DNA from: Candidatus Desulfofervidaceae bacterium
Lineage (GTDB): Bacteria > Desulfobacterota > Desulfofervidia > Desulfofervidales > Desulfofervidaceae
DNA: 64,000 nt
Assembly (NCBI GenBank): GCA_027064585.1
Contig: JAMOPI010000024.1
Span: 1-64,000, forward strand
Direction: 5' to 3'
The position numbers and the translations under genes are program-made. Positions within the stretch are counted from its first letter, which is position 1, and every line of letters starts with the position of its first letter. Below the pieces are notes generated by a model, which was given only the letters and a program-made list of their open reading frames with translations, did no database searches and was not told where the DNA came from. Positions 1 through 64,000 of the stretch are shown one piece after another.

Positions 1-261
1 GTTTATCAAAAGCGTAAGGCGAAAAAGAGATTTAGGAAACGAGCGGGGATAGAGGCGGTGATTGGGCACTTAAAGTCAGATTTTAGGCTTATTAGGAATT
101 ATCTTAGAGGAAGTATAGGGGATAAGATCAATTTGATGCTAGCAGCAGCTGCCTTTAACTTCAAAAAATGGATGCGGGAGGCGGTAGGATTTTTATTTGC
201 TCTTTTTGTCTTGATCTGGAATGAACAATATGAAAAGCAATTGGGGCCGGTTGGAAGCTAA
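1..261 (+). CDS. IS5-type transposase, C-terminal part (cut by window edge)
   Basis: The frame is open from base 1, so this is the tail of a longer DDE transposase. The end of the catalytic domain is visible: RKRAGIEAVIGHLK, where the Glu of the last DDE position would be expected, followed by RNYLRG, GDKINLMLAAAAFNFKKWM. That pattern is typical of IS5-family transposases. The N-terminal half and the left end of the element lie outside the window, so completeness cannot be judged. A second, degenerate copy of the same tail lies inverted at 351-429. Confidence 0.85.
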   Translation, partial: VYQKRKAKKRFRKRAGIEAVIGHLKSDFRLIRNYLRGSIGDKINLMLAAAAFNFKKWMREAVGFLFALFVLIWNEQYEKQLGPVGS

Positions 262-283
262 AACAGAGTTTTTCAGGGACGAC

Positions 284-322
284 TACATAGAATTATGCGG
301 TTAACTATATTTTTCAAACAGC
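284..322. repeat. IS end sequence, repeated inverted at 25983-26021
   Basis: These 39 bases are identical, in reverse complement, to the left end of element E. Read from right to left they begin GCTGTTTGAAAAATATAG, and the preceding bases (GAT versus GAG) also nearly match. They lie 22 bp after the transposase stop, where the right end of the IS would be expected. They also sit inside a spacer bounded by the inverted pair CAGGGACGA (275-283) / TCGTCCCTG (341-349), so the exact IS boundary is uncertain. Confidence 0.7.
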
Positions 323-350
323 ATCAGGGAATTACTTATTCGTCCCTGCT

Positions 351-429
351 AACTGAGCTCAATTGCCTTTTATCTTGCTCCTTCCAGACTAGGACAAAAA
401 AGAGCAAATACAAACCCAACTGCCTTCTG
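351..429 (-). pseudogene. Degenerate inverted remnant of the transposase tail
   Basis: Read on the minus strand this stretch resembles bases 178-246 (roughly three quarters of positions by eye). It would encode AVGFVFALF, against AVGFLFALF in the copy at the left edge, before the frame is lost. The two tails therefore face each other. It is a remnant with no intact reading frame and abuts the 3' end of carA. Confidence 0.6.
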
Positions 430-430
430 T

Positions 431-1549
431 TTACATCATTTTTATAAACTCATCAAACAAATACCTGGCATCGTGTGGCCCAGGACTGGCCTCAGGGTGA
501 TACTGCACCGAGAAGAGAGGTAATGTCTTGTGCCGCATGCCCTCTAAGGTATTATCATTCAAATTGACGTGCGTGATTTCCATACCAGAACCGGCTAAAG
601 AGTCAATATCTACGCAAAAGCCATGATTTTGAGCCGTAATTTCTACTTGGCCTGTGGACAAATTCTTCACTGGATGATTGGCACCCCTGTGACCGAATTT
701 CAGTTTAAATGTCTTACCACCCATAGCCAGGGCAATTAATTGATGTCCAAGACAGATACCAAACATGGGTCTTTTGCCAATTAAAAGGCGCAACTGCTTA
801 ATGACATGGGTTACGGCCGCTGGATCTCCTGGACCGTTAGAAACAAAGACACCTGTGGGATTTAGGGATAAAATTTCTTCGGCCGTTGTCTTGGCTGGCA
901 CCACTAAGACTTCACAGCCTCTTTTTTCTAGCTCCCTTAAGATGTTAAACTTAATCCCACAGTCATAGGCCACAACTTTATATGGTCTTTCTTTATCCTC
1001 CCAAACAGAAGAACTTAGCTTATCTACCTGCTTTCTTTTTCCTCCCTGCCACAGATATGGTTTTTTGCAGGAAACAGGTGTGGCCAAATCTCTACCTACT
1101 AATCCCGGAAAGGCACGCAGTTTTTCTAATAAAGAATCAGGATTTAAGTCTTCCGTAGAAATAATACCATTCATTGCTCCCTGCAGACGGATATGCCTCG
1201 TGAGTGCCCTCGTATCTACACTTTCAATGCCAAGAACACCTGCCTCTTTGAGATAATCAGCTAATGTCTTTTGCGCACGCCAGTTGCTGGGAAAGGGACA
1301 ATATTCCTTTACGATAAACCCCTCTACCTGCACCCTTAAAGACTCCACATCCTCATCGTTAATACCGTAGTTGCCAATCAAGGGATAGGTCATAGTCACG
1401 ATTTGGCCTTTATAAGAGGGATCAGTCAAAATCTCCTGATAGCCGGTCATACTGGTATTAAAAACCACTTCTCCCATTGTTTCGCCAGGACCGGTAAAGG
1501 AATGTCCCTCAAACATGGTGCCGTCTTCTAAAACTAAAAGGGCTTTCAT
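431..1549 (-). CDS. carA: Carbamoyl-phosphate synthase small subunit
   Basis: This is the glutaminase subunit of carbamoyl-phosphate synthase, supplying ammonia to CarB for pyrimidine and arginine synthesis. At 372 residues it has the usual length. The CPSase small-chain domain fills about residues 1-150. A class I amidotransferase domain follows, with nucleophile Cys266 in GICLGHQ and the His351/Glu353 pair in HPEASPGPHD. The ATG overlaps the TGA of the sirtuin gene (ATGA), after an AGGAGG site. It is the last gene of the operon that also carries pyrE. Its partner carB is 7 kb away under separate control. Confidence 0.97.
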   Translation of the reverse strand: MKALLVLEDGTMFEGHSFTGPGETMGEVVFNTSMTGYQEILTDPSYKGQIVTMTYPLIGNYGINDEDVESLRVQVEGFIVKEYCPFPSNWRAQKTLADYLKEAGVLGIESVDTRALTRHIRLQGAMNGIISTEDLNPDSLLEKLRAFPGLVGRDLATPVSCKKPYLWQGGKRKQVDKLSSSVWEDKERPYKVVAYDCGIKFNILRELEKRGCEVLVVPAKTTAEEILSLNPTGVFVSNGPGDPAAVTHVIKQLRLLIGKRPMFGICLGHQLIALAMGGKTFKLKFGHRGANHPVKNLSTGQVEITAQNHGFCVDIDSLAGSGMEITHVNLNDNTLEGMRHKTLPLFSVQYHPEASPGPHDARYLFDEFIKMM

Positions 1550-2311
1550 ATTACCTCCTTTATTTCCAATTCTCTTCCCAAGGCTATCAATACCTCACTG
1601 GCCTTGCCCTGTAAAAAGATGTCTGTTACCGCATCGGTCAGAGTGCTGGGGGCGATGTTTACCTCTATAATCTTTGCTCCGTGCCGTTTTGCCTCAAAAG
1701 GCAAGATATTAGCTGGGGCTACCTCACCAGAAGTGCCAATAATGAGCATAACATCACAGGCAGCCGTCATTTCCTTGGCCTCTAAAAGGGCTGCCTGTGG
1801 AATCTGTTCACCAAAAAAGACTATATCCGGCTTTAAAAGCCCCCCCACACGTGCATCTAGGCACAGTTTGGTTTAAATCTACCTCTTCTCGTTTATATAA
1901 GCGGTCGCAATTTAGACAGCTCATCCTAAAGGCATTGCCATGAAACTCGCACACCTTTTGGCTTCCTGCCTTTTGGTGCAGGTTATCCACATTCTGGGTA
2001 ATAATACCCTTTAAATACCCTTCTCTTTCCATTTCTGCCAATACCTTATGGGCAGGGTTAGGTTGGGCCTTACTTAAAATTCCATCTAACTCCCTTAACA
2101 TTTGCCAGATCTTGGCTGGATGTCTTAAAAAGGCTTCAATATGGGCATATTCAGATGGATCATACCTTGCCCACAGCCCATTTTTACCCCGAAAGGCAGG
2201 AATACCGCTTTCTACCGAAATGCCTGCCCCTGTTAATGCAATAGCAAAATCAGCAAATTTGATAAGCCTAGCCGCTTCTTTTATCGGCTCCACCTCAATG
2301 GCCCCAATCAA
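1546..2311 (-). pseudogene. cobB: Sirtuin (NAD-dependent deacylase), frameshifted
   Basis: Residues 1-157 read as a normal class III sirtuin start: the NAD-binding GAGIS and ESGIPAFRG, TQNVDNLH, active-site His124 in FHG, and zinc ligands Cys132, Cys135, Cys153 and Cys155. The frame then breaks at a run of seven Cs on the plus strand (1840-1846). With one base fewer, translation continues as GGLLKPDIVFFGEQIP and on to a normal C-terminus of about 100 residues. The gene is otherwise undamaged and overlaps its neighbours on both sides. The shift may therefore be a recent mutation, phase variation or a homopolymer sequencing error. Confidence 0.85.
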
Positions 2312-3080
2312 AAATATAGGTTATGCCTCCGCTTACACCCCAATCCTCGCTTTCATCGGTCAAACCAATGTGTATACCTGTATCTAAACGCCAATGAGAA
2401 GAGAAAAGATATTGACCGCCAAAGGTTAGAACAGCATAATTATTTTTACGGGCACTAAAGGCCCAACCATCTATTCCCAGCAACCCTTTTAAAAACTTAT
2501 TAAAATTATACCTTATCCCTACTGCAAAGCTCAAGACATCATCTTGACTATTGCAACTTTTTGGGTTTCCAATGATGCCAAGCCCACTGTTAATAAATAG
2601 TTTTACCTTTCTCCATTTCTTTGAAAATAGTCCTTCTGCAAAGAAATCGGCCTCATTGGTACTAAAGCGGTTACTGTAGTCACCATTGGGAAGTTTCGTT
2701 TTCATATTTAAAGTGAGAAAGGTTGTCTTATCCTCAGAATGCCAAAGCCTAATTTTAACTCCTACACACAGATCACCTGAATCCCACGTATGGTGAGTAT
2801 GATCCGAATCAAGATAAATGTAAGGATAGCTAAAATTAAGCTCTACATTGTTTGCCACGCCAATGTCCAGATTTAAAAAAGGAATATCCCATTCCTTGCG
2901 GTGAGTGTTTCTTTCTTCAAAAGGAAACCACCTATTTTCAGTATATTTTGTCCCCAAACGCAGTTCCCATCTATTTTGGGGTAACAACTGGGCATCAAGG
3001 CCAGCCAAAGGATGAAGGGTTTCTGCCCAAAGAAGAGAGGGATAAAAAAGAAGAAAAAGCAAGGCATAGAGTTTATTCAT
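2295..3080 (-). CDS. Outer-membrane beta-barrel protein, function unknown
   Basis: About 261 residues. A signal peptide (MNKLYALLFLLFYPSLLWAE) is followed by alternating amphipathic strands with many aromatic residues, ending in GGITYIFDWGH, as in small outer-membrane barrels. I chose the ATG at 3080 because it gives a clean signal peptide; an upstream ATG would add 17 basic residues in front. It overlaps the end of the DUF1841 gene by 8 bp and the sirtuin start by 17 bp, so it is co-transcribed. I cannot assign a substrate. Confidence 0.75.
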   Translation of the reverse strand: MNKLYALLFLLFYPSLLWAETLHPLAGLDAQLLPQNRWELRLGTKYTENRWFPFEERNTHRKEWDIPFLNLDIGVANNVELNFSYPYIYLDSDHTHHTWDSGDLCVGVKIRLWHSEDKTTFLTLNMKTKLPNGDYSNRFSTNEADFFAEGLFSKKWRKVKLFINSGLGIIGNPKSCNSQDDVLSFAVGIRYNFNKFLKGLLGIDGWAFSARKNNYAVLTFGGQYLFSSHWRLDTGIHIGLTDESEDWGVSGGITYIFDWGH

Positions 3081-3537
3081 CTTCTTCCTCCTGTATCTTT
3101 TGCCAGAATACCTCAGGTGGATAGGCAGCATATTCTCTTAACATTTTGCGGTATAGGTCATAATCATACTTTTGCTCTTTCACAACTATCCAAAGCTGAG
3201 TAGTTAAAATACCCCCTAACATGTGCACAATGTCATGATGAGAAGCACCATGCGCCTGTTGGCAGGTGTAAAAATGGCTAATTTCTGGAGGTTCGTTTTT
3301 ATCTAACAATTCTTCTACCACCACATGTAGCATAAGATGTAAGAAGGGATCGGGTTCAGTTTGAGGAAGAATATCTCCTTCTTTTTCTAAACAACCAACC
3401 AGTTCAGGGTGAGCTTCTATCGCCTTCACGATATATTGATATCGTTTGTCACCTCTTACCTTACCTTCTTTTATGTCCTTTAAAACTTGCTTAAAGTCTT
3501 CGGGCGTAAGGTGGGGAAGAAAAAATCTTGTCTGCAT
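3073..3537 (-). CDS. DUF1841 family protein
   Basis: 154 residues resembling the DUF1841 family: the central DPFLHLMLHVVVEE and the later HHDIVHMLGGIL histidine pattern match my recollection of it. Its biochemical role is unknown. The regularly spaced histidines could bind metal, but that is inference. It lies 6 bp after pyrE and overlaps the next gene by 8 bp, in the middle of the operon. Confidence 0.7.
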   Translation of the reverse strand: MQTRFFLPHLTPEDFKQVLKDIKEGKVRGDKRYQYIVKAIEAHPELVGCLEKEGDILPQTEPDPFLHLMLHVVVEELLDKNEPPEISHFYTCQQAHGASHHDIVHMLGGILTTQLWIVVKEQKYDYDLYRKMLREYAAYPPEVFWQKIQEEEDE

Positions 3538-3543
3538 TTTCTT

Positions 3544-4119
3544 TTAATCTTCTTTTAATGCTAATAATTCGCTCCGCGTAAAGATAGATTCAAAATCCTG
3601 AATGTATTGTAAAATTGCCTCTTTTCCTCCTTCCTCTCTGTCTATTAAGGTTATCACCTTGATGACTTCAAGTCCAGCTGCCTGGGCCCTAGTAATGGCC
3701 TTAATCGTAGACCCACCCGTAGTTACGACATCTTCCACAATTATTACCCGTTCTCCTTCCTTTATATCTCCTTCAATCCACTGCTTAGTCCCATGCCCCT
3801 TAGATTCTTTTCTTACCGTAAAGGCCTTTATAGAAGTTCCTTTCAAGTAAGAAGTTAAACACACGGCATAAGCAATAGGGTCTGCTCCTAAAGTAAGACC
3901 ACCAATGGCATCGGGTTTTAAGGAAGCTACTAAATTAAAAATAATCTCACCTATAAGATACATGCCTTCTGGACTCATAGTAACCGGCTTGCAGTTGAAA
4001 TAATACTGACTCATCCGCCCAGAGGCAAGTTTAAAGATAGGTTTATCCGCATACCGAAAGGATTTTTCTAAAATTAGCTTAGCCAGTCTTGCCTTTAAGG
4101 TAGCTATTTCCATAGTCAC
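3544..4119 (-). CDS. pyrE: Orotate phosphoribosyltransferase
   Basis: Transfers the ribose phosphate of PRPP to orotate to give OMP in pyrimidine synthesis. The PRPP-binding loop VIIVEDVVTTGGS and the upstream FKLASGRMSQYYFNCK substrate region are present, and 191 residues is normal. The annotated start is a GTG overlapping the TAG of tatD by one base; an ATG two codons further in is equally possible, and neither has a clear ribosome site. Sharing an operon with carA supports a pyrimidine role. Confidence 0.95.
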   Translation of the reverse strand: MTMEIATLKARLAKLILEKSFRYADKPIFKLASGRMSQYYFNCKPVTMSPEGMYLIGEIIFNLVASLKPDAIGGLTLGADPIAYAVCLTSYLKGTSIKAFTVRKESKGHGTKQWIEGDIKEGERVIIVEDVVTTGGSTIKAITRAQAAGLEVIKVITLIDREEGGKEAILQYIQDFESIFTRSELLALKED

Positions 4120-4895
4120 TATACTTTACTTATCTTTATTAACTTAAACACATTTATGGCATTTTCTGTCGTTATTTTTGCCACCTTTTCTAGCGAACAT
4201 TCTTTCAACTCGGCCACTTTTTCGGCCGTATAGCGCAGAAAGGCCGGTTCATTAGGTTTGCCCCGCTTAGGCACTGGAGCCAAAAAGGGAGCATCTGTTT
4301 CCAGTAACAACCATTCTAAGGCAGTATTTCTCACTACTTGCCGTAGTCTTTCTGCATTAGAAAAGGTAACGATACCCGGAATAGAAATGTAGAACCCAGC
4401 CCTTATACACCTTTCTGCCAGCTCAACATCTCCAGGGAAACAGTGCCATACTCCTCCACAGACAAAGGCATCGGTTTCTTCAAGTATCTGCCAGGTTTCA
4501 GCAATGGCCTCACGGCAGTGGATGACAATAGGCCTTTTTAATTCTTTTGCCAGCTCAATCTGTTTTTTAAAGGTAGCAATTTGCTTTTCCTTTGGACTTA
4601 GGTTACGGTAAAAATCAAGTCCTATCTCCCCAATGGCAACAACCTTTGGCTCTTTAGCTAGTTGTGCCAAGGCGGCATATACATCTTCATTAAAACTATT
4701 TGCTTCATGAGGATGAACACCTACGGCCGCCCAGACATTATCATATTTATGGGCCAACGCTACCGCCTTTTCACTACTAGGCAAATCAATGCCAATGGTA
4801 ACAACCTTCTCTACTCCCTCTTTTTTGGCCCGTGTTAAGGCCCCTTCTAGGTCTCCAAGCATATCCAAATGGCAATGAGTGTCTACAAGGATCAC
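4119..4895 (-). CDS. tatD: TatD-family metal-dependent hydrolase
   Basis: Amidohydrolase-fold protein of the TatD/YcfH family, nucleases with 3'-5' exonuclease activity in studied members. The N-terminal metal site DTHCHLD, the GEIGLDFY motif, the HCRE site and the late LLLETDAPFLAP motif are all present. Length (258) is normal. The start is a GTG overlapping the TGA of the peptidase gene (GTGA), so translation is probably coupled. Confidence 0.93.
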   Translation of the reverse strand: MILVDTHCHLDMLGDLEGALTRAKKEGVEKVVTIGIDLPSSEKAVALAHKYDNVWAAVGVHPHEANSFNEDVYAALAQLAKEPKVVAIGEIGLDFYRNLSPKEKQIATFKKQIELAKELKRPIVIHCREAIAETWQILEETDAFVCGGVWHCFPGDVELAERCIRAGFYISIPGIVTFSNAERLRQVVRNTALEWLLLETDAPFLAPVPKRGKPNEPAFLRYTAEKVAELKECSLEKVAKITTENAINVFKLIKISKV

Positions 4896-6238
4896 TGGAG
4901 TAACCCTGCCCGTTTCATCTTATCTAGAATATTGTTCTTTACCCAATGTTTATCCCACCATTCTATCGGATTGACATACACCCCTTGGACGAGCATACTA
5001 AAGTGCAGATGATCTCCTCCTGCTAGTCCTGTTGCCCCCGTATAGCCGATAATATCTCCTTTTTTGACCTGTTGGCCTTCATTGACCAAAAAACTGCTTA
5101 AATGACCATAGAGGCTAAAAAGACCAAGGCCGTGATCAATGATTACGGCGTTTCCATAAACACCTAAGTATCCCTTATAGACAACTATGCCATTATTGGC
5201 GGCAGGGACAGGAGCGTGGGCAATAGAGGCAATATCTACGCCCATATGGACAGAAGTGCCAATCTTTTTCCCCTTATAGTAATAACTCCTTTTGTCACCA
5301 AAAGTTGCTCGCGTTGCTCCTTTCATTCTTAAAAATGCCCCATCAAAAAGGGGATAAGGAGTAAAAGTCTGACAAATCTTTTTAATCTCAGCATCTGTTC
5401 TGGCCCTTAACTCGGTATTAACCTTTAAGAATGTTTCTAAAAACTTGCCGCGTAGCTTAGGGTATATGGCCCAAAATTCAGGCATCTTGGCATGTAAAAA
5501 GCTATCGGTGATATTAATTGTGTCCCGTTTAAACCAAGGATGGATAATGTGATAATAAAACCCTCCTTCACCCCTATTACCTGCCTTATCCTGACAAACA
5601 ATCCGAAAAAGCATTTCTGGGGGGGCATTATAAGGGTAGGCAAAAAGACATAGGTAAAGACCCTTCCACTGCACACCTGCAAAAAAGAAATTATTGGCCT
5701 TTACCCCGTGCTTTACAAGGGGCTCGGGTGAACGATAAATCGTGAGGACACTTCCGCCAACGGCAATATTATGACTGCGGGTTAATACTTCAACCGTGGG
5801 AGGAGTAGTATCAATAAGGACACTATATTTGTGCTCAGCATAGTTACCCTTACCCCAGTGCCAAAGGGAATTATCTCTGGCATATATGACAAGAAACGCC
5901 GGCCCGTCATGTAAGCCTAATTTAGCAGGAATGACATCTATTTTAACGGTTTCTTTTGTTTTTTTCGTCCCCTGTTGGAGACTGTGGGAAAAGCTTTTTG
6001 CAAATATAGTAAACTTCTTATTATCTTGCTCAATATATGCCCCTATTTCTTTTAGTCCCCTGCCTTTTTCAGCAAAAGAGACAGTAAACTCCTTTCTTGC
6101 TGGTAGGTAGCCTGTAAGTTTAGGAGAAATTTCAATTTGAGGCGGTTGGGTTTCAAAAAAATTAGTAAAGATAAAAAAGATGCCAAAGAGAAAAACAACA
6201 ACCGCAACACACAAAAGATATTTTTTTGTATTTTTCAA
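4892..6238 (-). CDS. M23 family metallopeptidase (LytM-like), membrane-anchored
   Basis: A predicted cell-wall endopeptidase, or an activator of one. An N-terminal transmembrane helix (about residues 6-25) is followed by an extracytoplasmic region of roughly 270 residues with Ig-like character, then a LytM domain carrying HMGVD and HLHF zinc motifs. The longest frame begins at a TTG at 6262. I prefer the TTG at 6238 because an AAGGAGG site lies six bases upstream; this gives 448 residues starting at the basic flank of the helix. It is the first gene of the pyrE/carA operon. Confidence 0.85.
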   Translation of the reverse strand: MKNTKKYLLCVAVVVFLFGIFFIFTNFFETQPPQIEISPKLTGYLPARKEFTVSFAEKGRGLKEIGAYIEQDNKKFTIFAKSFSHSLQQGTKKTKETVKIDVIPAKLGLHDGPAFLVIYARDNSLWHWGKGNYAEHKYSVLIDTTPPTVEVLTRSHNIAVGGSVLTIYRSPEPLVKHGVKANNFFFAGVQWKGLYLCLFAYPYNAPPEMLFRIVCQDKAGNRGEGGFYYHIIHPWFKRDTINITDSFLHAKMPEFWAIYPKLRGKFLETFLKVNTELRARTDAEIKKICQTFTPYPLFDGAFLRMKGATRATFGDKRSYYYKGKKIGTSVHMGVDIASIAHAPVPAANNGIVVYKGYLGVYGNAVIIDHGLGLFSLYGHLSSFLVNEGQQVKKGDIIGYTGATGLAGGDHLHFSMLVQGVYVNPIEWWDKHWVKNNILDKMKRAGLLQ

Positions 6239-6270
6239 GGCAGCCCTCCTTTTCCTGTTCAAAGGGTGAG

Positions 6271-6297
6271 TTTATAAAGGTTAAAAAGAAAAGTCAA
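6271..6297 (-). promoter_or_regulatory. Putative promoter of the M23-tatD-pyrE-carA operon
   Basis: TTGACT (6292-6297) and TATAAA (6271-6276) are separated by 15 bp, which is shorter than ideal. The -35 box lies three bases from the end of element A. The dnaK promoter has the same 15-bp spacing and the same 3-bp distance to its element. Confidence 0.5.
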
Positions 6298-6300
6298 TAA

Positions 6301-6581
6301 CCCAAAATCCGCAATTACCCTACAAGAAATCCCGTAAGTGTGCTGTAATAAACTTTTTTAAAAAAATACCTTTCACCTAAAAGGTGAGAAAACATTTATT
6401 TTTCCCTCAAACCCAATTATAATTATAGCGCCTCCGCTTGCTTGGCACAGGTCTGAGCGAGCAAAGGGGGCGGAGACCCTTGACCACCTAACGAGGTCTT
6501 GGCGTATAATTCTTTGTAAGAAGGAGGAAGGAAATTTCATCAATGTTTGCGGAATACTGTAAATCAATCGCGGATCTTAGG
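6301..6581. mobile_element. Palindromic intergenic element, copy A
   Basis: Begins CCCAAAATCCGC and ends in the matching inverted sequence (AATCGCGGATCTTAGG). It carries the CACCTAAAAGGTG hairpin near its left end, a shortened core, and TTGACC/TATAAT-like boxes pointing out. The element is in the opposite orientation to copy F. Its right end interrupts the hdrC remnant, and its left end lies 3 bp from the -35 box of the peptidase operon. Confidence 0.85.
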
Positions 6582-6870
6582 ACAATAAGGAATGTTTACC
6601 TGCATTAGACAATAATAAGCACAGCGTCCACAACCAGTACAAATCCAAGGAATTTTAGAATTAATAGCCTCCTTTAATATACCCGTAGCACACATTCCAA
6701 TCAACTTACGCGGGTCCATTCCATCTACCCTGGTTAAAGGACATCCACTTGCACACAGACCATAGGTAAAACAGGCAGTTAAATCAAACATCTTGGGGTC
6801 ACCTAATACCCCCCTTTAAAAGACCAATATACCTATCTCTCTTTTCAAGCACCTCGCTAGAAACTTGCAT
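6564..6870 (-). pseudogene. HdrC-like 4Fe-4S protein remnant, truncated by copy A
   Basis: Related to heterodisulfide-reductase subunit C, a soluble ferredoxin-like electron carrier. From ATG 6870, after an AGGAGG site, the frame runs MQVSSEVLEKRD and breaks at a run of six Gs (6809-6814 on the plus strand). One base fewer would join it to VLGDPKMFDLTACFTY. The first cluster reads CFTYGLCASGCP, where the second Cys is Tyr; the second reads CTGCGRCAYYCL, where CP is expected. The rest is missing and the frame ends in PKIRD-stop inside element A. Three independent defects mark a dead gene. The 280 bp upstream show nothing I recognise. Confidence 0.85.
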
Positions 6871-7150
6871 TTAGCTTCCTCCTTACTCTTCTTCCTGATT
6901 CTTTTTTTACTATGTTTAACTACAAGAAGAAAGTCCTTTTTCTAAATTCTTTATCCAAAAGATCTGCCATTTCAATTCTCAAAGGCCCAGATAAAGATCC
7001 TCATACTACCTAGCACAAAATGGCAAAACGTGTGTAGAAAAAAATAAGTCTTAATTATATTCTTAGTAAAGATTGGTAGCTTTAATTTTGTACCTTGGAA
7101 AAACAGAAAATGGCGGGTATCTCTATTTAAATGGCAGGTTCAAATTATGA

Positions 7151-7549
7151 TTATCCCATTTTTTTCATGCGTAAAAGAATAGCCTCAGCTGTAGCAATGA
7201 CCTTGTCATCAGCCAATCGCTTCATAACTGCTTCTGCCTCTACTTTTCTATTATTTCTGTCTTTGACCCAGCCTGCTACTTCCACCTCTTCACCAGGATG
7301 AAGGGCATGCCGAAAGGTCACATTGAGATGTATAGTCACCGTAGGGAATTCTTTTCCAGCAGCATAGGCCATCATTTCATCTAAAAGAGTACTGATAAGT
7401 CCTCCATGGATAATACCCTTCCACCCTTGATATTCCGGAGGAAAGGTATAACGAGTTTTGACAATTTCACCTTCATAGAAGATCTTGATATGAAGGCCTT
7501 TGGGATTATTCTCACCACAAACAAAGCAATAGGCAGTATCACCCATCAA
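7151..7549 (-). CDS. PaaI-like hotdog thioesterase
   Basis: A hotdog-fold acyl-CoA thioesterase of 132 residues. It has the N-terminal CFVCGENNPKGLHI signature seen in this subgroup, then GIIHGGLISTLLDEMMAYA, where the HGG and the acidic residue on the following helix form the active site. The acyl substrate cannot be predicted. It overlaps the preceding small gene by 4 bp (ATGA) and is the last gene of that pair. Confidence 0.85.
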   Translation of the reverse strand: MMGDTAYCFVCGENNPKGLHIKIFYEGEIVKTRYTFPPEYQGWKGIIHGGLISTLLDEMMAYAAGKEFPTVTIHLNVTFRHALHPGEEVEVAGWVKDRNNRKVEAEAVMKRLADDKVIATAEAILLRMKKMG

Positions 7550-7797
7550 TGTTTCACCGATCGTTGCTTTATAATCTCACTAAAGGCCACGTCTATAGCC
7601 CTATCTACTATCTCGGTAGGAAGATGTTCATATTTTTGCATTTCTTTTTTGAGCAAAAGACTAAAGGTAGTAAGCAATTCTTCGTTGACTAGAATGCCGG
7701 CTTGATCCATACGGTCTATCTCTTTTTCAATGCGTTTTAAAAAAATACGACTTAAAGAGAAAACAGCCTTTTCGCTGTCCATTGGCATTTTCTTCAT
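7546..7797 (-). CDS. Small conserved-looking helical protein, function unknown
   Basis: 83 residues, predicted mostly helical, with no motif I recognise. The first ATG is only five bases after the tmRNA 3' end, leaving no room for a ribosome site. The true start may be the ATG at 7788 or 7782. It overlaps the thioesterase gene by 4 bp and should be co-translated with it. The transcript probably reads through from the tmRNA promoter or begins inside ssrA. Confidence 0.55.
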   Translation of the reverse strand: MKKMPMDSEKAVFSLSRIFLKRIEKEIDRMDQAGILVNEELLTTFSLLLKKEMQKYEHLPTEIVDRAIDVAFSEIIKQRSVKH

Positions 7798-7802
7798 TTT
7801 TT

Positions 7803-8166
7803 TGGTGGAGGCGGCGGGAATCGAACCCGCGTCCGGAGATACTCGGTTTAAGCCTCTACATGCTTAGTTCGGGTTTATGATTTTCGTCCCTGTCCTTCCC
7901 CCGAACAGGAAGTCTAGGGACTAGCCTATGTACAATTTCGCTGCTACCTGTCATAGGCACCAGGAAGCAGCTAGCCTGCTTTACCGACGCCTGCATCTGA
8001 CCTCGCAGGCCAGGTCAGGCAGGCGCTGGCCGCATCAATTAGGCAGCCAGAGCGTATTCGTAGCTGTTGGCATTTGTCTTTTACCCTATCGTTTTTCACG
8101 AGGCGATAGGGAACCCCGGCATGCAGCTTAAACCTACCATATCTCCGTCGAAACCACATCGCCCCC
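7803..8166 (-). ncRNA. ssrA: Transfer-messenger RNA
   Basis: Rescues stalled ribosomes. The 5' end GGGGGCG (8166-8160) pairs with CGCCTCC before the ACCA 3' end at 7803-7806. The T arm reads GCGGGTTCGATTCCCGC. The tag frame begins GCC AAC AGC and ends GCT GCC TAA (8071 down to 8039), encoding ANSYEYALAA, close to other bacterial tags ending in ALAA or AVAA. Total length is 364 nt including an encoded CCA. Confidence 0.95.
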
Positions 8167-8176
8167 GCTGTCTTTT

Positions 8177-8204
8177 ATTATAAGCATTTTGTTCAAAAAG
8201 GCAA
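8177..8204 (-). promoter_or_regulatory. tmRNA promoter
   Basis: TTGCCT (8199-8204), a 16-bp spacer and a perfect TATAAT (8177-8182) place the start a few bases before the mature 5' end of tmRNA. The -35 box is 10 bp from the left end of element B. Confidence 0.75.
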
Positions 8205-8214
8205 GGACTAACTA

Positions 8215-8522
8215 CCCAAATTCCGTGATTGACTTATAGTATTCCGCAAAAATTGGTGAATTTTCCTTCCAACCTCAAATAAAAAGTCAGCGCCGCAGCG
8301 AGCGAGGTCAAGGCTGGCCAAAGGCCACCCGTAGGGCTTGGCCTTGACCGCATGAGCGAGCGGAGGCGCTATAGTTATGATTGGGTTTTGGAAAAGAAAG
8401 AAGTTTTAATAAAATTTATAATTTATGATATGTAATAGCGCCGTTTTTTCACCCTTTAGGTAAAGGTTTTTTTGAAAGACTAGCCTTTTTATCACACCTG
8501 TGGATTTTCTTTTAGGATAATC
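8215..8522. mobile_element. Palindromic intergenic element, copy B
   Basis: Starts CCCAAATTCCGTGATTGA. The core holds the hairpin built from GGTCAAGGCTGGCC and GGCCTTGACC, followed by an outward TTGACC-N20-TATAGT. The right part is degenerate: an insertion precedes a recognisable CACCCTTTAGGTAAAGG hairpin, and the terminal repeat is only a trace (TTTTAGGAT). It lies between tmRNA and carB, which are transcribed divergently. Confidence 0.75.
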
Positions 8523-8536
8523 AAGAATTTTAACTG

Positions 8537-8552
8537 GAGGCTGTTTGAAAAA
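8537..8552 (+). repeat. Solo copy of the IS/element-E terminal repeat
   Basis: GAGGCTGTTTGAAAAA matches the terminal repeat of element E (25980 onward) and nearly matches the end of the IS at the left edge. No second end was found before carB, so this is a relic next to element B. Confidence 0.55.
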
Positions 8553-8647
8553 TTATACAAGCTGAGTTATGTTTAAAGACACTTGCCAAAATTGTTATAA
8601 AACGGTAAGGTCATGCGGACTAAATTTTCAAAGTAAGGTAAAGCAAG

Positions 8648-11600
8648 ATGCCGAAACGCACGGACATAAAAAAGATCCTCATCATTGGTTCAGGACCAAT
8701 TATTATCAGTCAGGCCTGCGAGTTTGATTATTCGGGTACACAGGCATGTAAGGCGCTAAAGGCAGAGGGTTATGAAATTGTGCTTTTAAACAGTAATCCG
8801 GCCACGATCATGACCGATCCAGAAATGGCCGACCGGACCTATATTGAACCCATCACACCTGAAATCCTAGAAAAAATTATTGCCAAGGAAAGGCCAGATG
8901 CCCTTTTGCCTACCCTTGGTGGTCAAACAGCCTTAAACACGGCCGTAGCCGTGGCCGAGGCTGGAGTATTGGATAAATATGGTGTAGAGATGATCGGCGC
9001 GTCGGTAGAGGTAATTAAGAAGGCCGAAGACCGAGAGCTTTTTCGGAACGCGATGCAAAACATTGGTCTTAGGGTACCAAGAAGTGGTATTGCCAGAAGC
9101 ATGTCTGAAGTAGAGAAAATAGCCAAGGAGATTGGCTTTCCCATCATTGTTAGACCAAGCTTTACCTTAGGCGGTACGGGTGGTGGTATAGCCTATAATT
9201 GGGAAGACTTAGAAGTCCTAGCTGAAGCAGGACTCTCAGCGAGTATGATCCATGAAGTTATGCTTGAGGAATCGGTGCTGGGTTGGAAGGAATACGAGCT
9301 TGAGGTTATGCGGGACAAAAATGACAATGTGGTCATTATCTGCTCTATTGAAAATGTTGATCCCATGGGCATTCATACTGGTGACAGCATTACTGTCGCC
9401 CCGGCCCAGACCTTGACCGATAAGGAATACCAAGCCATGAGGGATGCCGCCATTGCGGTCATCAGAGAAATTGGCGTGGAAACTGGCGGCAGTAATATTC
9501 AGTTTGCCGTAAATCCTGAAACTGGGGAAATGGTCGTTATTGAGATGAACCCCCGTGTTTCCCGCAGTTCTGCCTTAGCCTCAAAGGCTACAGGTTTCCC
9601 GATTGCCAAGATTGCCGCCAAATTGGCCGTGGGCTATACACTAGACGAAATTCCAAACGATATTACCAAAGAAACCCTTGCGTCCTTTGAGCCAACCATT
9701 GACTATTGTGTCGTCAAGATCCCAAGATGGGCCTTTGAGAAGTTCCCAGGGGCAAAGGACGAGCTGACAACCTCTATGCGCTCGGTAGGTGAAGTAATGG
9801 CCATTGGACGCACCTTTAAAGAGGCCTTACAGAAGGGCTTGCGTTCTCTTGAAATTGGAAGGCATGGTCTTGGCGCCGATGGTAAGGATCCGAAAACCTT
9901 AACTAAGGAAGAAATTAAGCAAAAGCTTATCCATCCAACCTCCCAGCGTATTTTTTATGTAAAATACGCCCTGCAAAAGGGCTTTAGCGTAGGAGAAATC
10001 TATCAACTTACCGCTATAGATCCTTGGTTTTTAAATAATATTAAACAAATTTGTGAGTTTGAAAATAAACTTAAACAATATCGCTTACGGCCATTAAATG
10101 AAATACCGCAAGAGGTGTTTCAGCAAGCCAAGGCCTATGGTTTTTCAGATAAACAACTGGCCTACCTGTGGGAAACCACAGAGGAAAAGATAAGAAAGGA
10201 GCGGGAAAAGAGAAATCTGTTTCCGGTCTATAAATTAGTAGACACCTGTGCGGCGGAGTTTGAGGCCTATACACCTTATTATTACTCCACTTACGAGCAG
10301 GAAGATGAAGCCAGGGTTTCAGATAAAAAGAAGGTGATGATCCTTGGTGGGGGACCCAATCGCATTGGTCAGGGTATTGAATTTGACTATTGCTGCGTGC
10401 ATGCTTCCTTTGCCTTAAAAGAAGAAGGCCTCGTAAGTATTATGGTTAATAGCAACCCTGAAACCGTCAGCACTGATTATGACACCTCTGATCGCCTTTA
10501 CTTTGAACCCTTAACCGAAGAAGATGTTCTCCATATCATGCGTGAAGAAAAACCTTGGGGACTGATTGTCCAGTTTGGCGGTCAAACCCCTCTAAATATC
10601 TCTGTGCCCCTTTATAAAGAGGGCGCACCTATTATCGGCACCACACCAGACAGTATTGACCGGGCAGAAGATAGGGAACGTTTTAAGGAGCTTTTACAAA
10701 AACTTGGGCTAAAGCAGCCACCAAACGGCACCGCTATGACCCCAGAAGAGGCGATTATTATCGCCCATAAAATTGGCTTTCCGGTCTTAGTCAGACCTTC
10801 TTATGTGCTGGGTGGGCGAGCAATGGAAATTGTCTATGATGATGAAGAACTTAACAAGTTTGTCCGTTTGGCAGTAGAGGCTGCCCCTGGACATCCTATC
10901 TTGATTGATAAATTCTTAGAAGATGCCATTGAAGTAGATGTAGATGCAGTGGCGGATGGTGAAATCTGTGTCATAGCAGGTGTGATGGAACACATAGAAG
11001 AGGCAGGCGTGCATTCTGGCGATAGCGCCTGTGTTTTACCGCCCCATACCTTGTCTCAAGAAATTGTAGAAGAGATAAAACGCCAGACAAAGGCCTTAGC
11101 GATGGAGCTTAATGTGGTGGGGCTTATGAATGTACAATATGCTGTGAAGGACAATGAAATTTATGTCCTTGAGGTTAACCCGCGTGCCTCACGCACGATA
11201 CCCTTTGTTAGCAAGGCCACTGGTATACCTTGGGCCAAGGTAGCCACGAAGGTAATGGTCGGCAAAAAGTTAAAAGATCTTGGCATTACTAAGGAAGTAG
11301 AAATAAAACATGTCGCGGTAAAGGAGGTAGTTCTACCCTTCTTGCGGTTTCCAGGGGTTGATCCAGTGCTTGGGCCTGAAATGCGTTCTACAGGTGAGGT
11401 TATGGGCATTGATTACAGCTATGGTTTGGCCTATGCGAAGGCCCAGATTGCGGCCGGGCAGAAGTTACCTAAAGAAGGTAAGGTTTTAATTACGGTTGCG
11501 GACAAATTAAAACCAGCAGTTGTGCCCATTGCCAAAAAGCTGGTAGATCTAGGCTTTAAGCTAGCAGCTACCGCCGGCACAGCGGCCTATTTGAAAAAAG

Positions 11601-11884
11601 TGGGGTTTGCCGTGGAAGAAGTGCATAAAGTACGGGAGAAAAGACCACATGTTCTTGACCACATTAAAAACAGGGAATATGCCCTGGTTATCAATGCCCG
11701 CCTGGGCAGGGAATCTAGTGAAGATGGGGCTTTAATCCGCAAGACCGTTCTTCTTTATGGTATTCCTTATGCGACAACCTTGGCTGGAGCCAAGGCTATG
11801 GTAGATGGTATTGAGGCCCTGCAGAAAGGAGAAATGAAAGTTAGATGCCTACAGGAGTATCATAATTTACAACGAACAAGATAG
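8648..11884 (+). CDS. carB: Carbamoyl-phosphate synthase large subunit
   Basis: Makes carbamoyl phosphate from bicarbonate, ATP and the ammonia delivered by CarA. 1078 residues, the normal length. Two homologous ATP-grasp halves are evident (GGQTALN and [10 protein letters not shown] in the first; [23 protein letters not shown] and [10 protein letters not shown] in the second). An MGS-like regulatory domain closes the protein ([13 protein letters not shown]). A possible promoter is TTGCCA-N17-TAAGGT at 8583-8611. The gene is monocistronic and separate from carA. Confidence 0.98.
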
Positions 11885-11913
11885 GCATAAAGGGTATAGA
11901 TAGAGTTCAGCTT

Positions 11914-12933
11914 ATGTTTAATAAACTTTCCTGTCCTCATGACAAATTCTTTAAAGCTGTGTTTACAAAAAAGGAAGAGGTAAAGGAATTTTTGAATCTC
12001 TATTTGCCCAAAGAAATTGCCTCTCTTATAGATTATGAGTCCTTAACTTTGGTTAAAACCTCTTTTGTAGACAAACAGCTTAAAGAATATTTTTCAGACC
12101 TACTTTATGAGGTCAAAATCAAAGGAGAAACGGCGTTTATCTATCTTTTATTTGAACACAAAAGCTATCCTTACGAACTAACTTCTCTTCAGCTTTTAAG
12201 ATACATGGTAGAAATCTGGCAAAATCTTATAAAACAGGGATGGTACTTTAAAAAGTTGCCTGTTATTATTCCTCTTGTGATTTATCATGGTCTAAAGAGA
12301 TGGAATGTGCCGATAAAGTTTTGTAAAAACTTTTCTCTGAAAGAAAAGCCATTAAGGGTATTTATTCCCAATTTTTCGTATTTGCTTTTTGATCTCTCGC
12401 ACTTAAGCGATGAGGAAATAAAGGGAAGAGTGATTTTACAAACAAGTCTTTTGGTCATGAAATATATTTTTAGGGATGAGTTAAGAGAAAAGCTCAAGGA
12501 TGTGTTTAAGTTATTGGCGGAGCTTAGTGCTAAAGAGACAGGGATTGAATATGTAGAGACACTGTTAAGATATATAACTAGTGGAACGGATAAGGTAAGA
12601 GTAAAAGATTTAGAGGAGGCTATAAAAGAGATACCCAAAGGAGGTGAGATTATGCAAACAATTGCCCAAAAGTGGATAGAAGAAGGATATAAACAGGGTA
12701 TTCAGCAAGGTATCCAACAAGGTATTCAGCAAGGTATTCAACAAGGTATTCAGCAAGGTATAAGAGAAGGCTTGCTTGAAGCCATTGAACTGGGATTAAA
12801 GCTCAGGTTTGGTTTAGAAGGGATTAAACTTTTCCCCCGCATAACTCAGATAAAAGAAATAGAGCGTTTAAGGGCAATTAAAGAAGGTATAGAAATTGCC
12901 AAAGATGTAAAAGAAATAGAAAGGTTGTTATAA
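11914..12933 (+). CDS. Rpn-family PD-(D/E)XK nuclease / transposase_31
   Basis: 339 residues. The N-terminal HDKFFKAVF and the catalytic pattern SDLLYEVK ... YLLFEHKS (D, then ExK) identify the Rpn recombination-promoting nuclease family, which is often multicopy in genomes. The C-terminal third contains five perfect or near-perfect GIQQ units (about residues 261-282) in a predicted helix, a place where these genes commonly vary in length. It stands 30 bp after carB with no clear promoter of its own. The sequence looks intact. Confidence 0.85.
   Translation: MFNKLSCPHDKFFKAVFTKKEEVKEFLNLYLPKEIASLIDYESLTLVKTSFVDKQLKEYFSDLLYEVKIKGETAFIYLLFEHKSYPYELTSLQLLRYMVEIWQNLIKQGWYFKKLPVIIPLVIYHGLKRWNVPIKFCKNFSLKEKPLRVFIPNFSYLLFDLSHLSDEEIKGRVILQTSLLVMKYIFRDELREKLKDVFKLLAELSAKETGIEYVETLLRYITSGTDKVRVKDLEEAIKEIPKGGEIMQTIAQKWIEEGYKQGIQQGIQQGIQQGIQQGIQQGIREGLLEAIELGLKLRFGLEGIKLFPRITQIKEIERLRAIKEGIEIAKDVKEIERLL
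12697..12756 (+). repeat. 12-bp tandem repeat inside the Rpn gene
   Basis: About five units of GGTATTCAGCAA / GGTATTCAACAA, each encoding GIQQ. The unit is a multiple of three, so slippage would change the length of the linker helix without breaking the frame. Confidence 0.85.
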
Positions 12934-12962
12934 AATTAAAACTAAGGTTGAAACGCTTATAT

Positions 12963-13246
12963 CCCAAAATCCGTGATTGATTTATAGTATCCGCAAACAT
13001 TGATGATTTTTCCTTCTTCTTTACTTACAAAAATTATACACCAAGGCCTCGTTAAGTGGTCAAGGTCTACGCTCGCTTTGCTCGCTCCGACCTGCCCTTA
13101 GGGCAGGCTGCGCCCTGCGGGCTTGCCCTTGACCGCTAAGTGAGCGGAGGCGCTATAATTATGATTAGGTGAAAGGCATTTTTAAAAAAGTTGTTTTATT
13201 ATGGCATACTTCTGGGATTTCTTGGAGGGCAATTACGGATTTTGGG
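12963..13246. mobile_element. Palindromic intergenic element, copy C
   Basis: Starts CCCAAAATCCGTGATTGA and ends CAATTACGGATTTTGGG. The core contains CCTGCCCTTAGGGCAGG and GCCCTGCGGGC hairpins. Two outward TTGACC-N19-TATAAT-type boxes are present, although the left one is weakened. It sits 29 bp after the Rpn gene. A TATA(T) repeat at both edges may be a short target duplication. The right end is exactly 13 bp from a TTGACA. Confidence 0.88.
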
Positions 13247-13259
13247 TATATTTTTCTTC

Positions 13260-13288
13260 TTGACAATTTAATCGACTTTTCCTATTTC
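13260..13288 (+). promoter_or_regulatory. Putative promoter of the beta-barrel gene
   Basis: TTGACA (13260-13265), a 17-bp spacer and TATTTC (13283-13288). It lies 13 bp after the end of element C and about 57 bp before the ATG. Confidence 0.5.
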
Positions 13289-13344
13289 TTCCCCATCACA
13301 AGACAGGCTGGGGATGTGTTACAAACTAATTGAGGAGGGTGTAA

Positions 13345-14075
13345 ATGGACAGAATTTACAAAAGAGGCGGATGTTTGTTTAGTCTAAATGCTTTTGCTCA
13401 AGATCTTTTCCCAAAATTTGGCCTTAAAACAGGCCTGAGTTACGGAAAGGCAAGTGTAAGTGCTTCAGGTATAAGCGTTGATTTAGACTATCGCACAGGG
13501 TTTAAGATTGGCGGCTTTGCCGAGTTCCCTGTTAATGAATACCTTTCTATCCAACCAGAAATTTTATATGTCCAGAAAGGTGCAGAGTTGAATGTTCCTT
13601 CTTATGGAAATGAAAAAGATAGAGTTCATATGTTAGAAGTTCCAGTTTTAGCTAAGGTTAACATTCCTATTGAGGCCTCTCCTGTAAAACCCTTCTTCTA
13701 TGCAGGTCCGTTTGCCGGAATTAAGCTAGGTTCTCATTATGAAGCAACTATAAGGAGAGTGGGAGTATTGAAGGCATGAAATCCTACGAATTTGGTCTGG
13801 TCTTTGGAGGGGGCATTGAAGTCAATCAGTTTTTAATTGATGTGAGGTATGACTTGGGTTTGACGGACCTATCTAAAGACTCTGACTACGATGGCTATGA
13901 CTTTTCTGTTAAAAGCCGCACTTGGTTTTTTTATGGTAGGATACAAGTTCTAGTTGGTTTAGACATCCCCACCCTGGAGGTTTCAAAACCGAAGAAAGAT
14001 AAACAACATCAAGGGCAAAAGCTGCTTTCATTTTTTTATTCACTAAAAATCTCCCTCCATGTATATCTTTTCTAA
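13345..14075 (+). pseudogene. Outer-membrane beta-barrel protein, frameshifted
   Basis: Two overlapping frames together make one porin-like eight-stranded barrel (OMP_b-brl_2 type). The first part covers PKFGLKTGLSYG to PFFYAGPFAGIKLG, and the second covers SIEGMKSYEFGLVFGGG to VRYDLGLTDLSKDSD. The break is near 13750-13780. The signal peptide also looks eroded: SLNAFAQD has a good cleavage site but lacks a proper hydrophobic core. The last 30 residues (after VLVGLDIP) look like read-through into non-homologous sequence overlapping the PBP gene. I treat it as a decaying gene. Confidence 0.75.
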
Positions 14076-16055
14076 CAAGTTTTCCCTTTTACCCAACCGG
14101 GATTCTTTGGCAGGGAGATTATCCTTTTTAAAACACTCCAGGCGACCATTTGGGTCAGTTGGGTCCACTAAGAAGCCTGTTTGAGGGTCAATTTTGGCAA
14201 AGATTACCCCTGAAGGAATGGGAAAGTCTTTAACAGGCAAATCCTTTTCTGCCTGTTGCATAAAATAGAGCCAAATTGGGGCAGCTGCCCTCCCACCTGT
14301 CTCCGCCCGCCCAAGGCTTTTCATGTCATCATAGCCAACCCACACGCCCGTAATAAAATAAGGAGTGTAACCAATAAACCAGGCATCAGTGTATTTATTC
14401 GTAGTGCCTGTCTTGCCCGCCGCCGGACGTTTTAAGGCCCTTACCTTTCTGGCCGTACCCCTTTTGACAACATCTTTTAGAATACTGGTGATAAGATAGG
14501 CCGTTTCAGCACTAATGGCCGGTTGTGGTTGGGGCTGATTTTCTTCTAGGACATGTCCCTGGAAATCTACGATTTTCGTAATGGCAATGGGTTCTATATA
14601 TTGTCCTTCATTGGCAAAGACAGAAAAGGCACGGGTAAGTTGATAAAGGGAAAGACAGCTACTGCCCAGGGCCAGGGATAAATCAGGGGTAAGCTGAGCT
14701 GTAATGCCAAAGCGCCGGGCGTACGCAATAACATAGTTTACACCAATCTTTTTTAACAAACGCACCGTCACGGTGTTTCGGGAGTGCACCAGCGCATCTC
14801 TAAGGGTAATACGGCCAAAAAAACGTTCTTCATAATTATGGGGACGCCAGACCCGTATTTTCCCTTTCTGGTGATAGATATAAATGATAGGATAGTCTTC
14901 CACTAATGTAGCTGGCGTATAGCCTTTATCTATGGCGGCAGCATAGATAATGGGTTTAAAGGCCGATCCTGGCTGCCGATAAGCCTGCGTAACGCGGTTA
15001 AATTTGCTCTCGCTAAAATCCCTACCCCCTAACATAACCTTAATATAATTTGTTCCTCTCTCTAGGGTAAAAATGGCCCCTTGAATCTGATCCGCTGGTG
15101 ATGAATTATCCTGTTTATGCTTATGTCTAGCCCTTATTTCGGCAATACCTTTAAGCAAGGCCCTTTGTGCCTCTTGGTGCATGTCAATACTGGCCGTGGT
15201 GTAGATAGAAAGTCCTCCTTTATAAACTACCTCAGGGCCATATTTTTTAATCAGCTTTCTTCTTATGTATTCCAAAAAATAATCACAACTAGGATAATCA
15301 TAATTTAAAGAATTTAAGTGAAGGGGCATTTTATAAGCCATCTCTGCTTCTTTTTTGCCAATAAATTTACACTTTACCATACGCATCAGGACATAATGTT
15401 GCCTCTTCTTAGCCCGTTTGAAGTGATGATAGGGAGAATAATATGCGGGGCCTTTAGGTAGTCCTGCCAGCATGGCCGCTTCAGCCAAGTTGAGTTCCCA
15501 CACATGCTTACCAAAATATACCCTAGCCGCAGCCTCTACCCCGTAGGCTCCCTGACCAAAGTAAATTTGGTTAAGATAAATGGTGAGAATTTCCTCTTTG
15601 GTAAGATATTTCTCCAATTGATGGGCCAGAATCATTTCTTTAACCTTACGGGTAAAGGTGCGTTTAGGTGTGAGAAGAAGTGATTTTACCGTCTGCTGGG
15701 TAATCGTGCTTCCTCCTTGCACAATGGCCCTGGCCTTAATGTCCTTAATCAGGGCTCGCATAATGCCTACCCAGTCAAGCCCCTTGTGTTCATAAAAACG
15801 TTCGTCCTCAGCCGCCACAAAGGCCTTAACAACATAAGAAGGAATCTGATCTAAAGATACAAAATAGCGCCTTTGCACAAAAAATTCACCCATGATCCGC
15901 CCATCATCGGCATAAACGGTGCTTACCAAGGCAGGACGGTAGTCTTCCAGGTGCTTAATACTAGGGAGGGAATAGAAGATGTAAATAAGCCATCCTCCAA
16001 TTCCTAAAATGCACACAAGAAAAAGGAAGAAAACATATCTAAAAAATCGTTTCAT
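14043..16055 (-). CDS. mrcA: Class A penicillin-binding protein (PBP1A)
   Basis: Bifunctional peptidoglycan glycosyltransferase and transpeptidase, anchored in the inner membrane. The GT51 domain has AAEDERFYEHKG with the catalytic Glu, then GGSTITQQ. The transpeptidase has SAFK (nucleophile Ser), SRN and KTGTT. A single N-terminal helix starts MKRFFRYVFFLFLV. I prefer ATG 16055 (670 residues); the frame extends to an ATG at 16136 that would add a second hydrophobic stretch. An AGGAGG site lies between the two, so the start is unsure. It converges with the broken barrel gene. Confidence 0.93.
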   Translation of the reverse strand: MKRFFRYVFFLFLVCILGIGGWLIYIFYSLPSIKHLEDYRPALVSTVYADDGRIMGEFFVQRRYFVSLDQIPSYVVKAFVAAEDERFYEHKGLDWVGIMRALIKDIKARAIVQGGSTITQQTVKSLLLTPKRTFTRKVKEMILAHQLEKYLTKEEILTIYLNQIYFGQGAYGVEAAARVYFGKHVWELNLAEAAMLAGLPKGPAYYSPYHHFKRAKKRQHYVLMRMVKCKFIGKKEAEMAYKMPLHLNSLNYDYPSCDYFLEYIRRKLIKKYGPEVVYKGGLSIYTTASIDMHQEAQRALLKGIAEIRARHKHKQDNSSPADQIQGAIFTLERGTNYIKVMLGGRDFSESKFNRVTQAYRQPGSAFKPIIYAAAIDKGYTPATLVEDYPIIYIYHQKGKIRVWRPHNYEERFFGRITLRDALVHSRNTVTVRLLKKIGVNYVIAYARRFGITAQLTPDLSLALGSSCLSLYQLTRAFSVFANEGQYIEPIAITKIVDFQGHVLEENQPQPQPAISAETAYLITSILKDVVKRGTARKVRALKRPAAGKTGTTNKYTDAWFIGYTPYFITGVWVGYDDMKSLGRAETGGRAAAPIWLYFMQQAEKDLPVKDFPIPSGVIFAKIDPQTGFLVDPTDPNGRLECFKKDNLPAKESRLGKRENLLEKIYMEGDF

Positions 16056-16157
16056 TAAACTTAAATATAGCACAAATTGAAGAAATGCAAAGGCAATAAG
16101 AAGTTCTCCTCCTAAAACCCTTGACATCTTTGCCAAAAAAGTTAATCCATACAGGGT

Positions 16158-17432
16158 ATGAAAAAGTCTCTTTTTTTCTTTTTTCCATTGATTCTTAGCC
16201 TTTTGTGGTTATCTTCTATCCAGGCCCTTACTTTAGAACAAGCCTTAAAAATGGCTCAAAAATACTATCCTCCTCTAAAAGCCCAGCAATTAATAGAAAA
16301 AAAGGAGCGTTATTTTTATAAGGCCACTATTGATCCTTATCTTCCCACTCTTTCTTCTGGCATCTCCTACCAGCGTACCTTCACTTCTTCTCTTTACAGT
16401 CCTGGGCGTATTTGGGATAACCAATATACGTGGGACTTAACCCTTAAATATCGCCTCTTTGATGGAGGCTACCGTTATAGTCAAAGGAAGCAGGCCCTTT
16501 TCACTTTAAAACAGGCAAAGACAGATATTGAGACAATTATCAATAATCTATGCTTTGAGGTCAAAAGGGCCTTTTATACGGCCCTGGCTAAAGAGATGAT
16601 CTTGAAAACCTGCCAGGAGACGGAGGCCATTGCCAAGAAAAACTATGACCTGGCCCTAGCCCGAAGGCAGGTAGGTATTGCCATGCGTTCTGATGTAACC
16701 CAGGCCCAAGTGAGATATATTAACGCCCGGATGGACACCGTTAGTGCCCAAAAGGATTTAGAGAAGGCTATTGCCGCTTTAAACAGCCTTATTGGTTGGC
16801 CTTTAAACAAAAGGGTATATTTAGCAGGGAAATTAAAGACCAACTGGCTCAATGTTTCCCTTCCTTTTTTACAGAAAGAAGCCCTGGCCCACCGGCCTGA
16901 AGTGAAAAAGCAAGAACTAGAGCTTAAAAAACTTCAGATGTCTATAAAGACTTATAAGAGCGAATATTATCCCAAGTTAGACCTGCAAGTAGGATATACC
17001 CGCTACGATCAAAAACCTGACTTTTCTGAAGAAGAAGCTATAGGAATGGTTAGCCTTTCTTATATCTTTTTTAATGGCCCAGGCAGATACTATCACGTTT
17101 CAGGGCAGAAAAGGGCCTTAAAGGCTGCCAAGGCTCAATTAGAAGAGGTAAAGAGACAAGTCAGACTAGAAGTTTATCAGGCCTATAAAGATCTAGAGGT
17201 TGCCTTTTCCAAGTTAAAGATTGCCCAGCAACTGGTAAAAAAGGCCAAGGTAAACTATCAGCAGGCTTATGGCGAATATAAAGTAGGCAAGGGAGACATT
17301 ATTTCCCTTATTGAGGCCGAGATCAATTTATCTGAAAGTAAACTCTCTCTCATTAATCAAATGCTAAATTATAACCTGGCCATTAGTGCCTTGGAAAAGG
17401 CCGTGTTTGTAAACTCCTTGTGGGAGAAATAG
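16158..17432 (+). CDS. TolC-family outer-membrane efflux protein
   Basis: Forms the outer-membrane channel of a tripartite exporter. 424 residues with a signal peptide (cleavage near SIQALT) and two long helical-hairpin halves as in TolC, such as RRQVGIAMRSDVTQAQVR and YKVGKGDIISLIEAE. It is the first of three genes with almost no spacing, and its stop lies directly before the adaptor ATG. The gene starts about 100 bp from the divergent PBP1A gene. Confidence 0.92.
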   Translation: MKKSLFFFFPLILSLLWLSSIQALTLEQALKMAQKYYPPLKAQQLIEKKERYFYKATIDPYLPTLSSGISYQRTFTSSLYSPGRIWDNQYTWDLTLKYRLFDGGYRYSQRKQALFTLKQAKTDIETIINNLCFEVKRAFYTALAKEMILKTCQETEAIAKKNYDLALARRQVGIAMRSDVTQAQVRYINARMDTVSAQKDLEKAIAALNSLIGWPLNKRVYLAGKLKTNWLNVSLPFLQKEALAHRPEVKKQELELKKLQMSIKTYKSEYYPKLDLQVGYTRYDQKPDFSEEEAIGMVSLSYIFFNGPGRYYHVSGQKRALKAAKAQLEEVKRQVRLEVYQAYKDLEVAFSKLKIAQQLVKKAKVNYQQAYGEYKVGKGDIISLIEAEINLSESKLSLINQMLNYNLAISALEKAVFVNSLWEK

Positions 17433-18656
17433 ATGAAAAGATCCCCAAAATATATCATTATTATCTTATTGTTAGGTTGTCTATCAACAATCTTCCTCTA
17501 TCCACACTTGCGGCCACAGAGACCTAGAATCTTAAAGACGGCCAAGGTTGTCCGCGGTCCCCTGACGGCTTTTGTAGAGGAAACGGGCATTGTTAAACCC
17601 CAGGTAGGCGCCTTAGTTAAGGTAGGGACTAGGGCCACAGGGCTTTTGACCTATCTCCCTTACCAAGTAGGAGACTATGTAAAAAAGGGAGAGCTTTTGG
17701 CCAAGATAGATGATCGGGAAATTTTGGCCAATTTAAAAAGCGCTAAGGCAGAACTTAAAAACCTTCAGGCCGAGCTAGATTTAGTAGAAAAGACTTATCC
17801 TTTACGCATCAAAGAACAGGTAGCAAGAATCAAGGCCGCTAAGGCCGAATATGAATACGCCCGCATTAACCTGGAGCGGGAAAAAAGACTCTTAAAACAG
17901 GATTTTACTACCCAGGATGATGTAGATAGGGCAAAAAAACAGTATCTTCTTACTAAGGCCAATTATGAGGCAGAAGAAAAAACCTTGGCCCGCCTGCAGG
18001 AAGAATATAAACAAAAGCGCAAGGCCCTGTTTGCCCAAATCGCTGCCCAAAAGGCAAAGATAAAAAGCCTGCAGATTCGGCTTTCCTATACCCGTATTTA
18101 TGCCCCAATCTCTGGCTATGTATCCCAGGTTTCTACCCAGCAGGGTGAAACGGTAGTTGCTGGACTCTCGGCCCCTAATCTGATTACCTTGATAGACCCT
18201 ACTAAGCTAGAAGTCTGGCTCTATGTGGACGAAACGGACATTGGCGTAGTAAAACCTGGAGCGGAAGTGCGTTATTATGTAGACGCCTATCCTGAAAAGT
18301 GGTTTAGGGGACGTATTCATACTATTTATCCTGAGCCAAAGGTTATGGAAAATATTGTGTATTACCTGGCCATCTTTAAGGTTTCTCCAGGTGATGTCAA
18401 GTTTATCCGGCCTGAGATGACAGTCCATGCTCGGATCATTACCCAAAAAAAGGAAAATGCCCTTTTAATTCCCAATACCGCCCTAAAATTTGAGCAAGGC
18501 AAACCTGTTGTTTATCATGTAGAAAAGAAAAGACTTATCCGTACGCCTGTAAAGATCGGCCTTCAGGGAGAAGATAAGATAGAAATCCTTTCCGGACTAA
18601 AAGAAGGAGATACAGTGGCTATTGATTTTATCCTACCTAAAAAGAAGAAACTTTAA
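17433..18656 (+). CDS. Periplasmic adaptor subunit (HlyD/MacA-like)
   Basis: Membrane-fusion protein linking an inner-membrane pump to the TolC channel. It has an N-terminal anchor (IIIILLLGCLSTIFLY), a lipoyl half-motif (GDYVKKGELLAKIDD), a long coiled-coil hairpin (about residues 100-210), a second lipoyl half (RIYAPISGYVSQVSTQQGE) and beta-barrel and membrane-proximal domains. The pairing with the next gene's ATPase suggests a MacAB-type exporter. Confidence 0.92.
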   Translation: MKRSPKYIIIILLLGCLSTIFLYPHLRPQRPRILKTAKVVRGPLTAFVEETGIVKPQVGALVKVGTRATGLLTYLPYQVGDYVKKGELLAKIDDREILANLKSAKAELKNLQAELDLVEKTYPLRIKEQVARIKAAKAEYEYARINLEREKRLLKQDFTTQDDVDRAKKQYLLTKANYEAEEKTLARLQEEYKQKRKALFAQIAAQKAKIKSLQIRLSYTRIYAPISGYVSQVSTQQGETVVAGLSAPNLITLIDPTKLEVWLYVDETDIGVVKPGAEVRYYVDAYPEKWFRGRIHTIYPEPKVMENIVYYLAIFKVSPGDVKFIRPEMTVHARIITQKKENALLIPNTALKFEQGKPVVYHVEKKRLIRTPVKIGLQGEDKIEILSGLKEGDTVAIDFILPKKKKL

Positions 18657-18662
18657 AAAGAC

Positions 18663-19331
18663 ATGCCGCCTTTAATTCAGCTACATCAAGTTAAAAAGGT
18701 CTATACCCTTGGCGAAAAAAGGATAGAAGTACTTAAGGGCATAGACCTTGAGGTAGAAAAAGGGGAGTTTTTGGCCATCATGGGGGTGTCTGGTTCAGGT
18801 AAAAGCACCCTTTTAAATATTATTGGCCTAATGGATCGGCCTACAACTGGGGAATATATTTTAATGGGTGAACGGATAGATAATTTAGATGATGACCGTC
18901 TTTCTGAGTTCCGTAATGCCTATATTGGATTTGTCTTTCAGGAATTTTACCTTATTGAATACCTAACGGCCATAGAAAATATCCTTCTTCCCATACTTTA
19001 CAGCCACAGACACATTAGTCATCCCCAAAAAAGGGGCCTTCAACTTTTAGAAAAGGTGGGGCTGGCAGATTGCGCCAAGAAAAAACCTTCTCAACTTTCG
19101 GGAGGGCAACAACAACGCGTGGCCATTGCGCGTGCGCTTATCAATGAGCCTGAAATTATCTTGGCCGATGAACCTACGGGCCAATTAGATACAAAAACGG
19201 CCCTAGAAATTATGGACATTTTCCATCAACTTCACGCTGAGGGTAAGACCATCATTATGGTCACCCATGATCCAGAAATGGCCTCTAAGGCAGGGAGAGT
19301 GGTAAGGATTAAAGATGGGCTTATTGTATAA
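18663..19331 (+). CDS. ABC transporter ATPase (MacB/LolD-like)
   Basis: 222 residues forming a complete nucleotide-binding domain: Walker [11 protein letters not shown]-loop FVFQEFY, signature LSGGQQQR, Walker B IILADEPT, and H-loop VTHD. This subfamily normally pairs with an FtsX-like permease, encoded as a fusion or directly downstream. Here the next gene is unrelated and on the other strand, so the permease must lie elsewhere or be lost. Confidence 0.93.
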
Positions 19332-19332
19332 C

Positions 19333-20379
19333 TTAAAGGATCATCCAAGGTTTGGGGAGAAAGATACGCTTATACAGGTTTAAGGCATAACGATCGGTCA
19401 TACCAGCAATGAAGTCGCAGACCAACCGTTCTCTCTTTTCAGGCATGATGCTATATTTACTTTTACTTTCCTTTAAAAAGAGCTCTTCATCTTCTAAAAA
19501 TTTAAAGTAAAGATCAGTAATAACACGTTTGGCCTTTTCAAAATCTTTTCTTACGACAGGGTTATAATAAACCCGCTCAAACAAGAACTCTCGCAAGACA
19601 ATCATGGCCTCTAATACGTCCTCGGCCATGGCGATTGTTCCTTCCTTTTTCTGGGTTTCCATAACTAGACTGGTGACCATCGTGTTAATACGACGCGCAT
19701 GCGTTTCCCCTAATATTTGCTGACACATAAGAGGTATATCATTCTCTTTAACAATCCCTGCCCGAATAGCATCTTCTAAGTCATGGCTAATATAGGCAAT
19801 GATGTCGGCCACGCGGACTATTTGTCCCTCTAGTGTGCAGGCCTTATTCTCCTCTAAGGTCGGAATGATTTCTCCCCTTCCTTTTGCATGTTTGAGAATA
19901 CCATCCCTTACTTCATAGGTAAGGTTCAACCCCCTTCCCTCTTTCTCCAAAACATCCACCACGCGCAGGCTTTGTTCGTTGTGAGAAAAGCCTCCAGGCA
20001 CAATTTCATTTAAGGCCTGTTCACCGGCGTGCCCAAAGGGGGTATGTCCTAGATCATGTCCTAGGGCAATGGCCTCGGTTAAATCCTCATTTAGCCTTAA
20101 GGCCCGGGCAATAGTCCTGGCAATCTGGGCCACTTCTAAAGTATGGGTAAGACGGGTGCGGTAATGATCCCCTGTAGGAGAGAGAAAAACCTGGGTCTTA
20201 TGTTTTAAACGGCGAAAGGCCTTAGAATGGACAATACGATCCCTATCGCGTTGAAAGGCCATGCGTAGCGGACATTCAGGCTCCGGACGGATTCGCCCGC
20301 GTGTCCTAGAACTCAAGGTAGCATAGGGTGAAAGAATTTGCGCTTCCCTTTGTTCTAAGAGCTCACGAATACAAGCCAT
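19333..20379 (-). CDS. dgt: dGTP triphosphohydrolase-like HD protein
   Basis: Hydrolyses dNTPs to nucleoside and triphosphate, limiting pool size. HD-domain residues are visible: [21 protein letters not shown] and [15 protein letters not shown]. At 348 residues it is of the shorter bacterial Dgt-like type rather than the long enterobacterial form. It starts one base after the response regulator stop and ends the operon, tail to tail with the ABC gene. Confidence 0.9.
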
Positions 20380-20380
20380 C

Positions 20381-20752
20381 CTATTTTGCCACCGAAACCC
20401 GCGCCTCCAAACACTGCTTTATCTTATTTTTTAGCTCGGTCAGATCAAAAGACTTTACCACATAGGCATCGGCCGCCATAGACTTAATGTCGCTCTTGTA
20501 GGTTTCATAGGCCGTTGAGAGAATAACCGGCAGATTGTAATAATTATTTCTGATCTCTTGCAATACATCCAATCCGTTACAATCGGCCATCTTGATGTCT
20601 AGGATAATTAAATCTGGTTTTTCCTTTTCTATCAGCTCTAAGATATTTTTGCCTGAGGCCGCTGTGGCTACTTCATAACCTTCGTCTTTTAATTCCTCCT
20701 CATAGAGCATACGAATATGCTCTTCATCGTCTACCACTAAAATTTTGGCCAT
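20381..20752 (-). CDS. Stand-alone response regulator receiver
   Basis: A single CheY-like receiver domain of 123 residues. It has acidic pocket VDDEE, phospho-acceptor Asp in [11 protein letters not shown], Thr switch ILSTAY, and late Lys VVKSFD. There is no output domain and no kinase gene in the window, so its partner is unknown. It lies between the CooT-like gene and dgt with minimal spacing. Confidence 0.9.
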
Positions 20753-20754
20753 GA

Positions 20755-20952
20755 TTATTTTTCCTCCTCTGGCTCTAAAATAATTTTATGATTCACCAAG
20801 GACATGCGTTTGATCTTCGCCTTAATGATCTTCTGTTCTCCAAAGATATTCACAAGCCTAAGCTTGTCCCCCTCTGGCTCTAGGATATCTACGGCCTCCA
20901 AAAATAACTCCTCCTTTCCATCTTTAACTAAATAGGCAGAAGCTTCACACAT
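20755..20952 (-). CDS. CooT-family small nickel-binding protein
   Basis: 65 residues starting MCEASAYL, the N-terminal Cys pattern of CooT proteins, which bind Ni(II) as dimers and assist CO dehydrogenase maturation in studied cases. No CODH or hydrogenase gene is nearby, so only the family can be stated. It overlaps the DUF3842 gene by 8 bp. Confidence 0.75.
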   Translation of the reverse strand: MCEASAYLVKDGKEELFLEAVDILEPEGDKLRLVNIFGEQKIIKAKIKRMSLVNHKIILEPEEEK

Positions 20953-21370
20953 TTTCCATCCACTCCTTTATATGTTTTTTTACAATCTTTTCCACTAAAT
21001 GGGGTAAAGGCTCTTCTTTTATCCCTACAATTTCTACATTTTCTTGTGTTAATGGCAAGAGCAGTTTACGGGCAGGACTGGCCGCAATCGCCTCCGTCAT
21101 CTTGGGTGTAACTTCACCCATCATGCCATAGGCCAACATAATGCCTAAAGAACCGATAATGACATCTACTTGGGAGGCATTAAAAACAATGGCATTTTCA
21201 CCTGTTGCCCCCTTATTTGCCCCTGCCTTCATCATTTGTGCCGTTGCAATGGCGTTTGTCCCCAAGGCGATAATTTCTATCTCTTCTCCATATTCTTCTT
21301 TAAGCCTCTTGACGACGGTGCTGCCTATACCTCCACCGTATCCATCTATCACCGCTATTCTTATTGGCAT
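20945..21370 (-). CDS. DUF3842 family protein
   Basis: About 141 residues with an N-terminal nucleotide-binding-like GGGIGSTVVKRL after a hydrophobic strand (IRIAVIDGYG). It matches my recollection of DUF3842, found next to CooT genes in anaerobes. I chose ATG 21370 because a GGAGG site lies five bases upstream; a longer frame begins at 21433 inside the trmJ end. Function unknown. Confidence 0.7.
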   Translation of the reverse strand: MPIRIAVIDGYGGGIGSTVVKRLKEEYGEEIEIIALGTNAIATAQMMKAGANKGATGENAIVFNASQVDVIIGSLGIMLAYGMMGEVTPKMTEAIAASPARKLLLPLTQENVEIVGIKEEPLPHLVEKIVKKHIKEWMENV

Positions 21371-21411
21371 TGCTTCCTCCATTCTACCACTTTTGTTTAA
21401 AGATTTCAAAG

Positions 21412-22140
21412 CTATTTTTGCTGAGAAAACCAATCAATTTGCCGACATATACCCCGTATAATCCTTACATCGGCTTCGGTTAAGGGAATCTTACTGAAAA
21501 GCCGCTTTAACACCCGATAGGTATGCCCATTTTCTCCGCCTAAGACAAAGCCAATCTTGCTTAGCGATTGCATAAGGTGCTTATACATTGCCTCCAGTTG
21601 AGCAGCTGTGGCTAAAGGAGGCATAGACCAGGAGACCCCTCCCCCCATCGCTTGACAAAAAAGTTCATATATCACCACGGCCACGGCGTGAGAAAGGTTT
21701 AAAGAGGGATGAGCGGGAGCGGTTGGGATAGTGATAAGAGTATGACAATAATAAAGATCGGCATTGGTTAAACCCGTCCTTTCTGGCCCAAAAAGCAGGG
21801 CAATCTTATTTTGCTGGGAAATGGCTGTTAAGAGAGGGGCAATCTCTCTAGGAAAGTAACGGGTCTTTTTGTATCGTTTTTTACAGGTTGTACCCACTAC
21901 ATATTGAAATGGGGTCAAGGCCGTTTCTAAATCGGTATAGACTATCACCCTTTCTAAAACATCGGTGGCGCCTGAGGCCCGGGCAATGGCCTCTGGATGG
22001 GAAGGAGAAGCTTGGGGATCAACTAAAATGAAAGAACTAAGACCAAAGTTTTTTACTACCCTAGCCGTGGCCCCAATATTCCCAGCAATGGCTGGCCTGA
22101 CTAAAATTACCCCTACATTCTCTAACCGCAAGCGGTGCAT
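21412..22140 (-). CDS. trmJ: tRNA 2'-O-methyltransferase TrmJ-like (SPOUT)
   Basis: Methylates the ribose at position 32 of tRNA in characterised relatives. SPOUT motifs are clear: NIGATARVVKNFG, IALLFGPERTGL and LNLSHAVAVVIYE. The C-terminal helical extension is the TrmJ type. The ATG at 22140 shares its first base with the TGA of the preceding 53-residue gene, so the two are translationally coupled. Confidence 0.9.
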   Translation of the reverse strand: MHRLRLENVGVILVRPAIAGNIGATARVVKNFGLSSFILVDPQASPSHPEAIARASGATDVLERVIVYTDLETALTPFQYVVGTTCKKRYKKTRYFPREIAPLLTAISQQNKIALLFGPERTGLTNADLYYCHTLITIPTAPAHPSLNLSHAVAVVIYELFCQAMGGGVSWSMPPLATAAQLEAMYKHLMQSLSKIGFVLGGENGHTYRVLKRLFSKIPLTEADVRIIRGICRQIDWFSQQK

Positions 22141-22301
22141 CAATCTTCTTTTTCCTGCTCGCCTTCTACGGTCTCTTTAATCGTTTGATAGACCTTTTTA
22201 AAACACTCAGGGAAACCTGTTGGGGAAAGTCTGCCCATTTCAATGAATTTAACCACTATTTCTTTGGCTACCTTTAATACCTTTTCTTCGTCCTGTGTCA
22301 T
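22140..22301 (-). CDS. Conserved-looking 53-residue protein
   Basis: Begins MTQDEEKVLKVAKEI and ends GEQEKED; an acidic, helical small protein with FIEMGRLSP in the middle. The coding evidence is an AGGAG site before the ATG, continuous frame and a TGATG junction with trmJ. I do not recognise a function. It is the first gene of the trmJ operon, behind a hairpin leader. Confidence 0.75.
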   Translation of the reverse strand: MTQDEEKVLKVAKEIVVKFIEMGRLSPTGFPECFKKVYQTIKETVEGEQEKED

Positions 22302-22317
22302 ATTCTTCTCCTAGAAA

Positions 22318-22370
22318 AAGCCTCTGCTGAAAAGCGGAAGAAGGCCATGCAAAAGATTCAGCAGAGGCTT
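22318..22370 (-). terminator. Attenuator-like terminator before the 53-residue gene
   Basis: A perfect 14-bp stem (AAGCCTCTGCTGAA with TTCAGCAGAGGCTT) closes a 25-nt loop and is followed on the minus strand by TTTTTC. It stands between the promoter at 22414-22442 and the ribosome site of the small gene, so it can end transcription before the operon. Confidence 0.75.
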
Positions 22371-22413
22371 TATGTGAGGAGATACCACCGGCGTAGCACC
22401 CCCTCTATCTTGC

Positions 22414-22442
22414 TTTATACCGGGTAAACCAAGGAAAGTCAA
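22414..22442 (-). promoter_or_regulatory. Promoter of the trmJ-dgt operon
   Basis: TTGACT (22437-22442), 17-bp spacer, TATAAA (22414-22419). The -35 box is only four bases after the stop of the upstream methylase gene. The predicted transcript begins near 22407 and contains a G-rich segment (GAGGGGGTGCTACGCC) before the terminator hairpin. Confidence 0.75.
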
Positions 22443-22445
22443 GCG

Positions 22446-23609
22446 CTAAGGCAGCTGTAAAAACAATCCTTTTAGATACTCCCCCTCTGGGTGAAAGAGA
22501 TTTACAGGGTGATCCGAAGTTTGATAGAGGTGTTGGAGGACAATTGCTTCACGGCCAGCCTTATTAAGACCTTCCTGCACGAGCTGGCTAAATAGTTCCT
22601 TGGTGATGGCCTGGGAACAGGAAAAGGTAAAGAGATAGGCCTCTTTTTTGGCCCGTTTGGCAACCTTAGCATGAAGTTCAAGATAGCCTGTTTTTGCTCC
22701 GGCCATTTCCCTTTTGCGGCGGGCAAAGGCAGGAGGATCAAGCACCAGACCATCAAACCGTTGCCGTGAGTGTTTTAAAAAAGAAAACACATCCTCACAA
22801 ATAAATTGGGTGTTTTTGGCTGGAAGTTGGTTAAGGCGTAAGTTTTCTTGCCAGAGTTCTTTGGCCTTTAAAGAGGTTTCAACATTGACTACCGCCTTTG
22901 CCCCTCCAGCCAAGGCATAGATGCCAAAAGCACCGCTATAGGCAAAGCAATTAAGCCAGCTTTTACCTCTTGCCACCTTACCCAAAAGGGCTCGGTTTTC
23001 CCTTTGATCCAGATAAAAGCCCGTTTTATGGCCTTCTTGTATATCAATAGCAAATTTAAGTCCATATTCTTCTCCGATAACAACCTCTGGCAATGGCCTT
23101 CCGGTAACAACACCCTTTCTAAAACTAAGGCCTTCGGTGATGCGTGTCCGGCTATCACTTCTTTCATAGATACTGACCGGCTGAAAGATTTTTTGTAAGA
23201 GAGCAACAATCTTTTCTCGCATCCGATCTATGCCTGCAGTCAGACATTGGATTACCAAAATCTTATCGTATTTGTCTACAATTAACCCTGGTAGGCCATC
23301 CCCTTCGCTGTTGACTAAGCGAAACATATTTGTATGGGCAGGCATGAGATATTTACGCCTTTCGGCCGCCATCTTTAACCGTCGTTCTAAAAACGCTTCT
23401 TTTGTCCAATCAATCTTTTTTCGGCTTATTAGGCGCACGGCGATATAAGTCCGGGGGTTGTAATAGCCTACACCCCAAAAACGGCCTTGATAAAAGACCT
23501 CACAAGGAATCCCTTTAAAGGCATCTCCCTCTATCCTTTCAATCTGAGGAGCGAAAATCCAGGGATGAAAGGAAGGTTTTAGGTCGGGTTTAAGATAAAT
23601 TTTTATCAT
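22446..23609 (-). CDS. rlmI: Class I SAM-dependent rRNA methyltransferase (RlmI-like)
   Basis: RlmI family, which makes m5C in 23S rRNA. An N-terminal PUA-like domain (about residues 1-75) leads into a Rossmann methylase with LNCFAYSGAFGIYALAGGA, the acidic VNVE that binds SAM, and the catalytic-region LDPPAFAR. Length 387 is typical. Its start overlaps the end of the CysK-CysS gene by 20 bp, so it is the second gene of that operon. Confidence 0.9.
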   Translation of the reverse strand: MIKIYLKPDLKPSFHPWIFAPQIERIEGDAFKGIPCEVFYQGRFWGVGYYNPRTYIAVRLISRKKIDWTKEAFLERRLKMAAERRKYLMPAHTNMFRLVNSEGDGLPGLIVDKYDKILVIQCLTAGIDRMREKIVALLQKIFQPVSIYERSDSRTRITEGLSFRKGVVTGRPLPEVVIGEEYGLKFAIDIQEGHKTGFYLDQRENRALLGKVARGKSWLNCFAYSGAFGIYALAGGAKAVVNVETSLKAKELWQENLRLNQLPAKNTQFICEDVFSFLKHSRQRFDGLVLDPPAFARRKREMAGAKTGYLELHAKVAKRAKKEAYLFTFSCSQAITKELFSQLVQEGLNKAGREAIVLQHLYQTSDHPVNLFHPEGEYLKGLFLQLP

Positions 23610-25911
23610 GTCTTTTCCGCCAAATCGTTCCTTGGAGAGTATCTATGAGTTCAATACCCATTTTTGCCAGCTGCATCCTTATCTTGTCTGCCCTCTTCCA
23701 GTCCTTTTGCCTTCTCGCCCTTTCTCTTTCTTTAATAAGGGTAAACACCTCTGGGTCTACCTCTGGAAGAGTAAAGACAAGGACATTTAAGACAGCATTT
23801 AACTCTTGCAGTGTCTTTAAAATGGCCTCTTTATCGGCTTCACTTAATCCCTGGGTACTTAAAGTAGCGTTTGTCTTGCGCACAAAATTAAACAATGCCG
23901 CCAAGGCACTTGAAATATTTAAATCGTTATCTAAGGCCTTAGTAAAGGCCTGTTTTAGGATTGCAATTTCTTCTTCTCGCTGCCTCCACGAAGGGCCAGG
24001 TGGTAAGGCATGAAGGGTAAAAATGAAGTTTTGGAGGCGGTTTAGGCTCTGTCTTGCTGCTTCTAAACCGGCATAAGAAAACTGCAGGGGTTTGCGGTAA
24101 TGGGTGGCCAGAAGGAAGTATCTAATTTCCCTACCTGTATAACCCTTTTTAAGGAGATCATCTACGGTAATGTAGTTACCACTAGAACGGGACATCTTCT
24201 TCCCGTCTACAAAGACAAGTTCACTATGGATCCAGTACCGAGCAAAAGGCTTACCCGTAAGGGCCTCGGCAATAGCAATCTCATTTTCGTTATGCGGGAA
24301 AATGAGGTCCTTGCCACTAGTATGAATATCTATCGTTTCACCCAGATACTTCATGGCCATGGCCACACACTCAATATGCCAACCAGGTCTTACTTTCCCC
24401 CACGTCGTGTCATAATAAATCCCTGCCTTGAGTTCCTGAAGAGTGCAGCGTTTAAAGAGGGTAAAATCCCGGGGGTTTTCTTTTTCATAGCTATCAAGGT
24501 CAACCGTAAGCCCAACCTTTATCTTATCTAGATTGATACGGGAAAGTTTACCGTACTCCTTAAAGCGGGAAATATCAAAATAGATAGAATGATGCTTCTC
24601 ATAGGCAAAACCCTTTTGCATGAGTCTTTGCGTGATGGCAATCATCTCTGGTACATGCTCGCTGGCTAAAGGATAGTAATCAGCCGGCTTTATGCCTAAA
24701 ATCTCTGCTGTTTTTAAAAAGGCTTGGGTGTAAAATTGGGTAAGCTCTTTAAGGGATTTCCCTTCTTGAAAGGCCTTGGCAATTGTCTTATCATCAATGT
24801 CAGTAATATTCATTACATGTTTGACTTTAAGCCCCTTATATTCCAAATAACGTTTAAGCAAATCAGCCACCACTAACCGACGACATACCCCTAAATGAGG
24901 CAAATCATGCACTGTAGGCCCACAGGAATAAATGCTCACTTCCCCTGGTCTTAATGGACGCAAAAATTCCTTTTTGCGTGTAAGGGTATTGTAAAGACGG
25001 GTAGTCAAGGTTGGCTTTTCCATATAAAGGGAAGTGCTTAAATAGCGCTCACCCCCATCAGGGAAAATAACAACAATAATACCACTTTTAAGTTCTTTTG
25101 CCTTCTGGATGGCCGCATACATAGCCGCACCAGCACTCATTCCTACTAAGATACCCTCTTCCTTGGCCAGACGTCTTGCCGTCTTTATGGCATCTTCTAG
25201 GTGGACATTTACTTTTTCGTCCAAAAGACGCTTGTCATAAATTCCAGGCACATAGGATTCTTTTAAGTTTTTTAAACCCTGTATGCGCTCCTGTGGATAG
25301 GGCTCTACACCAACAATCTCAACCTCAGGTTTATATTCCTTGAGCCGTTTGGAAATACCCATGGCCGTGCCAGTAGTACCAAGGCCCACCACAACCATGT
25401 CCACTTTTCCTTCTGTCTGGTGCCAGATTTCTTCGGCCGTCCCATAATAATGGGCCTGCCAGTTAAAGGGATTGTTAAACTGGTCAGTGAGATAATATTT
25501 TTCTGGGTGTTCTCTTACCAATTGATAAACCTTTTCAATCGCTCCATCTGTTCCTAAATGGGCAGGCGTAAGTAAGAGCTCAGCCCCATAGGCCCTTAAG
25601 ATACGTCTTCTCTCCAGACTAACTGATTCAGGCATAGCGAGGATTAGCTTATATCCTTTAACCGCGGCCACCATGGCCAGACCGATACCGGTATTACCAC
25701 TGGTGGCCTCAATGATAATTTTATCTTTGGTCAGCTCCCCCTTTTTTTCTGCCCCTTCAATCATTGCTAGGGCAACACGGTCCTTTATAGAACCGCCAGG
25801 ATTAAACATCTCCAGCTTGGCAAGGATAGTTACTTGAGGATTGGGATTTAACTTACAAATTTCTACAATAGGCGTATTGCCAATAAGGGAAAGGATGTTC
25901 TTGTGCACCAT
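23590..25911 (-). CDS. Cysteine synthase-cysteinyl-tRNA synthetase fusion
   Basis: One 773-residue frame. Residues 1-298 are an O-acetylserine sulfhydrylase with PLP Lys43 in GGSIKDR, TSGNTG (70-75) and the GTTGT phosphate loop. Residues 300-773 are a class I CysRS: zinc ligands Cys330, Cys515, His540 and Glu544, NITDIDDK, and the usual C-terminal DTLQGTIWRKR. The signature sequences are unusual: HLGV in place of HIGH or HIGN (339-342), KMSRS in place of KMSKS (572-576), and PHNENE in place of PHHENE. Joining the enzyme that makes cysteine to the one that loads it is unusual. Start ATG 25911. Confidence 0.93.
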   Translation of the reverse strand: MVHKNILSLIGNTPIVEICKLNPNPQVTILAKLEMFNPGGSIKDRVALAMIEGAEKKGELTKDKIIIEATSGNTGIGLAMVAAVKGYKLILAMPESVSLERRRILRAYGAELLLTPAHLGTDGAIEKVYQLVREHPEKYYLTDQFNNPFNWQAHYYGTAEEIWHQTEGKVDMVVVGLGTTGTAMGISKRLKEYKPEVEIVGVEPYPQERIQGLKNLKESYVPGIYDKRLLDEKVNVHLEDAIKTARRLAKEEGILVGMSAGAAMYAAIQKAKELKSGIIVVIFPDGGERYLSTSLYMEKPTLTTRLYNTLTRKKEFLRPLRPGEVSIYSCGPTVHDLPHLGVCRRLVVADLLKRYLEYKGLKVKHVMNITDIDDKTIAKAFQEGKSLKELTQFYTQAFLKTAEILGIKPADYYPLASEHVPEMIAITQRLMQKGFAYEKHHSIYFDISRFKEYGKLSRINLDKIKVGLTVDLDSYEKENPRDFTLFKRCTLQELKAGIYYDTTWGKVRPGWHIECVAMAMKYLGETIDIHTSGKDLIFPHNENEIAIAEALTGKPFARYWIHSELVFVDGKKMSRSSGNYITVDDLLKKGYTGREIRYFLLATHYRKPLQFSYAGLEAARQSLNRLQNFIFTLHALPPGPSWRQREEEIAILKQAFTKALDNDLNISSALAALFNFVRKTNATLSTQGLSEADKEAILKTLQELNAVLNVLVFTLPEVDPEVFTLIKERERARRQKDWKRADKIRMQLAKMGIELIDTLQGTIWRKRHDKNLS

Positions 25912-25941
25912 TTTTCCTGAGACTTTTCTAAATTGCAGCCC

Positions 25942-25970
25942 ATTCTAGCGCATGGACTAAGGAATGACAA
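25942..25970 (-). promoter_or_regulatory. Putative promoter of the CysK-CysS operon
   Basis: TTGTCA (25965-25970), 17-bp spacer, TAGAAT (25942-25947). The -35 box lies nine bases from the left end of element E. Confidence 0.55.
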
Positions 25971-25979
25971 GGGCTGGGA

Positions 25980-26245
25980 GAGGCTGTTTGAAAAATATAG
26001 TTAACCGCATAATTCTATGTAATTTGTGGAGACTTTTTCCTTCCAAGGCCCAATCATAATTATAGCGCCTCCGCTCGCTTAGCGGTCAAGGGCAAGCCCG
26101 CAGGGCGCTGCCTGCCCAAAGGGCAGGTCGGAGCAAGGGTAGCGAGCGGAGCCCCTTGACCACCTAACGAGGCCTTGGCGTATAATTTACTTTAAGTCAG
26201 GAGGAAAGAGAAATTTGGATCAATGTTTAATTTTCAAACAGCCTC
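25980..26245. mobile_element. Chimeric element, copy E, with IS-type ends
   Basis: 266 bp bounded by a perfect 15-bp inverted repeat GAGGCTGTTTGAAAA, flanked by the 9-bp direct repeat AGGGCTGGG (25970-25978 and 26246-26254). The core is the reverse complement of the core of copy F with about one substitution and one small indel over some 130 bp, while the ends belong to the IS at the left edge of the window. It carries outward TTGACC-N19-TATAAT boxes at both core edges. Confidence 0.9.
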
Positions 26246-26356
26246 AGGGCTGGGGAAACAGAAAAGATATCCAAAACTAGAAAGATGTAATAATTCCCCT
26301 TGACTTTCATATATGATTTTGAAAAGATAAGGGAAAATAGACTGAGGGGGGTTGAA

Positions 26357-27280
26357 ATGTTTTCCAAGGTATTAACGGCAACGGATCTTTTAGAGGCATG
26401 TGACGCCGTAGTGTTAACTGCTTTAGAGATAGCCAAACAAAATGAGGCGCAGCTTTTTATTATCCATGTGTTAGAATCCAAATATTCTGGACGCCATCGG
26501 CAGTTTGTCGTGGATTTTGAAACAGGAGAAGAAACGGTGGCTACAACTGAATACATCCAAAAGGTAAAAGACACATTGGATAAGAAGTGCGGAGGGGCAT
26601 TAAAACCTTATGGCAAATATGAAATCAGAGTAAGAGCAGGCTTCCCTTGGATGGAAATTTTACGCTGGGCAAGACAAAAGAATGTGGATTTAATCGTTAT
26701 GGGCCCTCATGCAGGTAAGGCAGAAGAAAAAGGTGTAGCCCGCACGACAAATAAAATAGGTTCAACCCTAGAAGCCGTGATCATGCGTGCTCACTGTCCA
26801 GTAATGGTGGTTAATCAATTTATCCCTAAAGAGAGGCTTAACTTCAAAAAAGTAATGGTATGTATGGATTTTTCTAAGACATGTGAACATGCCTTTAAGT
26901 TTGGGGTTAAACTTGCCCAGAAATATCAATCAGAACTACATGTCTTTCATATGTTACCTGTTCCGCATGGATATTACACCCAAATGGAACTGGAAAACGC
27001 AATGGCAGAAAAAAAGAAAAAACTGCAAACAATGTGTCAAGAAACGGCCCAGGGGTTTACGTGTAAAACGAAAGTGACTGTATGGGAGGGTAATATGCCC
27101 TACATTGAGATTTTGAAATATGCAAGAGAAAATGCAATTGATTTGATTATCATGGGCTCCCATACAAAGGAAAAGGATAACAAATGGTACATAGGTAGTG
27201 CCGTAGAACAAGTCAGCCTCCGTGCTGCCTCTCCTGTAATGGTAGTCACCCATCCTAAAGCGGTAGTTAAGTTTGAGTAA
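26357..27280 (+). CDS. Tandem universal stress protein
   Basis: Two USP domains (about residues 1-150 and 158-307), each ending in a glycine-rich ATP-loop region (MGPHAG and MGSHTKEKDNKWYIGS) followed by SPVMVV or CPVMVV. ATG 26357 is chosen because GGGGGG lies a few bases upstream and the USP fold begins at MFSKVLTATD; the longer frame starts at 26300. TTGACT at 26300-26305 may be the -35 box. The cytosolic role is stress adaptation; no specific ligand can be named. Confidence 0.88.
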   Translation: MFSKVLTATDLLEACDAVVLTALEIAKQNEAQLFIIHVLESKYSGRHRQFVVDFETGEETVATTEYIQKVKDTLDKKCGGALKPYGKYEIRVRAGFPWMEILRWARQKNVDLIVMGPHAGKAEEKGVARTTNKIGSTLEAVIMRAHCPVMVVNQFIPKERLNFKKVMVCMDFSKTCEHAFKFGVKLAQKYQSELHVFHMLPVPHGYYTQMELENAMAEKKKKLQTMCQETAQGFTCKTKVTVWEGNMPYIEILKYARENAIDLIIMGSHTKEKDNKWYIGSAVEQVSLRAASPVMVVTHPKAVVKFE

Positions 27281-27285
27281 ATTTT

Positions 27286-27323
27286 TAAATAAAAAGGCAG
27301 GTCTATCTCTTTCAGACCTGCCT
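27286..27323 (-). terminator. dnaK terminator
   Basis: Stem AGGCAGGTCT/AGACCTGCCT (27295-27304 and 27314-27323). The U tract (TTTTTATTT) follows on the minus strand, so it terminates dnaK. On the plus strand the hairpin also lies just after the USP gene but without a T run. Confidence 0.8.
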
Positions 27324-27368
27324 AAGGTGTAAGAAGAAAATCAGCCAGTAAATATTATATTCTGTAGT

Positions 27369-29261
27369 TTATTTTGCCTCTTTATATTCAGCGTCTATAA
27401 CATCATCACCTTTAGGTGCACTTCCACCTGGAGGCGGTGTCCCTGCCCCTGATGTACCCGTAGTCTGTTGATATGCCTGAGAACTCAGGTTGTAGGCTGT
27501 CTGCTGAAGTTCGTTCATTAAGTTTTTAATCTTATCAATTGGCGCATTCTCTTTAATTGCCTGTCTAATCTCCTGAATAAGCTGCTCGCACCGGGCCTTT
27601 TCCGCCGCTGGTGCCTTATCTCCCAATTCACGCAAGGTCTTTTCTACCTGATAGGCCAAGTTGTCGGCCTGGTTTCTGGTTTCGGCCTCTTCCTTCCGAC
27701 GCCTATCTTCCTCTGCGTGCATCTCGGCCTCTTTTACCATCCGCTCTACTTCATTCCTATCCAGCGTGGAGGCACCGGTGATAGTAATTTTCTGTTCTTT
27801 GCCCGTATCCAGGTCTTTGGCACTTACATGCAGGATACCGTTGACATCTATGTCAAAGGTAACCTCAATCCGAGGCACACCTCTTGGTGCCGGCCGGATG
27901 CCTTCCAGCCTAAACTGGCCCAGAATACGGTTGTCTCTGGCCATCGGTCTTTCACCTTGACAGACCACGATGTCCACTGCACTCTGATTATCTTCGGCCG
28001 TCGTAAAAATCTGACTGCGCCTTACAGGAATAGTCGTATTACGCTCAATAATCTTAGTCATAACACCACCCAAGGTTTCCACACCCAAGGAAAGGGGTGT
28101 AACATCCAACAAGACAACCTCTTTTACTTCACCCTGGATAATGCCTGCCTGAATGGCTGCACCTAAGGCAACGGCCTCATCTGGATTAATACCCTTGTTA
28201 GGCTCTTTACCAAAGAAATCTTTAATCAACTGCTGCACGGCAGGAATACGTGTACTTCCACCCACAAGCAAAACTTCATCAATATCCTGCGGGGATAGTT
28301 TGGCATCTGCCAGGGCCTGTTTTACCGGACCAAGACACCTCTTAATAAGATCATCCACGAGCTGCTCAAACTTGGCCCTAGTTAAGGTCATTTGCAAGTG
28401 TTTCGGGCCATTAGCATCGGCAGTGATAAAAGGCAAATTAATCTCGGTCTCTAAGGTACTAGAAAGTTCGCATTTAGCCTTTTCCGCCGCTTCATAGAGC
28501 CGCTGTAGGGCCTGCCTATCCTGCCTTAAATCAATACCGTGTTCTTTCTTAAACTCATCGGCCAGCCAGTCTACAATACGCTTGTCAAAGTCATCACCAC
28601 CTAGGTGGGTATCACCAGATGTAGATAGCACTTCACATACACCTTCCCCTACCTCTAAAATGGAAACGTCAAATGTTCCTCCTCCCAAGTCAAAGACCAA
28701 AACCTTCTCGTTTTTAGCCCTATCCACACCATAGGCTAGGGCCGCGGCCGTTGGTTCGTTGATAATGCGCAAGACATTAAGACCAGCAATGGTGCCTGCG
28801 TCTTTGGTTGCCTGCCGTTGGGCGTCATTGAAATAGGCTGGAACAGTAATCACCACATCTTTCACCTTCTCGCCTAGATAAGCAGAAGCATCCTCCACTA
28901 ACTTCCGTAAAACCATCGCCGAGATTTCTTCTGGGGCATAAAGCTTACCATCTATTTCAAAACGTACCGTATCATTTGGCCCCCGCACAACCTTATAGGA
29001 AACCATCTTACTCTCTTCATCTACCTCACCCCAACGTCTGCCGATGAACCGTTTGGCTGAATAAATGGTGCGTTCAGGGTTCAAAATGGCCTGGCGTTTG
29101 GCCACCTGTCCTACTAAACGCTTACCATCCTTGGTAAAGGCCACCACAGAAGGTGTTAAACGAGCACCTTCAGCGTTGTGGATTATTTTAGGTTTCCCTC
29201 CTTCTATCACGGCAATAACGGAGTTCGTAGTCCCAAGATCAATTCCCACTGCCTTTGCCAT
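27369..29261 (-). CDS. dnaK: Hsp70 chaperone DnaK
   Basis: ATP-driven folding chaperone, 630 residues. It has the N-terminal [12 protein letters not shown], phosphate loop [15 protein letters not shown], connecting loop [10 protein letters not shown], the linker [13 protein letters not shown] and the substrate-binding domain, then a Gly/Pro-rich tail ending [18 protein letters not shown] site precedes the ATG. It stands alone: grpE and dnaJ are not in the window. Confidence 0.98.
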
Positions 29262-29310
29262 TGTTTATCCTCCTTTTTCAAAATTTAACCTCAGGCAAAA
29301 ACATAAGCAC

Positions 29311-29337
29311 GCTATAAAGATTTGGCAAGAGGGTCAA
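29311..29337 (-). promoter_or_regulatory. Putative dnaK promoter
   Basis: TTGACC (29332-29337), 15-bp spacer, TATAGC (29311-29316), three bases from the left end of element F. The geometry matches the M23 operon promoter beside copy A. I see no clear CIRCE element or sigma-32 consensus. Confidence 0.45.
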
Positions 29338-29340
29338 TAA

Positions 29341-29652
29341 CCCAAAATTCGCGATTGATTTATAGTATCCCCAAACACTGATGAGTTTCCCTTCCTCCTT
29401 ACTTAAAGTAAATTATACGCCAAGGCCTCGTTAGGTGGTCAAGGGTCTCCGCTCGCTACCCTTGCTCCGACCTGCCCTTTGGGCAGGCAGCGCCCTGCGG
29501 GCTTGCCCTTGACCGCTAAGCGAGCGGAGGCGCTATAATTGGGTTTGAGGAAAAGATATATGTTTTCTCACCTTTTAGGTGAAAAATGTTTTTTAAAAAA
29601 ATGTTTTACGGCATACTTCTGGAGTTTCTTGAAGGGCAATCGCGGATTTTAG
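29341..29652. mobile_element. Palindromic intergenic element, copy F
   Basis: A well-preserved copy. It starts CCCAAAATTCGCGATTGA and ends CAATCGCGGATTTTAGG. Outward boxes are TTGACC (29437-29442, minus)-N19-TATAAT (29412-29417) and TTGACC (29509-29514)-N19-TATAAT (29534-29539). A CACCTTTTAGGTG hairpin lies near the right end. It separates the divergent dnaK and parA genes. Confidence 0.92.
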
Positions 29653-29666
29653 GATAATTATAAAAT

Positions 29667-29682
29667 TGTTCCACATGAAACA
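29667..29682. promoter_or_regulatory. parS-like centromere site
   Basis: TGTTCCACATGAAACA differs at one position from the Bacillus parS sequence TGTTCCACGTGAAACA, the ParB/Spo0J binding site. It lies 42 bp before the parA ATG and just upstream of a possible promoter (TTGAAT-N17-TATGGT, 29683-29711), so ParB could also autoregulate the operon. Confidence 0.85.
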
Positions 29683-29723
29683 TTGAATTGCCTAAACCGG
29701 GTTAATATGGTATTTGTTTGAAC

Positions 29724-30482
29724 ATGGGAAAGATGGTGGCCATTGCCAATCAAAAAGGAGGAGTGGGGAAGACGACAACAGCAATTAATCTAGGTGCAGC
29801 TCTGGCTTTGGCAGGTAAACGGATATTGTTAGTAGACTGTGATCCCCAAGGCAATGCAAGTAGCGGTTTGGGCATCTCTGGCAATCCTACCTTTTATGAC
29901 GTCCTCACCCAGGACATTCTGCCAAAAGAAGCAATAAAGACTACAGTTGTAAAAGGACTTTTCTGTCTGCCCTCTGCCCCTGATTTTGCAGGTATAGAAG
30001 TAGAATTTCTCTCTTTACCCCGCCGAGAGTACAAACTACATGAATGTCTTTCTGATTTGCGCTCAGATTATGATTTTATCTTTTTGGACTGCCCTCCCTC
30101 TTTAGGTCTGATTACCATCAGTGCCCTTACGGCCGCTGATACAGTGCTTATTCCTATTCAGTGTGAATATTATGCCCTAGAGGGTCTGGCCCAGCTTTTA
30201 AAAACAATCAAGCTTGTCAAACAACGCACCAATCCAAGACTTAAGATAGAAGGCTTTGTCCTTACAATGTTTGATAAGAGAAATAGCCTTTCGTTTCAGA
30301 TAGAAAAGGAAGTGCGAAAACATTTTAAAGATTATACCTTTGAAACTGTTATTCCACGCAATGTGCGTTTAAGTGAGGCCCCTAGTCATGGTTTGCCTAT
30401 CTTTCTATATGATGCCAAATGCAAAGGAGCACAGCATTACCAGGCATTGGCCATAGAATTTTTAAAACGTAACCGAGGTTAG
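29724..30482 (+). CDS. parA: Chromosome-partitioning ATPase ParA (Soj)
   Basis: Walker-type ATPase that moves ParB-parS complexes. It has the deviant Walker A KGGVGKTTT, the Walker A' LLVDCDPQGN and FIFLDCPPSLG. 252 residues from ATG 29724; a TTG two codons upstream also keeps the frame. No ribosome site is visible, and the predicted -10 box ends at 29711, so the leader would be about 6 nt. Size and the nearby parS point to a chromosomal rather than plasmid system. Confidence 0.95.
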   Translation: MGKMVAIANQKGGVGKTTTAINLGAALALAGKRILLVDCDPQGNASSGLGISGNPTFYDVLTQDILPKEAIKTTVVKGLFCLPSAPDFAGIEVEFLSLPRREYKLHECLSDLRSDYDFIFLDCPPSLGLITISALTAADTVLIPIQCEYYALEGLAQLLKTIKLVKQRTNPRLKIEGFVLTMFDKRNSLSFQIEKEVRKHFKDYTFETVIPRNVRLSEAPSHGLPIFLYDAKCKGAQHYQALAIEFLKRNRG

Positions 30483-30484
30483 GC

Positions 30485-31312
30485 ATGGGAAAAAAATTAG
30501 GACTAGGTAAGGGATTGGATGCCCTTTTTTCAGAGGAGCCTGAGACAGAGTATTTTATGTGTCCCTTAAAAAGGATACGCCCCAATCGGTATCAACCCCG
30601 CCTCCAGGTTGATCCAGAGGACAACAGTTTTAAAGAACTGCTGGCCTCGGTTAAGGAAAAAGGCATCTTACAGCCCTTGATCGTTACCCCGACCGAAGAT
30701 GGCTATGAACTGATCGCCGGGGAAAGACGGCTTGAAGCCGCTAGGCAGGCTGGCCTTAAGGAAGTACCAGTCATTGTACGGCGGGATATTACTGAGGTTG
30801 AGCGTTTAGAGATGGCCCTCATTGAAAACCTGCAGAGGCAGGATCTTACCCCGCTAGAGGAGGCAGAGGCCTATTATCGGCTCATGACTGAGTTTCACCT
30901 TACCCAAGAAGAGATCGCCAAACGAGTAGGTAAAGACCGGGCGACTGTGGCAAATATCCTCCGCCTCAGGCAATTGCCCAGTATAATAAAAGAAGACTTA
31001 AACCAAGGCCGTCTCACCATGGGACATGCCCGCGCCCTTTTAAACCTGCCTTTAGAACAGCAATTGGCCTTAAGAAATGAAATTATTAAAAAAAGATTAT
31101 CTGTGCGGGAAGTAGAAAGACGCTCGCAGCAGTTAAAGAAAACGGCTAAACCTAAAAAAGAAGAACCGATTTATTTAGACCTAGAAGAAAGGCTAACAGA
31201 GGCTTTGGAAACAAAGGTAAAGATTAGTCCAAAAAAACGGGGCGGCGTGATTCAAATTAACTTCTATTCAGAAGAAGATCTGAAACGTATTGTAGAGAAA
31301 ATTGCGGGATAG
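30485..31312 (+). CDS. parB: Chromosome-partitioning protein ParB (Spo0J)
   Basis: CTPase and DNA clamp that loads at parS. The ParB/Srx domain has GERRLEAA and ENLQRQDL, followed by the helix-turn-helix (EEIAKRVGKDRATVANILRL) and a C-terminal dimerisation region. Two bases separate it from parA. The N-terminal peptide KKLGLGKGLDALF is the usual ParA-activating segment. Confidence 0.96.
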   Translation: MGKKLGLGKGLDALFSEEPETEYFMCPLKRIRPNRYQPRLQVDPEDNSFKELLASVKEKGILQPLIVTPTEDGYELIAGERRLEAARQAGLKEVPVIVRRDITEVERLEMALIENLQRQDLTPLEEAEAYYRLMTEFHLTQEEIAKRVGKDRATVANILRLRQLPSIIKEDLNQGRLTMGHARALLNLPLEQQLALRNEIIKKRLSVREVERRSQQLKKTAKPKKEEPIYLDLEERLTEALETKVKISPKKRGGVIQINFYSEEDLKRIVEKIAG

Positions 31313-31315
31313 AAG

Positions 31316-31831
31316 ATGCAGTTAATCATTGACGGCTATAACCTTATCCGCCAATCGCCGGTCTTTCGGGCGGCCGAGGCTGAAAGTTTGGAGGCCGGTC
31401 GTGAGGCTCTTCTGGAGTATCTAGAAGTCTACCGGCGACTAAAGCATCACAAGATTACGGTGGTCTTTGACGGTGAAAAGTCCTTTCACCTTTCGTTGCA
31501 AAAGAAGAAGGTAAAGGGAATTACGGTCATTTATTCTGGCCTAGGCGAAAAGGCAGATGATGTGATTAAACGCTTGATACAAAGGGATCATAATGTAGTT
31601 GTAATTACCTCGGATAGAGAAATCATAGACTTTGCCGAAAGACACCGGGCTACCGCTATCTTAGCCCAAGAGTTTTTACCTAAACTAGAGATGGCTTATT
31701 ATATGGAAGTTAAGGGAATAGGAGAGGATGAGGAGGAAGGACTACATCCAATTAGCCCGGTCAAAAAAGGGCCATCACGGCGTCCACCCAAGCGTAAAAA
31801 GAAAAAACAAAGGGTGTTAAGAAAGCTATGA
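31316..31831 (+). CDS. YacP-like NYN-domain RNase
   Basis: 171 residues with a PIN-like NYN fold: DGYNLI at the start, [20 protein letters not shown] and VITSDREI supply the conserved acidic residues. The C-terminus is very basic ([12 protein letters not shown]), suiting RNA binding. YacP (Rae1) relatives are ribosome-associated mRNA endonucleases. Co-transcribed with parAB and overlapping glgB by 4 bp. Confidence 0.85.
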
Positions 31832-34011
31832 GGGTAAATTTAGCCTTTGGTCTTACTACTGAAGATATAGAAAGGCTGGTAAAGGGAGAACATCACGACC
31901 CGCATTATGTCCTCGGTAGACATCCAGCAAATGGAGGGGCAATCATCAGGGCCTTTCATCCAGAGGCAATAAAGGCCGAACTGGTTGTTGGAGAAGAAAT
32001 CTATTTAATGGAAAAAATCCATCCCAAGGGACTATTTGCCATCTTTATAGAAAAAACATGGCCTTTCGACTATAAACATCGTTTCTATTTTTCTGATGGT
32101 AGCATCTGGGAAAGAAGGGATCCCTATCGTTTCCTGCCTACTTTAGGAGAAATGGATACTTATCTTTATGGTGAAGGCAAACACTGGGAAATCTATAAAA
32201 AACTTGGAGCTCATCCGTGCGTACATGAGGGAATAAAAGGAGTGTCCTTTGCCGTTTGGGCACCAAATGCGCTGCGTGTCAGTGTCATCGGTGAGTTTAA
32301 TAGGTGGGATGGTCGTATCTATCCGATGCGGGTTTTGGGTCCAAGTGGCATCTGGGAAATCTTTATCCCTGATTTAAAAGAAGGACTTCTTTATAAGTAT
32401 GAAATCAAGACCAAAGAAGGACATTTACGTATCAAGACTGATCCCTTTGCCTTTTTTATGGAGGTACGACCTAAAACGGCCTCCATCATCTGGGATTTAG
32501 GCAAGTATGAATGGCATGACGCCGCTTGGATGGAAGAAAGGAAAAAAAAGGATTGGTATAAAGAGCCATTAAATATCTATGAAGTCCATCTAGGCTCATG
32601 GCGCCGGGGCGAAGACAATCGTTTTTTAACCTACCGGGAACTGGCCGAAGCATTGCCAACTTATGCAAAAAAACTTGGCTTTACCCACATTGAACTCTTG
32701 CCGATTATGGAACATCCCCATGATGCTTCCTGGGGTTATCAAGTAAGTGGCTATTATGCCCCTACCAGCCGCTATGGCACCCCAGATGACTTTCGCTATT
32801 TTGTGGACAAGTGCCACCAGGCAGGTCTTGGTGTCATCTTAGATTGGGTACCAGGACATTTTCCAAAAGACGATTACAGCCTGCGTCTGTTTGACGGCAC
32901 GGCCCTTTATGAACATGCCGATCCTAGATTGGGAGAACACCCAGATTGGGGCACACTTATCTTTAACTTTGGTCGTAATGAAGTAAAAAACTTCTTGATC
33001 GCCAATGCCCTCTTTTGGCTAAAGGAATATCACATTGACGGCCTGCGGGTAGATGCCGTGGCCTCTATGCTTTATCTGGACTATAGTAGAAAACCAGGGG
33101 AGTGGATTCCTAATAAATATGGCGGAAACGAAAATCTAGAGGCCATTGCCTTTTTGCAGGAATTAAATCAGCAGATTTACGCTCAGTGTCCAGGTTGCTT
33201 TACCGTAGCCGAGGAATCAACGGCCTGGCCAGGGGTATCACGGCCGGTTTATCTAGGTGGACTGGGCTTTGGGTTTAAATGGAATATGGGCTGGATGCAT
33301 GACACCCTTAGCTATTTCTCCAAAGACCCTATTTACCGCAAGTGGCATCATAACCAGATGACCTTTTCCCTACTTTATGCCTACTCTGAAAATTTCATTC
33401 TGCCCTTTTCCCATGACGAGGTTGTGCATGGAAAAGGCAGCCTTTATCAAAAGATGCCTGGGGATAAGTGGCAAAAACTGGCCAATCTGCGCGCCCTTTT
33501 CACCTATATGTACACGCATCCTGGGAAAAAACTGCTCTTTATGGGCAGTGAACTGGCCCAAGAAAGGGAGTGGGATTACAATAGCAGTCTGGATTGGCAC
33601 CTCTTAACTGATCCTGACCGCAAGGCATTTAACCGTTTTTTAAAGGATCTGTGCCAGCTTTATTTGAAAAATCCGCCTTTGTGGCAGGAAGATCATATCC
33701 CGCATGGATTCCAGTGGATAGACTGCCACGACAGCAATCATTCGGTGTTTTCCTATATCAGAAAGGCAGGGAATGATTATCTTATCTGTGTCTTAAACCT
33801 AACGCCTGTGCCCCGTTTTCATTATCGGATTGGTGTACCAGAAAGAAGGGTGTATACAGAGATTTTTAACAGCGACTCGGCTTATTATGGCGGAAGCAAC
33901 TTAGGTAATTGGGGAAAAGTAAAAAGTGAGGACATCCCAGCCCATGGTTTTTCTTACTCTTTAAGTTTGACTTTGTCACCTTTGGCAGGATTGATATTTA
34001 AACCAAGTTAA
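31828..34011 (+). CDS. glgB: 1,4-alpha-glucan branching enzyme
   Basis: Forms alpha-1,6 branches in glycogen. 727 residues: N-terminal N1 module and CBM48 ([24 protein letters not shown]), GH13 barrel with nucleophile Asp in [11 protein letters not shown], acid Glu in [10 protein letters not shown], and the late FSHDEVVHG, then a C-terminal beta domain. No other glycogen gene is in the window. The start overlaps yacP by 4 bp (ATGA), placing it in the par operon. Confidence 0.95.
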
Positions 34012-34892
34012 AGCCTTTTATAATCAATATGCTCCTTAAACCGACGGTGCCACCACCACCACTGTTCAGGATAAAGGGTGGCATATTTTTCAATAATTTG
34101 AGTAAGAAGGGTTAATCTCCGCCAAATGTCCCTTTCGTTATCTGTAGCCTTTATCTTCACTTCAGGCTCACATATCACCTTATGTCTTAAGCCTGGTTTA
34201 CAGAAGGCAAAGACTGGAATAATAGCTGCCCCTGTCTTTTGGGCCAAAACAGCAGGGCTACGAGGAACAGGCACAGGATATCCAAAAAAATCAATCATCG
34301 CCTTGTGCTGAGGCGCATTCTGGTCAAGTTGGACAAAGACAACACCACCTTTTCTTAGGTGTTTGACACAAGCAAAGGCGGCCTTTTTATTCTCACGGGC
34401 ATGGACAAACCTAATGCCAAATCTTTGTTCAAACAGTTGAATCACCTTTCTGCCTATACCCTTTTGAGGCACCTTAGCCACTACGGCCATCTTATACCCT
34501 TTAAGAGCAAATAGGGTAACCATCAAAGGGAAATTGCCCATATGAGCACTAACCATTACTACCCCCTTGCCTCTTAAATAAGCAGCCTTTAGGTGTTCCT
34601 CTCCCTCAATCTCCCAGCGAGGTAGCCAGACAGATGGAGATAAAAATGCCACCTTGCCCAGTTCTAACACATTTCGGCTGAAGCAAAAAAGGTTGTATTT
34701 AAGAATCCTATCCTTTTTTATCCTGGACAGCTTGTTTCTAAAGGCCAAGTCCAAATTGGCCATAGCGATTTTGCGGCGCTGCGTCAAAAAAGGATAAACA
34801 AGGGCACTTATCGCTTTAGCCAAGGGTTCTAAGCCATCAAAAGGGAGACAATCAAAGAAGCAACGCAATAAAGAAGGTAGTTTTTCTTCCAT
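34008..34892 (-). CDS. LpxL/HtrB-like lysophospholipid acyltransferase
   Basis: Family adds a secondary acyl chain to lipid A precursors or similar lipids at the inner membrane. 294 residues, with the [14 protein letters not shown] block and a later [12 protein letters not shown] segment. The usual catalytic HX4E/D motif (as in HFGNWE) reads HMGNFP here, so the acid is replaced by Pro. The true acid may be shifted or the activity altered. It converges with glgB, overlapping by 4 bp. Confidence 0.8.
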
Positions 34893-34895
34893 GTC

Positions 34896-35663
34896 CTACT
34901 TTCCCAATACCTTACGGGCAAAAATGAGATATCCTGTATGGGCAACCATGCGATCAAATGGACGTAACCTTTCGGCCACGGGTTTATACCGGCGTAAAAG
35001 TATCTCTAATACATCTATATCAGTAAACGGCACTTCTTCAAATCCTCTTAACACCTCGCTAACCTGATTGGTGGTGGGAACAAGAATCCCTAACACACAG
35101 CCACCTCTTAATGCCTCCCACGCCTGTTTAAGATAACACCAAGGCTCTCGCACATCCAAAAACACAGCATCCACATCTCGTTCATCAAAACCTGCCCCTA
35201 TGTCCCGCAGTTTCAGTTCTACCCACGGCTTAAGTCCAGCCCAACTTAGGTTCTCCAAACATAGTTTAGCAAAGCGCTCTTCCCGCTCATAGGTAAATAC
35301 CTTTCCGTTTGGCCTCACCCACCAAGCTAGGGTCATGGTAAGGGCTCCACTGCCGGCCCCACATTCTACTACCCGGCTGCCAGGCCCAATACCTAAACGC
35401 ATCAAAATATAACCCAATTCCTTCGGATAGATAATCTGGGTGCGGCGTTTAAGACGGTGGATAAAATCATAAAGGGTCGGTTTAAGTGTAAGAAAAGGTA
35501 CCCCTTTATGGGTAAAAACGGCCTCACCCGGCTTTGTCTCTTGCAATTTGCTTAAATCAATCTCCCCGTGGTGGGTGCTAAAGCGCTTATCCTCAACTTT
35601 GACTAAAAGACGCTTTCCTTCAGGGGAAACAAGAAGAACAAATTCGTTTGGTTGCCAATGCAT
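34896..35663 (-). CDS. trmI: tRNA (adenine58-N1)-methyltransferase
   Basis: Makes m1A58 in the T loop, a mark especially important in thermophiles. It has the N-terminal beta-barrel, then the SAM fold with VVECGAGSGALTMTLAWWV, FTYERE and the VDAVFLDVREPW motif. 255 residues, normal. Three bases separate it from the acyltransferase and five from the CBS gene, forming one operon. Confidence 0.93.
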   Translation of the reverse strand: MHWQPNEFVLLVSPEGKRLLVKVEDKRFSTHHGEIDLSKLQETKPGEAVFTHKGVPFLTLKPTLYDFIHRLKRRTQIIYPKELGYILMRLGIGPGSRVVECGAGSGALTMTLAWWVRPNGKVFTYEREERFAKLCLENLSWAGLKPWVELKLRDIGAGFDERDVDAVFLDVREPWCYLKQAWEALRGGCVLGILVPTTNQVSEVLRGFEEVPFTDIDVLEILLRRYKPVAERLRPFDRMVAHTGYLIFARKVLGK

Positions 35664-35668
35664 GATTT

Positions 35669-36268
35669 TTAAGGAAAATTAGCAACGACCTTATAACCCT
35701 GACTAATAAGCTCTTCTACAATTGGCTCTAAATCACACCTTTCTAGGCGAAATGAATAAATTGTTTCCTTCTCATCAGGGAGTATGCCCAAACTTACAAT
35801 TCGTCCCTTATGCCGATGGATGATGTTATAAACTTCTTTAAAGGCCACAGGATCATCCCTAATCACCACATCTAGACGCGAACCAGCCGTAAGGATACCC
35901 ATAATTTCAACAAAGGCCCTTAAGATGTCTGTACTTGTTAAAATACCTACAAGTTTACCGTCATCTACGACAGGCAATCCGCCAATCTTATAGGTATAAA
36001 TCAAGGTAGCCGCGGTCTCTATATCTGTATCTGGGGTAACCGTTATTGGATCAGTAATCATCACATCTTTGACCTTAATTTCTTCTAATATGGCCGGAAT
36101 AAGCAACTGGCGCAGGTCTCCTTCTGTAACCAGCCCTAAAAATTGATCTCCCTCTACTACCGGCAGGTGACGGATAGAATACTTTTCCATTAGGCGAATA
36201 GCCTCTTTTATATCCGCTTCCTTGTTAATCGTAATAACATCCTTGACCATCCACTTAGATACATGCAT
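35669..36268 (-). CDS. Two-CBS-domain protein with ACT-like tail
   Basis: Residues 1-120 hold two CBS domains (VSKWMVKDVITINKEA and VKDVMITDPITVTPDT), which usually bind adenine nucleotides. Residues 130-199 look like an ACT-type domain (DVVIRDDPVAFKEVYNIIHRHKG). AcuB-like arrangement; ligand and target unknown. First gene of its operon, with a promoter next to element G. Confidence 0.85.
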   Translation of the reverse strand: MHVSKWMVKDVITINKEADIKEAIRLMEKYSIRHLPVVEGDQFLGLVTEGDLRQLLIPAILEEIKVKDVMITDPITVTPDTDIETAATLIYTYKIGGLPVVDDGKLVGILTSTDILRAFVEIMGILTAGSRLDVVIRDDPVAFKEVYNIIHRHKGRIVSLGILPDEKETIYSFRLERCDLEPIVEELISQGYKVVANFP

Positions 36269-36274
36269 ATTCTT

Positions 36275-36303
36275 TTTTTAAAGCAAAGAATGATAGTTGT
36301 CAA
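36275..36303 (-). promoter_or_regulatory. Putative promoter of the CBS-trmI operon
   Basis: TTGACA (36298-36303), 17-bp spacer, TAAAAA (36275-36280); the -35 box lies 6 bp from the left end of element G. It would leave only a few bases before the start codon unless the ATG at 36268 is used directly. Confidence 0.5.
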
Positions 36304-36309
36304 TGAAGA

Positions 36310-36520
36310 CCCAAAATCCGCGATTGATTTATAATATTCCGCAAAAATTAATGTAAAATAAAGTCAATTTCCCTTCCTCATTACTTACAGAAATTATACG
36401 CCAAGGCCTTGTTAAGTGGTCAAGGCTGGCCGAAGCCCACCCGCAGGGCTTGGCATTGACCGCTAAGCAAGTGGAGGTGTTATAATTATGATTGCGTCTT
36501 GGAAGGGAAAAAGGTTTCCA
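36310..36520. mobile_element. Palindromic intergenic element, copy G (right end lost)
   Basis: Starts CCCAAAATCCGCGATTGA. The left arm, the GGTCAAGGCTGGCCG hairpin core and outward TTGACC-N19-TATAAT survive, but the right arm is lost after about 36520. The remaining 60 bp to the lipoprotein gene show nothing recognisable. Confidence 0.8.
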
Positions 36521-36584
36521 TAAATTAGATAGAATGATACATCTGGCAGTCAGATGAAATACCTCCAGAGCCAACAAAGCGAAA

Positions 36585-37100
36585 TCAATAATAAAACTTA
36601 ATAAAATTAACTACTTCTTTGGCAATTGTTTTATAACAAGTCCTAAGGCTGCCACCAGTTATTCCCCAATTTACCTGACCCTTTACATCCAATGCAGCTA
36701 TTTTTTGATTACTTTCCTTATCAAAGAATGTAATCCTTACAATAACAAAGCCTGCTCCAACTTGACCAATACCAAAGGTTAATCCTCGTTTAAGCCGACT
36801 CCCTGGTTTATACTGCGTAACCACTCCCTTTATAACCAACACCCGCTCTTGGCAAGGAGTAGAATGACGCATTATGTAGGTGAAAAGTTGCTCTTTGGTC
36901 AACTGAGCAGCAATTTGATCGGGAATTGCTTGTAAGACCTCTTTAGGCACAATTAAGGATGTTTTTACTGAAAAATCAGGTATTTCTACACGGCTGTATC
37001 TACTAAACTTAACCTCTGTTGTCTTTAAAACGGCAATTTTTGTAGTTGCACAGGCAGCAAGAAGAAGCATGAGTAATAAAGAAAAAATGACTCTTTTCAT
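36585..37100 (-). CDS. DUF4410-like lipoprotein
   Basis: 171 residues from ATG 37100, chosen because it begins a lipoprotein signal peptide with lipobox LLAAC and follows a purine-rich AAAGGGG; a longer frame starts at 37157. The body (RLTFGIGQVGAGF-like segment, FFDKESNQKIAALDVKG) resembles DUF4410 proteins. Function unknown. Its promoter may be TTGACG-N17-TAAGGT in the 100-bp gap shared with plsY. Confidence 0.75.
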   Translation of the reverse strand: MKRVIFSLLLMLLLAACATTKIAVLKTTEVKFSRYSRVEIPDFSVKTSLIVPKEVLQAIPDQIAAQLTKEQLFTYIMRHSTPCQERVLVIKGVVTQYKPGSRLKRGLTFGIGQVGAGFVIVRITFFDKESNQKIAALDVKGQVNWGITGGSLRTCYKTIAKEVVNFIKFYY

Positions 37101-37201
37101 TTCTCGGCCCCTTTCGCTATTTGACGTAACCTTAATCAACAATATACTTGCCGTCAAGAAAAAATTTAAGTAAGATTATAAAACTAAAAGGAGGAGAGAA
37201 G

Positions 37202-37828
37202 ATGGCAGTTCTTTTGGGATTAATCGCAAGCTATCTTTTAGGTTCTATCCCGGTAGCCCTTTTAGTGGGAAAGTTTTATGGGGGAATAGATGTAAGAAAA
37301 CTAGGTAGTGGCAATATTGGCGCGACCAATGTGGCCCGAACGGTAGGAAAAAAGGCAGGGCTTATTACCCTTATTGGCGATATGTTAAAAGGGGCACTGC
37401 CTGTGGCATTTTTTATACTTTTTGTAGGCACAGATACCCTTACGCATCAATTGCTTGTTTGTTTGGCCGGCCTAGCTGCCTTTTTAGGTCATCTTTTCTC
37501 CATTTATTTAAAGTTTAAAGGAGGTAAGGGCGTAGCCACGGCCACAGGGGTGTTTTTGGTGCTTTGTCCGCTGGCCATATTAGGTGATTTTTTGGTATTT
37601 TTATGCGTAGCCTGGCGTTGGCGCTATGTCTCCCTAGCTTCTATCACGGCAGCCGCCTTTTTGCCTACCTGGGTGGGATTAGTGACGAACAAAAAGCTTT
37701 ATATAGTTCTAGCCGTTGTCATTGGTATATTGATTATTTATCGGCACAAAGATAATATTCACCGTCTGCTGCAAGGAAAAGAACCCAACTTTTCTTTTAC
37801 TCCACCTGCAAACTCCGCAGGCGGTTAA
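37202..37828 (+). CDS. plsY: Glycerol-3-phosphate acyltransferase PlsY
   Basis: Inner-membrane enzyme that acylates glycerol-3-phosphate from acyl phosphate, the first step of phospholipid synthesis. 208 residues, several transmembrane helices, and the family motifs GSIPVALLVGK, GSGNIGATNVAR and KFKGGKGVATA. ATG 37202 follows AGGAGG; the longer frame to 37148 lacks support. It overlaps the convergent ATPase gene by 32 bp. Confidence 0.95.
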   Translation: MAVLLGLIASYLLGSIPVALLVGKFYGGIDVRKLGSGNIGATNVARTVGKKAGLITLIGDMLKGALPVAFFILFVGTDTLTHQLLVCLAGLAAFLGHLFSIYLKFKGGKGVATATGVFLVLCPLAILGDFLVFLCVAWRWRYVSLASITAAAFLPTWVGLVTNKKLYIVLAVVIGILIIYRHKDNIHRLLQGKEPNFSFTPPANSAGG

Positions 37829-39494
37829 GGGCAAAGGCAATTTCCTGAGAGCGGCAGCGAGCCAAAGTGCCTGCGCGGTAGGGAAGAAGGATGTCAAGTC
37901 CTTTTTGGTTAATCTCTTTTTCTATATAAAGGATGGCTTCTTTTAAGGATAAGCCCTTTGCTAACAGCTTATTGGCATAATAGTCAAGGACATGACCAAT
38001 AAAAAGGGTCTGCCCTGTTTCTTTCAAGTGCTCATTGGCACTTAAATCAATGGTTTGGCGGCCAAAAATTAAGGTCTTAAGCCCCTTGGCAGTAATCTTT
38101 TTCTTCCCTCCCTTCTTAGGATCTAAGCCTTGCACAGGCCGCCGTGGAAGCGGAGGTTTAAATGGTTCTGCACATTCAGATTTTCTCCCCGTTTGATATT
38201 TGGTGGCAATTTCCTTTGCCTGTTTGGTTACATAAACGGGTCTATAGGTATCCATCATAATGACATGATCGGCCACATCTAAATAATCCCCACACCCACC
38301 CATGACCAAAATAGTAGAAACACCAAGGCGTGTGTAAAGTTCTTTAATGCGGTCAAGAAAAGGGGTAATAGGCTCTTTGTCTTTACTTACTAACGCCTGC
38401 ATGCGTTTGTCCCTGACCATAAAGTTGGTGGCTGATGTATCTTCGTCTACCAAGAGCAGGTGCGTACCGATCTCTATCGCCTCAATGATATTGGCCGCCT
38501 GTGAGGTGCTGCCGCTGGCGTTTGCAGTACGAAAACGTCTTGTGTCCTGGCCAAAGGGCAAATTATTAATAAAAGGAGAAATATCTACCTTCTCTACCTC
38601 TCTTCCTTCCTCGGCCTTGATCTTAACCGCATCAGGCAGGGTGACAATATATTCTCGTCCATCCCCAGGGATGTGGCTATAAATACCCTCTTGAATGGCC
38701 TTTAAGAAAGTAGATTTACCATGAAAGCCCCCGCCAACGATAAGGGTAATACCTTCAGGAATACCCATACCCGCAATTTCGCCTCGGTATGGTAAAGTAA
38801 TTTTTACTTGCATTTCTGATGGGGACTGAAAGGGAATGGCCGTGGTCAAAGGGGTATCTTCTACCCCACTTTTACGCGGAAGAATAGCCCCATTGGGAAT
38901 AAAGGCCACTAAATGGAATTCCTTTAATTTCTCACGCAGGATTTCCTGATCCTCGTAGGTAAAGATGTGTTTTTCTAAGGCTTGTTTGGGTAAATTTTTG
39001 TATAAAAGGGACTTTTGGGCAATCTGGGGAAGATAATCACAAAGGATTTTTTCTGCCTTATCGGCCAAGATGCGACGGCCACTGGCAGGAAGGCCCACGG
39101 TAAAACGCACTTCTAAAAAAGAATCTTTAATGATCACACTGTTTCTCTCTAAAATGACCTGTCCGCACGGTTGTATCCCAATACGACCACTGTAACCTGT
39201 ACCACAAGGTCTAGAATATTCTTTGGCTACCTGCAGGAAAATGCGGTTAAGAAAATCGCAAAGGGCAATGGTGCGGCGTTTGTTGCTGTAAAAATGAGAG
39301 GGGATACCTGTTTCTTCTATGGGTACAATAATGGTCAGGCGTGAAGGAGAGGCAAAGGGATCTCCCTGGACATGGTCAATGGCCAACCTAAACCACGGAA
39401 ACTGATAAACACCTTCTAACTCTTTATATGCCCTATATCCCCGCCCGTTTATACGCTTTATGATTTGTCTTAACTGATAAATGTCTCTTGGCAT
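37797..39494 (-). CDS. Predicted ATPase of the ABC class
   Basis: 565 residues of the ABC_ATPase (PF09818-like) family. The P-loop variant [14 protein letters not shown], a signature-like ASGSTSQA, and the Walker [15 protein letters not shown] are visible, with [18 protein letters not shown] after them. There are no membrane segments. Members are widespread but have no settled role; links to RNA or DNA transactions are guesses. It has its own promoter region opposite ilvD. Confidence 0.85.
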
Positions 39495-39617
39495 TTTTAC
39501 CTCTCTAACCAGGCATATATACTAACATTTTCTGCTGGGTATGCAAGAAATAATTTTCCCTTGCCATTTTTGGAAAAAGTTTTACACTCAAGGAAATTTC
39601 TCTTGGAGGTAAAGTTC

Positions 39618-41285
39618 ATGCAAAGACGTAGCCGTAGAATGATAGAAGGGCTAGAAAAGGCGCCGCATCGGTCTTTGTTTAAGGCCATGGGTTATACTGA
39701 CGAAGAGCTAGCAAAACCCATTATTGGTGTGGTCAATGCGGGCAATGAGCTTATTCCTGGCCATATTCATCTGGATAGGATTACAGAGGCGGTCAAGGCT
39801 GGCGTTCGGATGGCTGGGGGCACGCCCATGGAATTCCGCGTCATTGGCATGTGTGACGGCACGGCCATGCATCATGAAGGCATGAAGTATTCCCTGATGA
39901 GTCGGGAGGTCATTGCCGATTCTATAGAGGTCATGGCCATGGGGCAGCCATTTGATGGTTTGGTCCTCGTCACCAACTGCGACAAGATCATCCCAGGGAT
40001 GCTTATGGCTGCCATGCGTTTAAATATCCCTAGTATTATCGTTAGTGGAGGACCGATGCTGGCCGGTATGTGGGAGGGTAAAAAGGTAGATTTGATTTCT
40101 GTATTTGAAGGTGTAGGAGCGGTTAAGGCAGGCAAGATGACAGAAACCCAATTGGCTGAGTTAGAAAATGCAGCCTGTCCGGGTTGTGGTTCATGTGCTG
40201 GCATGTTCACGGCCAACTCTATGAACTGCTTAAGTGAAACTATCGGTTTGGCCTTACCTGGCAATGGAACCATTCCGGCCGTCTCGGCTGCACGTATTCG
40301 CCTGGCCAAAAAGGCAGGAATGCAAATCATGCGGCTGGTAGAGAAAGATATTAAACCGCGAGATATTGCCACCTTAGAGGCATTTGAAAATGCCATTGCC
40401 GTAGATATGGCCTTAGGCTGTTCTACCAATACTGTCTTACACCTAATGGCCATCGCCCATGAGGCGGGTGTGCCTTTATCTCTCAAGACCTTCGACGAAA
40501 TGAGCCGCAGGGTACCTCATATTTGTAGCCTGCGCCCTGGTGGACCTCATTTTTTGGAAGATCTAGACAGGGCTGGTGGCATCCCGGCCGTAATGAAGGA
40601 AATTTCTAAGAAAGACCTTCTGCATCTGAATGTTTTGACAGTAACCGAAAAGACCGTGGGAGAAAATATTGCCCTGGCTAAAAATAAGGACAAAACGGTT
40701 ATCCGACCCATTGATGATCCTTATGAACCTGAAGGTGGCCTGGCTATTCTTTATGGCAATCTGGCCCCAGAAGGAGCGGTCATTAAACAATCGGCCGTAA
40801 GTGCACAAATGCGGGCCTTTACGGGTAGGGCCAGGGTGTTTGACAGTGAAGAGGAGGCCACGCAGGCCATCTTGGAAGGAAAGATTAAGGCGGGCGATGT
40901 GGTCGTTATTCGGTATGAAGGACCTAAAGGTGGCCCTGGCATGCGGGAAATGCTTACACCTACCTCGGCGATTGTAGGTATGGGTTTGGATAAGGAAGTA
41001 GCCTTAATTACCGATGGACGGTTTAGTGGTGGCACTAGGGGAGCGGCCATTGGTCATGTTTCCCCTGAGGCCGCTGCCGGTGGTCCTATTGCTCTCATTC
41101 AAGAGGGAGATTTGATTGAAATCAATCTGCCCGAAAAAAGGCTTGAACTTAAGGTGTCAGAAGAGGAGTTGCAGCAAAGACGGGCGGCCTGGAAACCCTT
41201 ACCACCCAAGATCAAGGCGGGTTATGCCCTACGCTATGCCAAGATGGTTTCTTCGGCCAGTGAAGGAGCCATTTTGAAATTATAA
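39618..41285 (+). CDS. ilvD: Dihydroxy-acid dehydratase
   Basis: Third common step of valine, leucine and isoleucine synthesis. 555 residues with the iron-sulfur cysteines in [21 protein letters not shown] and GCSTNT, and the C-terminal [12 protein letters not shown] 39618 follows TTGGAGG by ten bases; an upstream frame to 39561 has no ribosome site. Probable promoter TTGCCA-N16-TACACT about 40 bp upstream. No other ilv gene is in the window. Confidence 0.97.
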
Positions 41286-41298
41286 GTACCCTTCATAG

Positions 41299-41330
41299 AT
41301 ATCGGCCCCATCCCTGGGGCCGATATTTTG
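41299..41330 (+). terminator. ilvD terminator
   Basis: Eleven-bp stem ATATCGGCCCC/GGGGCCGATAT around a six-base loop, followed by TTTTGT. It ends ilvD and could also act on the convergent peptidase gene. Confidence 0.85.
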
Positions 41331-41365
41331 TCTAAATTTGAGGTAAAAAAGAGTTTATAAAAGAA

Positions 41366-42244
41366 TTATGATTTTCTCCCTTTTAAATATGGATAGGGAT
41401 TAACCCTCTTTTTGTGATGCCAGACCTCATAATGTACATGCGAACCCGTGGCCAGCCCTGTATGGCCAACATATCCAATTACCTGTCCCCGCTTTACCCG
41501 TTGTCCTACCTTTACGATATAGCGTTTTAAATGAGCATAAAAGGTCGTATAGCCATAACCGTGTTTAATAATAACAAAATTTCCGCTTCCTTTTGTTCGT
41601 CCTACATACACAACAATACCATCAGCTGTACTTTTTACAGGCGTCCCTTCCATTGCCGCAACGTCCACCCCATAATGAAATTCGCGCTTATGCGTAATGG
41701 GATTTTTCCTCCAGCCATAGCCAGAAGAGATGTAACCATAGGTAGGAAAACCGCAAGGAGTAGCAAGATAGATAGACTTCTGTTTTTTAAGATATACCTG
41801 CAGCGCGGCGATACTTTTTAATCTCCTGTTCACTTCTTTTCTGATAAGATCTATATCCTCAACCTCACCTATACCTCCTTGTAAAACAGCCAAATTGGCC
41901 CTTTCTAAAATCTTATCTCTTGACTTCAGTTTTAATAAGCTACGCAGTTTTTGCTCTGTTTGCTGAAGTTGCGCTAAGGTAATTTTTAGGTCATTCAGAT
42001 TTCCGTTGTATTTCCTTTCCAAAAAGGAAATTTTCTTTTGGGCGAGAGAAAGTCTTTGCTGCAATTCAAAGTAGCTTGGAAGCTTAATGATGAAAGTTAT
42101 TGCCAAAATGAGGCAAATTCCAAAAAGAGAAAAAAGGCCAAGCAATGTGGCCATTGTTAAAGTAAAACTGTGTTCTGTCCTTTGAAAAGGAGACGTCATA
42201 TCAATCTTTACCTGAGACCGCAATATATGCCAACATTTTTTCAT
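41366..42244 (-). CDS. M23 family peptidase with coiled coil
   Basis: 292 residues: an N-terminal transmembrane helix (about 30-52), a coiled-coil region (about 60-110) and a LytM domain with HYGVDVAA and HVHYEVW zinc motifs. The layout resembles periplasmic septal or cell-shape endopeptidases and EnvC-type activators. It is monocistronic, with ilvD ending downstream, and its promoter abuts element H. A GGAGGAG site precedes the ATG. Confidence 0.9.
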   Translation of the reverse strand: MKKCWHILRSQVKIDMTSPFQRTEHSFTLTMATLLGLFSLFGICLILAITFIIKLPSYFELQQRLSLAQKKISFLERKYNGNLNDLKITLAQLQQTEQKLRSLLKLKSRDKILERANLAVLQGGIGEVEDIDLIRKEVNRRLKSIAALQVYLKKQKSIYLATPCGFPTYGYISSGYGWRKNPITHKREFHYGVDVAAMEGTPVKSTADGIVVYVGRTKGSGNFVIIKHGYGYTTFYAHLKRYIVKVGQRVKRGQVIGYVGHTGLATGSHVHYEVWHHKKRVNPYPYLKGRKS

Positions 42245-42265
42245 TATTCTCCTCCTCTACGGCGC

Positions 42266-42294
42266 AAAATACCGGTTTTTTAAAATATTGTCAA
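42266..42294 (-). promoter_or_regulatory. Putative promoter of the second M23 peptidase
   Basis: TTGACA (42289-42294), 17-bp spacer, TATTTT (42266-42271). The -35 box is exactly 13 bp from the left end of element H. Confidence 0.6.
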
Positions 42295-42307
42295 GGAAAA
42301 TCAAACA

Positions 42308-42801
42308 CCCAAAATCTGCGATTGATTTTTAAAGAAGGACATTTGAGATGAGGAAGGAATTAAGAAAAATGCCAGAATTATCCCTTCTCCTTTTTAAAAA
42401 TTATATGCCAGGGCCTCGCTTATGCGGTCAAGGGTCTTCACGCGCTACGCTCGTTTCGACCTGCCCTTTGGGCAGGCAGCGCCCTGCAGGCTTGCCCTTG
42501 ACCGCCCTCGGCCCTGGAAAAAAAGAAAAATCGCAAGGAGGAAGGGAAAAAAGAAAATTTCCCTTGTTCTTCCTGGCCTCAAAAAGAAAAAAAGCGCCGT
42601 AGCGAGCGAGGTCAAGGCTGGCTGTTAAGCCACCCGTAGGGCTTGGCCTTGACCGTATAAGCGAGCGGAGGTGCTACAATTATAATTGGGCTTGAGGAAA
42701 AGGTGAATGTTTTTCACCTTTTAGGTGAAAGGCGTTTTTTAAAAAATCGCTTTATGATAAGCAACTTGTGGGGTTTTTGAAGAGCAATCACGGATTTTGG
42801 G
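42308..42801. mobile_element. Palindromic intergenic element, copy H (long form)
   Basis: About 494 bp, starting CCCAAAATCTGCGATTGA and ending CAATCACGGATTTTGGG. It has two hairpin modules, one built on CCTGCCCTTTGGGCAGG and one on GGTCAAGGCTGGC/GGCCTTGACC, joined by a purine-rich linker. Outward boxes are TTGACC-N20-TATAAT (left) and TTGACC-N20-TACAAT (right). The right edge is five bases from the AsmA-like stop codon. Confidence 0.9.
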
Positions 42802-42806
42802 AAATA

Positions 42807-45800
42807 TCAATAGTATGTTCCAGGAACAAATATTTCTATAGGTAGCTTAATAATGCGCTTCATTAAATCAAAAGTCCCTTTAGCAACGGCCGTAGCCGGA
42901 AGAATTTTTACTTCAGGATTTTCTATTGGACCCTTTATCTCAATAGGGACGGAAATAAAGGTCTTACTCTTTCCTGTTAAGACCTTTCCCAGAATGGGAA
43001 TTTTACTCAGGATAATGTCTATGGTCCTTAAAGGCGCCACTAAAATCGTTAAGTCCGTGGTGAAATCAGAGGTGTTTATTGTTCCTTGACCAACAATCTT
43101 CATGGCTGAACTATCTATGACGGCTGATTCTATTTTTAGAATACCATTATGAAGTGTAGCCTTCATTTCAAATTTATTATAAGCAAAACCTTCTTCACTT
43201 AAATCAGGTAGATGACCTTTAAAGACATTTATAACATTCAAAAGAGAAAATATCTTGGCCAAAAGGGTGAATTTATATACCCTCCCTTTGGTTGAATAAA
43301 ATATAAGCTTCCCTTGGGAGTGTTCTTGAAGAGGATCCCTTTTTCCTTCAGCGGTAAAATAGGCCTTTAAGTTATACTGAGCATGGATAATACTTTTTCC
43401 TTTAATCACACAATTTAAAAACTGACTTAAATCTTGATTTTGCGCCATTAAATCTGCCTTCATATAAATCTTACCTTCTTTTAAACCCAAATTGCCTTTT
43501 GTCTCTATGTTGCAATAATGACTTTGTTCAATTTGGATATGTATATCTTTTAAACTTTTTACTTTGATGAACGCCTTGGTTCCTTTAAAGAGAAAAGATT
43601 TGTACTTAAAAAGGTCGTTTGTTACCTTTAACTCCCCTTTAACATCAAATAACCGAAAAGAGCCTTTTTTCGGTTTAAACAGGGTAAACAATTCCTGGGC
43701 ATCTATAAAAGGGGAATAAATATTCCCCTTCACCAAAAGGGCCTTAGGAGCAAAGCTAACCTGTCCCTTGCCACTTAATGCGCTACTTTTATAGGCTAAT
43801 GATAAGGCATCTACTACAATTGCTCTATTCTCTGCCCTAAACACCGCCTCTTTAAGTTGTAAGCCTGGTTTAAGGTTATTTAGACTTCTAATCAAAAGAT
43901 TACCCACAAGGCTAGATGTCCCCAAATGAGCAAGGTTTATTTTCCCCTCTAAATTTCCCTTTAATTTAAGTTTTCCATATTCATTTCTTAAGAACAGCCT
44001 CTCAAGCGTGGGAAAATATAGTTCCCCCTTAAAGGCAAAAGTAATCTGAGGCACGCAAGGATAATAATCCAAGGAAAGGAGGCAGGTCCTTTTGTGATCC
44101 TTAATAAAAAGCCTTTGTAAAGAAAAATAATCAGGCTTATAGCTCAAGTTAAGAGAAACCTGAATTTGATCTGCATTTAGGATATCTCCCTGAAAATGCA
44201 CAAATTTAGGGGTATATTCTATCTTACATTTTTCTATCTTTAGCGGCAGTCTTACCTTAAACCTTTCAGGTAGTTTGGCCAAACGGTAAATCCAATCTCT
44301 TAAAACTTCCTGCCTTATCTCTCCCCTTCCCCAAAGATAGATTTTTCTCTGTGCGCTAAATGGAAGTTGAATTTTGCCTGAAAGGACAAAAGGATTGCCG
44401 CTTTGAAAGTGCCCTGTTATATCACAAAATTCAATCAGATTAGGCAAAAAAACTCCTTCTCCCTTTTCTAACCAAATTTCTTCAGGCAAAAAGGAGAAAA
44501 ATATCCTCGTTTTTTGCACGCTAAAGGGAAGATAGGCATCATAAGTAAAGTTTTTACCCAAATTTAATTGCAAACAGCCATTTTTTATCGTTACTACACC
44601 CTGCTTGATCCGAAATAACTGCCAGATTTTTTGCGCAAACCTTTGTTTACCCAACCAAGGATCAATCTCATCGGCCTGCAAACGGGCAAAAAGGGAAGAA
44701 ATATTAACTTTAATATCTTTCCCTGTAGAAAAGTCCACCTCACCGTTGGCCTTACTTACAATCGTATGACCCAAGCTACCTTTTAAGTCCTGCCAGGTAA
44801 TTCTACCTGATTTATAGGTAAAACTAATCTTATCTATCGCTACTGGATAAGGCAAACGGAGATAGTTTATCCTGGCCTCCTCTATCTTACCGTTTAAGGC
44901 TACTTTTATCTTATGATGGGTACCGTACAAATGAAGGGTAACCTTGATCTTCCCTTCTACCTGTTTAATGTATTTTAGCTCTTGTTGCACACTCTCTGTC
45001 TTAACAAAACGCTTAAGAAAGGTCATTCCTGTCTTTAATGGAGCTATGACCGCTGTCTTTATTTCCAATGTGCCTGCTTTTTTATTTAAACAAATGGCCA
45101 TCTGGCCGTTTTGAAGCTGTGCCTCTTCTATCTTACCTGATATATTCTTCCCATAAAGTACTCCCTTCCTTAGCCACACCTTCCCCTTAGCCTGCTGAAG
45201 GAGTAAGTACACCCCAGGGATCTCTATCTCTGCCCCATCAGCCAGGGCATCTATCTTAATGGTCTTACCCTCCTTTAGGCCACTAATTTCCTTGGCCTTT
45301 TGCGAAATGGTAAAAGATGTCACTTTACCAGCCTTAACAATTTCAAAAACCTTCTTTACTATTTTCCCTTCGGGAAAGAGGGCAAAGGCATATCTCTTTA
45401 TCTCTTCTACATTTAAGTCCTTTGCCTGCAGGGTATAGCCAATTTCTTTTCCTTTTTGGTAAAAGAAATTAGCCTGACCGTATATATGAGGTGTTTTTAA
45501 GTCTATCTTGGTGAGTTTTATATCCCATCTATCATGTTGTCTAAGGGCTGTGCCCTGAATAACTCCACACTCAAATCTCAATACTCTATGCGCTTCTAAA
45601 GAAGGAAGCTTTAAACGCAGACAGGGGAAGACAAAATTAAACCCGATGTTTAGTTCTTCCTTAGGCACATAATGAAAGGTAAGGTGTAAATCTCCATTTG
45701 CCTCCATCCTGTGGCAAAACCTTCGCTGTACTTCTAATGGAAGAAAACATGCTATCCGATGAAAACTTATACCCTTTCCCTTTATTTCTCCCTCTATTCC

Positions 45801-46439
45801 TCCTATAGGATGTGCCCGAAGCTTTAGGGAAAGACCTTGGACAAAGGGAGAGTGAAAAGAGGTAGTCAAAAGAAATTGATCTTTTTGTAAACTGGCATCT
45901 AGCTTAAGAGAAAAAATAGAAAGAAGATTTTTCCCTTGGAAAAACAAAAGCCTTCCTTCTTTGAGGTGAAATCTCTTTATAAAGGGTAGAGAAAAAAGTT
46001 TTTTTTGAAAGTTTTTCCAGTCAGGTAGAAAAAAAGCTCCTGTCTCTTTTGTCTGATTTCCCCAAATGGTTAATTGGGGCTGGGTAAGGGATAAGTCTCC
46101 CTTTAATTTAAAGGCCATCAATGAAGATAGGAATGGAGATATAGTCATACAAGGAATAGATAATTTAAAATGATCTTGACTCAAAGTAACTTCTTGGAAA
46201 GAAAGTTTTGGTGTAGGCAGGATTTTTAATTGTATTTTACCAATCTGGGTTTCTATTTTATATCTTGTGTACAGTTCCTCTGCAATTTTTGTCTTAATGA
46301 CATTGAGGTTAATCAGGACTGGTAACAAAAACACCAGCAGGAGAAAAAAAGCCCCTAAAAGGCCAAGGCCTAATCCCAATAAGAAGCGTAGCGAATACCA
46401 GTGCCGAAAACGCCCCGTAGAAAAATTTTTATTTTTCAT
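42807..46439 (-). CDS. AsmA-like / YhdP-type large envelope protein
   Basis: 1210 residues: one N-terminal transmembrane helix (about 15-43), then a very long beta-rich periplasmic chain. The C-terminal region (LREGKIYMKADLM-like strands, then IVGQGTINTSDFTTDLTILVAPL and VPIEIKGPIENPEVKILPA) is the AsmA C-terminal signature. YhdP/TamB/AsmA relatives move phospholipids between membranes. It overlaps the radical SAM gene by 11 bp and ends beside element H. Confidence 0.88.
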   Translation of the reverse strand: MKNKNFSTGRFRHWYSLRFLLGLGLGLLGAFFLLLVFLLPVLINLNVIKTKIAEELYTRYKIETQIGKIQLKILPTPKLSFQEVTLSQDHFKLSIPCMTISPFLSSLMAFKLKGDLSLTQPQLTIWGNQTKETGAFFLPDWKNFQKKLFSLPFIKRFHLKEGRLLFFQGKNLLSIFSLKLDASLQKDQFLLTTSFHSPFVQGLSLKLRAHPIGGIEGEIKGKGISFHRIACFLPLEVQRRFCHRMEANGDLHLTFHYVPKEELNIGFNFVFPCLRLKLPSLEAHRVLRFECGVIQGTALRQHDRWDIKLTKIDLKTPHIYGQANFFYQKGKEIGYTLQAKDLNVEEIKRYAFALFPEGKIVKKVFEIVKAGKVTSFTISQKAKEISGLKEGKTIKIDALADGAEIEIPGVYLLLQQAKGKVWLRKGVLYGKNISGKIEEAQLQNGQMAICLNKKAGTLEIKTAVIAPLKTGMTFLKRFVKTESVQQELKYIKQVEGKIKVTLHLYGTHHKIKVALNGKIEEARINYLRLPYPVAIDKISFTYKSGRITWQDLKGSLGHTIVSKANGEVDFSTGKDIKVNISSLFARLQADEIDPWLGKQRFAQKIWQLFRIKQGVVTIKNGCLQLNLGKNFTYDAYLPFSVQKTRIFFSFLPEEIWLEKGEGVFLPNLIEFCDITGHFQSGNPFVLSGKIQLPFSAQRKIYLWGRGEIRQEVLRDWIYRLAKLPERFKVRLPLKIEKCKIEYTPKFVHFQGDILNADQIQVSLNLSYKPDYFSLQRLFIKDHKRTCLLSLDYYPCVPQITFAFKGELYFPTLERLFLRNEYGKLKLKGNLEGKINLAHLGTSSLVGNLLIRSLNNLKPGLQLKEAVFRAENRAIVVDALSLAYKSSALSGKGQVSFAPKALLVKGNIYSPFIDAQELFTLFKPKKGSFRLFDVKGELKVTNDLFKYKSFLFKGTKAFIKVKSLKDIHIQIEQSHYCNIETKGNLGLKEGKIYMKADLMAQNQDLSQFLNCVIKGKSIIHAQYNLKAYFTAEGKRDPLQEHSQGKLIFYSTKGRVYKFTLLAKIFSLLNVINVFKGHLPDLSEEGFAYNKFEMKATLHNGILKIESAVIDSSAMKIVGQGTINTSDFTTDLTILVAPLRTIDIILSKIPILGKVLTGKSKTFISVPIEIKGPIENPEVKILPATAVAKGTFDLMKRIIKLPIEIFVPGTYY

Positions 46440-47715
46440 TTTTGTCTAAATAGCGGTTATAATAGCCAAACTGGAGATGCGGGAATTCTCTTTTTAACTC
46501 CTCTACTAATCTTCTCATCCCTATTCCTGCAGTGTAGGGTAATTGCATCTGACGGACATACCAATAAGGATCAATGTTGAGGTTTTTCAGTTGAATAAAA
46601 TCTAGCTTTGTCTCCGCAATAAGTTGTTTTAAGGCCTCAATCTCCTCCCTCGTGTCAGAAAAGCCAGGGAAAATAAGATAATTAATCATGGTAAAAATAC
46701 CCCGCTCTTTAGCCAGTTTAATCGTCTTTTTAACATCAGCCAATGCGTAATTCTTTGGCCGGTAATACCGATGGTAAAGGTCCTCTCTGGCGCTGTTAAG
46801 GCTAACCCGAATGGAGTCTAGACCTGCATCAATAATCTTTTCTACCACATCAGGTAGACTTCCATTAGTGTTTAAATTGATTGTTCCCCTAGAAGTTTGC
46901 CGGCGCATCTCTTTTATACTGGCCGCAATTGTATCTCCAACCATCAGAGGTTCTCCCTCGCAGCCCTGGCCAAAACTAACAATAGGTTCCTCGGCATAAA
47001 GGAGGTGAGGCACAGTTAGCTCCACAATTTCTTCTACCGTAGGTACAAATTCAATCCGATGGTGAGAAGGCTCACAACTGTCAGGTTCTTGCCAAGAAAG
47101 ACAACCTAGGCAGCGGGCGTTGCAGGTAGGAGAGGTAGGAACAGGAAACTCCCAACGTTCATAAAAGGCATTTTTGGCGGCAAAACAGTGGTATTCGGTA
47201 GCGCAGATTCTTAAATGCTGTAAAAGGCGGTTGTTAGGAAAACGGCGACATTTTTCTTCTACTTTAGGCAGTAGAGTCCGATCATCATATTGAGAGGGAT
47301 GCCAGTGGGGATTATCTTCTATCAAAAAGGCAGGCACCCAATAACGATCATCATACCAGCCAACGGCGGTATAGGCCCAGAGGGGTAAAAGGTAATCCTT
47401 GTCTGCATAATCTACGGCCGGTAAAAGACACCTTACATATCCAGGGGCCATAAAGGCAGCCACACCATAACAGGGCTTCCTTTTATGAAAAGGAAGCGTT
47501 TCAAGCAGGTAAAAGTGCCCTCTTTTTTCATCATAACCCACCGGCGGACACTTAGGCAGAAAAAACAGCTTACTCCCATCTGGTAAAGGAATAAAGTCCT
47601 CTGGCTGAGGGATAACTATTTGCTCACCCGATTTACCTACAGCCTTAAGATACGGGTGAGTATAAATCTGTCCCTCCTCGTCTGCGTAGACTAAATAAGG
47701 AAGTTCCTTAAGCAT
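46429..47715 (-). CDS. Radical SAM protein, function unknown
   Basis: 428 residues. The cluster motif CNARCLGC (CX3CX2C) sits near residue 200, unusually late, after a 190-residue N-terminal domain of no recognised family. GQGCEGEPL and SIRVSLNSA follow the radical SAM barrel pattern. It has few extra cysteines, so a SPASM domain is unlikely. It sits between an EEP-type gene and an AsmA-like gene in one operon, which hints at an envelope task only by position. Confidence 0.85.
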   Translation of the reverse strand: MLKELPYLVYADEEGQIYTHPYLKAVGKSGEQIVIPQPEDFIPLPDGSKLFFLPKCPPVGYDEKRGHFYLLETLPFHKRKPCYGVAAFMAPGYVRCLLPAVDYADKDYLLPLWAYTAVGWYDDRYWVPAFLIEDNPHWHPSQYDDRTLLPKVEEKCRRFPNNRLLQHLRICATEYHCFAAKNAFYERWEFPVPTSPTCNARCLGCLSWQEPDSCEPSHHRIEFVPTVEEIVELTVPHLLYAEEPIVSFGQGCEGEPLMVGDTIAASIKEMRRQTSRGTINLNTNGSLPDVVEKIIDAGLDSIRVSLNSAREDLYHRYYRPKNYALADVKKTIKLAKERGIFTMINYLIFPGFSDTREEIEALKQLIAETKLDFIQLKNLNIDPYWYVRQMQLPYTAGIGMRRLVEELKREFPHLQFGYYNRYLDKNEK

Positions 47716-47719
47716 CGCT

Positions 47720-48505
47720 TTACCCTATCACTAGTTCAGCAGCTACAGGAAAGTGATCAGAAGGATAGTGACCCCCTGGTTTATCTTTGATGAGAAACAC
47801 CTTCTTTATCTCCACCGCAGGCGAAACCAAAATCCAATCAATCCTTCCCCTTACACCCTGACCCGTAAACGCATGAAAGGTAGGCTCTTCCGGGTGATCC
47901 AAGGCCTTCCAGACATCTACAAAATTACCTTTGAGGCCATTTACTTCCTTTTTCCCGGTTAAAAAGGCATAAACATCACTTGCAGGCGAAGTATTAAAAT
48001 CTCCTACTAAAATAACTGGATATCCGTTTTGGTTTAGACGACTCATCTCCTTATATAACACCACGGCCTGATGTAACCTTGCCTTCGCCGAAATGTTATC
48101 TAAATGGGTACAGACAAAGAAAAAGGGCGTGTTTTCTATTTTTGCCATTACGTAGGTAGCAGCGCGTGGATAGGCACTTCCCCAAGCCCAACTAAACGGT
48201 ATACTAGGTGTAGGCGAAAGCCAAAAGGTATTGTACTGTAAAACTTTTACTTTTTTATCTACCCACACACAGGGAAACATGCGCTTCCTGTTCCACTCTG
48301 GCGCAAAGAGATAAAGACGGTAAGAAGGGATTAATTTAGCCAATGCGTTTATTTGATCCTCCCAACCTTCTTGCGTACCAAATATGCCTGGAGCATAGTC
48401 TTTAATAATCTTAACTACGGCCTCCTTTCGTAAATCCCACCGATTTTCCCCATCGGCCGGATTATCATAACGCAAGTTAAAAGTCATTACCTTTAAAAGA
48501 CGCAT
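47720..48505 (-). CDS. Endonuclease/exonuclease/phosphatase family protein
   Basis: 261 residues of the EEP (DNase I-like) fold, with motifs TFNLRYDN, GTQEGWEDQ, LVGDFNTSPAS, RIDWILVSP and SDHFPVAAELV. Metal-dependent phosphoesterase; substrate could be DNA, a lipid or a sugar phosphate. No signal peptide is evident. First gene of the operon, divergent from trpS. Confidence 0.9.
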   Translation of the reverse strand: MRLLKVMTFNLRYDNPADGENRWDLRKEAVVKIIKDYAPGIFGTQEGWEDQINALAKLIPSYRLYLFAPEWNRKRMFPCVWVDKKVKVLQYNTFWLSPTPSIPFSWAWGSAYPRAATYVMAKIENTPFFFVCTHLDNISAKARLHQAVVLYKEMSRLNQNGYPVILVGDFNTSPASDVYAFLTGKKEVNGLKGNFVDVWKALDHPEEPTFHAFTGQGVRGRIDWILVSPAVEIKKVFLIKDKPGGHYPSDHFPVAAELVIG

Positions 48506-48554
48506 GATGCATTATTAAACTACGAATTCTGCGAAAAAGCAAGGCTCGTCCTAC

Positions 48555-48583
48555 TTGACACATACCGCCATTTATGTTTTTAA
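48555..48583 (+). promoter_or_regulatory. trpS promoter
   Basis: TTGACA (48555-48560), 17-bp spacer, TTTTAA (48578-48583). The start would be near 48590, about 33 bases before the TTG start codon. This gap has no repeat element. Confidence 0.55.
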
Positions 48584-48622
48584 TCGGCAAGTCGTTATAA
48601 ATTGGGGTAAGGGAGGCTTGTC

Positions 48623-49606
48623 TTGAAAAAGCGGGTCTTAAGTGGAATGAGGCCAACCGGTAAGCTTCATTTAGGAAATCTTCACGGGGCACTAGCCAAT
48701 TGGAAAAAACTCCAGGAAGATTATGAATGCTACTTCTTTGTTGCCGATTGGCACGCACTGACCAGCGATTATCAGGATACAAGTCATGTGCAGGAATATA
48801 TCTGGGAAATGCTTATTGACTGGCTAGCCGCTGGTCTTGATCCACAAAAGGCCACGATTTTTATCCAATCCAAGGTGCCAGAACACGCTGAGTTACACTT
48901 ATTATTCTCTATGATTACCCCCTTGCCCTGGTTAGAAAGAAATCCTACTTATAAAGAACAAAAAAAACAGCTCATAGAGAAGGACTTAAACACCTACGGA
49001 TTTTTGGGCTATCCTGTTCTGCAAGCGGCCGATATATTGATTTACAAGGCCCATTTTGTGCCGGTAGGAATAGACCAACTTCCCCACATAGAGCTTACAC
49101 GGGAAATTGCCCGTCGTTTTAACTATCTTTATAAAAAAGAGGTTTTTCCTCTCCCTGAGCCGTTGTTGGCCGAAGTACCTAAGCTATTAGGTATTGACGG
49201 ACGCAAAATGAGTAAAAGTTATAATAACGCCATCTATCTTTCTGACTCCCCCGAAGAGATTAGGAAAAAAGTAAGTCAGATGTTTACCGATAAGTCCCGT
49301 TTGCGCAAGCGTGACCCTGGCCATCCTGATATTTGTAATGTTTTCTCTTTTCATAAGATTTACACTGCCGCTGAACAAGTAGCTGAAATAGAGAGGGATT
49401 GCAAGGCGGCCAAGATCGGTTGTGTAGAGTGCAAAAAAATAATGGCTGAAAATCTCATCGCTGGCCTTAGGCCCCATCAGGAAAGACGGGCATATTACAA
49501 ATCCCATATGGACGAACTAAAAGACATCGTTGCTGCTGGTATTAAAAAGGCCCAAGCAGTAGCCAGACAAACCTTGGAGGAGGCAAAGGCAGCGGTGGGA
49601 ATTTAA
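48623..49606 (+). CDS. trpS: Tryptophanyl-tRNA synthetase
   Basis: Class I synthetase of 327 residues with TGKLHLGNLHGAL (HIGH-type) and KMSKS. Begins with a TTG codon at 48623, supported by GGGAGG eight bases upstream and by the family start VLSGMRPTG. Its end overlaps the convergent ktrA gene by 4 bp. Confidence 0.96.
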   Translation: MKKRVLSGMRPTGKLHLGNLHGALANWKKLQEDYECYFFVADWHALTSDYQDTSHVQEYIWEMLIDWLAAGLDPQKATIFIQSKVPEHAELHLLFSMITPLPWLERNPTYKEQKKQLIEKDLNTYGFLGYPVLQAADILIYKAHFVPVGIDQLPHIELTREIARRFNYLYKKEVFPLPEPLLAEVPKLLGIDGRKMSKSYNNAIYLSDSPEEIRKKVSQMFTDKSRLRKRDPGHPDICNVFSFHKIYTAAEQVAEIERDCKAAKIGCVECKKIMAENLIAGLRPHQERRAYYKSHMDELKDIVAAGIKKAQAVARQTLEEAKAAVGI

Positions 49607-50259
49607 GTTACAATCTTTTTCACCCGTTCTATATCTTCCACCCGGCCCAAGATAATTAATACATCCCCTTCTTTTATCTTAAAATCTGGCGAAAAGAGGC
49701 AATGTACCTTATCTGAACCACCCTCCCGCACAGCAATGACTTGAATACCATATTTACGCCGCAAGTCTAGTTCCTGCAAAGTCTTACCGACAAAAGGCTT
49801 AGGGGCTTCTATTTCAATGACCTGATATTCCCGTGAAAGGGGAAGATAATCCAGGACATTTGGCGTGTCCAAACTGCCCGCCAGTTTAATAGCCATATCT
49901 CTTTCGGGAAAGATAACCTTTGTTGCCCCTACTAATTCCAGAATCTTCTGGTGATCTTCATTAATCGCCTTAACAATAATCTGTTTTACATTCATCTCCT
50001 TGAGATAGAGGGTCAACAATATGCTCGCACTCAGGTTCTCTCCCAAGCTAACAACGGCAATATCTACCGTATTGAGACCTAAATTTTCAAGCAATTCTCT
50101 ATCCGTGCAATTGGCAACAATGGCCTGCGTGGTATACTCTTGTGCCCTTTGCACCAAGTCTTTTCTCTGATCTACCGCAATGACCTCATGCCCCTTCTCA
50201 AAAAGGGCCTTGGCCACATGACGACCAAATATGCCAAGACCAAAGACGGCTATTCTCAT
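49603..50259 (-). CDS. ktrA: Potassium uptake regulatory subunit (KtrA/TrkA)
   Basis: Cytosolic RCK ring subunit that gates the KtrB channel. The Rossmann start MRIAVFGLGIFGRHVAKAL binds nucleotide, and the C-terminal RCK_C domain ends EGDVLIILGR. 218 residues, the Ktr size rather than the doubled TrkA. Nine bases after the membrane subunit. Confidence 0.93.
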   Translation of the reverse strand: MRIAVFGLGIFGRHVAKALFEKGHEVIAVDQRKDLVQRAQEYTTQAIVANCTDRELLENLGLNTVDIAVVSLGENLSASILLTLYLKEMNVKQIIVKAINEDHQKILELVGATKVIFPERDMAIKLAGSLDTPNVLDYLPLSREYQVIEIEAPKPFVGKTLQELDLRRKYGIQVIAVREGGSDKVHCLFSPDFKIKEGDVLIILGRVEDIERVKKIVT

Positions 50260-50268
50260 CTTCCTCTC

Positions 50269-51624
50269 CTAACCAATCATTACCCTTTCTTCTGCATACT
50301 GATAGCGTCTTGCCACTTCTTCTATCTTCACTAAGTGGACAATAGTAAGGGGACCTACCCGTCCAATGAACATTAACACAATAATAATCAGCTTTCCAAC
50401 AGAATTCAATGTGGACGTTACGCCCGTAGATAGCCCTACCGTACCAAAGGCAGATACGGTTTCAAAAAGATAGTCCAGAAAACGAAAGTGGTTAGAAGAC
50501 AAATTATGGGACATACCATAGGCCTGCGTTAGTAAAAGTAAAAATAAACAAACAGTCACCAAAATAAACGACAGGGTTATCACTAAAAATGCACGATCTA
50601 CGGTGCTTGCTGGTAAGGTACGATGCAAAATGTGAGTCTTTTCTCTTCTTTTTATTTTATTCCAGATAAGGCCTAAAAATACAGCAAAGGTAGTTGTTTT
50701 TATTCCTCCCCCACAAGAACCAGGAGAAGCGCCAATGAACATCAAAAGCACGAGCAAAAAAAGAGTAGGTTCTGTCAATTGGGCAATGGGAAGGCTATTA
50801 AAGCCAGCTGTTCTTGGTGTGGCGGCTTGGAAAAAGGCATTAATAAGCTTTCCTGGAAGACTAAGACCATAAAGCGTATTATGGTATTCAAAGATAAAGA
50901 TCAAAAGAGTCCCCACTCCGATCAAATAGGCCGTAGTAAGGAGAGTTAATCTTGTGTGCAATGAAAAGCGCTTTTTCTTTGCATAAAGGCGAGCCATACA
51001 TTCAGTTGCCACCAAAAAACCAATCCCTCCAAAGATAATCAAGAAAGCAATAGTTAAGAGGACGACTGGATCTGCCTTAAAGCCTTCAAGATTATTACTA
51101 AAAAGCGAGAAACCTGCATTACAAAAGGCAGATATAGAATGAAAAAAACCATAAAAAAAGGCTTGGGATAAAGGATACACCCTCGTCCAGTGAAGGGTAA
51201 GGATTAAACAGCCAATGGCCTCGGTGATAAAGGTGAACAGGAAAACTGACTTTACTAAAGAAAATAAATCCTTGGTCGGACTGTGGGTCAGAGTGTCTTG
51301 GAGGACAAGTCTGCCTTTAAAGGAAGGAAATTTTCCTAAAAGCATTAAGACAACGGTAGAAAAGGTCATCAAACCTAAACCACCTAATTGGATAAGGATG
51401 ATAATAATGACTTGGCCCCAATGGGTAAATTTTGTTCCCGTATCCACCACTATTAGTCCTGTCACACAGACAGCCGAAGTAGAAGTAAAAAGGGCATCCA
51501 GATAACTTAAAGGGCCAAAATGAGTAAAGGGTAAATAAAGAAGAACAGACCCCAGCCCGATAAGAAATAAAAAAGAAAGGGCAAGAATGGCCGGAGGAGA
51601 AAGCTGTCTGGAAAGATCTTTCAT
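50269..51624 (-). CDS. ktrB: Potassium uptake membrane subunit (KtrB/TrkH)
   Basis: 451 residues with about eight to ten membrane helices. The four pore-loop motifs are visible: TSTSAVCVTGL, HSISAFCNAGFS, ATPRTAGFNS and SAFGTVGLSTG. It takes up K+ (with Na+ or H+). Three bases separate it from the membrane peptidase gene. Confidence 0.95.
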   Translation of the reverse strand: MKDLSRQLSPPAILALSFLFLIGLGSVLLYLPFTHFGPLSYLDALFTSTSAVCVTGLIVVDTGTKFTHWGQVIIIILIQLGGLGLMTFSTVVLMLLGKFPSFKGRLVLQDTLTHSPTKDLFSLVKSVFLFTFITEAIGCLILTLHWTRVYPLSQAFFYGFFHSISAFCNAGFSLFSNNLEGFKADPVVLLTIAFLIIFGGIGFLVATECMARLYAKKKRFSLHTRLTLLTTAYLIGVGTLLIFIFEYHNTLYGLSLPGKLINAFFQAATPRTAGFNSLPIAQLTEPTLFLLVLLMFIGASPGSCGGGIKTTTFAVFLGLIWNKIKRREKTHILHRTLPASTVDRAFLVITLSFILVTVCLFLLLLTQAYGMSHNLSSNHFRFLDYLFETVSAFGTVGLSTGVTSTLNSVGKLIIIVLMFIGRVGPLTIVHLVKIEEVARRYQYAEERVMIG

Positions 51625-51627
51625 TTT

Positions 51628-52323
51628 CTAGTCGTTATCCCCACCTAAAAGGCCAGCCCGGAGTAAAAAATAGAGTAGTTGCATAATGGCCGTTACCGCT
51701 GCGGCCACATAGGTCAGGGCAGCCGCCGTTAATACCTGCTTTGCACCAGAAAGTTCCTCCATGGTAAGAAGACCCGTCTCTCTAATCGCCGCGAGTGCCC
51801 TGGCGCTGGCATTGAACTCCACCGGTAGGGTGACAAGTTGAAACAAGACAGCCCCAGAGAAAAAGAGAACGCCAAGTTTTATTAAACTCATAGCATGAAA
51901 AATAAAACCAATAAAAAGCAAAGGCCAGGCTAAATTCGTGCCAATCATGGTAATAGGCACAAGGGCCGTGCGCAGTTTTAAAGGCGCATAACCATAGGCA
52001 TGTTGAAGGGCATGTCCAGCCTCATGACAAGCAATACCAACAGCAGCAATGCTTCGTCCCTGATAGACATCCGGAGAAAGCCTTAGCGTTTTATCGCGGG
52101 GATCATAGTGATCACTTAAAAAACCGTTTGTCATCTCAATATTTACATCCATAACTCCTTTTGCCCGCAGCATATATGCAGCTGCCTCAGCCCCAGAAAA
52201 CCCTCTCATATTAGGCACATTTCTGTATTTGCTATAGGCACTCTGCACCCAAACTTGGGCAATAATAGAAAGTAAAATAGCCGGTGCAATCAAGAGAAAA
52301 TATAACGGATCAAAAAAAAACAT
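51628..52323 (-). CDS. Membrane zinc metallopeptidase (YugP-like)
   Basis: 231 residues of the PF04298 type: N-terminal helix, active-site HEAGHALQHA (HEXXH), and two or three later membrane helices. Substrate unknown. First gene of the operon with ktrB and ktrA, and its promoter abuts element I. Confidence 0.9.
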   Translation of the reverse strand: MFFFDPLYFLLIAPAILLSIIAQVWVQSAYSKYRNVPNMRGFSGAEAAAYMLRAKGVMDVNIEMTNGFLSDHYDPRDKTLRLSPDVYQGRSIAAVGIACHEAGHALQHAYGYAPLKLRTALVPITMIGTNLAWPLLFIGFIFHAMSLIKLGVLFFSGAVLFQLVTLPVEFNASARALAAIRETGLLTMEELSGAKQVLTAAALTYVAAAVTAIMQLLYFLLRAGLLGGDND

Positions 52324-52370
52324 ATTTACCTCCCTTGTAAAGGGCTATACTATGATTGTTTTATTTAAGT

Positions 52371-52399
52371 TTATTAAACATCCTTCCCATAAAAGTCAA
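52371..52399 (-). promoter_or_regulatory. Putative promoter of the peptidase-ktrBA operon
   Basis: TTGACT (52394-52399), 17-bp spacer, TAATAA (52371-52376). The -35 box is 13 bp from the left end of element I. Confidence 0.6.
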
Positions 52400-52412
52400 G
52401 GCAAATGATTTT

Positions 52413-52904
52413 TGCAAAATCCGTGATTGTTCTCCAAGAAACCCCATAGGTTACCTATGATAAAACGATTTTTTAAATAAAACACTTTTCATCTAAAAGG
52501 TACACACTTACTTTTTCTTCAAGGCCAATTATAATTGTAGCGCCTTCGCTCGCTTATGCGGTCAAGGCCAAGCCCTACGGGTGGCCTTCGGCCAGCCTTG
52601 ACCTCACTCGCTACGGCGCTTTTTCTCTTTTTGAGGCCAGAAGGGAAAAGGAAAATTTCTTTTTCCCTTTCCTCCTTCCGCTTTTTCTTTTTTGCCAGGG
52701 CCGAGGGCGGTCAAGGGCAAGCCCGCAGGGCGCAGCCTGCCCAAAGGGCAGGTCGGAACGAACGCAGTGAGCGTAGACCCTTGACCGTATAACCGAGGCC
52801 CTGGCATATAATTTTTAAAAAGGAGAAGGGATAATGCTGGCATTTTTCTTAATTCCTTCCTCATCTCAAATGTCCTTCTTTAAAAATCAATCGCGGATTT
52901 TGGG
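52413..52904. mobile_element. Palindromic intergenic element, copy I (long form, inverted)
   Basis: About 492 bp, the reverse orientation of copy H, with both hairpin modules and the linker. The left edge (TGCAAAATCCGTGATTG) is slightly degenerate, while the right ends AATCGCGGATTTTGGG. Outward boxes are TTGACC-N20-TACAAT (left) and TTGACC-N20-TATAAT (right). The right end supplies the last codons and stop of the ankyrin gene. Confidence 0.9.
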
Positions 52905-53285
52905 ATTTTCCCTCTTTATCCTAGCATTTTTAAGGAGTTCCACTATTTCCTTATAGCCATTTTTAGCGGCATATTTTAACGCTGTCATCCCGTTTTGATC
53001 TTTGATATCTATATCTGCTCCATATTCAAGCAAAATTTTAACAACCTTTTTATGGCCGAGGGCCGAGGCCAAGATCAAAGGTGTCCAAGCAAGATAATAA
53101 TCTTGCGCATTGACATCGGCCCCATGTGCAAGTAAAAGGCTTACTATCTCACTATTGCCTTTTTTCGCCGCTAAGAGCAAGGGGGTCATGCCATTTTCAT
53201 CGCGGACATCAACTTCTGCCCCATTCGTAAGCAAATCCTTTACCTTTTCCACATCACCTACAATGACTGCTTCCAGTAAGTTCAT
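52887..53285 (-). CDS. Ankyrin-repeat protein with element-derived C-terminus
   Basis: 132 residues with about three ankyrin repeats (DENGMTPLLLAAKKGN, YLAWTPLILASALGH, DQNGMTALKYAAKNGY). It is a protein-binding scaffold; partner unknown. The last residues NPKIRD and the stop are read from the end of element I. The ATG lies 32 bp inside the end of hflX, so the two are coupled. Confidence 0.85.
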   Translation of the reverse strand: MNLLEAVIVGDVEKVKDLLTNGAEVDVRDENGMTPLLLAAKKGNSEIVSLLLAHGADVNAQDYYLAWTPLILASALGHKKVVKILLEYGADIDIKDQNGMTALKYAAKNGYKEIVELLKNARIKRENPKIRD

Positions 53286-54960
53286 AACTTACCCTCCTAT
53301 TTAAGGTAAAGTTGTTACTTGAACAGGTGTTGTTTTTTTTCTGTTTATAATATCCTAAGCTGCCTAATATTTGTTCTATTTTCCCCAAAAGTGGCAAAAG
53401 TGTTTCTGGCTGCAGGGCTGAAATGGCAATGGCCTGATAGCGTTCACACTGGCTTTTGGCATACGCTGGAGAAACAAGATCCATCTTATTAAACACCCTT
53501 AAAACAGGAATATGTTGCAAATTAAGCTTGGCCAAAAGTTCTTCTACGACCTCTATGTGTTCCGGAAAACGAGGGTTACTAATGTCTATGAGGTGCAAGA
53601 GTAAGTGTGCGTCTTGTAACTCCTCAAGCGTAGCGGCAAAGGCATCTAAAAGGTCCTTAGGGAGATTTCTGATAAAGCCCACTGTATCCGTAATAACGGC
53701 CTCCCTCTCACTTGGAAAGCGCAAGCGCCGACTGGTTGGATCTAGGGTGGCAAAAAGCTTATCCTCTGCCAAAACATCACTGCGGGTAAGCACATTTAAA
53801 AGGGTTGATTTTCCTGCGTTTGTATAGCCAATAATGGAGATAATCGGTAACTCACTGCGTTTTCTTTTTATCCGTCTCTGCGCCCGTTGTTTGCGGATGG
53901 CCTTTAGTTCCTTTTGGAGGCGGGTTAAACGTTTTTTTATCCGCCGGCGGTCAATTTCAAGTTTTGTCTCACCTGGCCCCCTTCCTCCAATCCCACCCGT
54001 AAGCCGAGACATAGAAGCATCCTGTCTTACCAAGCGAGGTAAGAGATATTTTAACTGGGCCATTTCCACCTGAATTTTACCCTCTCTTGTCTTGGCCCGC
54101 TGCGCAAAGATGTCCAAAATGAGTTGTGTGCGATCTATAACCCTCAAATCTGTAAAACTAGTAATGGCCTTTACCTGCGAAGGGTTAAGTTCGTGATCAA
54201 AAATAAGAAGATCGGCCCCTACTTGCAAGGCCCTAATGGCGATCTCTGTCAGTTTTCCCTTACCGATAAAAAATTTGGGGTTTATTTGACGCCTTACTTG
54301 GATAACTTTATCTACTACCTCTACGCCGGCCGTTTTGGCCAGCTCAGTCAGTTCTATTAAAGATTCTTCTGCCTCGGCCTTGCCCTTGGTGGCTACATGA
54401 ATGAGGATGGCCCTATCCTTATCCCTTTCTACCGCATAGGCACTTTGGGTACGTTGGAATTCTTCCTCTAAGGCCTCTATAAGGGATTTAAAGTTAAGCT
54501 GAAGCTGTCCATAGCGAATAGGGTTCAAAATCTCCCAACCCTGGCCATCTTTATTTTCAGGCAAGAGGTGGGCAATATGGTAAAAGAGAGGAAGGCTTTG
54601 CCGCTCATCTATGGTGATCGCACACATCAAATCAAGACGCAATAAGGCCAGGTCGGTTAAATCATCCTCGGTCAATCCTTCTTGGTTTAAATGTGTATGT
54701 ACACACCGCAATCCTCTTAACCGGGCCAAACCACTGCGGTATTTACTCAAATTAGGAATAAGAATACTGCGTTGGTCCCCAACAATGACATAGACAATCT
54801 GACCACCTCGGTCTATCAGCAGACCAATCTGGCGACCTATATCCAAAGAAAGCTCACAAATATAACGTGTTAACTCTAAGGTAATAACCTCTGTTGGGGG
54901 AATACGGCGGTGATAAATCCTTTCTAGCCGCCTTACCTGACTAGGCTTTAAGCCTTGCAA
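53254..54960 (-). CDS. hflX: GTPase HflX
   Basis: Ribosome-splitting GTPase. 568 residues: an N-terminal HflX domain (long form), coiled coil, G1 GYTNAGKSTLLN, G2/G3 FATLDPTSR and DTVGFI, G4 NKMD. The longest frame with a usual start codon begins at TTG 54960, which has no good ribosome site. A perfect AAGGAGG lies 8 bases before an in-frame ATC at 54981. Starting there would give ISKVFGSLQGLKPSQ, closer to family N-termini. The start may be non-standard or mutated. Confidence 0.93.
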   Translation of the reverse strand: MQGLKPSQVRRLERIYHRRIPPTEVITLELTRYICELSLDIGRQIGLLIDRGGQIVYVIVGDQRSILIPNLSKYRSGLARLRGLRCVHTHLNQEGLTEDDLTDLALLRLDLMCAITIDERQSLPLFYHIAHLLPENKDGQGWEILNPIRYGQLQLNFKSLIEALEEEFQRTQSAYAVERDKDRAILIHVATKGKAEAEESLIELTELAKTAGVEVVDKVIQVRRQINPKFFIGKGKLTEIAIRALQVGADLLIFDHELNPSQVKAITSFTDLRVIDRTQLILDIFAQRAKTREGKIQVEMAQLKYLLPRLVRQDASMSRLTGGIGGRGPGETKLEIDRRRIKKRLTRLQKELKAIRKQRAQRRIKRKRSELPIISIIGYTNAGKSTLLNVLTRSDVLAEDKLFATLDPTSRRLRFPSEREAVITDTVGFIRNLPKDLLDAFAATLEELQDAHLLLHLIDISNPRFPEHIEVVEELLAKLNLQHIPVLRVFNKMDLVSPAYAKSQCERYQAIAISALQPETLLPLLGKIEQILGSLGYYKQKKNNTCSSNNFTLNRRVSYELTGSSHCR

Positions 54961-55073
54961 GGAACCAAAGACCTTTGAGATAGAAGCGCCTCCTTGCGTT
55001 TTTTAAAAAATTATAAGTCTAAAACAGAAAGGAAGCAAGGAAAAAAGCTGATTTAACCCCTATCTTTTAGCTA

Positions 55074-55101
55074 TTGACAAGAACAAACTCTTTGTTAAAA
55101 T
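55074..55101 (+). promoter_or_regulatory. tRNA promoter
   Basis: TTGACA (55074-55079), 16-bp spacer, TAAAAT (55096-55101), ending eleven bases before the tRNA. Confidence 0.75.
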
Positions 55102-55112
55102 TACCTTTGTAA

Positions 55113-55188
55113 GGCGGTGTAGCTCAGCTGGCAGAGCAGGTGGCTCATATCCACCGCGTCGGGGGTTCAAGTCCCTCCACCGCCACCA
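55113..55188 (+). tRNA. tRNA with CAT anticodon (Met, elongator type)
   Basis: Acceptor GGCGGTG/CACCGCC, anticodon stem GGTGG/CCACC around CTCATAT (anticodon CAT), T arm GGGGGTTCAAGTCCCTC, encoded CCA. The paired G1-C72 argues against initiator tRNA. An Ile2 tRNA read through lysidine modification cannot be excluded from sequence alone. Confidence 0.9.
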
Positions 55189-55201
55189 AAAAGGAAAGAT
55201 T

Positions 55202-55240
55202 AGGCCGATTAGGAAAAACCTAATCGGCCTTTTTGTTTTT
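55202..55240 (+). terminator. tRNA terminator
   Basis: Twelve-bp stem AGGCCGATTAGG/CCTAATCGGCCT with an AAAAA loop, followed by TTTTGTTTTT. Confidence 0.9.
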
Positions 55241-55300
55241 TTAAAAGGAAGTTATGGCCTAAACATAGAATAAAAATCTTCAGGCAAAATCTAAAAACCA

Positions 55301-55737
55301 CCAAAATCCACAATTGATTTTGAAGAAGAATATTTGAGGTAAAAAATTTAGAATTATCTCTTCTCCTTAAGAAATTATATGCCAGGGCCTCGCTTATACG
55401 GTCAAAGGTCTTCACTCGCTGCGACCTGTGTCTTTTTTAGGCACAGGCTGCGCCCTGCGGGCTTGCCCTTGACCACCTTCTGCCCTGGCAGAAAAGAAAA
55501 ATCGCAAAGAGGAAGGGGAAAAAGGAATTTCGCCGAAGCGAGCGCGTCTCACCGCTGGCTGTTAAACCACCTGTAAGGCTTGGCCTTGACCGCTAAGCGA
55601 GCGGAGGTGCTACAATTATGATTGGGCCTGAAGAAAAATAAATGTTTTTCACCTTTTAGGTGAAAGGTATTTTTAAAAAAATCGCTTTATTATAGTCCAC
55701 TTGCAGATTATCTTGTAGGGCAATCGCTGATCTTGGA
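55301..55737. mobile_element. Palindromic intergenic element, copy J (long form)
   Basis: About 437 bp, same orientation and layout as copy H but more eroded. The left edge reads CCAAAATCCACAATTGATT and the right CAATCGCTGATCTTGGA. Outward TTGACC-N19-TACAAT reads toward alr. The 60 bp between the tRNA terminator and this copy hold nothing I recognise. Confidence 0.85.
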
Positions 55738-55750
55738 ATTATCCCTTTCC

Positions 55751-55778
55751 TTGACAAACCAAATTTTTGCATTATAAG
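55751..55778 (+). promoter_or_regulatory. alr promoter
   Basis: TTGACA (55751-55756), 16-bp spacer, TATAAG (55773-55778), starting 13 bp after the end of element J. The predicted start lies at or next to the alr ATG. Confidence 0.7.
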
Positions 55779-55785
55779 CGATATT

Positions 55786-56889
55786 ATGTCATCAGCTTGG
55801 GTAGAAATAGATTTAAACGCCATTGCTCATAATTTTGAGGAGATCAAAAGGGCCGTAGGCCATGACAAAAAGATTATGCCTGTGATCAAGGCTGATGCCT
55901 ATGGGCATGGTCTGGTGCCCGTAGCAAGGGTACTTGAAGAAAAAGGGGCAGATTTTCTGGCCGTAAGTTATGTAGAAGAAGGAATTGCCCTCCGCAAGGC
56001 AGGGATAAAAATTCCTATTGCCATTCTTTTAGGCATTATTCCCGAAGAAATAAAGGCCTTATTTACATACCAACTTACTCCTATTATCTATCGTTTGGAA
56101 ATTGCCAAGAAACTCTCACAAGAGGCCCAAAAAAGAAGGACACAAATTTCGGTCTTTGTAAAGGTAGATACAGGTATGGGCAGGTTGGGGGTATTCTACA
56201 AAGAGGCCATCTCTTTTTTAAAAGAGGTCAATCATCTACCTGGTTTGAAGATAGAGGGAATTTCCTCTCACTTGGCCTTGGCCGAAACAGATAGAAGGTT
56301 CACCCAAAAACAGTTTATGCGTTTTAAGGCCATCTTAAGGGCAGCAAGCCAAGTAGGATTAACATTAAAATTTAATCATATTGCCAATAGCGCTGGGGCA
56401 TTAATGTATGAGACAGGCCTTTCAGTCATAAGGCCAGGCTTAACCCTTTATGGGGTATACCCAGTACGTAGTTTACGACAAAAAATAAATTTGAGACCTG
56501 CCATGTGTTTTAAAACTCGGATTATATACGTAAAATGGCTTCCTCCTCATGTGGGAGTAAGTTATGGGCATACCTATGTTACGACAAAGAAAACAAGGAT
56601 AGCTGTTATCCCCATCGGCTATGATCAAGGATTATTTCGGCAGTTGTCTAATAAAGGTGAGGTCTTGGTCCAGGGTAAAAGGGTGCCTATTATTGGCACT
56701 ATCTGCATGCATTTAACCATGCTGGATGTAACCAAACTAGATAAGGTAGATATTGGCGAAGAGGTTGTTATTTTAGGTAAACAGGGAAACGAAGAAATCA
56801 CAGCCGATGAAATTGCCTTTAAAGCAGGTACAATCAGCTATGACGTCCTTTGCCGCTTTGGTCGTAGCAATCCTCGGGTCTATCTTTAG
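55786..56889 (+). CDS. alr: Alanine racemase
   Basis: Interconverts L- and D-alanine for peptidoglycan. 367 residues, PLP Lys in VIKADAYGHGL, second catalytic Tyr in GVSYGHTY, and a C-terminal beta domain with GTICMHLTMLDVT. No ribosome site precedes the ATG and the promoter leaves almost no leader, so the mRNA may be leaderless. It converges with cpoB and overlaps it by 4 bp. Confidence 0.95.
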   Translation: MSSAWVEIDLNAIAHNFEEIKRAVGHDKKIMPVIKADAYGHGLVPVARVLEEKGADFLAVSYVEEGIALRKAGIKIPIAILLGIIPEEIKALFTYQLTPIIYRLEIAKKLSQEAQKRRTQISVFVKVDTGMGRLGVFYKEAISFLKEVNHLPGLKIEGISSHLALAETDRRFTQKQFMRFKAILRAASQVGLTLKFNHIANSAGALMYETGLSVIRPGLTLYGVYPVRSLRQKINLRPAMCFKTRIIYVKWLPPHVGVSYGHTYVTTKKTRIAVIPIGYDQGLFRQLSNKGEVLVQGKRVPIIGTICMHLTMLDVTKLDKVDIGEEVVILGKQGNEEITADEIAFKAGTISYDVLCRFGRSNPRVYL

Positions 56890-57800
56890 GGAGCCTTTTT
56901 AGAAAAGCGAGCCAGTTCCTTTTTGGCCATCGCCGCCTGTTTTGTCTTGGGAAATTTTTTAATCAACTGTTTGTAGAGAATCTTGGCCGTTGTTGTATCT
57001 CCCAACATAGCAAAGGCCTGCGCTTGTTTAAAAAGAGCACTTGGAACCTTACTGTGTTTAGGGAAACTCTTTATTACCCTTTGATAGGCCAAAATAGCTT
57101 CTTCATAGCGTTTTTGCGCAAAGTATATACTTCCTATCCAGTAATGAGCGTTAGCAGCTAAGGGAGAATTGGGATAAAGTTTTAAAAATTTTTCAAATAG
57201 TTCTTTAGCCTGATCATATTTTTTCTGGCGAAAGAGATTAAGGGCCTGTTGATATAAACTTTCTGCCTGTTGTTTTCTTTCTTTGGTAGGAAGATACGTA
57301 ATTTTTTCTTCTAACGTTTTAAGCCGCTTCTCTAAAACCTTCATTTTTTCCTGTAAGTCTTTTATTGTTTCTTGTTGCGTCTTTAAACCCGTTTCTACCG
57401 TAGTCTGCAAAGAAAAAACCTGATTTTGTAAATCTTCCACCTCCTTTTTTTCATTCTGAAGGTCAGTTTGCATTTGATCTAAAGCATGTTGGTTATATTC
57501 TACTTGCCCTCGCAGTTGTTTTAGGTCTTCTTCTACCTCCTCAAGCCTTACCAAAAGCTTCCCCTGGGAGGAGGGAAGTCCTGAAATTGTTTTTCCTAAA
57601 CTATCTAGCCTTTCTTTAAGATTTTTTAAAGCAACTTCTTGATTTTTCAACTTGATTTCTTGTTGATGCTGATGTTCCTCCAGCGCATTCACCCGCCCGT
57701 TAAGGATAATCACATTGTTATCTAGCGTTTGCAAGTCGCGTTCAGAGGCACACCCTATAAAGAACAAACAAATAACACACCACCAAAGGAACCTTCTCAT
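56886..57800 (-). CDS. cpoB: Tol-Pal coordinator CpoB (YbgF)
   Basis: 304 residues. The N-terminus looks like a lipoprotein signal (lipobox FIGC), unlike the soluble E. coli protein. A long coiled coil (about 25-165) precedes TPR repeats (ESLYQQALNLFRQKKYDQA, ANAHYWIGSIYFAQKRYEEA). It links the Tol system with PBP activity in E. coli. Last gene of the tol operon; 63 bp separate it from pal. Confidence 0.9.
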   Translation of the reverse strand: MRRFLWWCVICLFFIGCASERDLQTLDNNVIILNGRVNALEEHQHQQEIKLKNQEVALKNLKERLDSLGKTISGLPSSQGKLLVRLEEVEEDLKQLRGQVEYNQHALDQMQTDLQNEKKEVEDLQNQVFSLQTTVETGLKTQQETIKDLQEKMKVLEKRLKTLEEKITYLPTKERKQQAESLYQQALNLFRQKKYDQAKELFEKFLKLYPNSPLAANAHYWIGSIYFAQKRYEEAILAYQRVIKSFPKHSKVPSALFKQAQAFAMLGDTTTAKILYKQLIKKFPKTKQAAMAKKELARFSKKAP

Positions 57801-57863
57801 AAAATCTACTCCCTGCCCTCTTCTCTATAAAGCCAGAGGCCCTTTAAAACCTCTGGCTCAATT

Positions 57864-58586
57864 TTAATACTGAATCACGACAAAATGGCACCTTCTATTT
57901 TTAGCCCAAATTTTTTGGCAATTATCAACCATATCTGGGGTAATTTTTGTAGATGAAAGGTTAGGAACAACAGAATCCGGTCTTAATCCACGGCTATGCA
58001 TAAAATGTCTTACACTTTCACAATAGGCAGGCGGAACAACGGCCGGCCTTTCTTCTCCATAGCTAATAATGGAGATTTGATCGGGATTGACACCAAGGTT
58101 GATTAAAAATTCCTTTGCACTGTTGGCCCTACGTTCGCCTAAAGCCAGATTATATTCCTCGCTCCCCCAGTCATCACAGTGCCCTTCAATAAGGATACGC
58201 ACATTAGGATGGGTCTTTAACCAGGCTGCCTTTCTTTCTAGGATAGAAGCAGCATCAGGACGAATGTTGTATTTGTCAAAATCAAAGTGAATATCTTCAT
58301 TCTCAAAAGTTTGTATTTCCTGTTTAAAAGCCTGCTCTTTCTTTAATTTTTGCTGTCTAGCCAACTCTTCTTCTCTGATCTTCTCTTCTTCTAGACCTGC
58401 TACCTTCCCTTTTTCTTCTTTACCCGTGGTAACCGGTTTCATCTCCTCTGTTGTTTTTGTTGTAGGTTGTTGTTTTTCCTCTTGAATGGCTGGCTGTGAC
58501 GGCACTACTACTTGTTTTTTAGCACAAGCAAAAGAAAAGATCAGTACCAATCCTAAAACCAAGCTCATTAAAATCTTTCCCTTCAT
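57864..58586 (-). CDS. pal: Peptidoglycan-associated lipoprotein Pal
   Basis: 240 residues with lipobox FSFAC. A charged, Lys/Glu-rich linker (about 30-90) precedes the OmpA-like domain: IHFDFDKYNI, IEGHCDDWGSEEYNLALGERRA. The C-terminus is longer than in E. coli Pal, with HSRGLRPDSVVPNLSS and two extra cysteines (CESVRH, CQKIW). Tethers the outer membrane to the wall. Confidence 0.92.
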   Translation of the reverse strand: MKGKILMSLVLGLVLIFSFACAKKQVVVPSQPAIQEEKQQPTTKTTEEMKPVTTGKEEKGKVAGLEEEKIREEELARQQKLKKEQAFKQEIQTFENEDIHFDFDKYNIRPDAASILERKAAWLKTHPNVRILIEGHCDDWGSEEYNLALGERRANSAKEFLINLGVNPDQISIISYGEERPAVVPPAYCESVRHFMHSRGLRPDSVVPNLSSTKITPDMVDNCQKIWAKNRRCHFVVIQY

Positions 58587-58610
58587 AACATCCCTCCTTC
58601 ATAATTTAAT

Positions 58611-59870
58611 TTATTTTAATCGTGGCGACCAACTTGGTTGTGACTGAGCCCCTGGCAAATCCAATAAAGGCAAAATTTTGCCATCAATAAGACGAAGCAC
58701 ACATATTTTTCTGTTTTGGGAAAATACGATAAAACGACCATCTGGTGACCAGCTAGGATCTTGACAATCTGTATAACCATCTGTCAACTGTTTTATTTCA
58801 CTTCCATCCGACCTTATCATAAATATCTGAAAATGTCCATCCTTAATTCCTGCATAGGCAATATAATCCCCTTTAGGAGACCAAACCGGGGATACATTAT
58901 ACTTCCCTTCAAAAGTAAGGCGAGAAAGACGATTGGTTTTCAAGTCTAAGATGTAAATTTGGGGGCTCCCAGCCCGGTCTGAAACAAAGGCCAACTTACT
59001 TCCATCCGGTGACCAGGTAGGTGAGACATTGATGCCGGATGAACTTATTAAACGACGTTTAATCTGTCCATGGACATCCACCAAATAAATGCCTTGTTTG
59101 CCTTTTAGACTCAAGGTAACGGCGATACTCCTTCCATCTGGCGACCAACTGGGTGCAATGTTTAAACCTGCATAATGGATAAGTCTTATTACCTTCTGCT
59201 TCTTTAAATCCAAAAGGTATACATCAGGATTCCCCTTTTTATAGCTGGTAAAAAGTAGCTTATCCCCAGTAGGGCTCCAGCTTGGACTTAGGCAAATGTT
59301 ATGGAACTGCGTAAGAGGTCTTGGGTTATATCCATCAAAGTCCGTGACATATATCTCTTTGCCTCTCTTTGTTTTATACACAAAGGCAATCTTTGTGTTA
59401 AAGACACTCGGTTCTCCTGTCAGTCTTTCTATCATATCATCAGCAAAGTTATGCACTATATAGCGCAAGGCCTTTTTTCTTCCAACATAGCTCTTTCCCA
59501 AAAGTCTAAGTCCATTGTTTACGTCATAAAGGAAAAAGTTAAGCTTAACAAATTCTCCCTTTGTCTCTATTTGTCCTTTCACCAGCAAATGGGCACCTAT
59601 CAATTGCCACTGTTTAAAGTCTATGTTTAAAGATGGTTTCTCTTCTAGAAAAGTTTCCTCTTTGAGGATCTCAAAAAAGCCAGTGTAATTTAAGTCCTTT
59701 TTTAATACTTCCCGCACCTTTGAATCTAAAGCCGGATCACCTACAAACCGCGCAATAGCAATGGGTAACCTTTCTTGGCCTGGGGCTTCAATATCAATGT
59801 AGACAAGACTAAAAGACCAGGTAGGAATAAACAACAAAATTAAGGTTATCCACAACACTCCTCTTTTCAT
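58611..59870 (-). CDS. tolB: Periplasmic protein TolB
   Basis: 419 residues: signal peptide (ending near SFSLVY), N-terminal alpha/beta domain, then a six-bladed beta-propeller whose repeats read SPSWSPTGDKLLF, APSWSPDGRSIAV, SPTWSPDGSKLAF and SPVWSPKGDYIAY. Works with Pal. Overlaps the tolA stop by 4 bp. Confidence 0.96.
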   Translation of the reverse strand: MKRGVLWITLILLFIPTWSFSLVYIDIEAPGQERLPIAIARFVGDPALDSKVREVLKKDLNYTGFFEILKEETFLEEKPSLNIDFKQWQLIGAHLLVKGQIETKGEFVKLNFFLYDVNNGLRLLGKSYVGRKKALRYIVHNFADDMIERLTGEPSVFNTKIAFVYKTKRGKEIYVTDFDGYNPRPLTQFHNICLSPSWSPTGDKLLFTSYKKGNPDVYLLDLKKQKVIRLIHYAGLNIAPSWSPDGRSIAVTLSLKGKQGIYLVDVHGQIKRRLISSSGINVSPTWSPDGSKLAFVSDRAGSPQIYILDLKTNRLSRLTFEGKYNVSPVWSPKGDYIAYAGIKDGHFQIFMIRSDGSEIKQLTDGYTDCQDPSWSPDGRFIVFSQNRKICVLRLIDGKILPLLDLPGAQSQPSWSPRLK

Positions 59871-60739
59871 CCTACCTCCTTTCTAGTCCCTGCCCACCGA
59901 AACCTTATACCAATTTCGTGATATGGTTGCGTATAATCTGGAGGTAAAGGAGGTAAGGGACTTGCTTTGTCTATCGCCTCACTGACCGATTGGTCAAATA
60001 AAGGATTTCCTGAATGTTTTTCAAACGTCTTTTTCACGATTTTCCCCTGACGGTCAATTTTAATAACAACTATCGCCTCTAATACTTGCTTTCGTTTTAA
60101 CATAAAGGTAGGCAAAACCCACTTGGCCTTTATCTTTTCCCAGACATCCATATAATACATCTGAAACTCTGGGCTTATCTCCGTTCCTGTAGGCTTATGG
60201 TTTACATATTCCCCAATCACACCTCCAGAAGCACCTTTTTTTATTTCCTCTGCCAGTTGCGCTACTTCTTGTTTAAGCTCTTCTTTTTTTATCTTCTCCT
60301 CAACCTTTTTAGCAATTTCTTTAATTTTTTTCTCTACAATCGCTGGCTCTATATCCTCTCTCCTTACCTTCTTTGCCTTTACTTTAGCCTTTTTTAAACT
60401 CACCACCTTTTTGGCAATCGTCTTTGTCTTCACTTTGGTGCGGAGAAGTTTGATCTTTGCCTTTTTCTTTTTAGCTACTTTTTTAGAGGTAGTTCTAACT
60501 TTCGCAACTTTCCTTGTTTTTTTAGCTTTAGAGGCTCCTTTTTTTACCATTTTTTGTTTTGACTTTGGTTTGGCTTTGGGTTTCGGTTTAGGTAACTCCA
60601 CCAAGTTAACCCGATATACTGGCGAAAAAGAGATATAACATTTTGGCTCTAGCGTGACAGAAAAGGCAAGAAAAATAAGTAAAAGGTGAAAAATGACAGA
60701 GAAAAAAAGAGATGTCCTAAAATAACCAATTCGGCTCAT
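59867..60739 (-). CDS. tolA: TolA-like energy-transducing protein
   Basis: 290 residues: N-terminal helix (about 8-28), Pro/Lys stretch (PKPKPKAKPK), a long Lys/Ala-rich helical region, and a TonB-type C-terminal domain (VLEAIVVIKIDRQGKIVKK ... PLFDQSVSEAIDKASPLPPLP). Spans the periplasm between TolQR and TolB-Pal. Overlaps tolR by 4 bp. Confidence 0.92.
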   Translation of the reverse strand: MSRIGYFRTSLFFSVIFHLLLIFLAFSVTLEPKCYISFSPVYRVNLVELPKPKPKAKPKSKQKMVKKGASKAKKTRKVAKVRTTSKKVAKKKKAKIKLLRTKVKTKTIAKKVVSLKKAKVKAKKVRREDIEPAIVEKKIKEIAKKVEEKIKKEELKQEVAQLAEEIKKGASGGVIGEYVNHKPTGTEISPEFQMYYMDVWEKIKAKWVLPTFMLKRKQVLEAIVVIKIDRQGKIVKKTFEKHSGNPLFDQSVSEAIDKASPLPPLPPDYTQPYHEIGIRFRWAGTRKEVG

Positions 60740-61152
60740 CTTTTTTCTTTTAGTGGTCTAGTCACAAGGCCAAGGTTTTCTATGCCTGCGGCCTTTATAC
60801 TTCCTATTACCTTCATTACAAACCCATAAGGCACATTTTGGTCGGCCTGAAGCAACACATTCCTTCTAGGGAATCTCTTTACCATTGGCGCCAATTTATC
60901 CTTTAGCTTCTGTAAAGATACCTTGTAACGGTCAATAAATATCTCTTTGTTAGCGTTTATACTAATGACAAGTGGTTCTTGTTTAATAGGCATAGGTTTA
61001 GCCGTGGTGGTAGGCAAATCCACCTTTACTCCATAGGTCAACATTGGCGCCGTGATCATAAAGATAATGAGTAACACAAGCATTACGTCCACTAAAGGTG
61101 TTACATTAATCTCAGCCATAAAACCATCATCGTTATTAAACCATTTCATCAA
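60736..61152 (-). CDS. tolR: TolR (ExbD-like) protein
   Basis: 138 residues with one helix carrying the proton-path Asp (INVTPLVDVMLVLLIIFM) and a periplasmic domain. Together with TolQ it forms the proton-driven motor. Overlaps the end of tolQ by 17 bp. Confidence 0.95.
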   Translation of the reverse strand: MMKWFNNDDGFMAEINVTPLVDVMLVLLIIFMITAPMLTYGVKVDLPTTTAKPMPIKQEPLVISINANKEIFIDRYKVSLQKLKDKLAPMVKRFPRRNVLLQADQNVPYGFVMKVIGSIKAAGIENLGLVTRPLKEKR

Positions 61153-61861
61153 CTACCTCTTTTTGCTCTTTTTTTAGCAAATATCTACGTTTTATCCGAT
61201 TAATTAAATCCGTCATAAAGTTTTCCATCTCTGTCCGTTGTTCACTTAGACATTGATTAAAATAATTATATCCCATTACAGCTGGAATAGCCGCCGCTAA
61301 GCCAAAGGCCGTCGTAATCAAGGCCTCCGAAATACCAGGGGCCACATCGGCAAGGGAGGCAGAGCCCTTTAAACCAATATCGTGAAAGGCCCTCATAATT
61401 CCCCAAACTGTCCCAAAAAGGCCAATAAAGGGGGCAGTATTTCCAACGGTTGCCAAAAGGCCTAACCCCTTGCGCAGACGCAAATACTCCATATAAGCAG
61501 CCTTATGCATTGTCTCAGCGATACTTTCAAAAAAAAACTCTTGATTCCCCTCTATTCTTGCTTTGTCCTTAAGCCATTTTTTTAATTCTACAAATGTTTC
61601 TTGGGTAATAAGGGCCAAGGGAGAAGCAACATAATTGCGAGCCTCAGCCAAAACGATTTTTAAATCTCCCGTGCGCCAAAAAGCCTCCCGAAAGGCATCG
61701 CTATGTCTTTTTAGCTTGTGAAAAATCAGCCATTTGTTTATCATCACTGCCCATGAAACCACAGACATAAAGACCAAGACCAAGAGAACAAACTTGGCCA
61801 TGGGACCCGCATGAGCCACCATTTGATAAAAAAGGCTTCCTTGAGGATTAAAGCTAAGCAT
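61136..61861 (-). CDS. tolQ: TolQ (ExbB-like) protein
   Basis: Stator of the Tol motor: three membrane helices, with LLATVGNTAPFIGLFGTVWGI and SEALITTAFGLAAAIPAV conserved. ATG 61861 (241 residues) follows GGAAGGAG and fits the family N-terminus better than the frame start at 61921. First gene of the tol operon. Confidence 0.95.
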   Translation of the reverse strand: MLSFNPQGSLFYQMVAHAGPMAKFVLLVLVFMSVVSWAVMINKWLIFHKLKRHSDAFREAFWRTGDLKIVLAEARNYVASPLALITQETFVELKKWLKDKARIEGNQEFFFESIAETMHKAAYMEYLRLRKGLGLLATVGNTAPFIGLFGTVWGIMRAFHDIGLKGSASLADVAPGISEALITTAFGLAAAIPAVMGYNYFNQCLSEQRTEMENFMTDLINRIKRRYLLKKEQKEVVDEMV

Positions 61862-61893
61862 GTGAACTCTCCTTCCAATAGGGTTTGTCTCCA

Positions 61894-61921
61894 ATATTAC
61901 AAAAAGATAAAGAAAAGTCAA
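61894..61921 (-). promoter_or_regulatory. tol operon promoter
   Basis: TTGACT (61916-61921), 16-bp spacer, TAATAT (61894-61899), giving a leader of about 25 nt before tolQ. The gap to ptsH contains no repeat element. Confidence 0.7.
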
Positions 61922-61936
61922 ATCTTCAAGGTCACA

Positions 61937-61965
61937 TTGACCCTTTAGTTTGTTTATGTTAAAAA
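61937..61965 (+). promoter_or_regulatory. ptsH promoter
   Basis: TTGACC (61937-61942), 17-bp spacer, TAAAAA (61960-61965). The start falls at or within two bases of the ATG at 61973, so the transcript is probably leaderless. Confidence 0.6.
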
Positions 61966-61972
61966 TTGGTTG

Positions 61973-62257
61973 ATGCTTACGGGGTTTTTTCGGATAAAAA
62001 ACCAGTTAGGACTTCATGCACGCCCAGCGGCAAAATTAGCAAAGCTAGCGGGACAGTTTTGTTCTGAAATAAAACTCATCAAGGCCAATAAAGAGGCAGA
62101 TGTAAAGAGTGTTTTAGACCTACTTAGTTTAGCCTGCCGTTTTGATGAAGAAGTAAAACTAATCGTAGAGGGTCAGGATGAAGAAAAAGCCTTTTTCTCA
62201 ATTACCCTTTTAATAGAAGCAGAGATAGGGGAAAGAATTAATGGAACAGAGGTTTAA
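61973..62257 (+). CDS. ptsH: HPr phosphocarrier protein
   Basis: 94 residues. Phosphorylated His lies in NQLGLHARPAAK, and the region around the regulatory serine reads VKSVLDLLSLA. No ribosome site precedes ATG 61973 (a TTG one codon earlier is also possible). It overlaps ptsI by 17 bp. No PTS sugar permease is in the window, so a regulatory role or an EIIA-type partner elsewhere is likely. Confidence 0.93.
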   Translation: MLTGFFRIKNQLGLHARPAAKLAKLAGQFCSEIKLIKANKEADVKSVLDLLSLACRFDEEVKLIVEGQDEEKAFFSITLLIEAEIGERINGTEV

Positions 62258-64000
62258 GGGCATTGGAGCGTCTCCTGGGATTGGTATTGGTGAGGTAGTA
62301 GTAATAAAAGACAAAAGACCTCGTTTCATCTATCAATTTTTACTCAATACTGATGCAAACCAAGAAGTAAAACGGTTTCAACAGGCAGTACAAAAGGTAA
62401 AGGAAGAAATAGATCAGCTAAAAAACAACTTAAGTTACAAGGCGCCTTTCAAGGAGGTCAAACAAATATTAGAAACCTACAAAGGTATCCTTTCAGATCC
62501 AATGTTCTATCAGGCTACCATTAACCGGATAAAAGAAGAAAAGATCAACGCGGAATGGGCGTTAATGAAATCACTGCAAAAGATAGAAAAAATCTTCGGT
62601 GAAATAGAGGACGAATACTTAAGGCAAAGAGTCCAAGATGTGCAGCACATCACCAACCGCATTCTTAATGTTCTAAATCCTAATCATAAAAAAAACGCTC
62701 AAACCTTCACAGGAGGTATCCTTATTACTCACGATCTTTCTCCTGCCGAGGCAATTAAACTTTCTGCTAAGCAAATATCTGGTTTTGTTACCGAAACAGG
62801 TGGTCTTACTTCTCATGTAGCCATTGTGGCTCAAGCTCTAAACCTACCTGCGGTAGTAGGAATAAAGGGTATCACCGAACATGCCAAGAGTGGGAATTTG
62901 GCCATTGTAGATGGTCAAAAAGGCATTGTGATCATTAACCCCACCGTTGAGGTTCTAAATAAATACAAAAAGAAACAAAAACAATATCACATCTTCTGCA
63001 AAGAAATTGGATCCTACGCCCATTTACCAGCTCAGACGATAGATGGGCATACTTTAAAGGTTATGGCCAACATAGAGTTGTTTGAAGAAGTCCCCTCTAT
63101 CCTAGAATTGGGCGCCGAAGGCATAGGTCTTTTTCGGACAGAATTTTTCTATATTCAGCAAAATGTCCTTCCAGATGAAGAAAGCCTTTATCAATACTTC
63201 ACTAAGGTTGTTAAGGCCGTTCATCCTCACCCTGTCACCTTTCGCACCTTAGACTTTGGTGGAGACAAGATGACTGCCCATTTAGATCTGGGCAAAGAAG
63301 TTAATCCTGCTTTAGGTCTTAGGGCCATTCGCTTTTGTCTTAAACAAAAGGATATTTTTAAAACACAACTACGGGCCATTTTAAGGGCAAGTGTACATGG
63401 CCAGGTCCGTTTGTTATTTCCCCTTATTTCCAGTCTGGAAGAAATTATAGAAACAAAACAGATTTTGACTTCCCTTAAAAAAGAACTGGCTGCAGAAGGT
63501 TATACTTTTTCTTCCCACATTCCTATAGGTATCATGGTAGAAGTGCCTTCTGCGGTAACCTTAATTGATTTCTTTGTCAAAGAGGTAGATTTTATCAGCA
63601 TCGGCACCAATGACCTTATCCAATATGCCCTGGCTATTGACCGGGACAATGAGCAGGTCGCTTATCTCTATGAACCCCTTCATCCGGCCGTCCTTAAGAT
63701 GATCTCGCAGATCGTAGACGCCGCCCACAAAAAGGGAATCACCGTCAGTGTATGTGGAGAAATGGCTAGAAATCCTCTTTATGTACCCATTCTTGTTGGT
63801 TTAGGCGTAGATGAATTGAGCCTTAAGGCTCAAAATATTCCTTTAATAAAAAGGATTATTTGTGCCCTTCACTTTAAGAAAATACATTCCCTAGTTCAAA
63901 AACTATTGACAATGGGCAGCGCGCAAGAAATAAAAAGATGTTACCTTCAGCAACTTCGGATTTGGCTGAAGGATTTAGAAGGGTTTATTGATTATGACTA
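62241..64000 (+). CDS. ptsI: PTS enzyme I (PEP-protein phosphotransferase), reaches window edge
   Basis: Passes phosphate from PEP to HPr. I translated it from ATG 62241 to the last base without a stop: 586 codons plus two bases (TA), so the stop is probably just outside, at the usual family length. N-terminal domain begins KGIGASPGIGIG; phospho-His192 in GGLTSHVAI; PEP-binding barrel with GIGLFRTEFFY, FRTLDFGGDK, GTNDLIQYA and catalytic Cys in VCGEMAR. Confidence 0.96.
   Translation, partial: MEQRFKGIGASPGIGIGEVVVIKDKRPRFIYQFLLNTDANQEVKRFQQAVQKVKEEIDQLKNNLSYKAPFKEVKQILETYKGILSDPMFYQATINRIKEEKINAEWALMKSLQKIEKIFGEIEDEYLRQRVQDVQHITNRILNVLNPNHKKNAQTFTGGILITHDLSPAEAIKLSAKQISGFVTETGGLTSHVAIVAQALNLPAVVGIKGITEHAKSGNLAIVDGQKGIVIINPTVEVLNKYKKKQKQYHIFCKEIGSYAHLPAQTIDGHTLKVMANIELFEEVPSILELGAEGIGLFRTEFFYIQQNVLPDEESLYQYFTKVVKAVHPHPVTFRTLDFGGDKMTAHLDLGKEVNPALGLRAIRFCLKQKDIFKTQLRAILRASVHGQVRLLFPLISSLEEIIETKQILTSLKKELAAEGYTFSSHIPIGIMVEVPSAVTLIDFFVKEVDFISIGTNDLIQYALAIDRDNEQVAYLYEPLHPAVLKMISQIVDAAHKKGITVSVCGEMARNPLYVPILVGLGVDELSLKAQNIPLIKRIICALHFKKIHSLVQKLLTMGSAQEIKRCYLQQLRIWLKDLEGFIDYD

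Follow-up and report, generated by a model that had tools for sequence, protein, structure and literature searches.

Element E and its boundaries

The window, i.e., the whole stretch of 64,000 nucleotides analysed, harbours a genuine small, non-coding and non-autonomous element (MITE), here called E, which belongs to a modular intergenic family. In line with its designation as a MITE, E is short (266 bp), lacks a transposase and has terminal inverted repeats, its two 15-bp ends being exact inverted copies of GAGGCTGTTTGAAAA. The features of E and of the related copy F are:

25970..25979, left target duplication AGGGCTGGGA, 9/10 identical to 26246-26255
25980-26245, element E, 266 bp, without transposase, with 15-bp exact inverted ends GAGGCTGTTTGAAAA
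25980..25994, plus strand, left terminal inverted repeat GAGGCTGTTTGAAAA (E end)
25996..26057, plus strand, E-type left arm, starting TATAGTTAACCGCATAATTC
26058..26206, plus strand, core common to E and the F-ended copy at 29341-29653, 98.7% identical over 149 bp
26059..26089, minus strand, outward sigma70-like promoter sequence TTGACC-N19-TATAAT (consensus match only)
26156..26186, plus strand, outward sigma70-like promoter sequence TTGACC-N19-TATAAT (consensus match only)
26231..26245, minus strand, right terminal inverted repeat GAGGCTGTTTGAAAA (E end)
26246..26255, right target duplication AGGGCTGGGG
29341..29653, minus strand, copy F, the same core between CCCAAAATCCGYGATTG-type ends

With at most one mismatch, GAGGCTGTTTGAAAA is found at four sites in the window, as compared to 0.03 expected. 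The 9-bp target duplication described in the original prediction exists in so far as an exact repeat, AGGGCTGGG, lies on both sides of E, with one extra, unpaired A on the left. Because other E-ended copies have 9-12-bp repeats that abut their ends, the flanking duplication of E is best read as AGGGCTGGGA/AGGGCTGGGG, a 10-bp duplication with a single mismatch. Elsewhere in the window, a solo GAGGCTGTTTGAAAA end at 8537-8551, for which no clear partner end was seen, is located a short distance upstream of a large ORF (8648-11884) and beside an F-type relic at 8215.

The insertion sequence at the left edge of the window

It had been proposed that E is bounded by the ends of an IS5-type insertion sequence (IS) at the left edge of the window, and that the transposase of this IS moved E. 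The features in this region are:

1..284, plus strand, 3' part of an IS5-family IS with an NF033578-type transposase, coding to base 261
265-284, minus strand, terminal repeat AGTCGTCCCTGAAAAACTCT of the left-edge IS
285..288, ACAT, 4-bp duplication made by the left-edge IS inside a MITE, contig C6 having the other copy at its left end
285..325, minus strand, end piece of a further E-type MITE that the IS disrupted (the supposed IS end)
326..335, outer target duplication AGGGAATTAC of the broken MITE, its partner AGGGGATTAC being on contig C6 (9/10)

Positions 25980-26021 of E match 284-325 at 98%, and 39 identical bases, previously taken as the first 39 of E, are indeed present; however, this run begins at the fourth base of E (25983), the outermost three bases being GAG in E but GAT at 323-325. 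Likewise, E does have inverted GAGGCTGTTTGAAAA ends with a duplication, but these are not the ends of the left-edge IS. The C-terminal and N-terminal pieces of this IS both match NF033578, and its ends are AGTCRTCCCTGAAAAAC at both the 5' and the 3' side, a sequence found at about 45 sites in the genome in contrast to none in a reversed-pattern control; most of these sites are at the ends of contigs, where the assembly was interrupted by the IS. Since, in addition, the same 3' terminus is followed by unrelated flanks in over 20 copies, the IS stops at base 284. Both of its ends are thus known, with no copy being whole in this assembly, and they do not match those of E; nor does its duplication of 4 bp agree with the 9-12 bp found at E ends.

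The sequence that adjoins the IS from 285 to 325 is a broken E-type MITE end, which lies there because the IS inserted into this MITE. On contig C6, the one half reads ...AGGGGATTAC then AAGGCTGTTTGAAA ... CCACAAATTACAT followed by the IS, and in the window, on contig C24, the other half reads IS, then ACATAGAATTATGCGG ... CAAACAGCATC and AGGGAATTAC. When the two are rejoined, ACAT lies inside the MITE and a 10-bp duplication, AGGGGATTAC/AGGGAATTAC, outside of it, and as judged from these sequences C6, the IS and C24 are probably adjacent in the chromosome. A second insertion of the IS at the same MITE position is found at C23 and C16 (duplication ATGT). The left-edge IS therefore landed inside a sister of E and broke it. 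Although 39 identical bases directly adjoin it, a left-edge IS that itself has GAGGCTGTTTGAAAA ends and that captured and moved the core is hardly conceivable in view of its own AGTCRTCCCTGAAAAAC ends at base 284, its 4-bp duplications, and the completion of the adjoining fragment on C6 with an outer duplication of its own. An IS adjoining a repeat may merely have landed there, which calls for caution.

About 11 of the 43 distinct sequences flanking the left-edge IS lie inside MITE copies, which is more than expected from the share of MITEs in the genome (contig ends C23/C16, C6/C24, C15, C12, C22, C30, C35 and C36; loci L053, L043, L162, L083, L081, L038, L172, L037 and L040), and a target preference of this IS for MITE copies is possible.

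A modular family of cores, arms and ends

With 61 matches to E and 62 distinct core segments in the 1.92 Mb draft assembly, the family is multicopy, as is characteristic of MITEs, and comprises at least 60 copies. Most of these end in CCCAAAATCCGYGATTG, with duplications of 4-5 bp where these are discernible, whereas a minority including E has GAGGCTGTTTGAAAA ends and 9-12-bp duplications. The F end CCCAAAATCCGYGATTG occurs at 149 sites in the genome as compared to none in the control, and the E end at 50 sites as compared to 6.

As originally claimed, E and F have a common core: from 26058 to 26206, E is 98.7% identical to F, which is located 3.2 kb away in inverted orientation, with the next best copy reaching 88.6% and the best E/E-ended sister 85.5%. 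The best matches of the left arm of E, in turn, are E-ended copies. Because the core of E is thus closest to F and its left arm closest to E-ended copies, ends and cores reassort and have separate histories. Both types of ends are found in pure as well as mixed combinations and on short as well as long cores, and many right arms have an E end (GAGGCTGTTTGAAAATTGAACATTGA) immediately outside an intact F end. The left arm starting TATAGTTAACCGCATAATTC is found with and without the GAGGCTG end, the latter in several copies of this genome and also in G004, a genome of another genus. In a core tree, with which a single capture of the core was tested but which is poorly resolved, the end types do not cluster (13 label changes, shuffled mean 14.2); as F was merged with E in the rows of this tree (50 identical bases), the direct comparison of E and F was used instead.

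These data bear on the question of how E came by its present core. An older E-ended MITE might have resided at this site and had its core overwritten by gene conversion from F, such that the ends and the duplication are those of the older MITE. The confinement of the 98.7% identity to 26058-26206, with E matching E-ended copies outside of it, the inverted arrangement of E and F at 3.2 kb distance, and the scattering of E-end labels on the core tree all favour this scenario, but it leaves the first joining of E ends and core unexplained. We give it a slightly less than even chance, and as a later step such a gene conversion is compatible with the history proposed below.

As to the distribution of the family, G001, a genome of the same genus, is without it and G004, which belongs to another genus of the same family, has it, for which patchy inheritance and transfer are possible alternatives.

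Target duplications at the two classes of ends

Duplications were scored at nine E-ended copies, with 72 mismatched flank pairings as the null. A score of at least 6 was reached by six of the nine copies, the maximum among the mismatched pairings being 3, so that target duplications are present at several copies of this MITE and the direct repeats predicted at other E-ended copies do exist. The best duplications (E 9/10, C9 10/10, C25 9/9, C6/C24 9/10, C28 10/12 and C14 9/11) range from 9 to 12 bp in length; at the other three of these nine copies no convincing duplication was found. Among F-ended copies, an exact 5-bp duplication is present in 5/22 (0.1 expected) and an exact 4-bp duplication in three (0.19 expected). 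The lengths therefore differ by end class, being 4-5 bp for F ends and 9-12 bp for E ends. Because CCCAAAATCCGYGATTG ends go along with the shorter and GAGGCTGTTTGAAAA ends with the longer duplications, one core has been moved by two systems, and in this respect the notion of an element that changed its mobilising system holds.

The three copies without a convincing duplication could be taken to mean that the direct repeats are due to chance and that the GAGGCTG ends are conserved arms and not transposon ends. With duplications in six of nine copies, far above the shuffled pairings, and an IS that shares these ends and is flanked by an 11-bp duplication (see below), this is very unlikely. On many right arms, the F-end sequence directly adjoins the inner side of the E end, which could also indicate that the ancestral, full-length element was E-ended and that the CCCAAAATCCG- or TATAGTTAACC-ended copies are truncations without the outer ends. 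However, F-end sites outnumber E-end sites (149 vs. 50) and F-ended copies are far commoner, exact 4-5-bp duplications abut F ends, and the cores in the relative from another genus lack E ends, which renders an ancestral E-ended form rather improbable. The copies without E ends in this genome and in G004 suggest that the E ends were gained by the core, although a loss could also explain them.

Candidate source of the E ends

The 15-mer of the E end has 19 exact copies in this genome and not more than one in any of 394 further genomes from its phylum; GAGGCTG ends in relatives are at background level, and no exact copy of the 31-mer of the E end was found in public genomes. In a Desulfurobacteriaceae MAG (JALUGO010000005.1) among these public genomes, GAGGCTGTTTGAAAA bounds a 980-bp IS (L298, 7006-7985) with an 11-bp duplication, GCATCTAGTGT, whose decayed transposase matches NF033579 'IS5_2' (E=1.3e-19) and PF13737. 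A second copy in this MAG (L347, 347-1203) has the end variants GAGAGTGTTTGAAAATTG, resembling the right end of E, and GGGGCTGTTTGAAAAATCC, resembling its left end, i.e., the two inner variants of E. With respect to the terminal repeats, E is thus consistent with derivation from an IS5-family IS of the NF033579 (IS5_2) type as represented by L298 and L347, and such an IS is the most likely mover of the E ends.

E itself, in contrast to this IS, is without a transposase, and the sole relative of the NF033579-like transposase in this genome is a ruin (C10:242-571), beside which no GAGGCTG ends were found. Neither an intact parent nor a clear internal remnant of an NF033579-type IS beyond this C10 fragment, nor an intact cognate transposase for E, was found in the genome, and no intact GAGGCTG-ended IS was found in the genome or its family. 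The IS that moved the E ends is now ruined or absent in this genome. A search with PF01609 (DDE_Tnp_1) matched only copies of the left-edge IS, and UPF0236/ISLre2, considered as a mover because of the 9-bp duplication, gave no match to PF06782 here or in any control genome. In a Hydrogenobacter MAG (L290, JAGDVY010000004.1, approximately 5641-5843) there is a 203-bp non-coding element that likewise has these GAGGCTGTTTGAAAAAT ends, although this thermophile is unrelated; no duplication was seen at it.

A proposed history of the E-ended copies

The history that we consider probable starts with a core that came to lie between two ends of an IS with GAGGCTGTTTGAAAA termini, likely an IS of about 1 kb with a transposase of the NF033579 'IS5_2' group and duplications of about 10 bp. 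F- or arm-terminated elements would thereby have been captured and then moved in trans by the transposase of that IS, while sister copies with CCCAAAATCCG ends would have been moved by a second transposase that makes 4-5-bp duplications. Subsequently, recombination or gene conversion between copies might have led to an exchange of their arms and cores. The assignment to this transposase group, its action in trans and the later addition of the E ends appear plausible from the matching termini and from the arms that occur without them. Speaking against this account, the IS with the matching ends resides in a different phylum and is decayed as well, and a spread of 9-12 bp is wider than usual for the duplications of one transposase.

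As non-autonomous elements rely on a transposase that is foreign to them, its extinction should also be theirs. We tentatively raise the possibility, which is somewhat less probable than its converse, that the core repeatedly exchanges complete end sets, that a passenger re-ended for a new transposase survives the loss of the old one, and that nested ends record the order of the switches. If true, a non-coding passenger would be a modular, transposase-hopping parasite. As there are about 60 related copies with two unrelated end sets, including mixed copies, such partner switching can be traced sequence by sequence.

Comparison with known systems

A mobile insertion cassette consists of IS ends around foreign DNA. 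The same holds for E, where IS ends enclose DNA unrelated to the IS, the core being found with other ends as well; in both, unrelated DNA replaces the transposase gene and mobilisation is presumed to occur in trans. In contrast to such cassettes, which have been named beside MITEs (PMC3129680), the passenger of E is not a gene but the core of another non-autonomous element. Like MITEs and IS-derived miniature elements such as the Correia elements and MITEAba12 (PMC10969869), the E family is short, non-coding, intergenic and multicopy, with inverted ends, target duplications and internal promoter-like sequences and without a transposase. It differs from them in that a single core family combines, in mixed fashion, with two sets of ends that are unrelated and differ in duplication length; that two such sets, each with its own duplication length, share a core within one genome is less usual. 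The insertion of an IS into a MITE has a precedent in QMITE2 and IS1111 of Coxiella (reviewed in PMC10969869). TIMEs, which are mosaic non-autonomous elements of the Tn3 type, resemble the E family in that non-autonomous ends build mosaic mobile units, and recombination between copies has been proposed for them; however, their ends are those of the Tn3 family and they mostly occur as single copies, as opposed to a multicopy core with swapped ends (PMC4133298).

Promoter-like sequences inside the copies

Copies of the MITE contain promoter-like sequences of the form TTGACC-N19/20-TATAAT, often two of them and outward-facing, with a spacing that is unusually long yet constant. All 12 matches to this pattern in the window (plus strand: 6480, 13129, 26156, 29509, 36456 and 52781; minus strand: 55374, 42400, 36393, 29412, 26059 and 13033) fall inside copies of the element.
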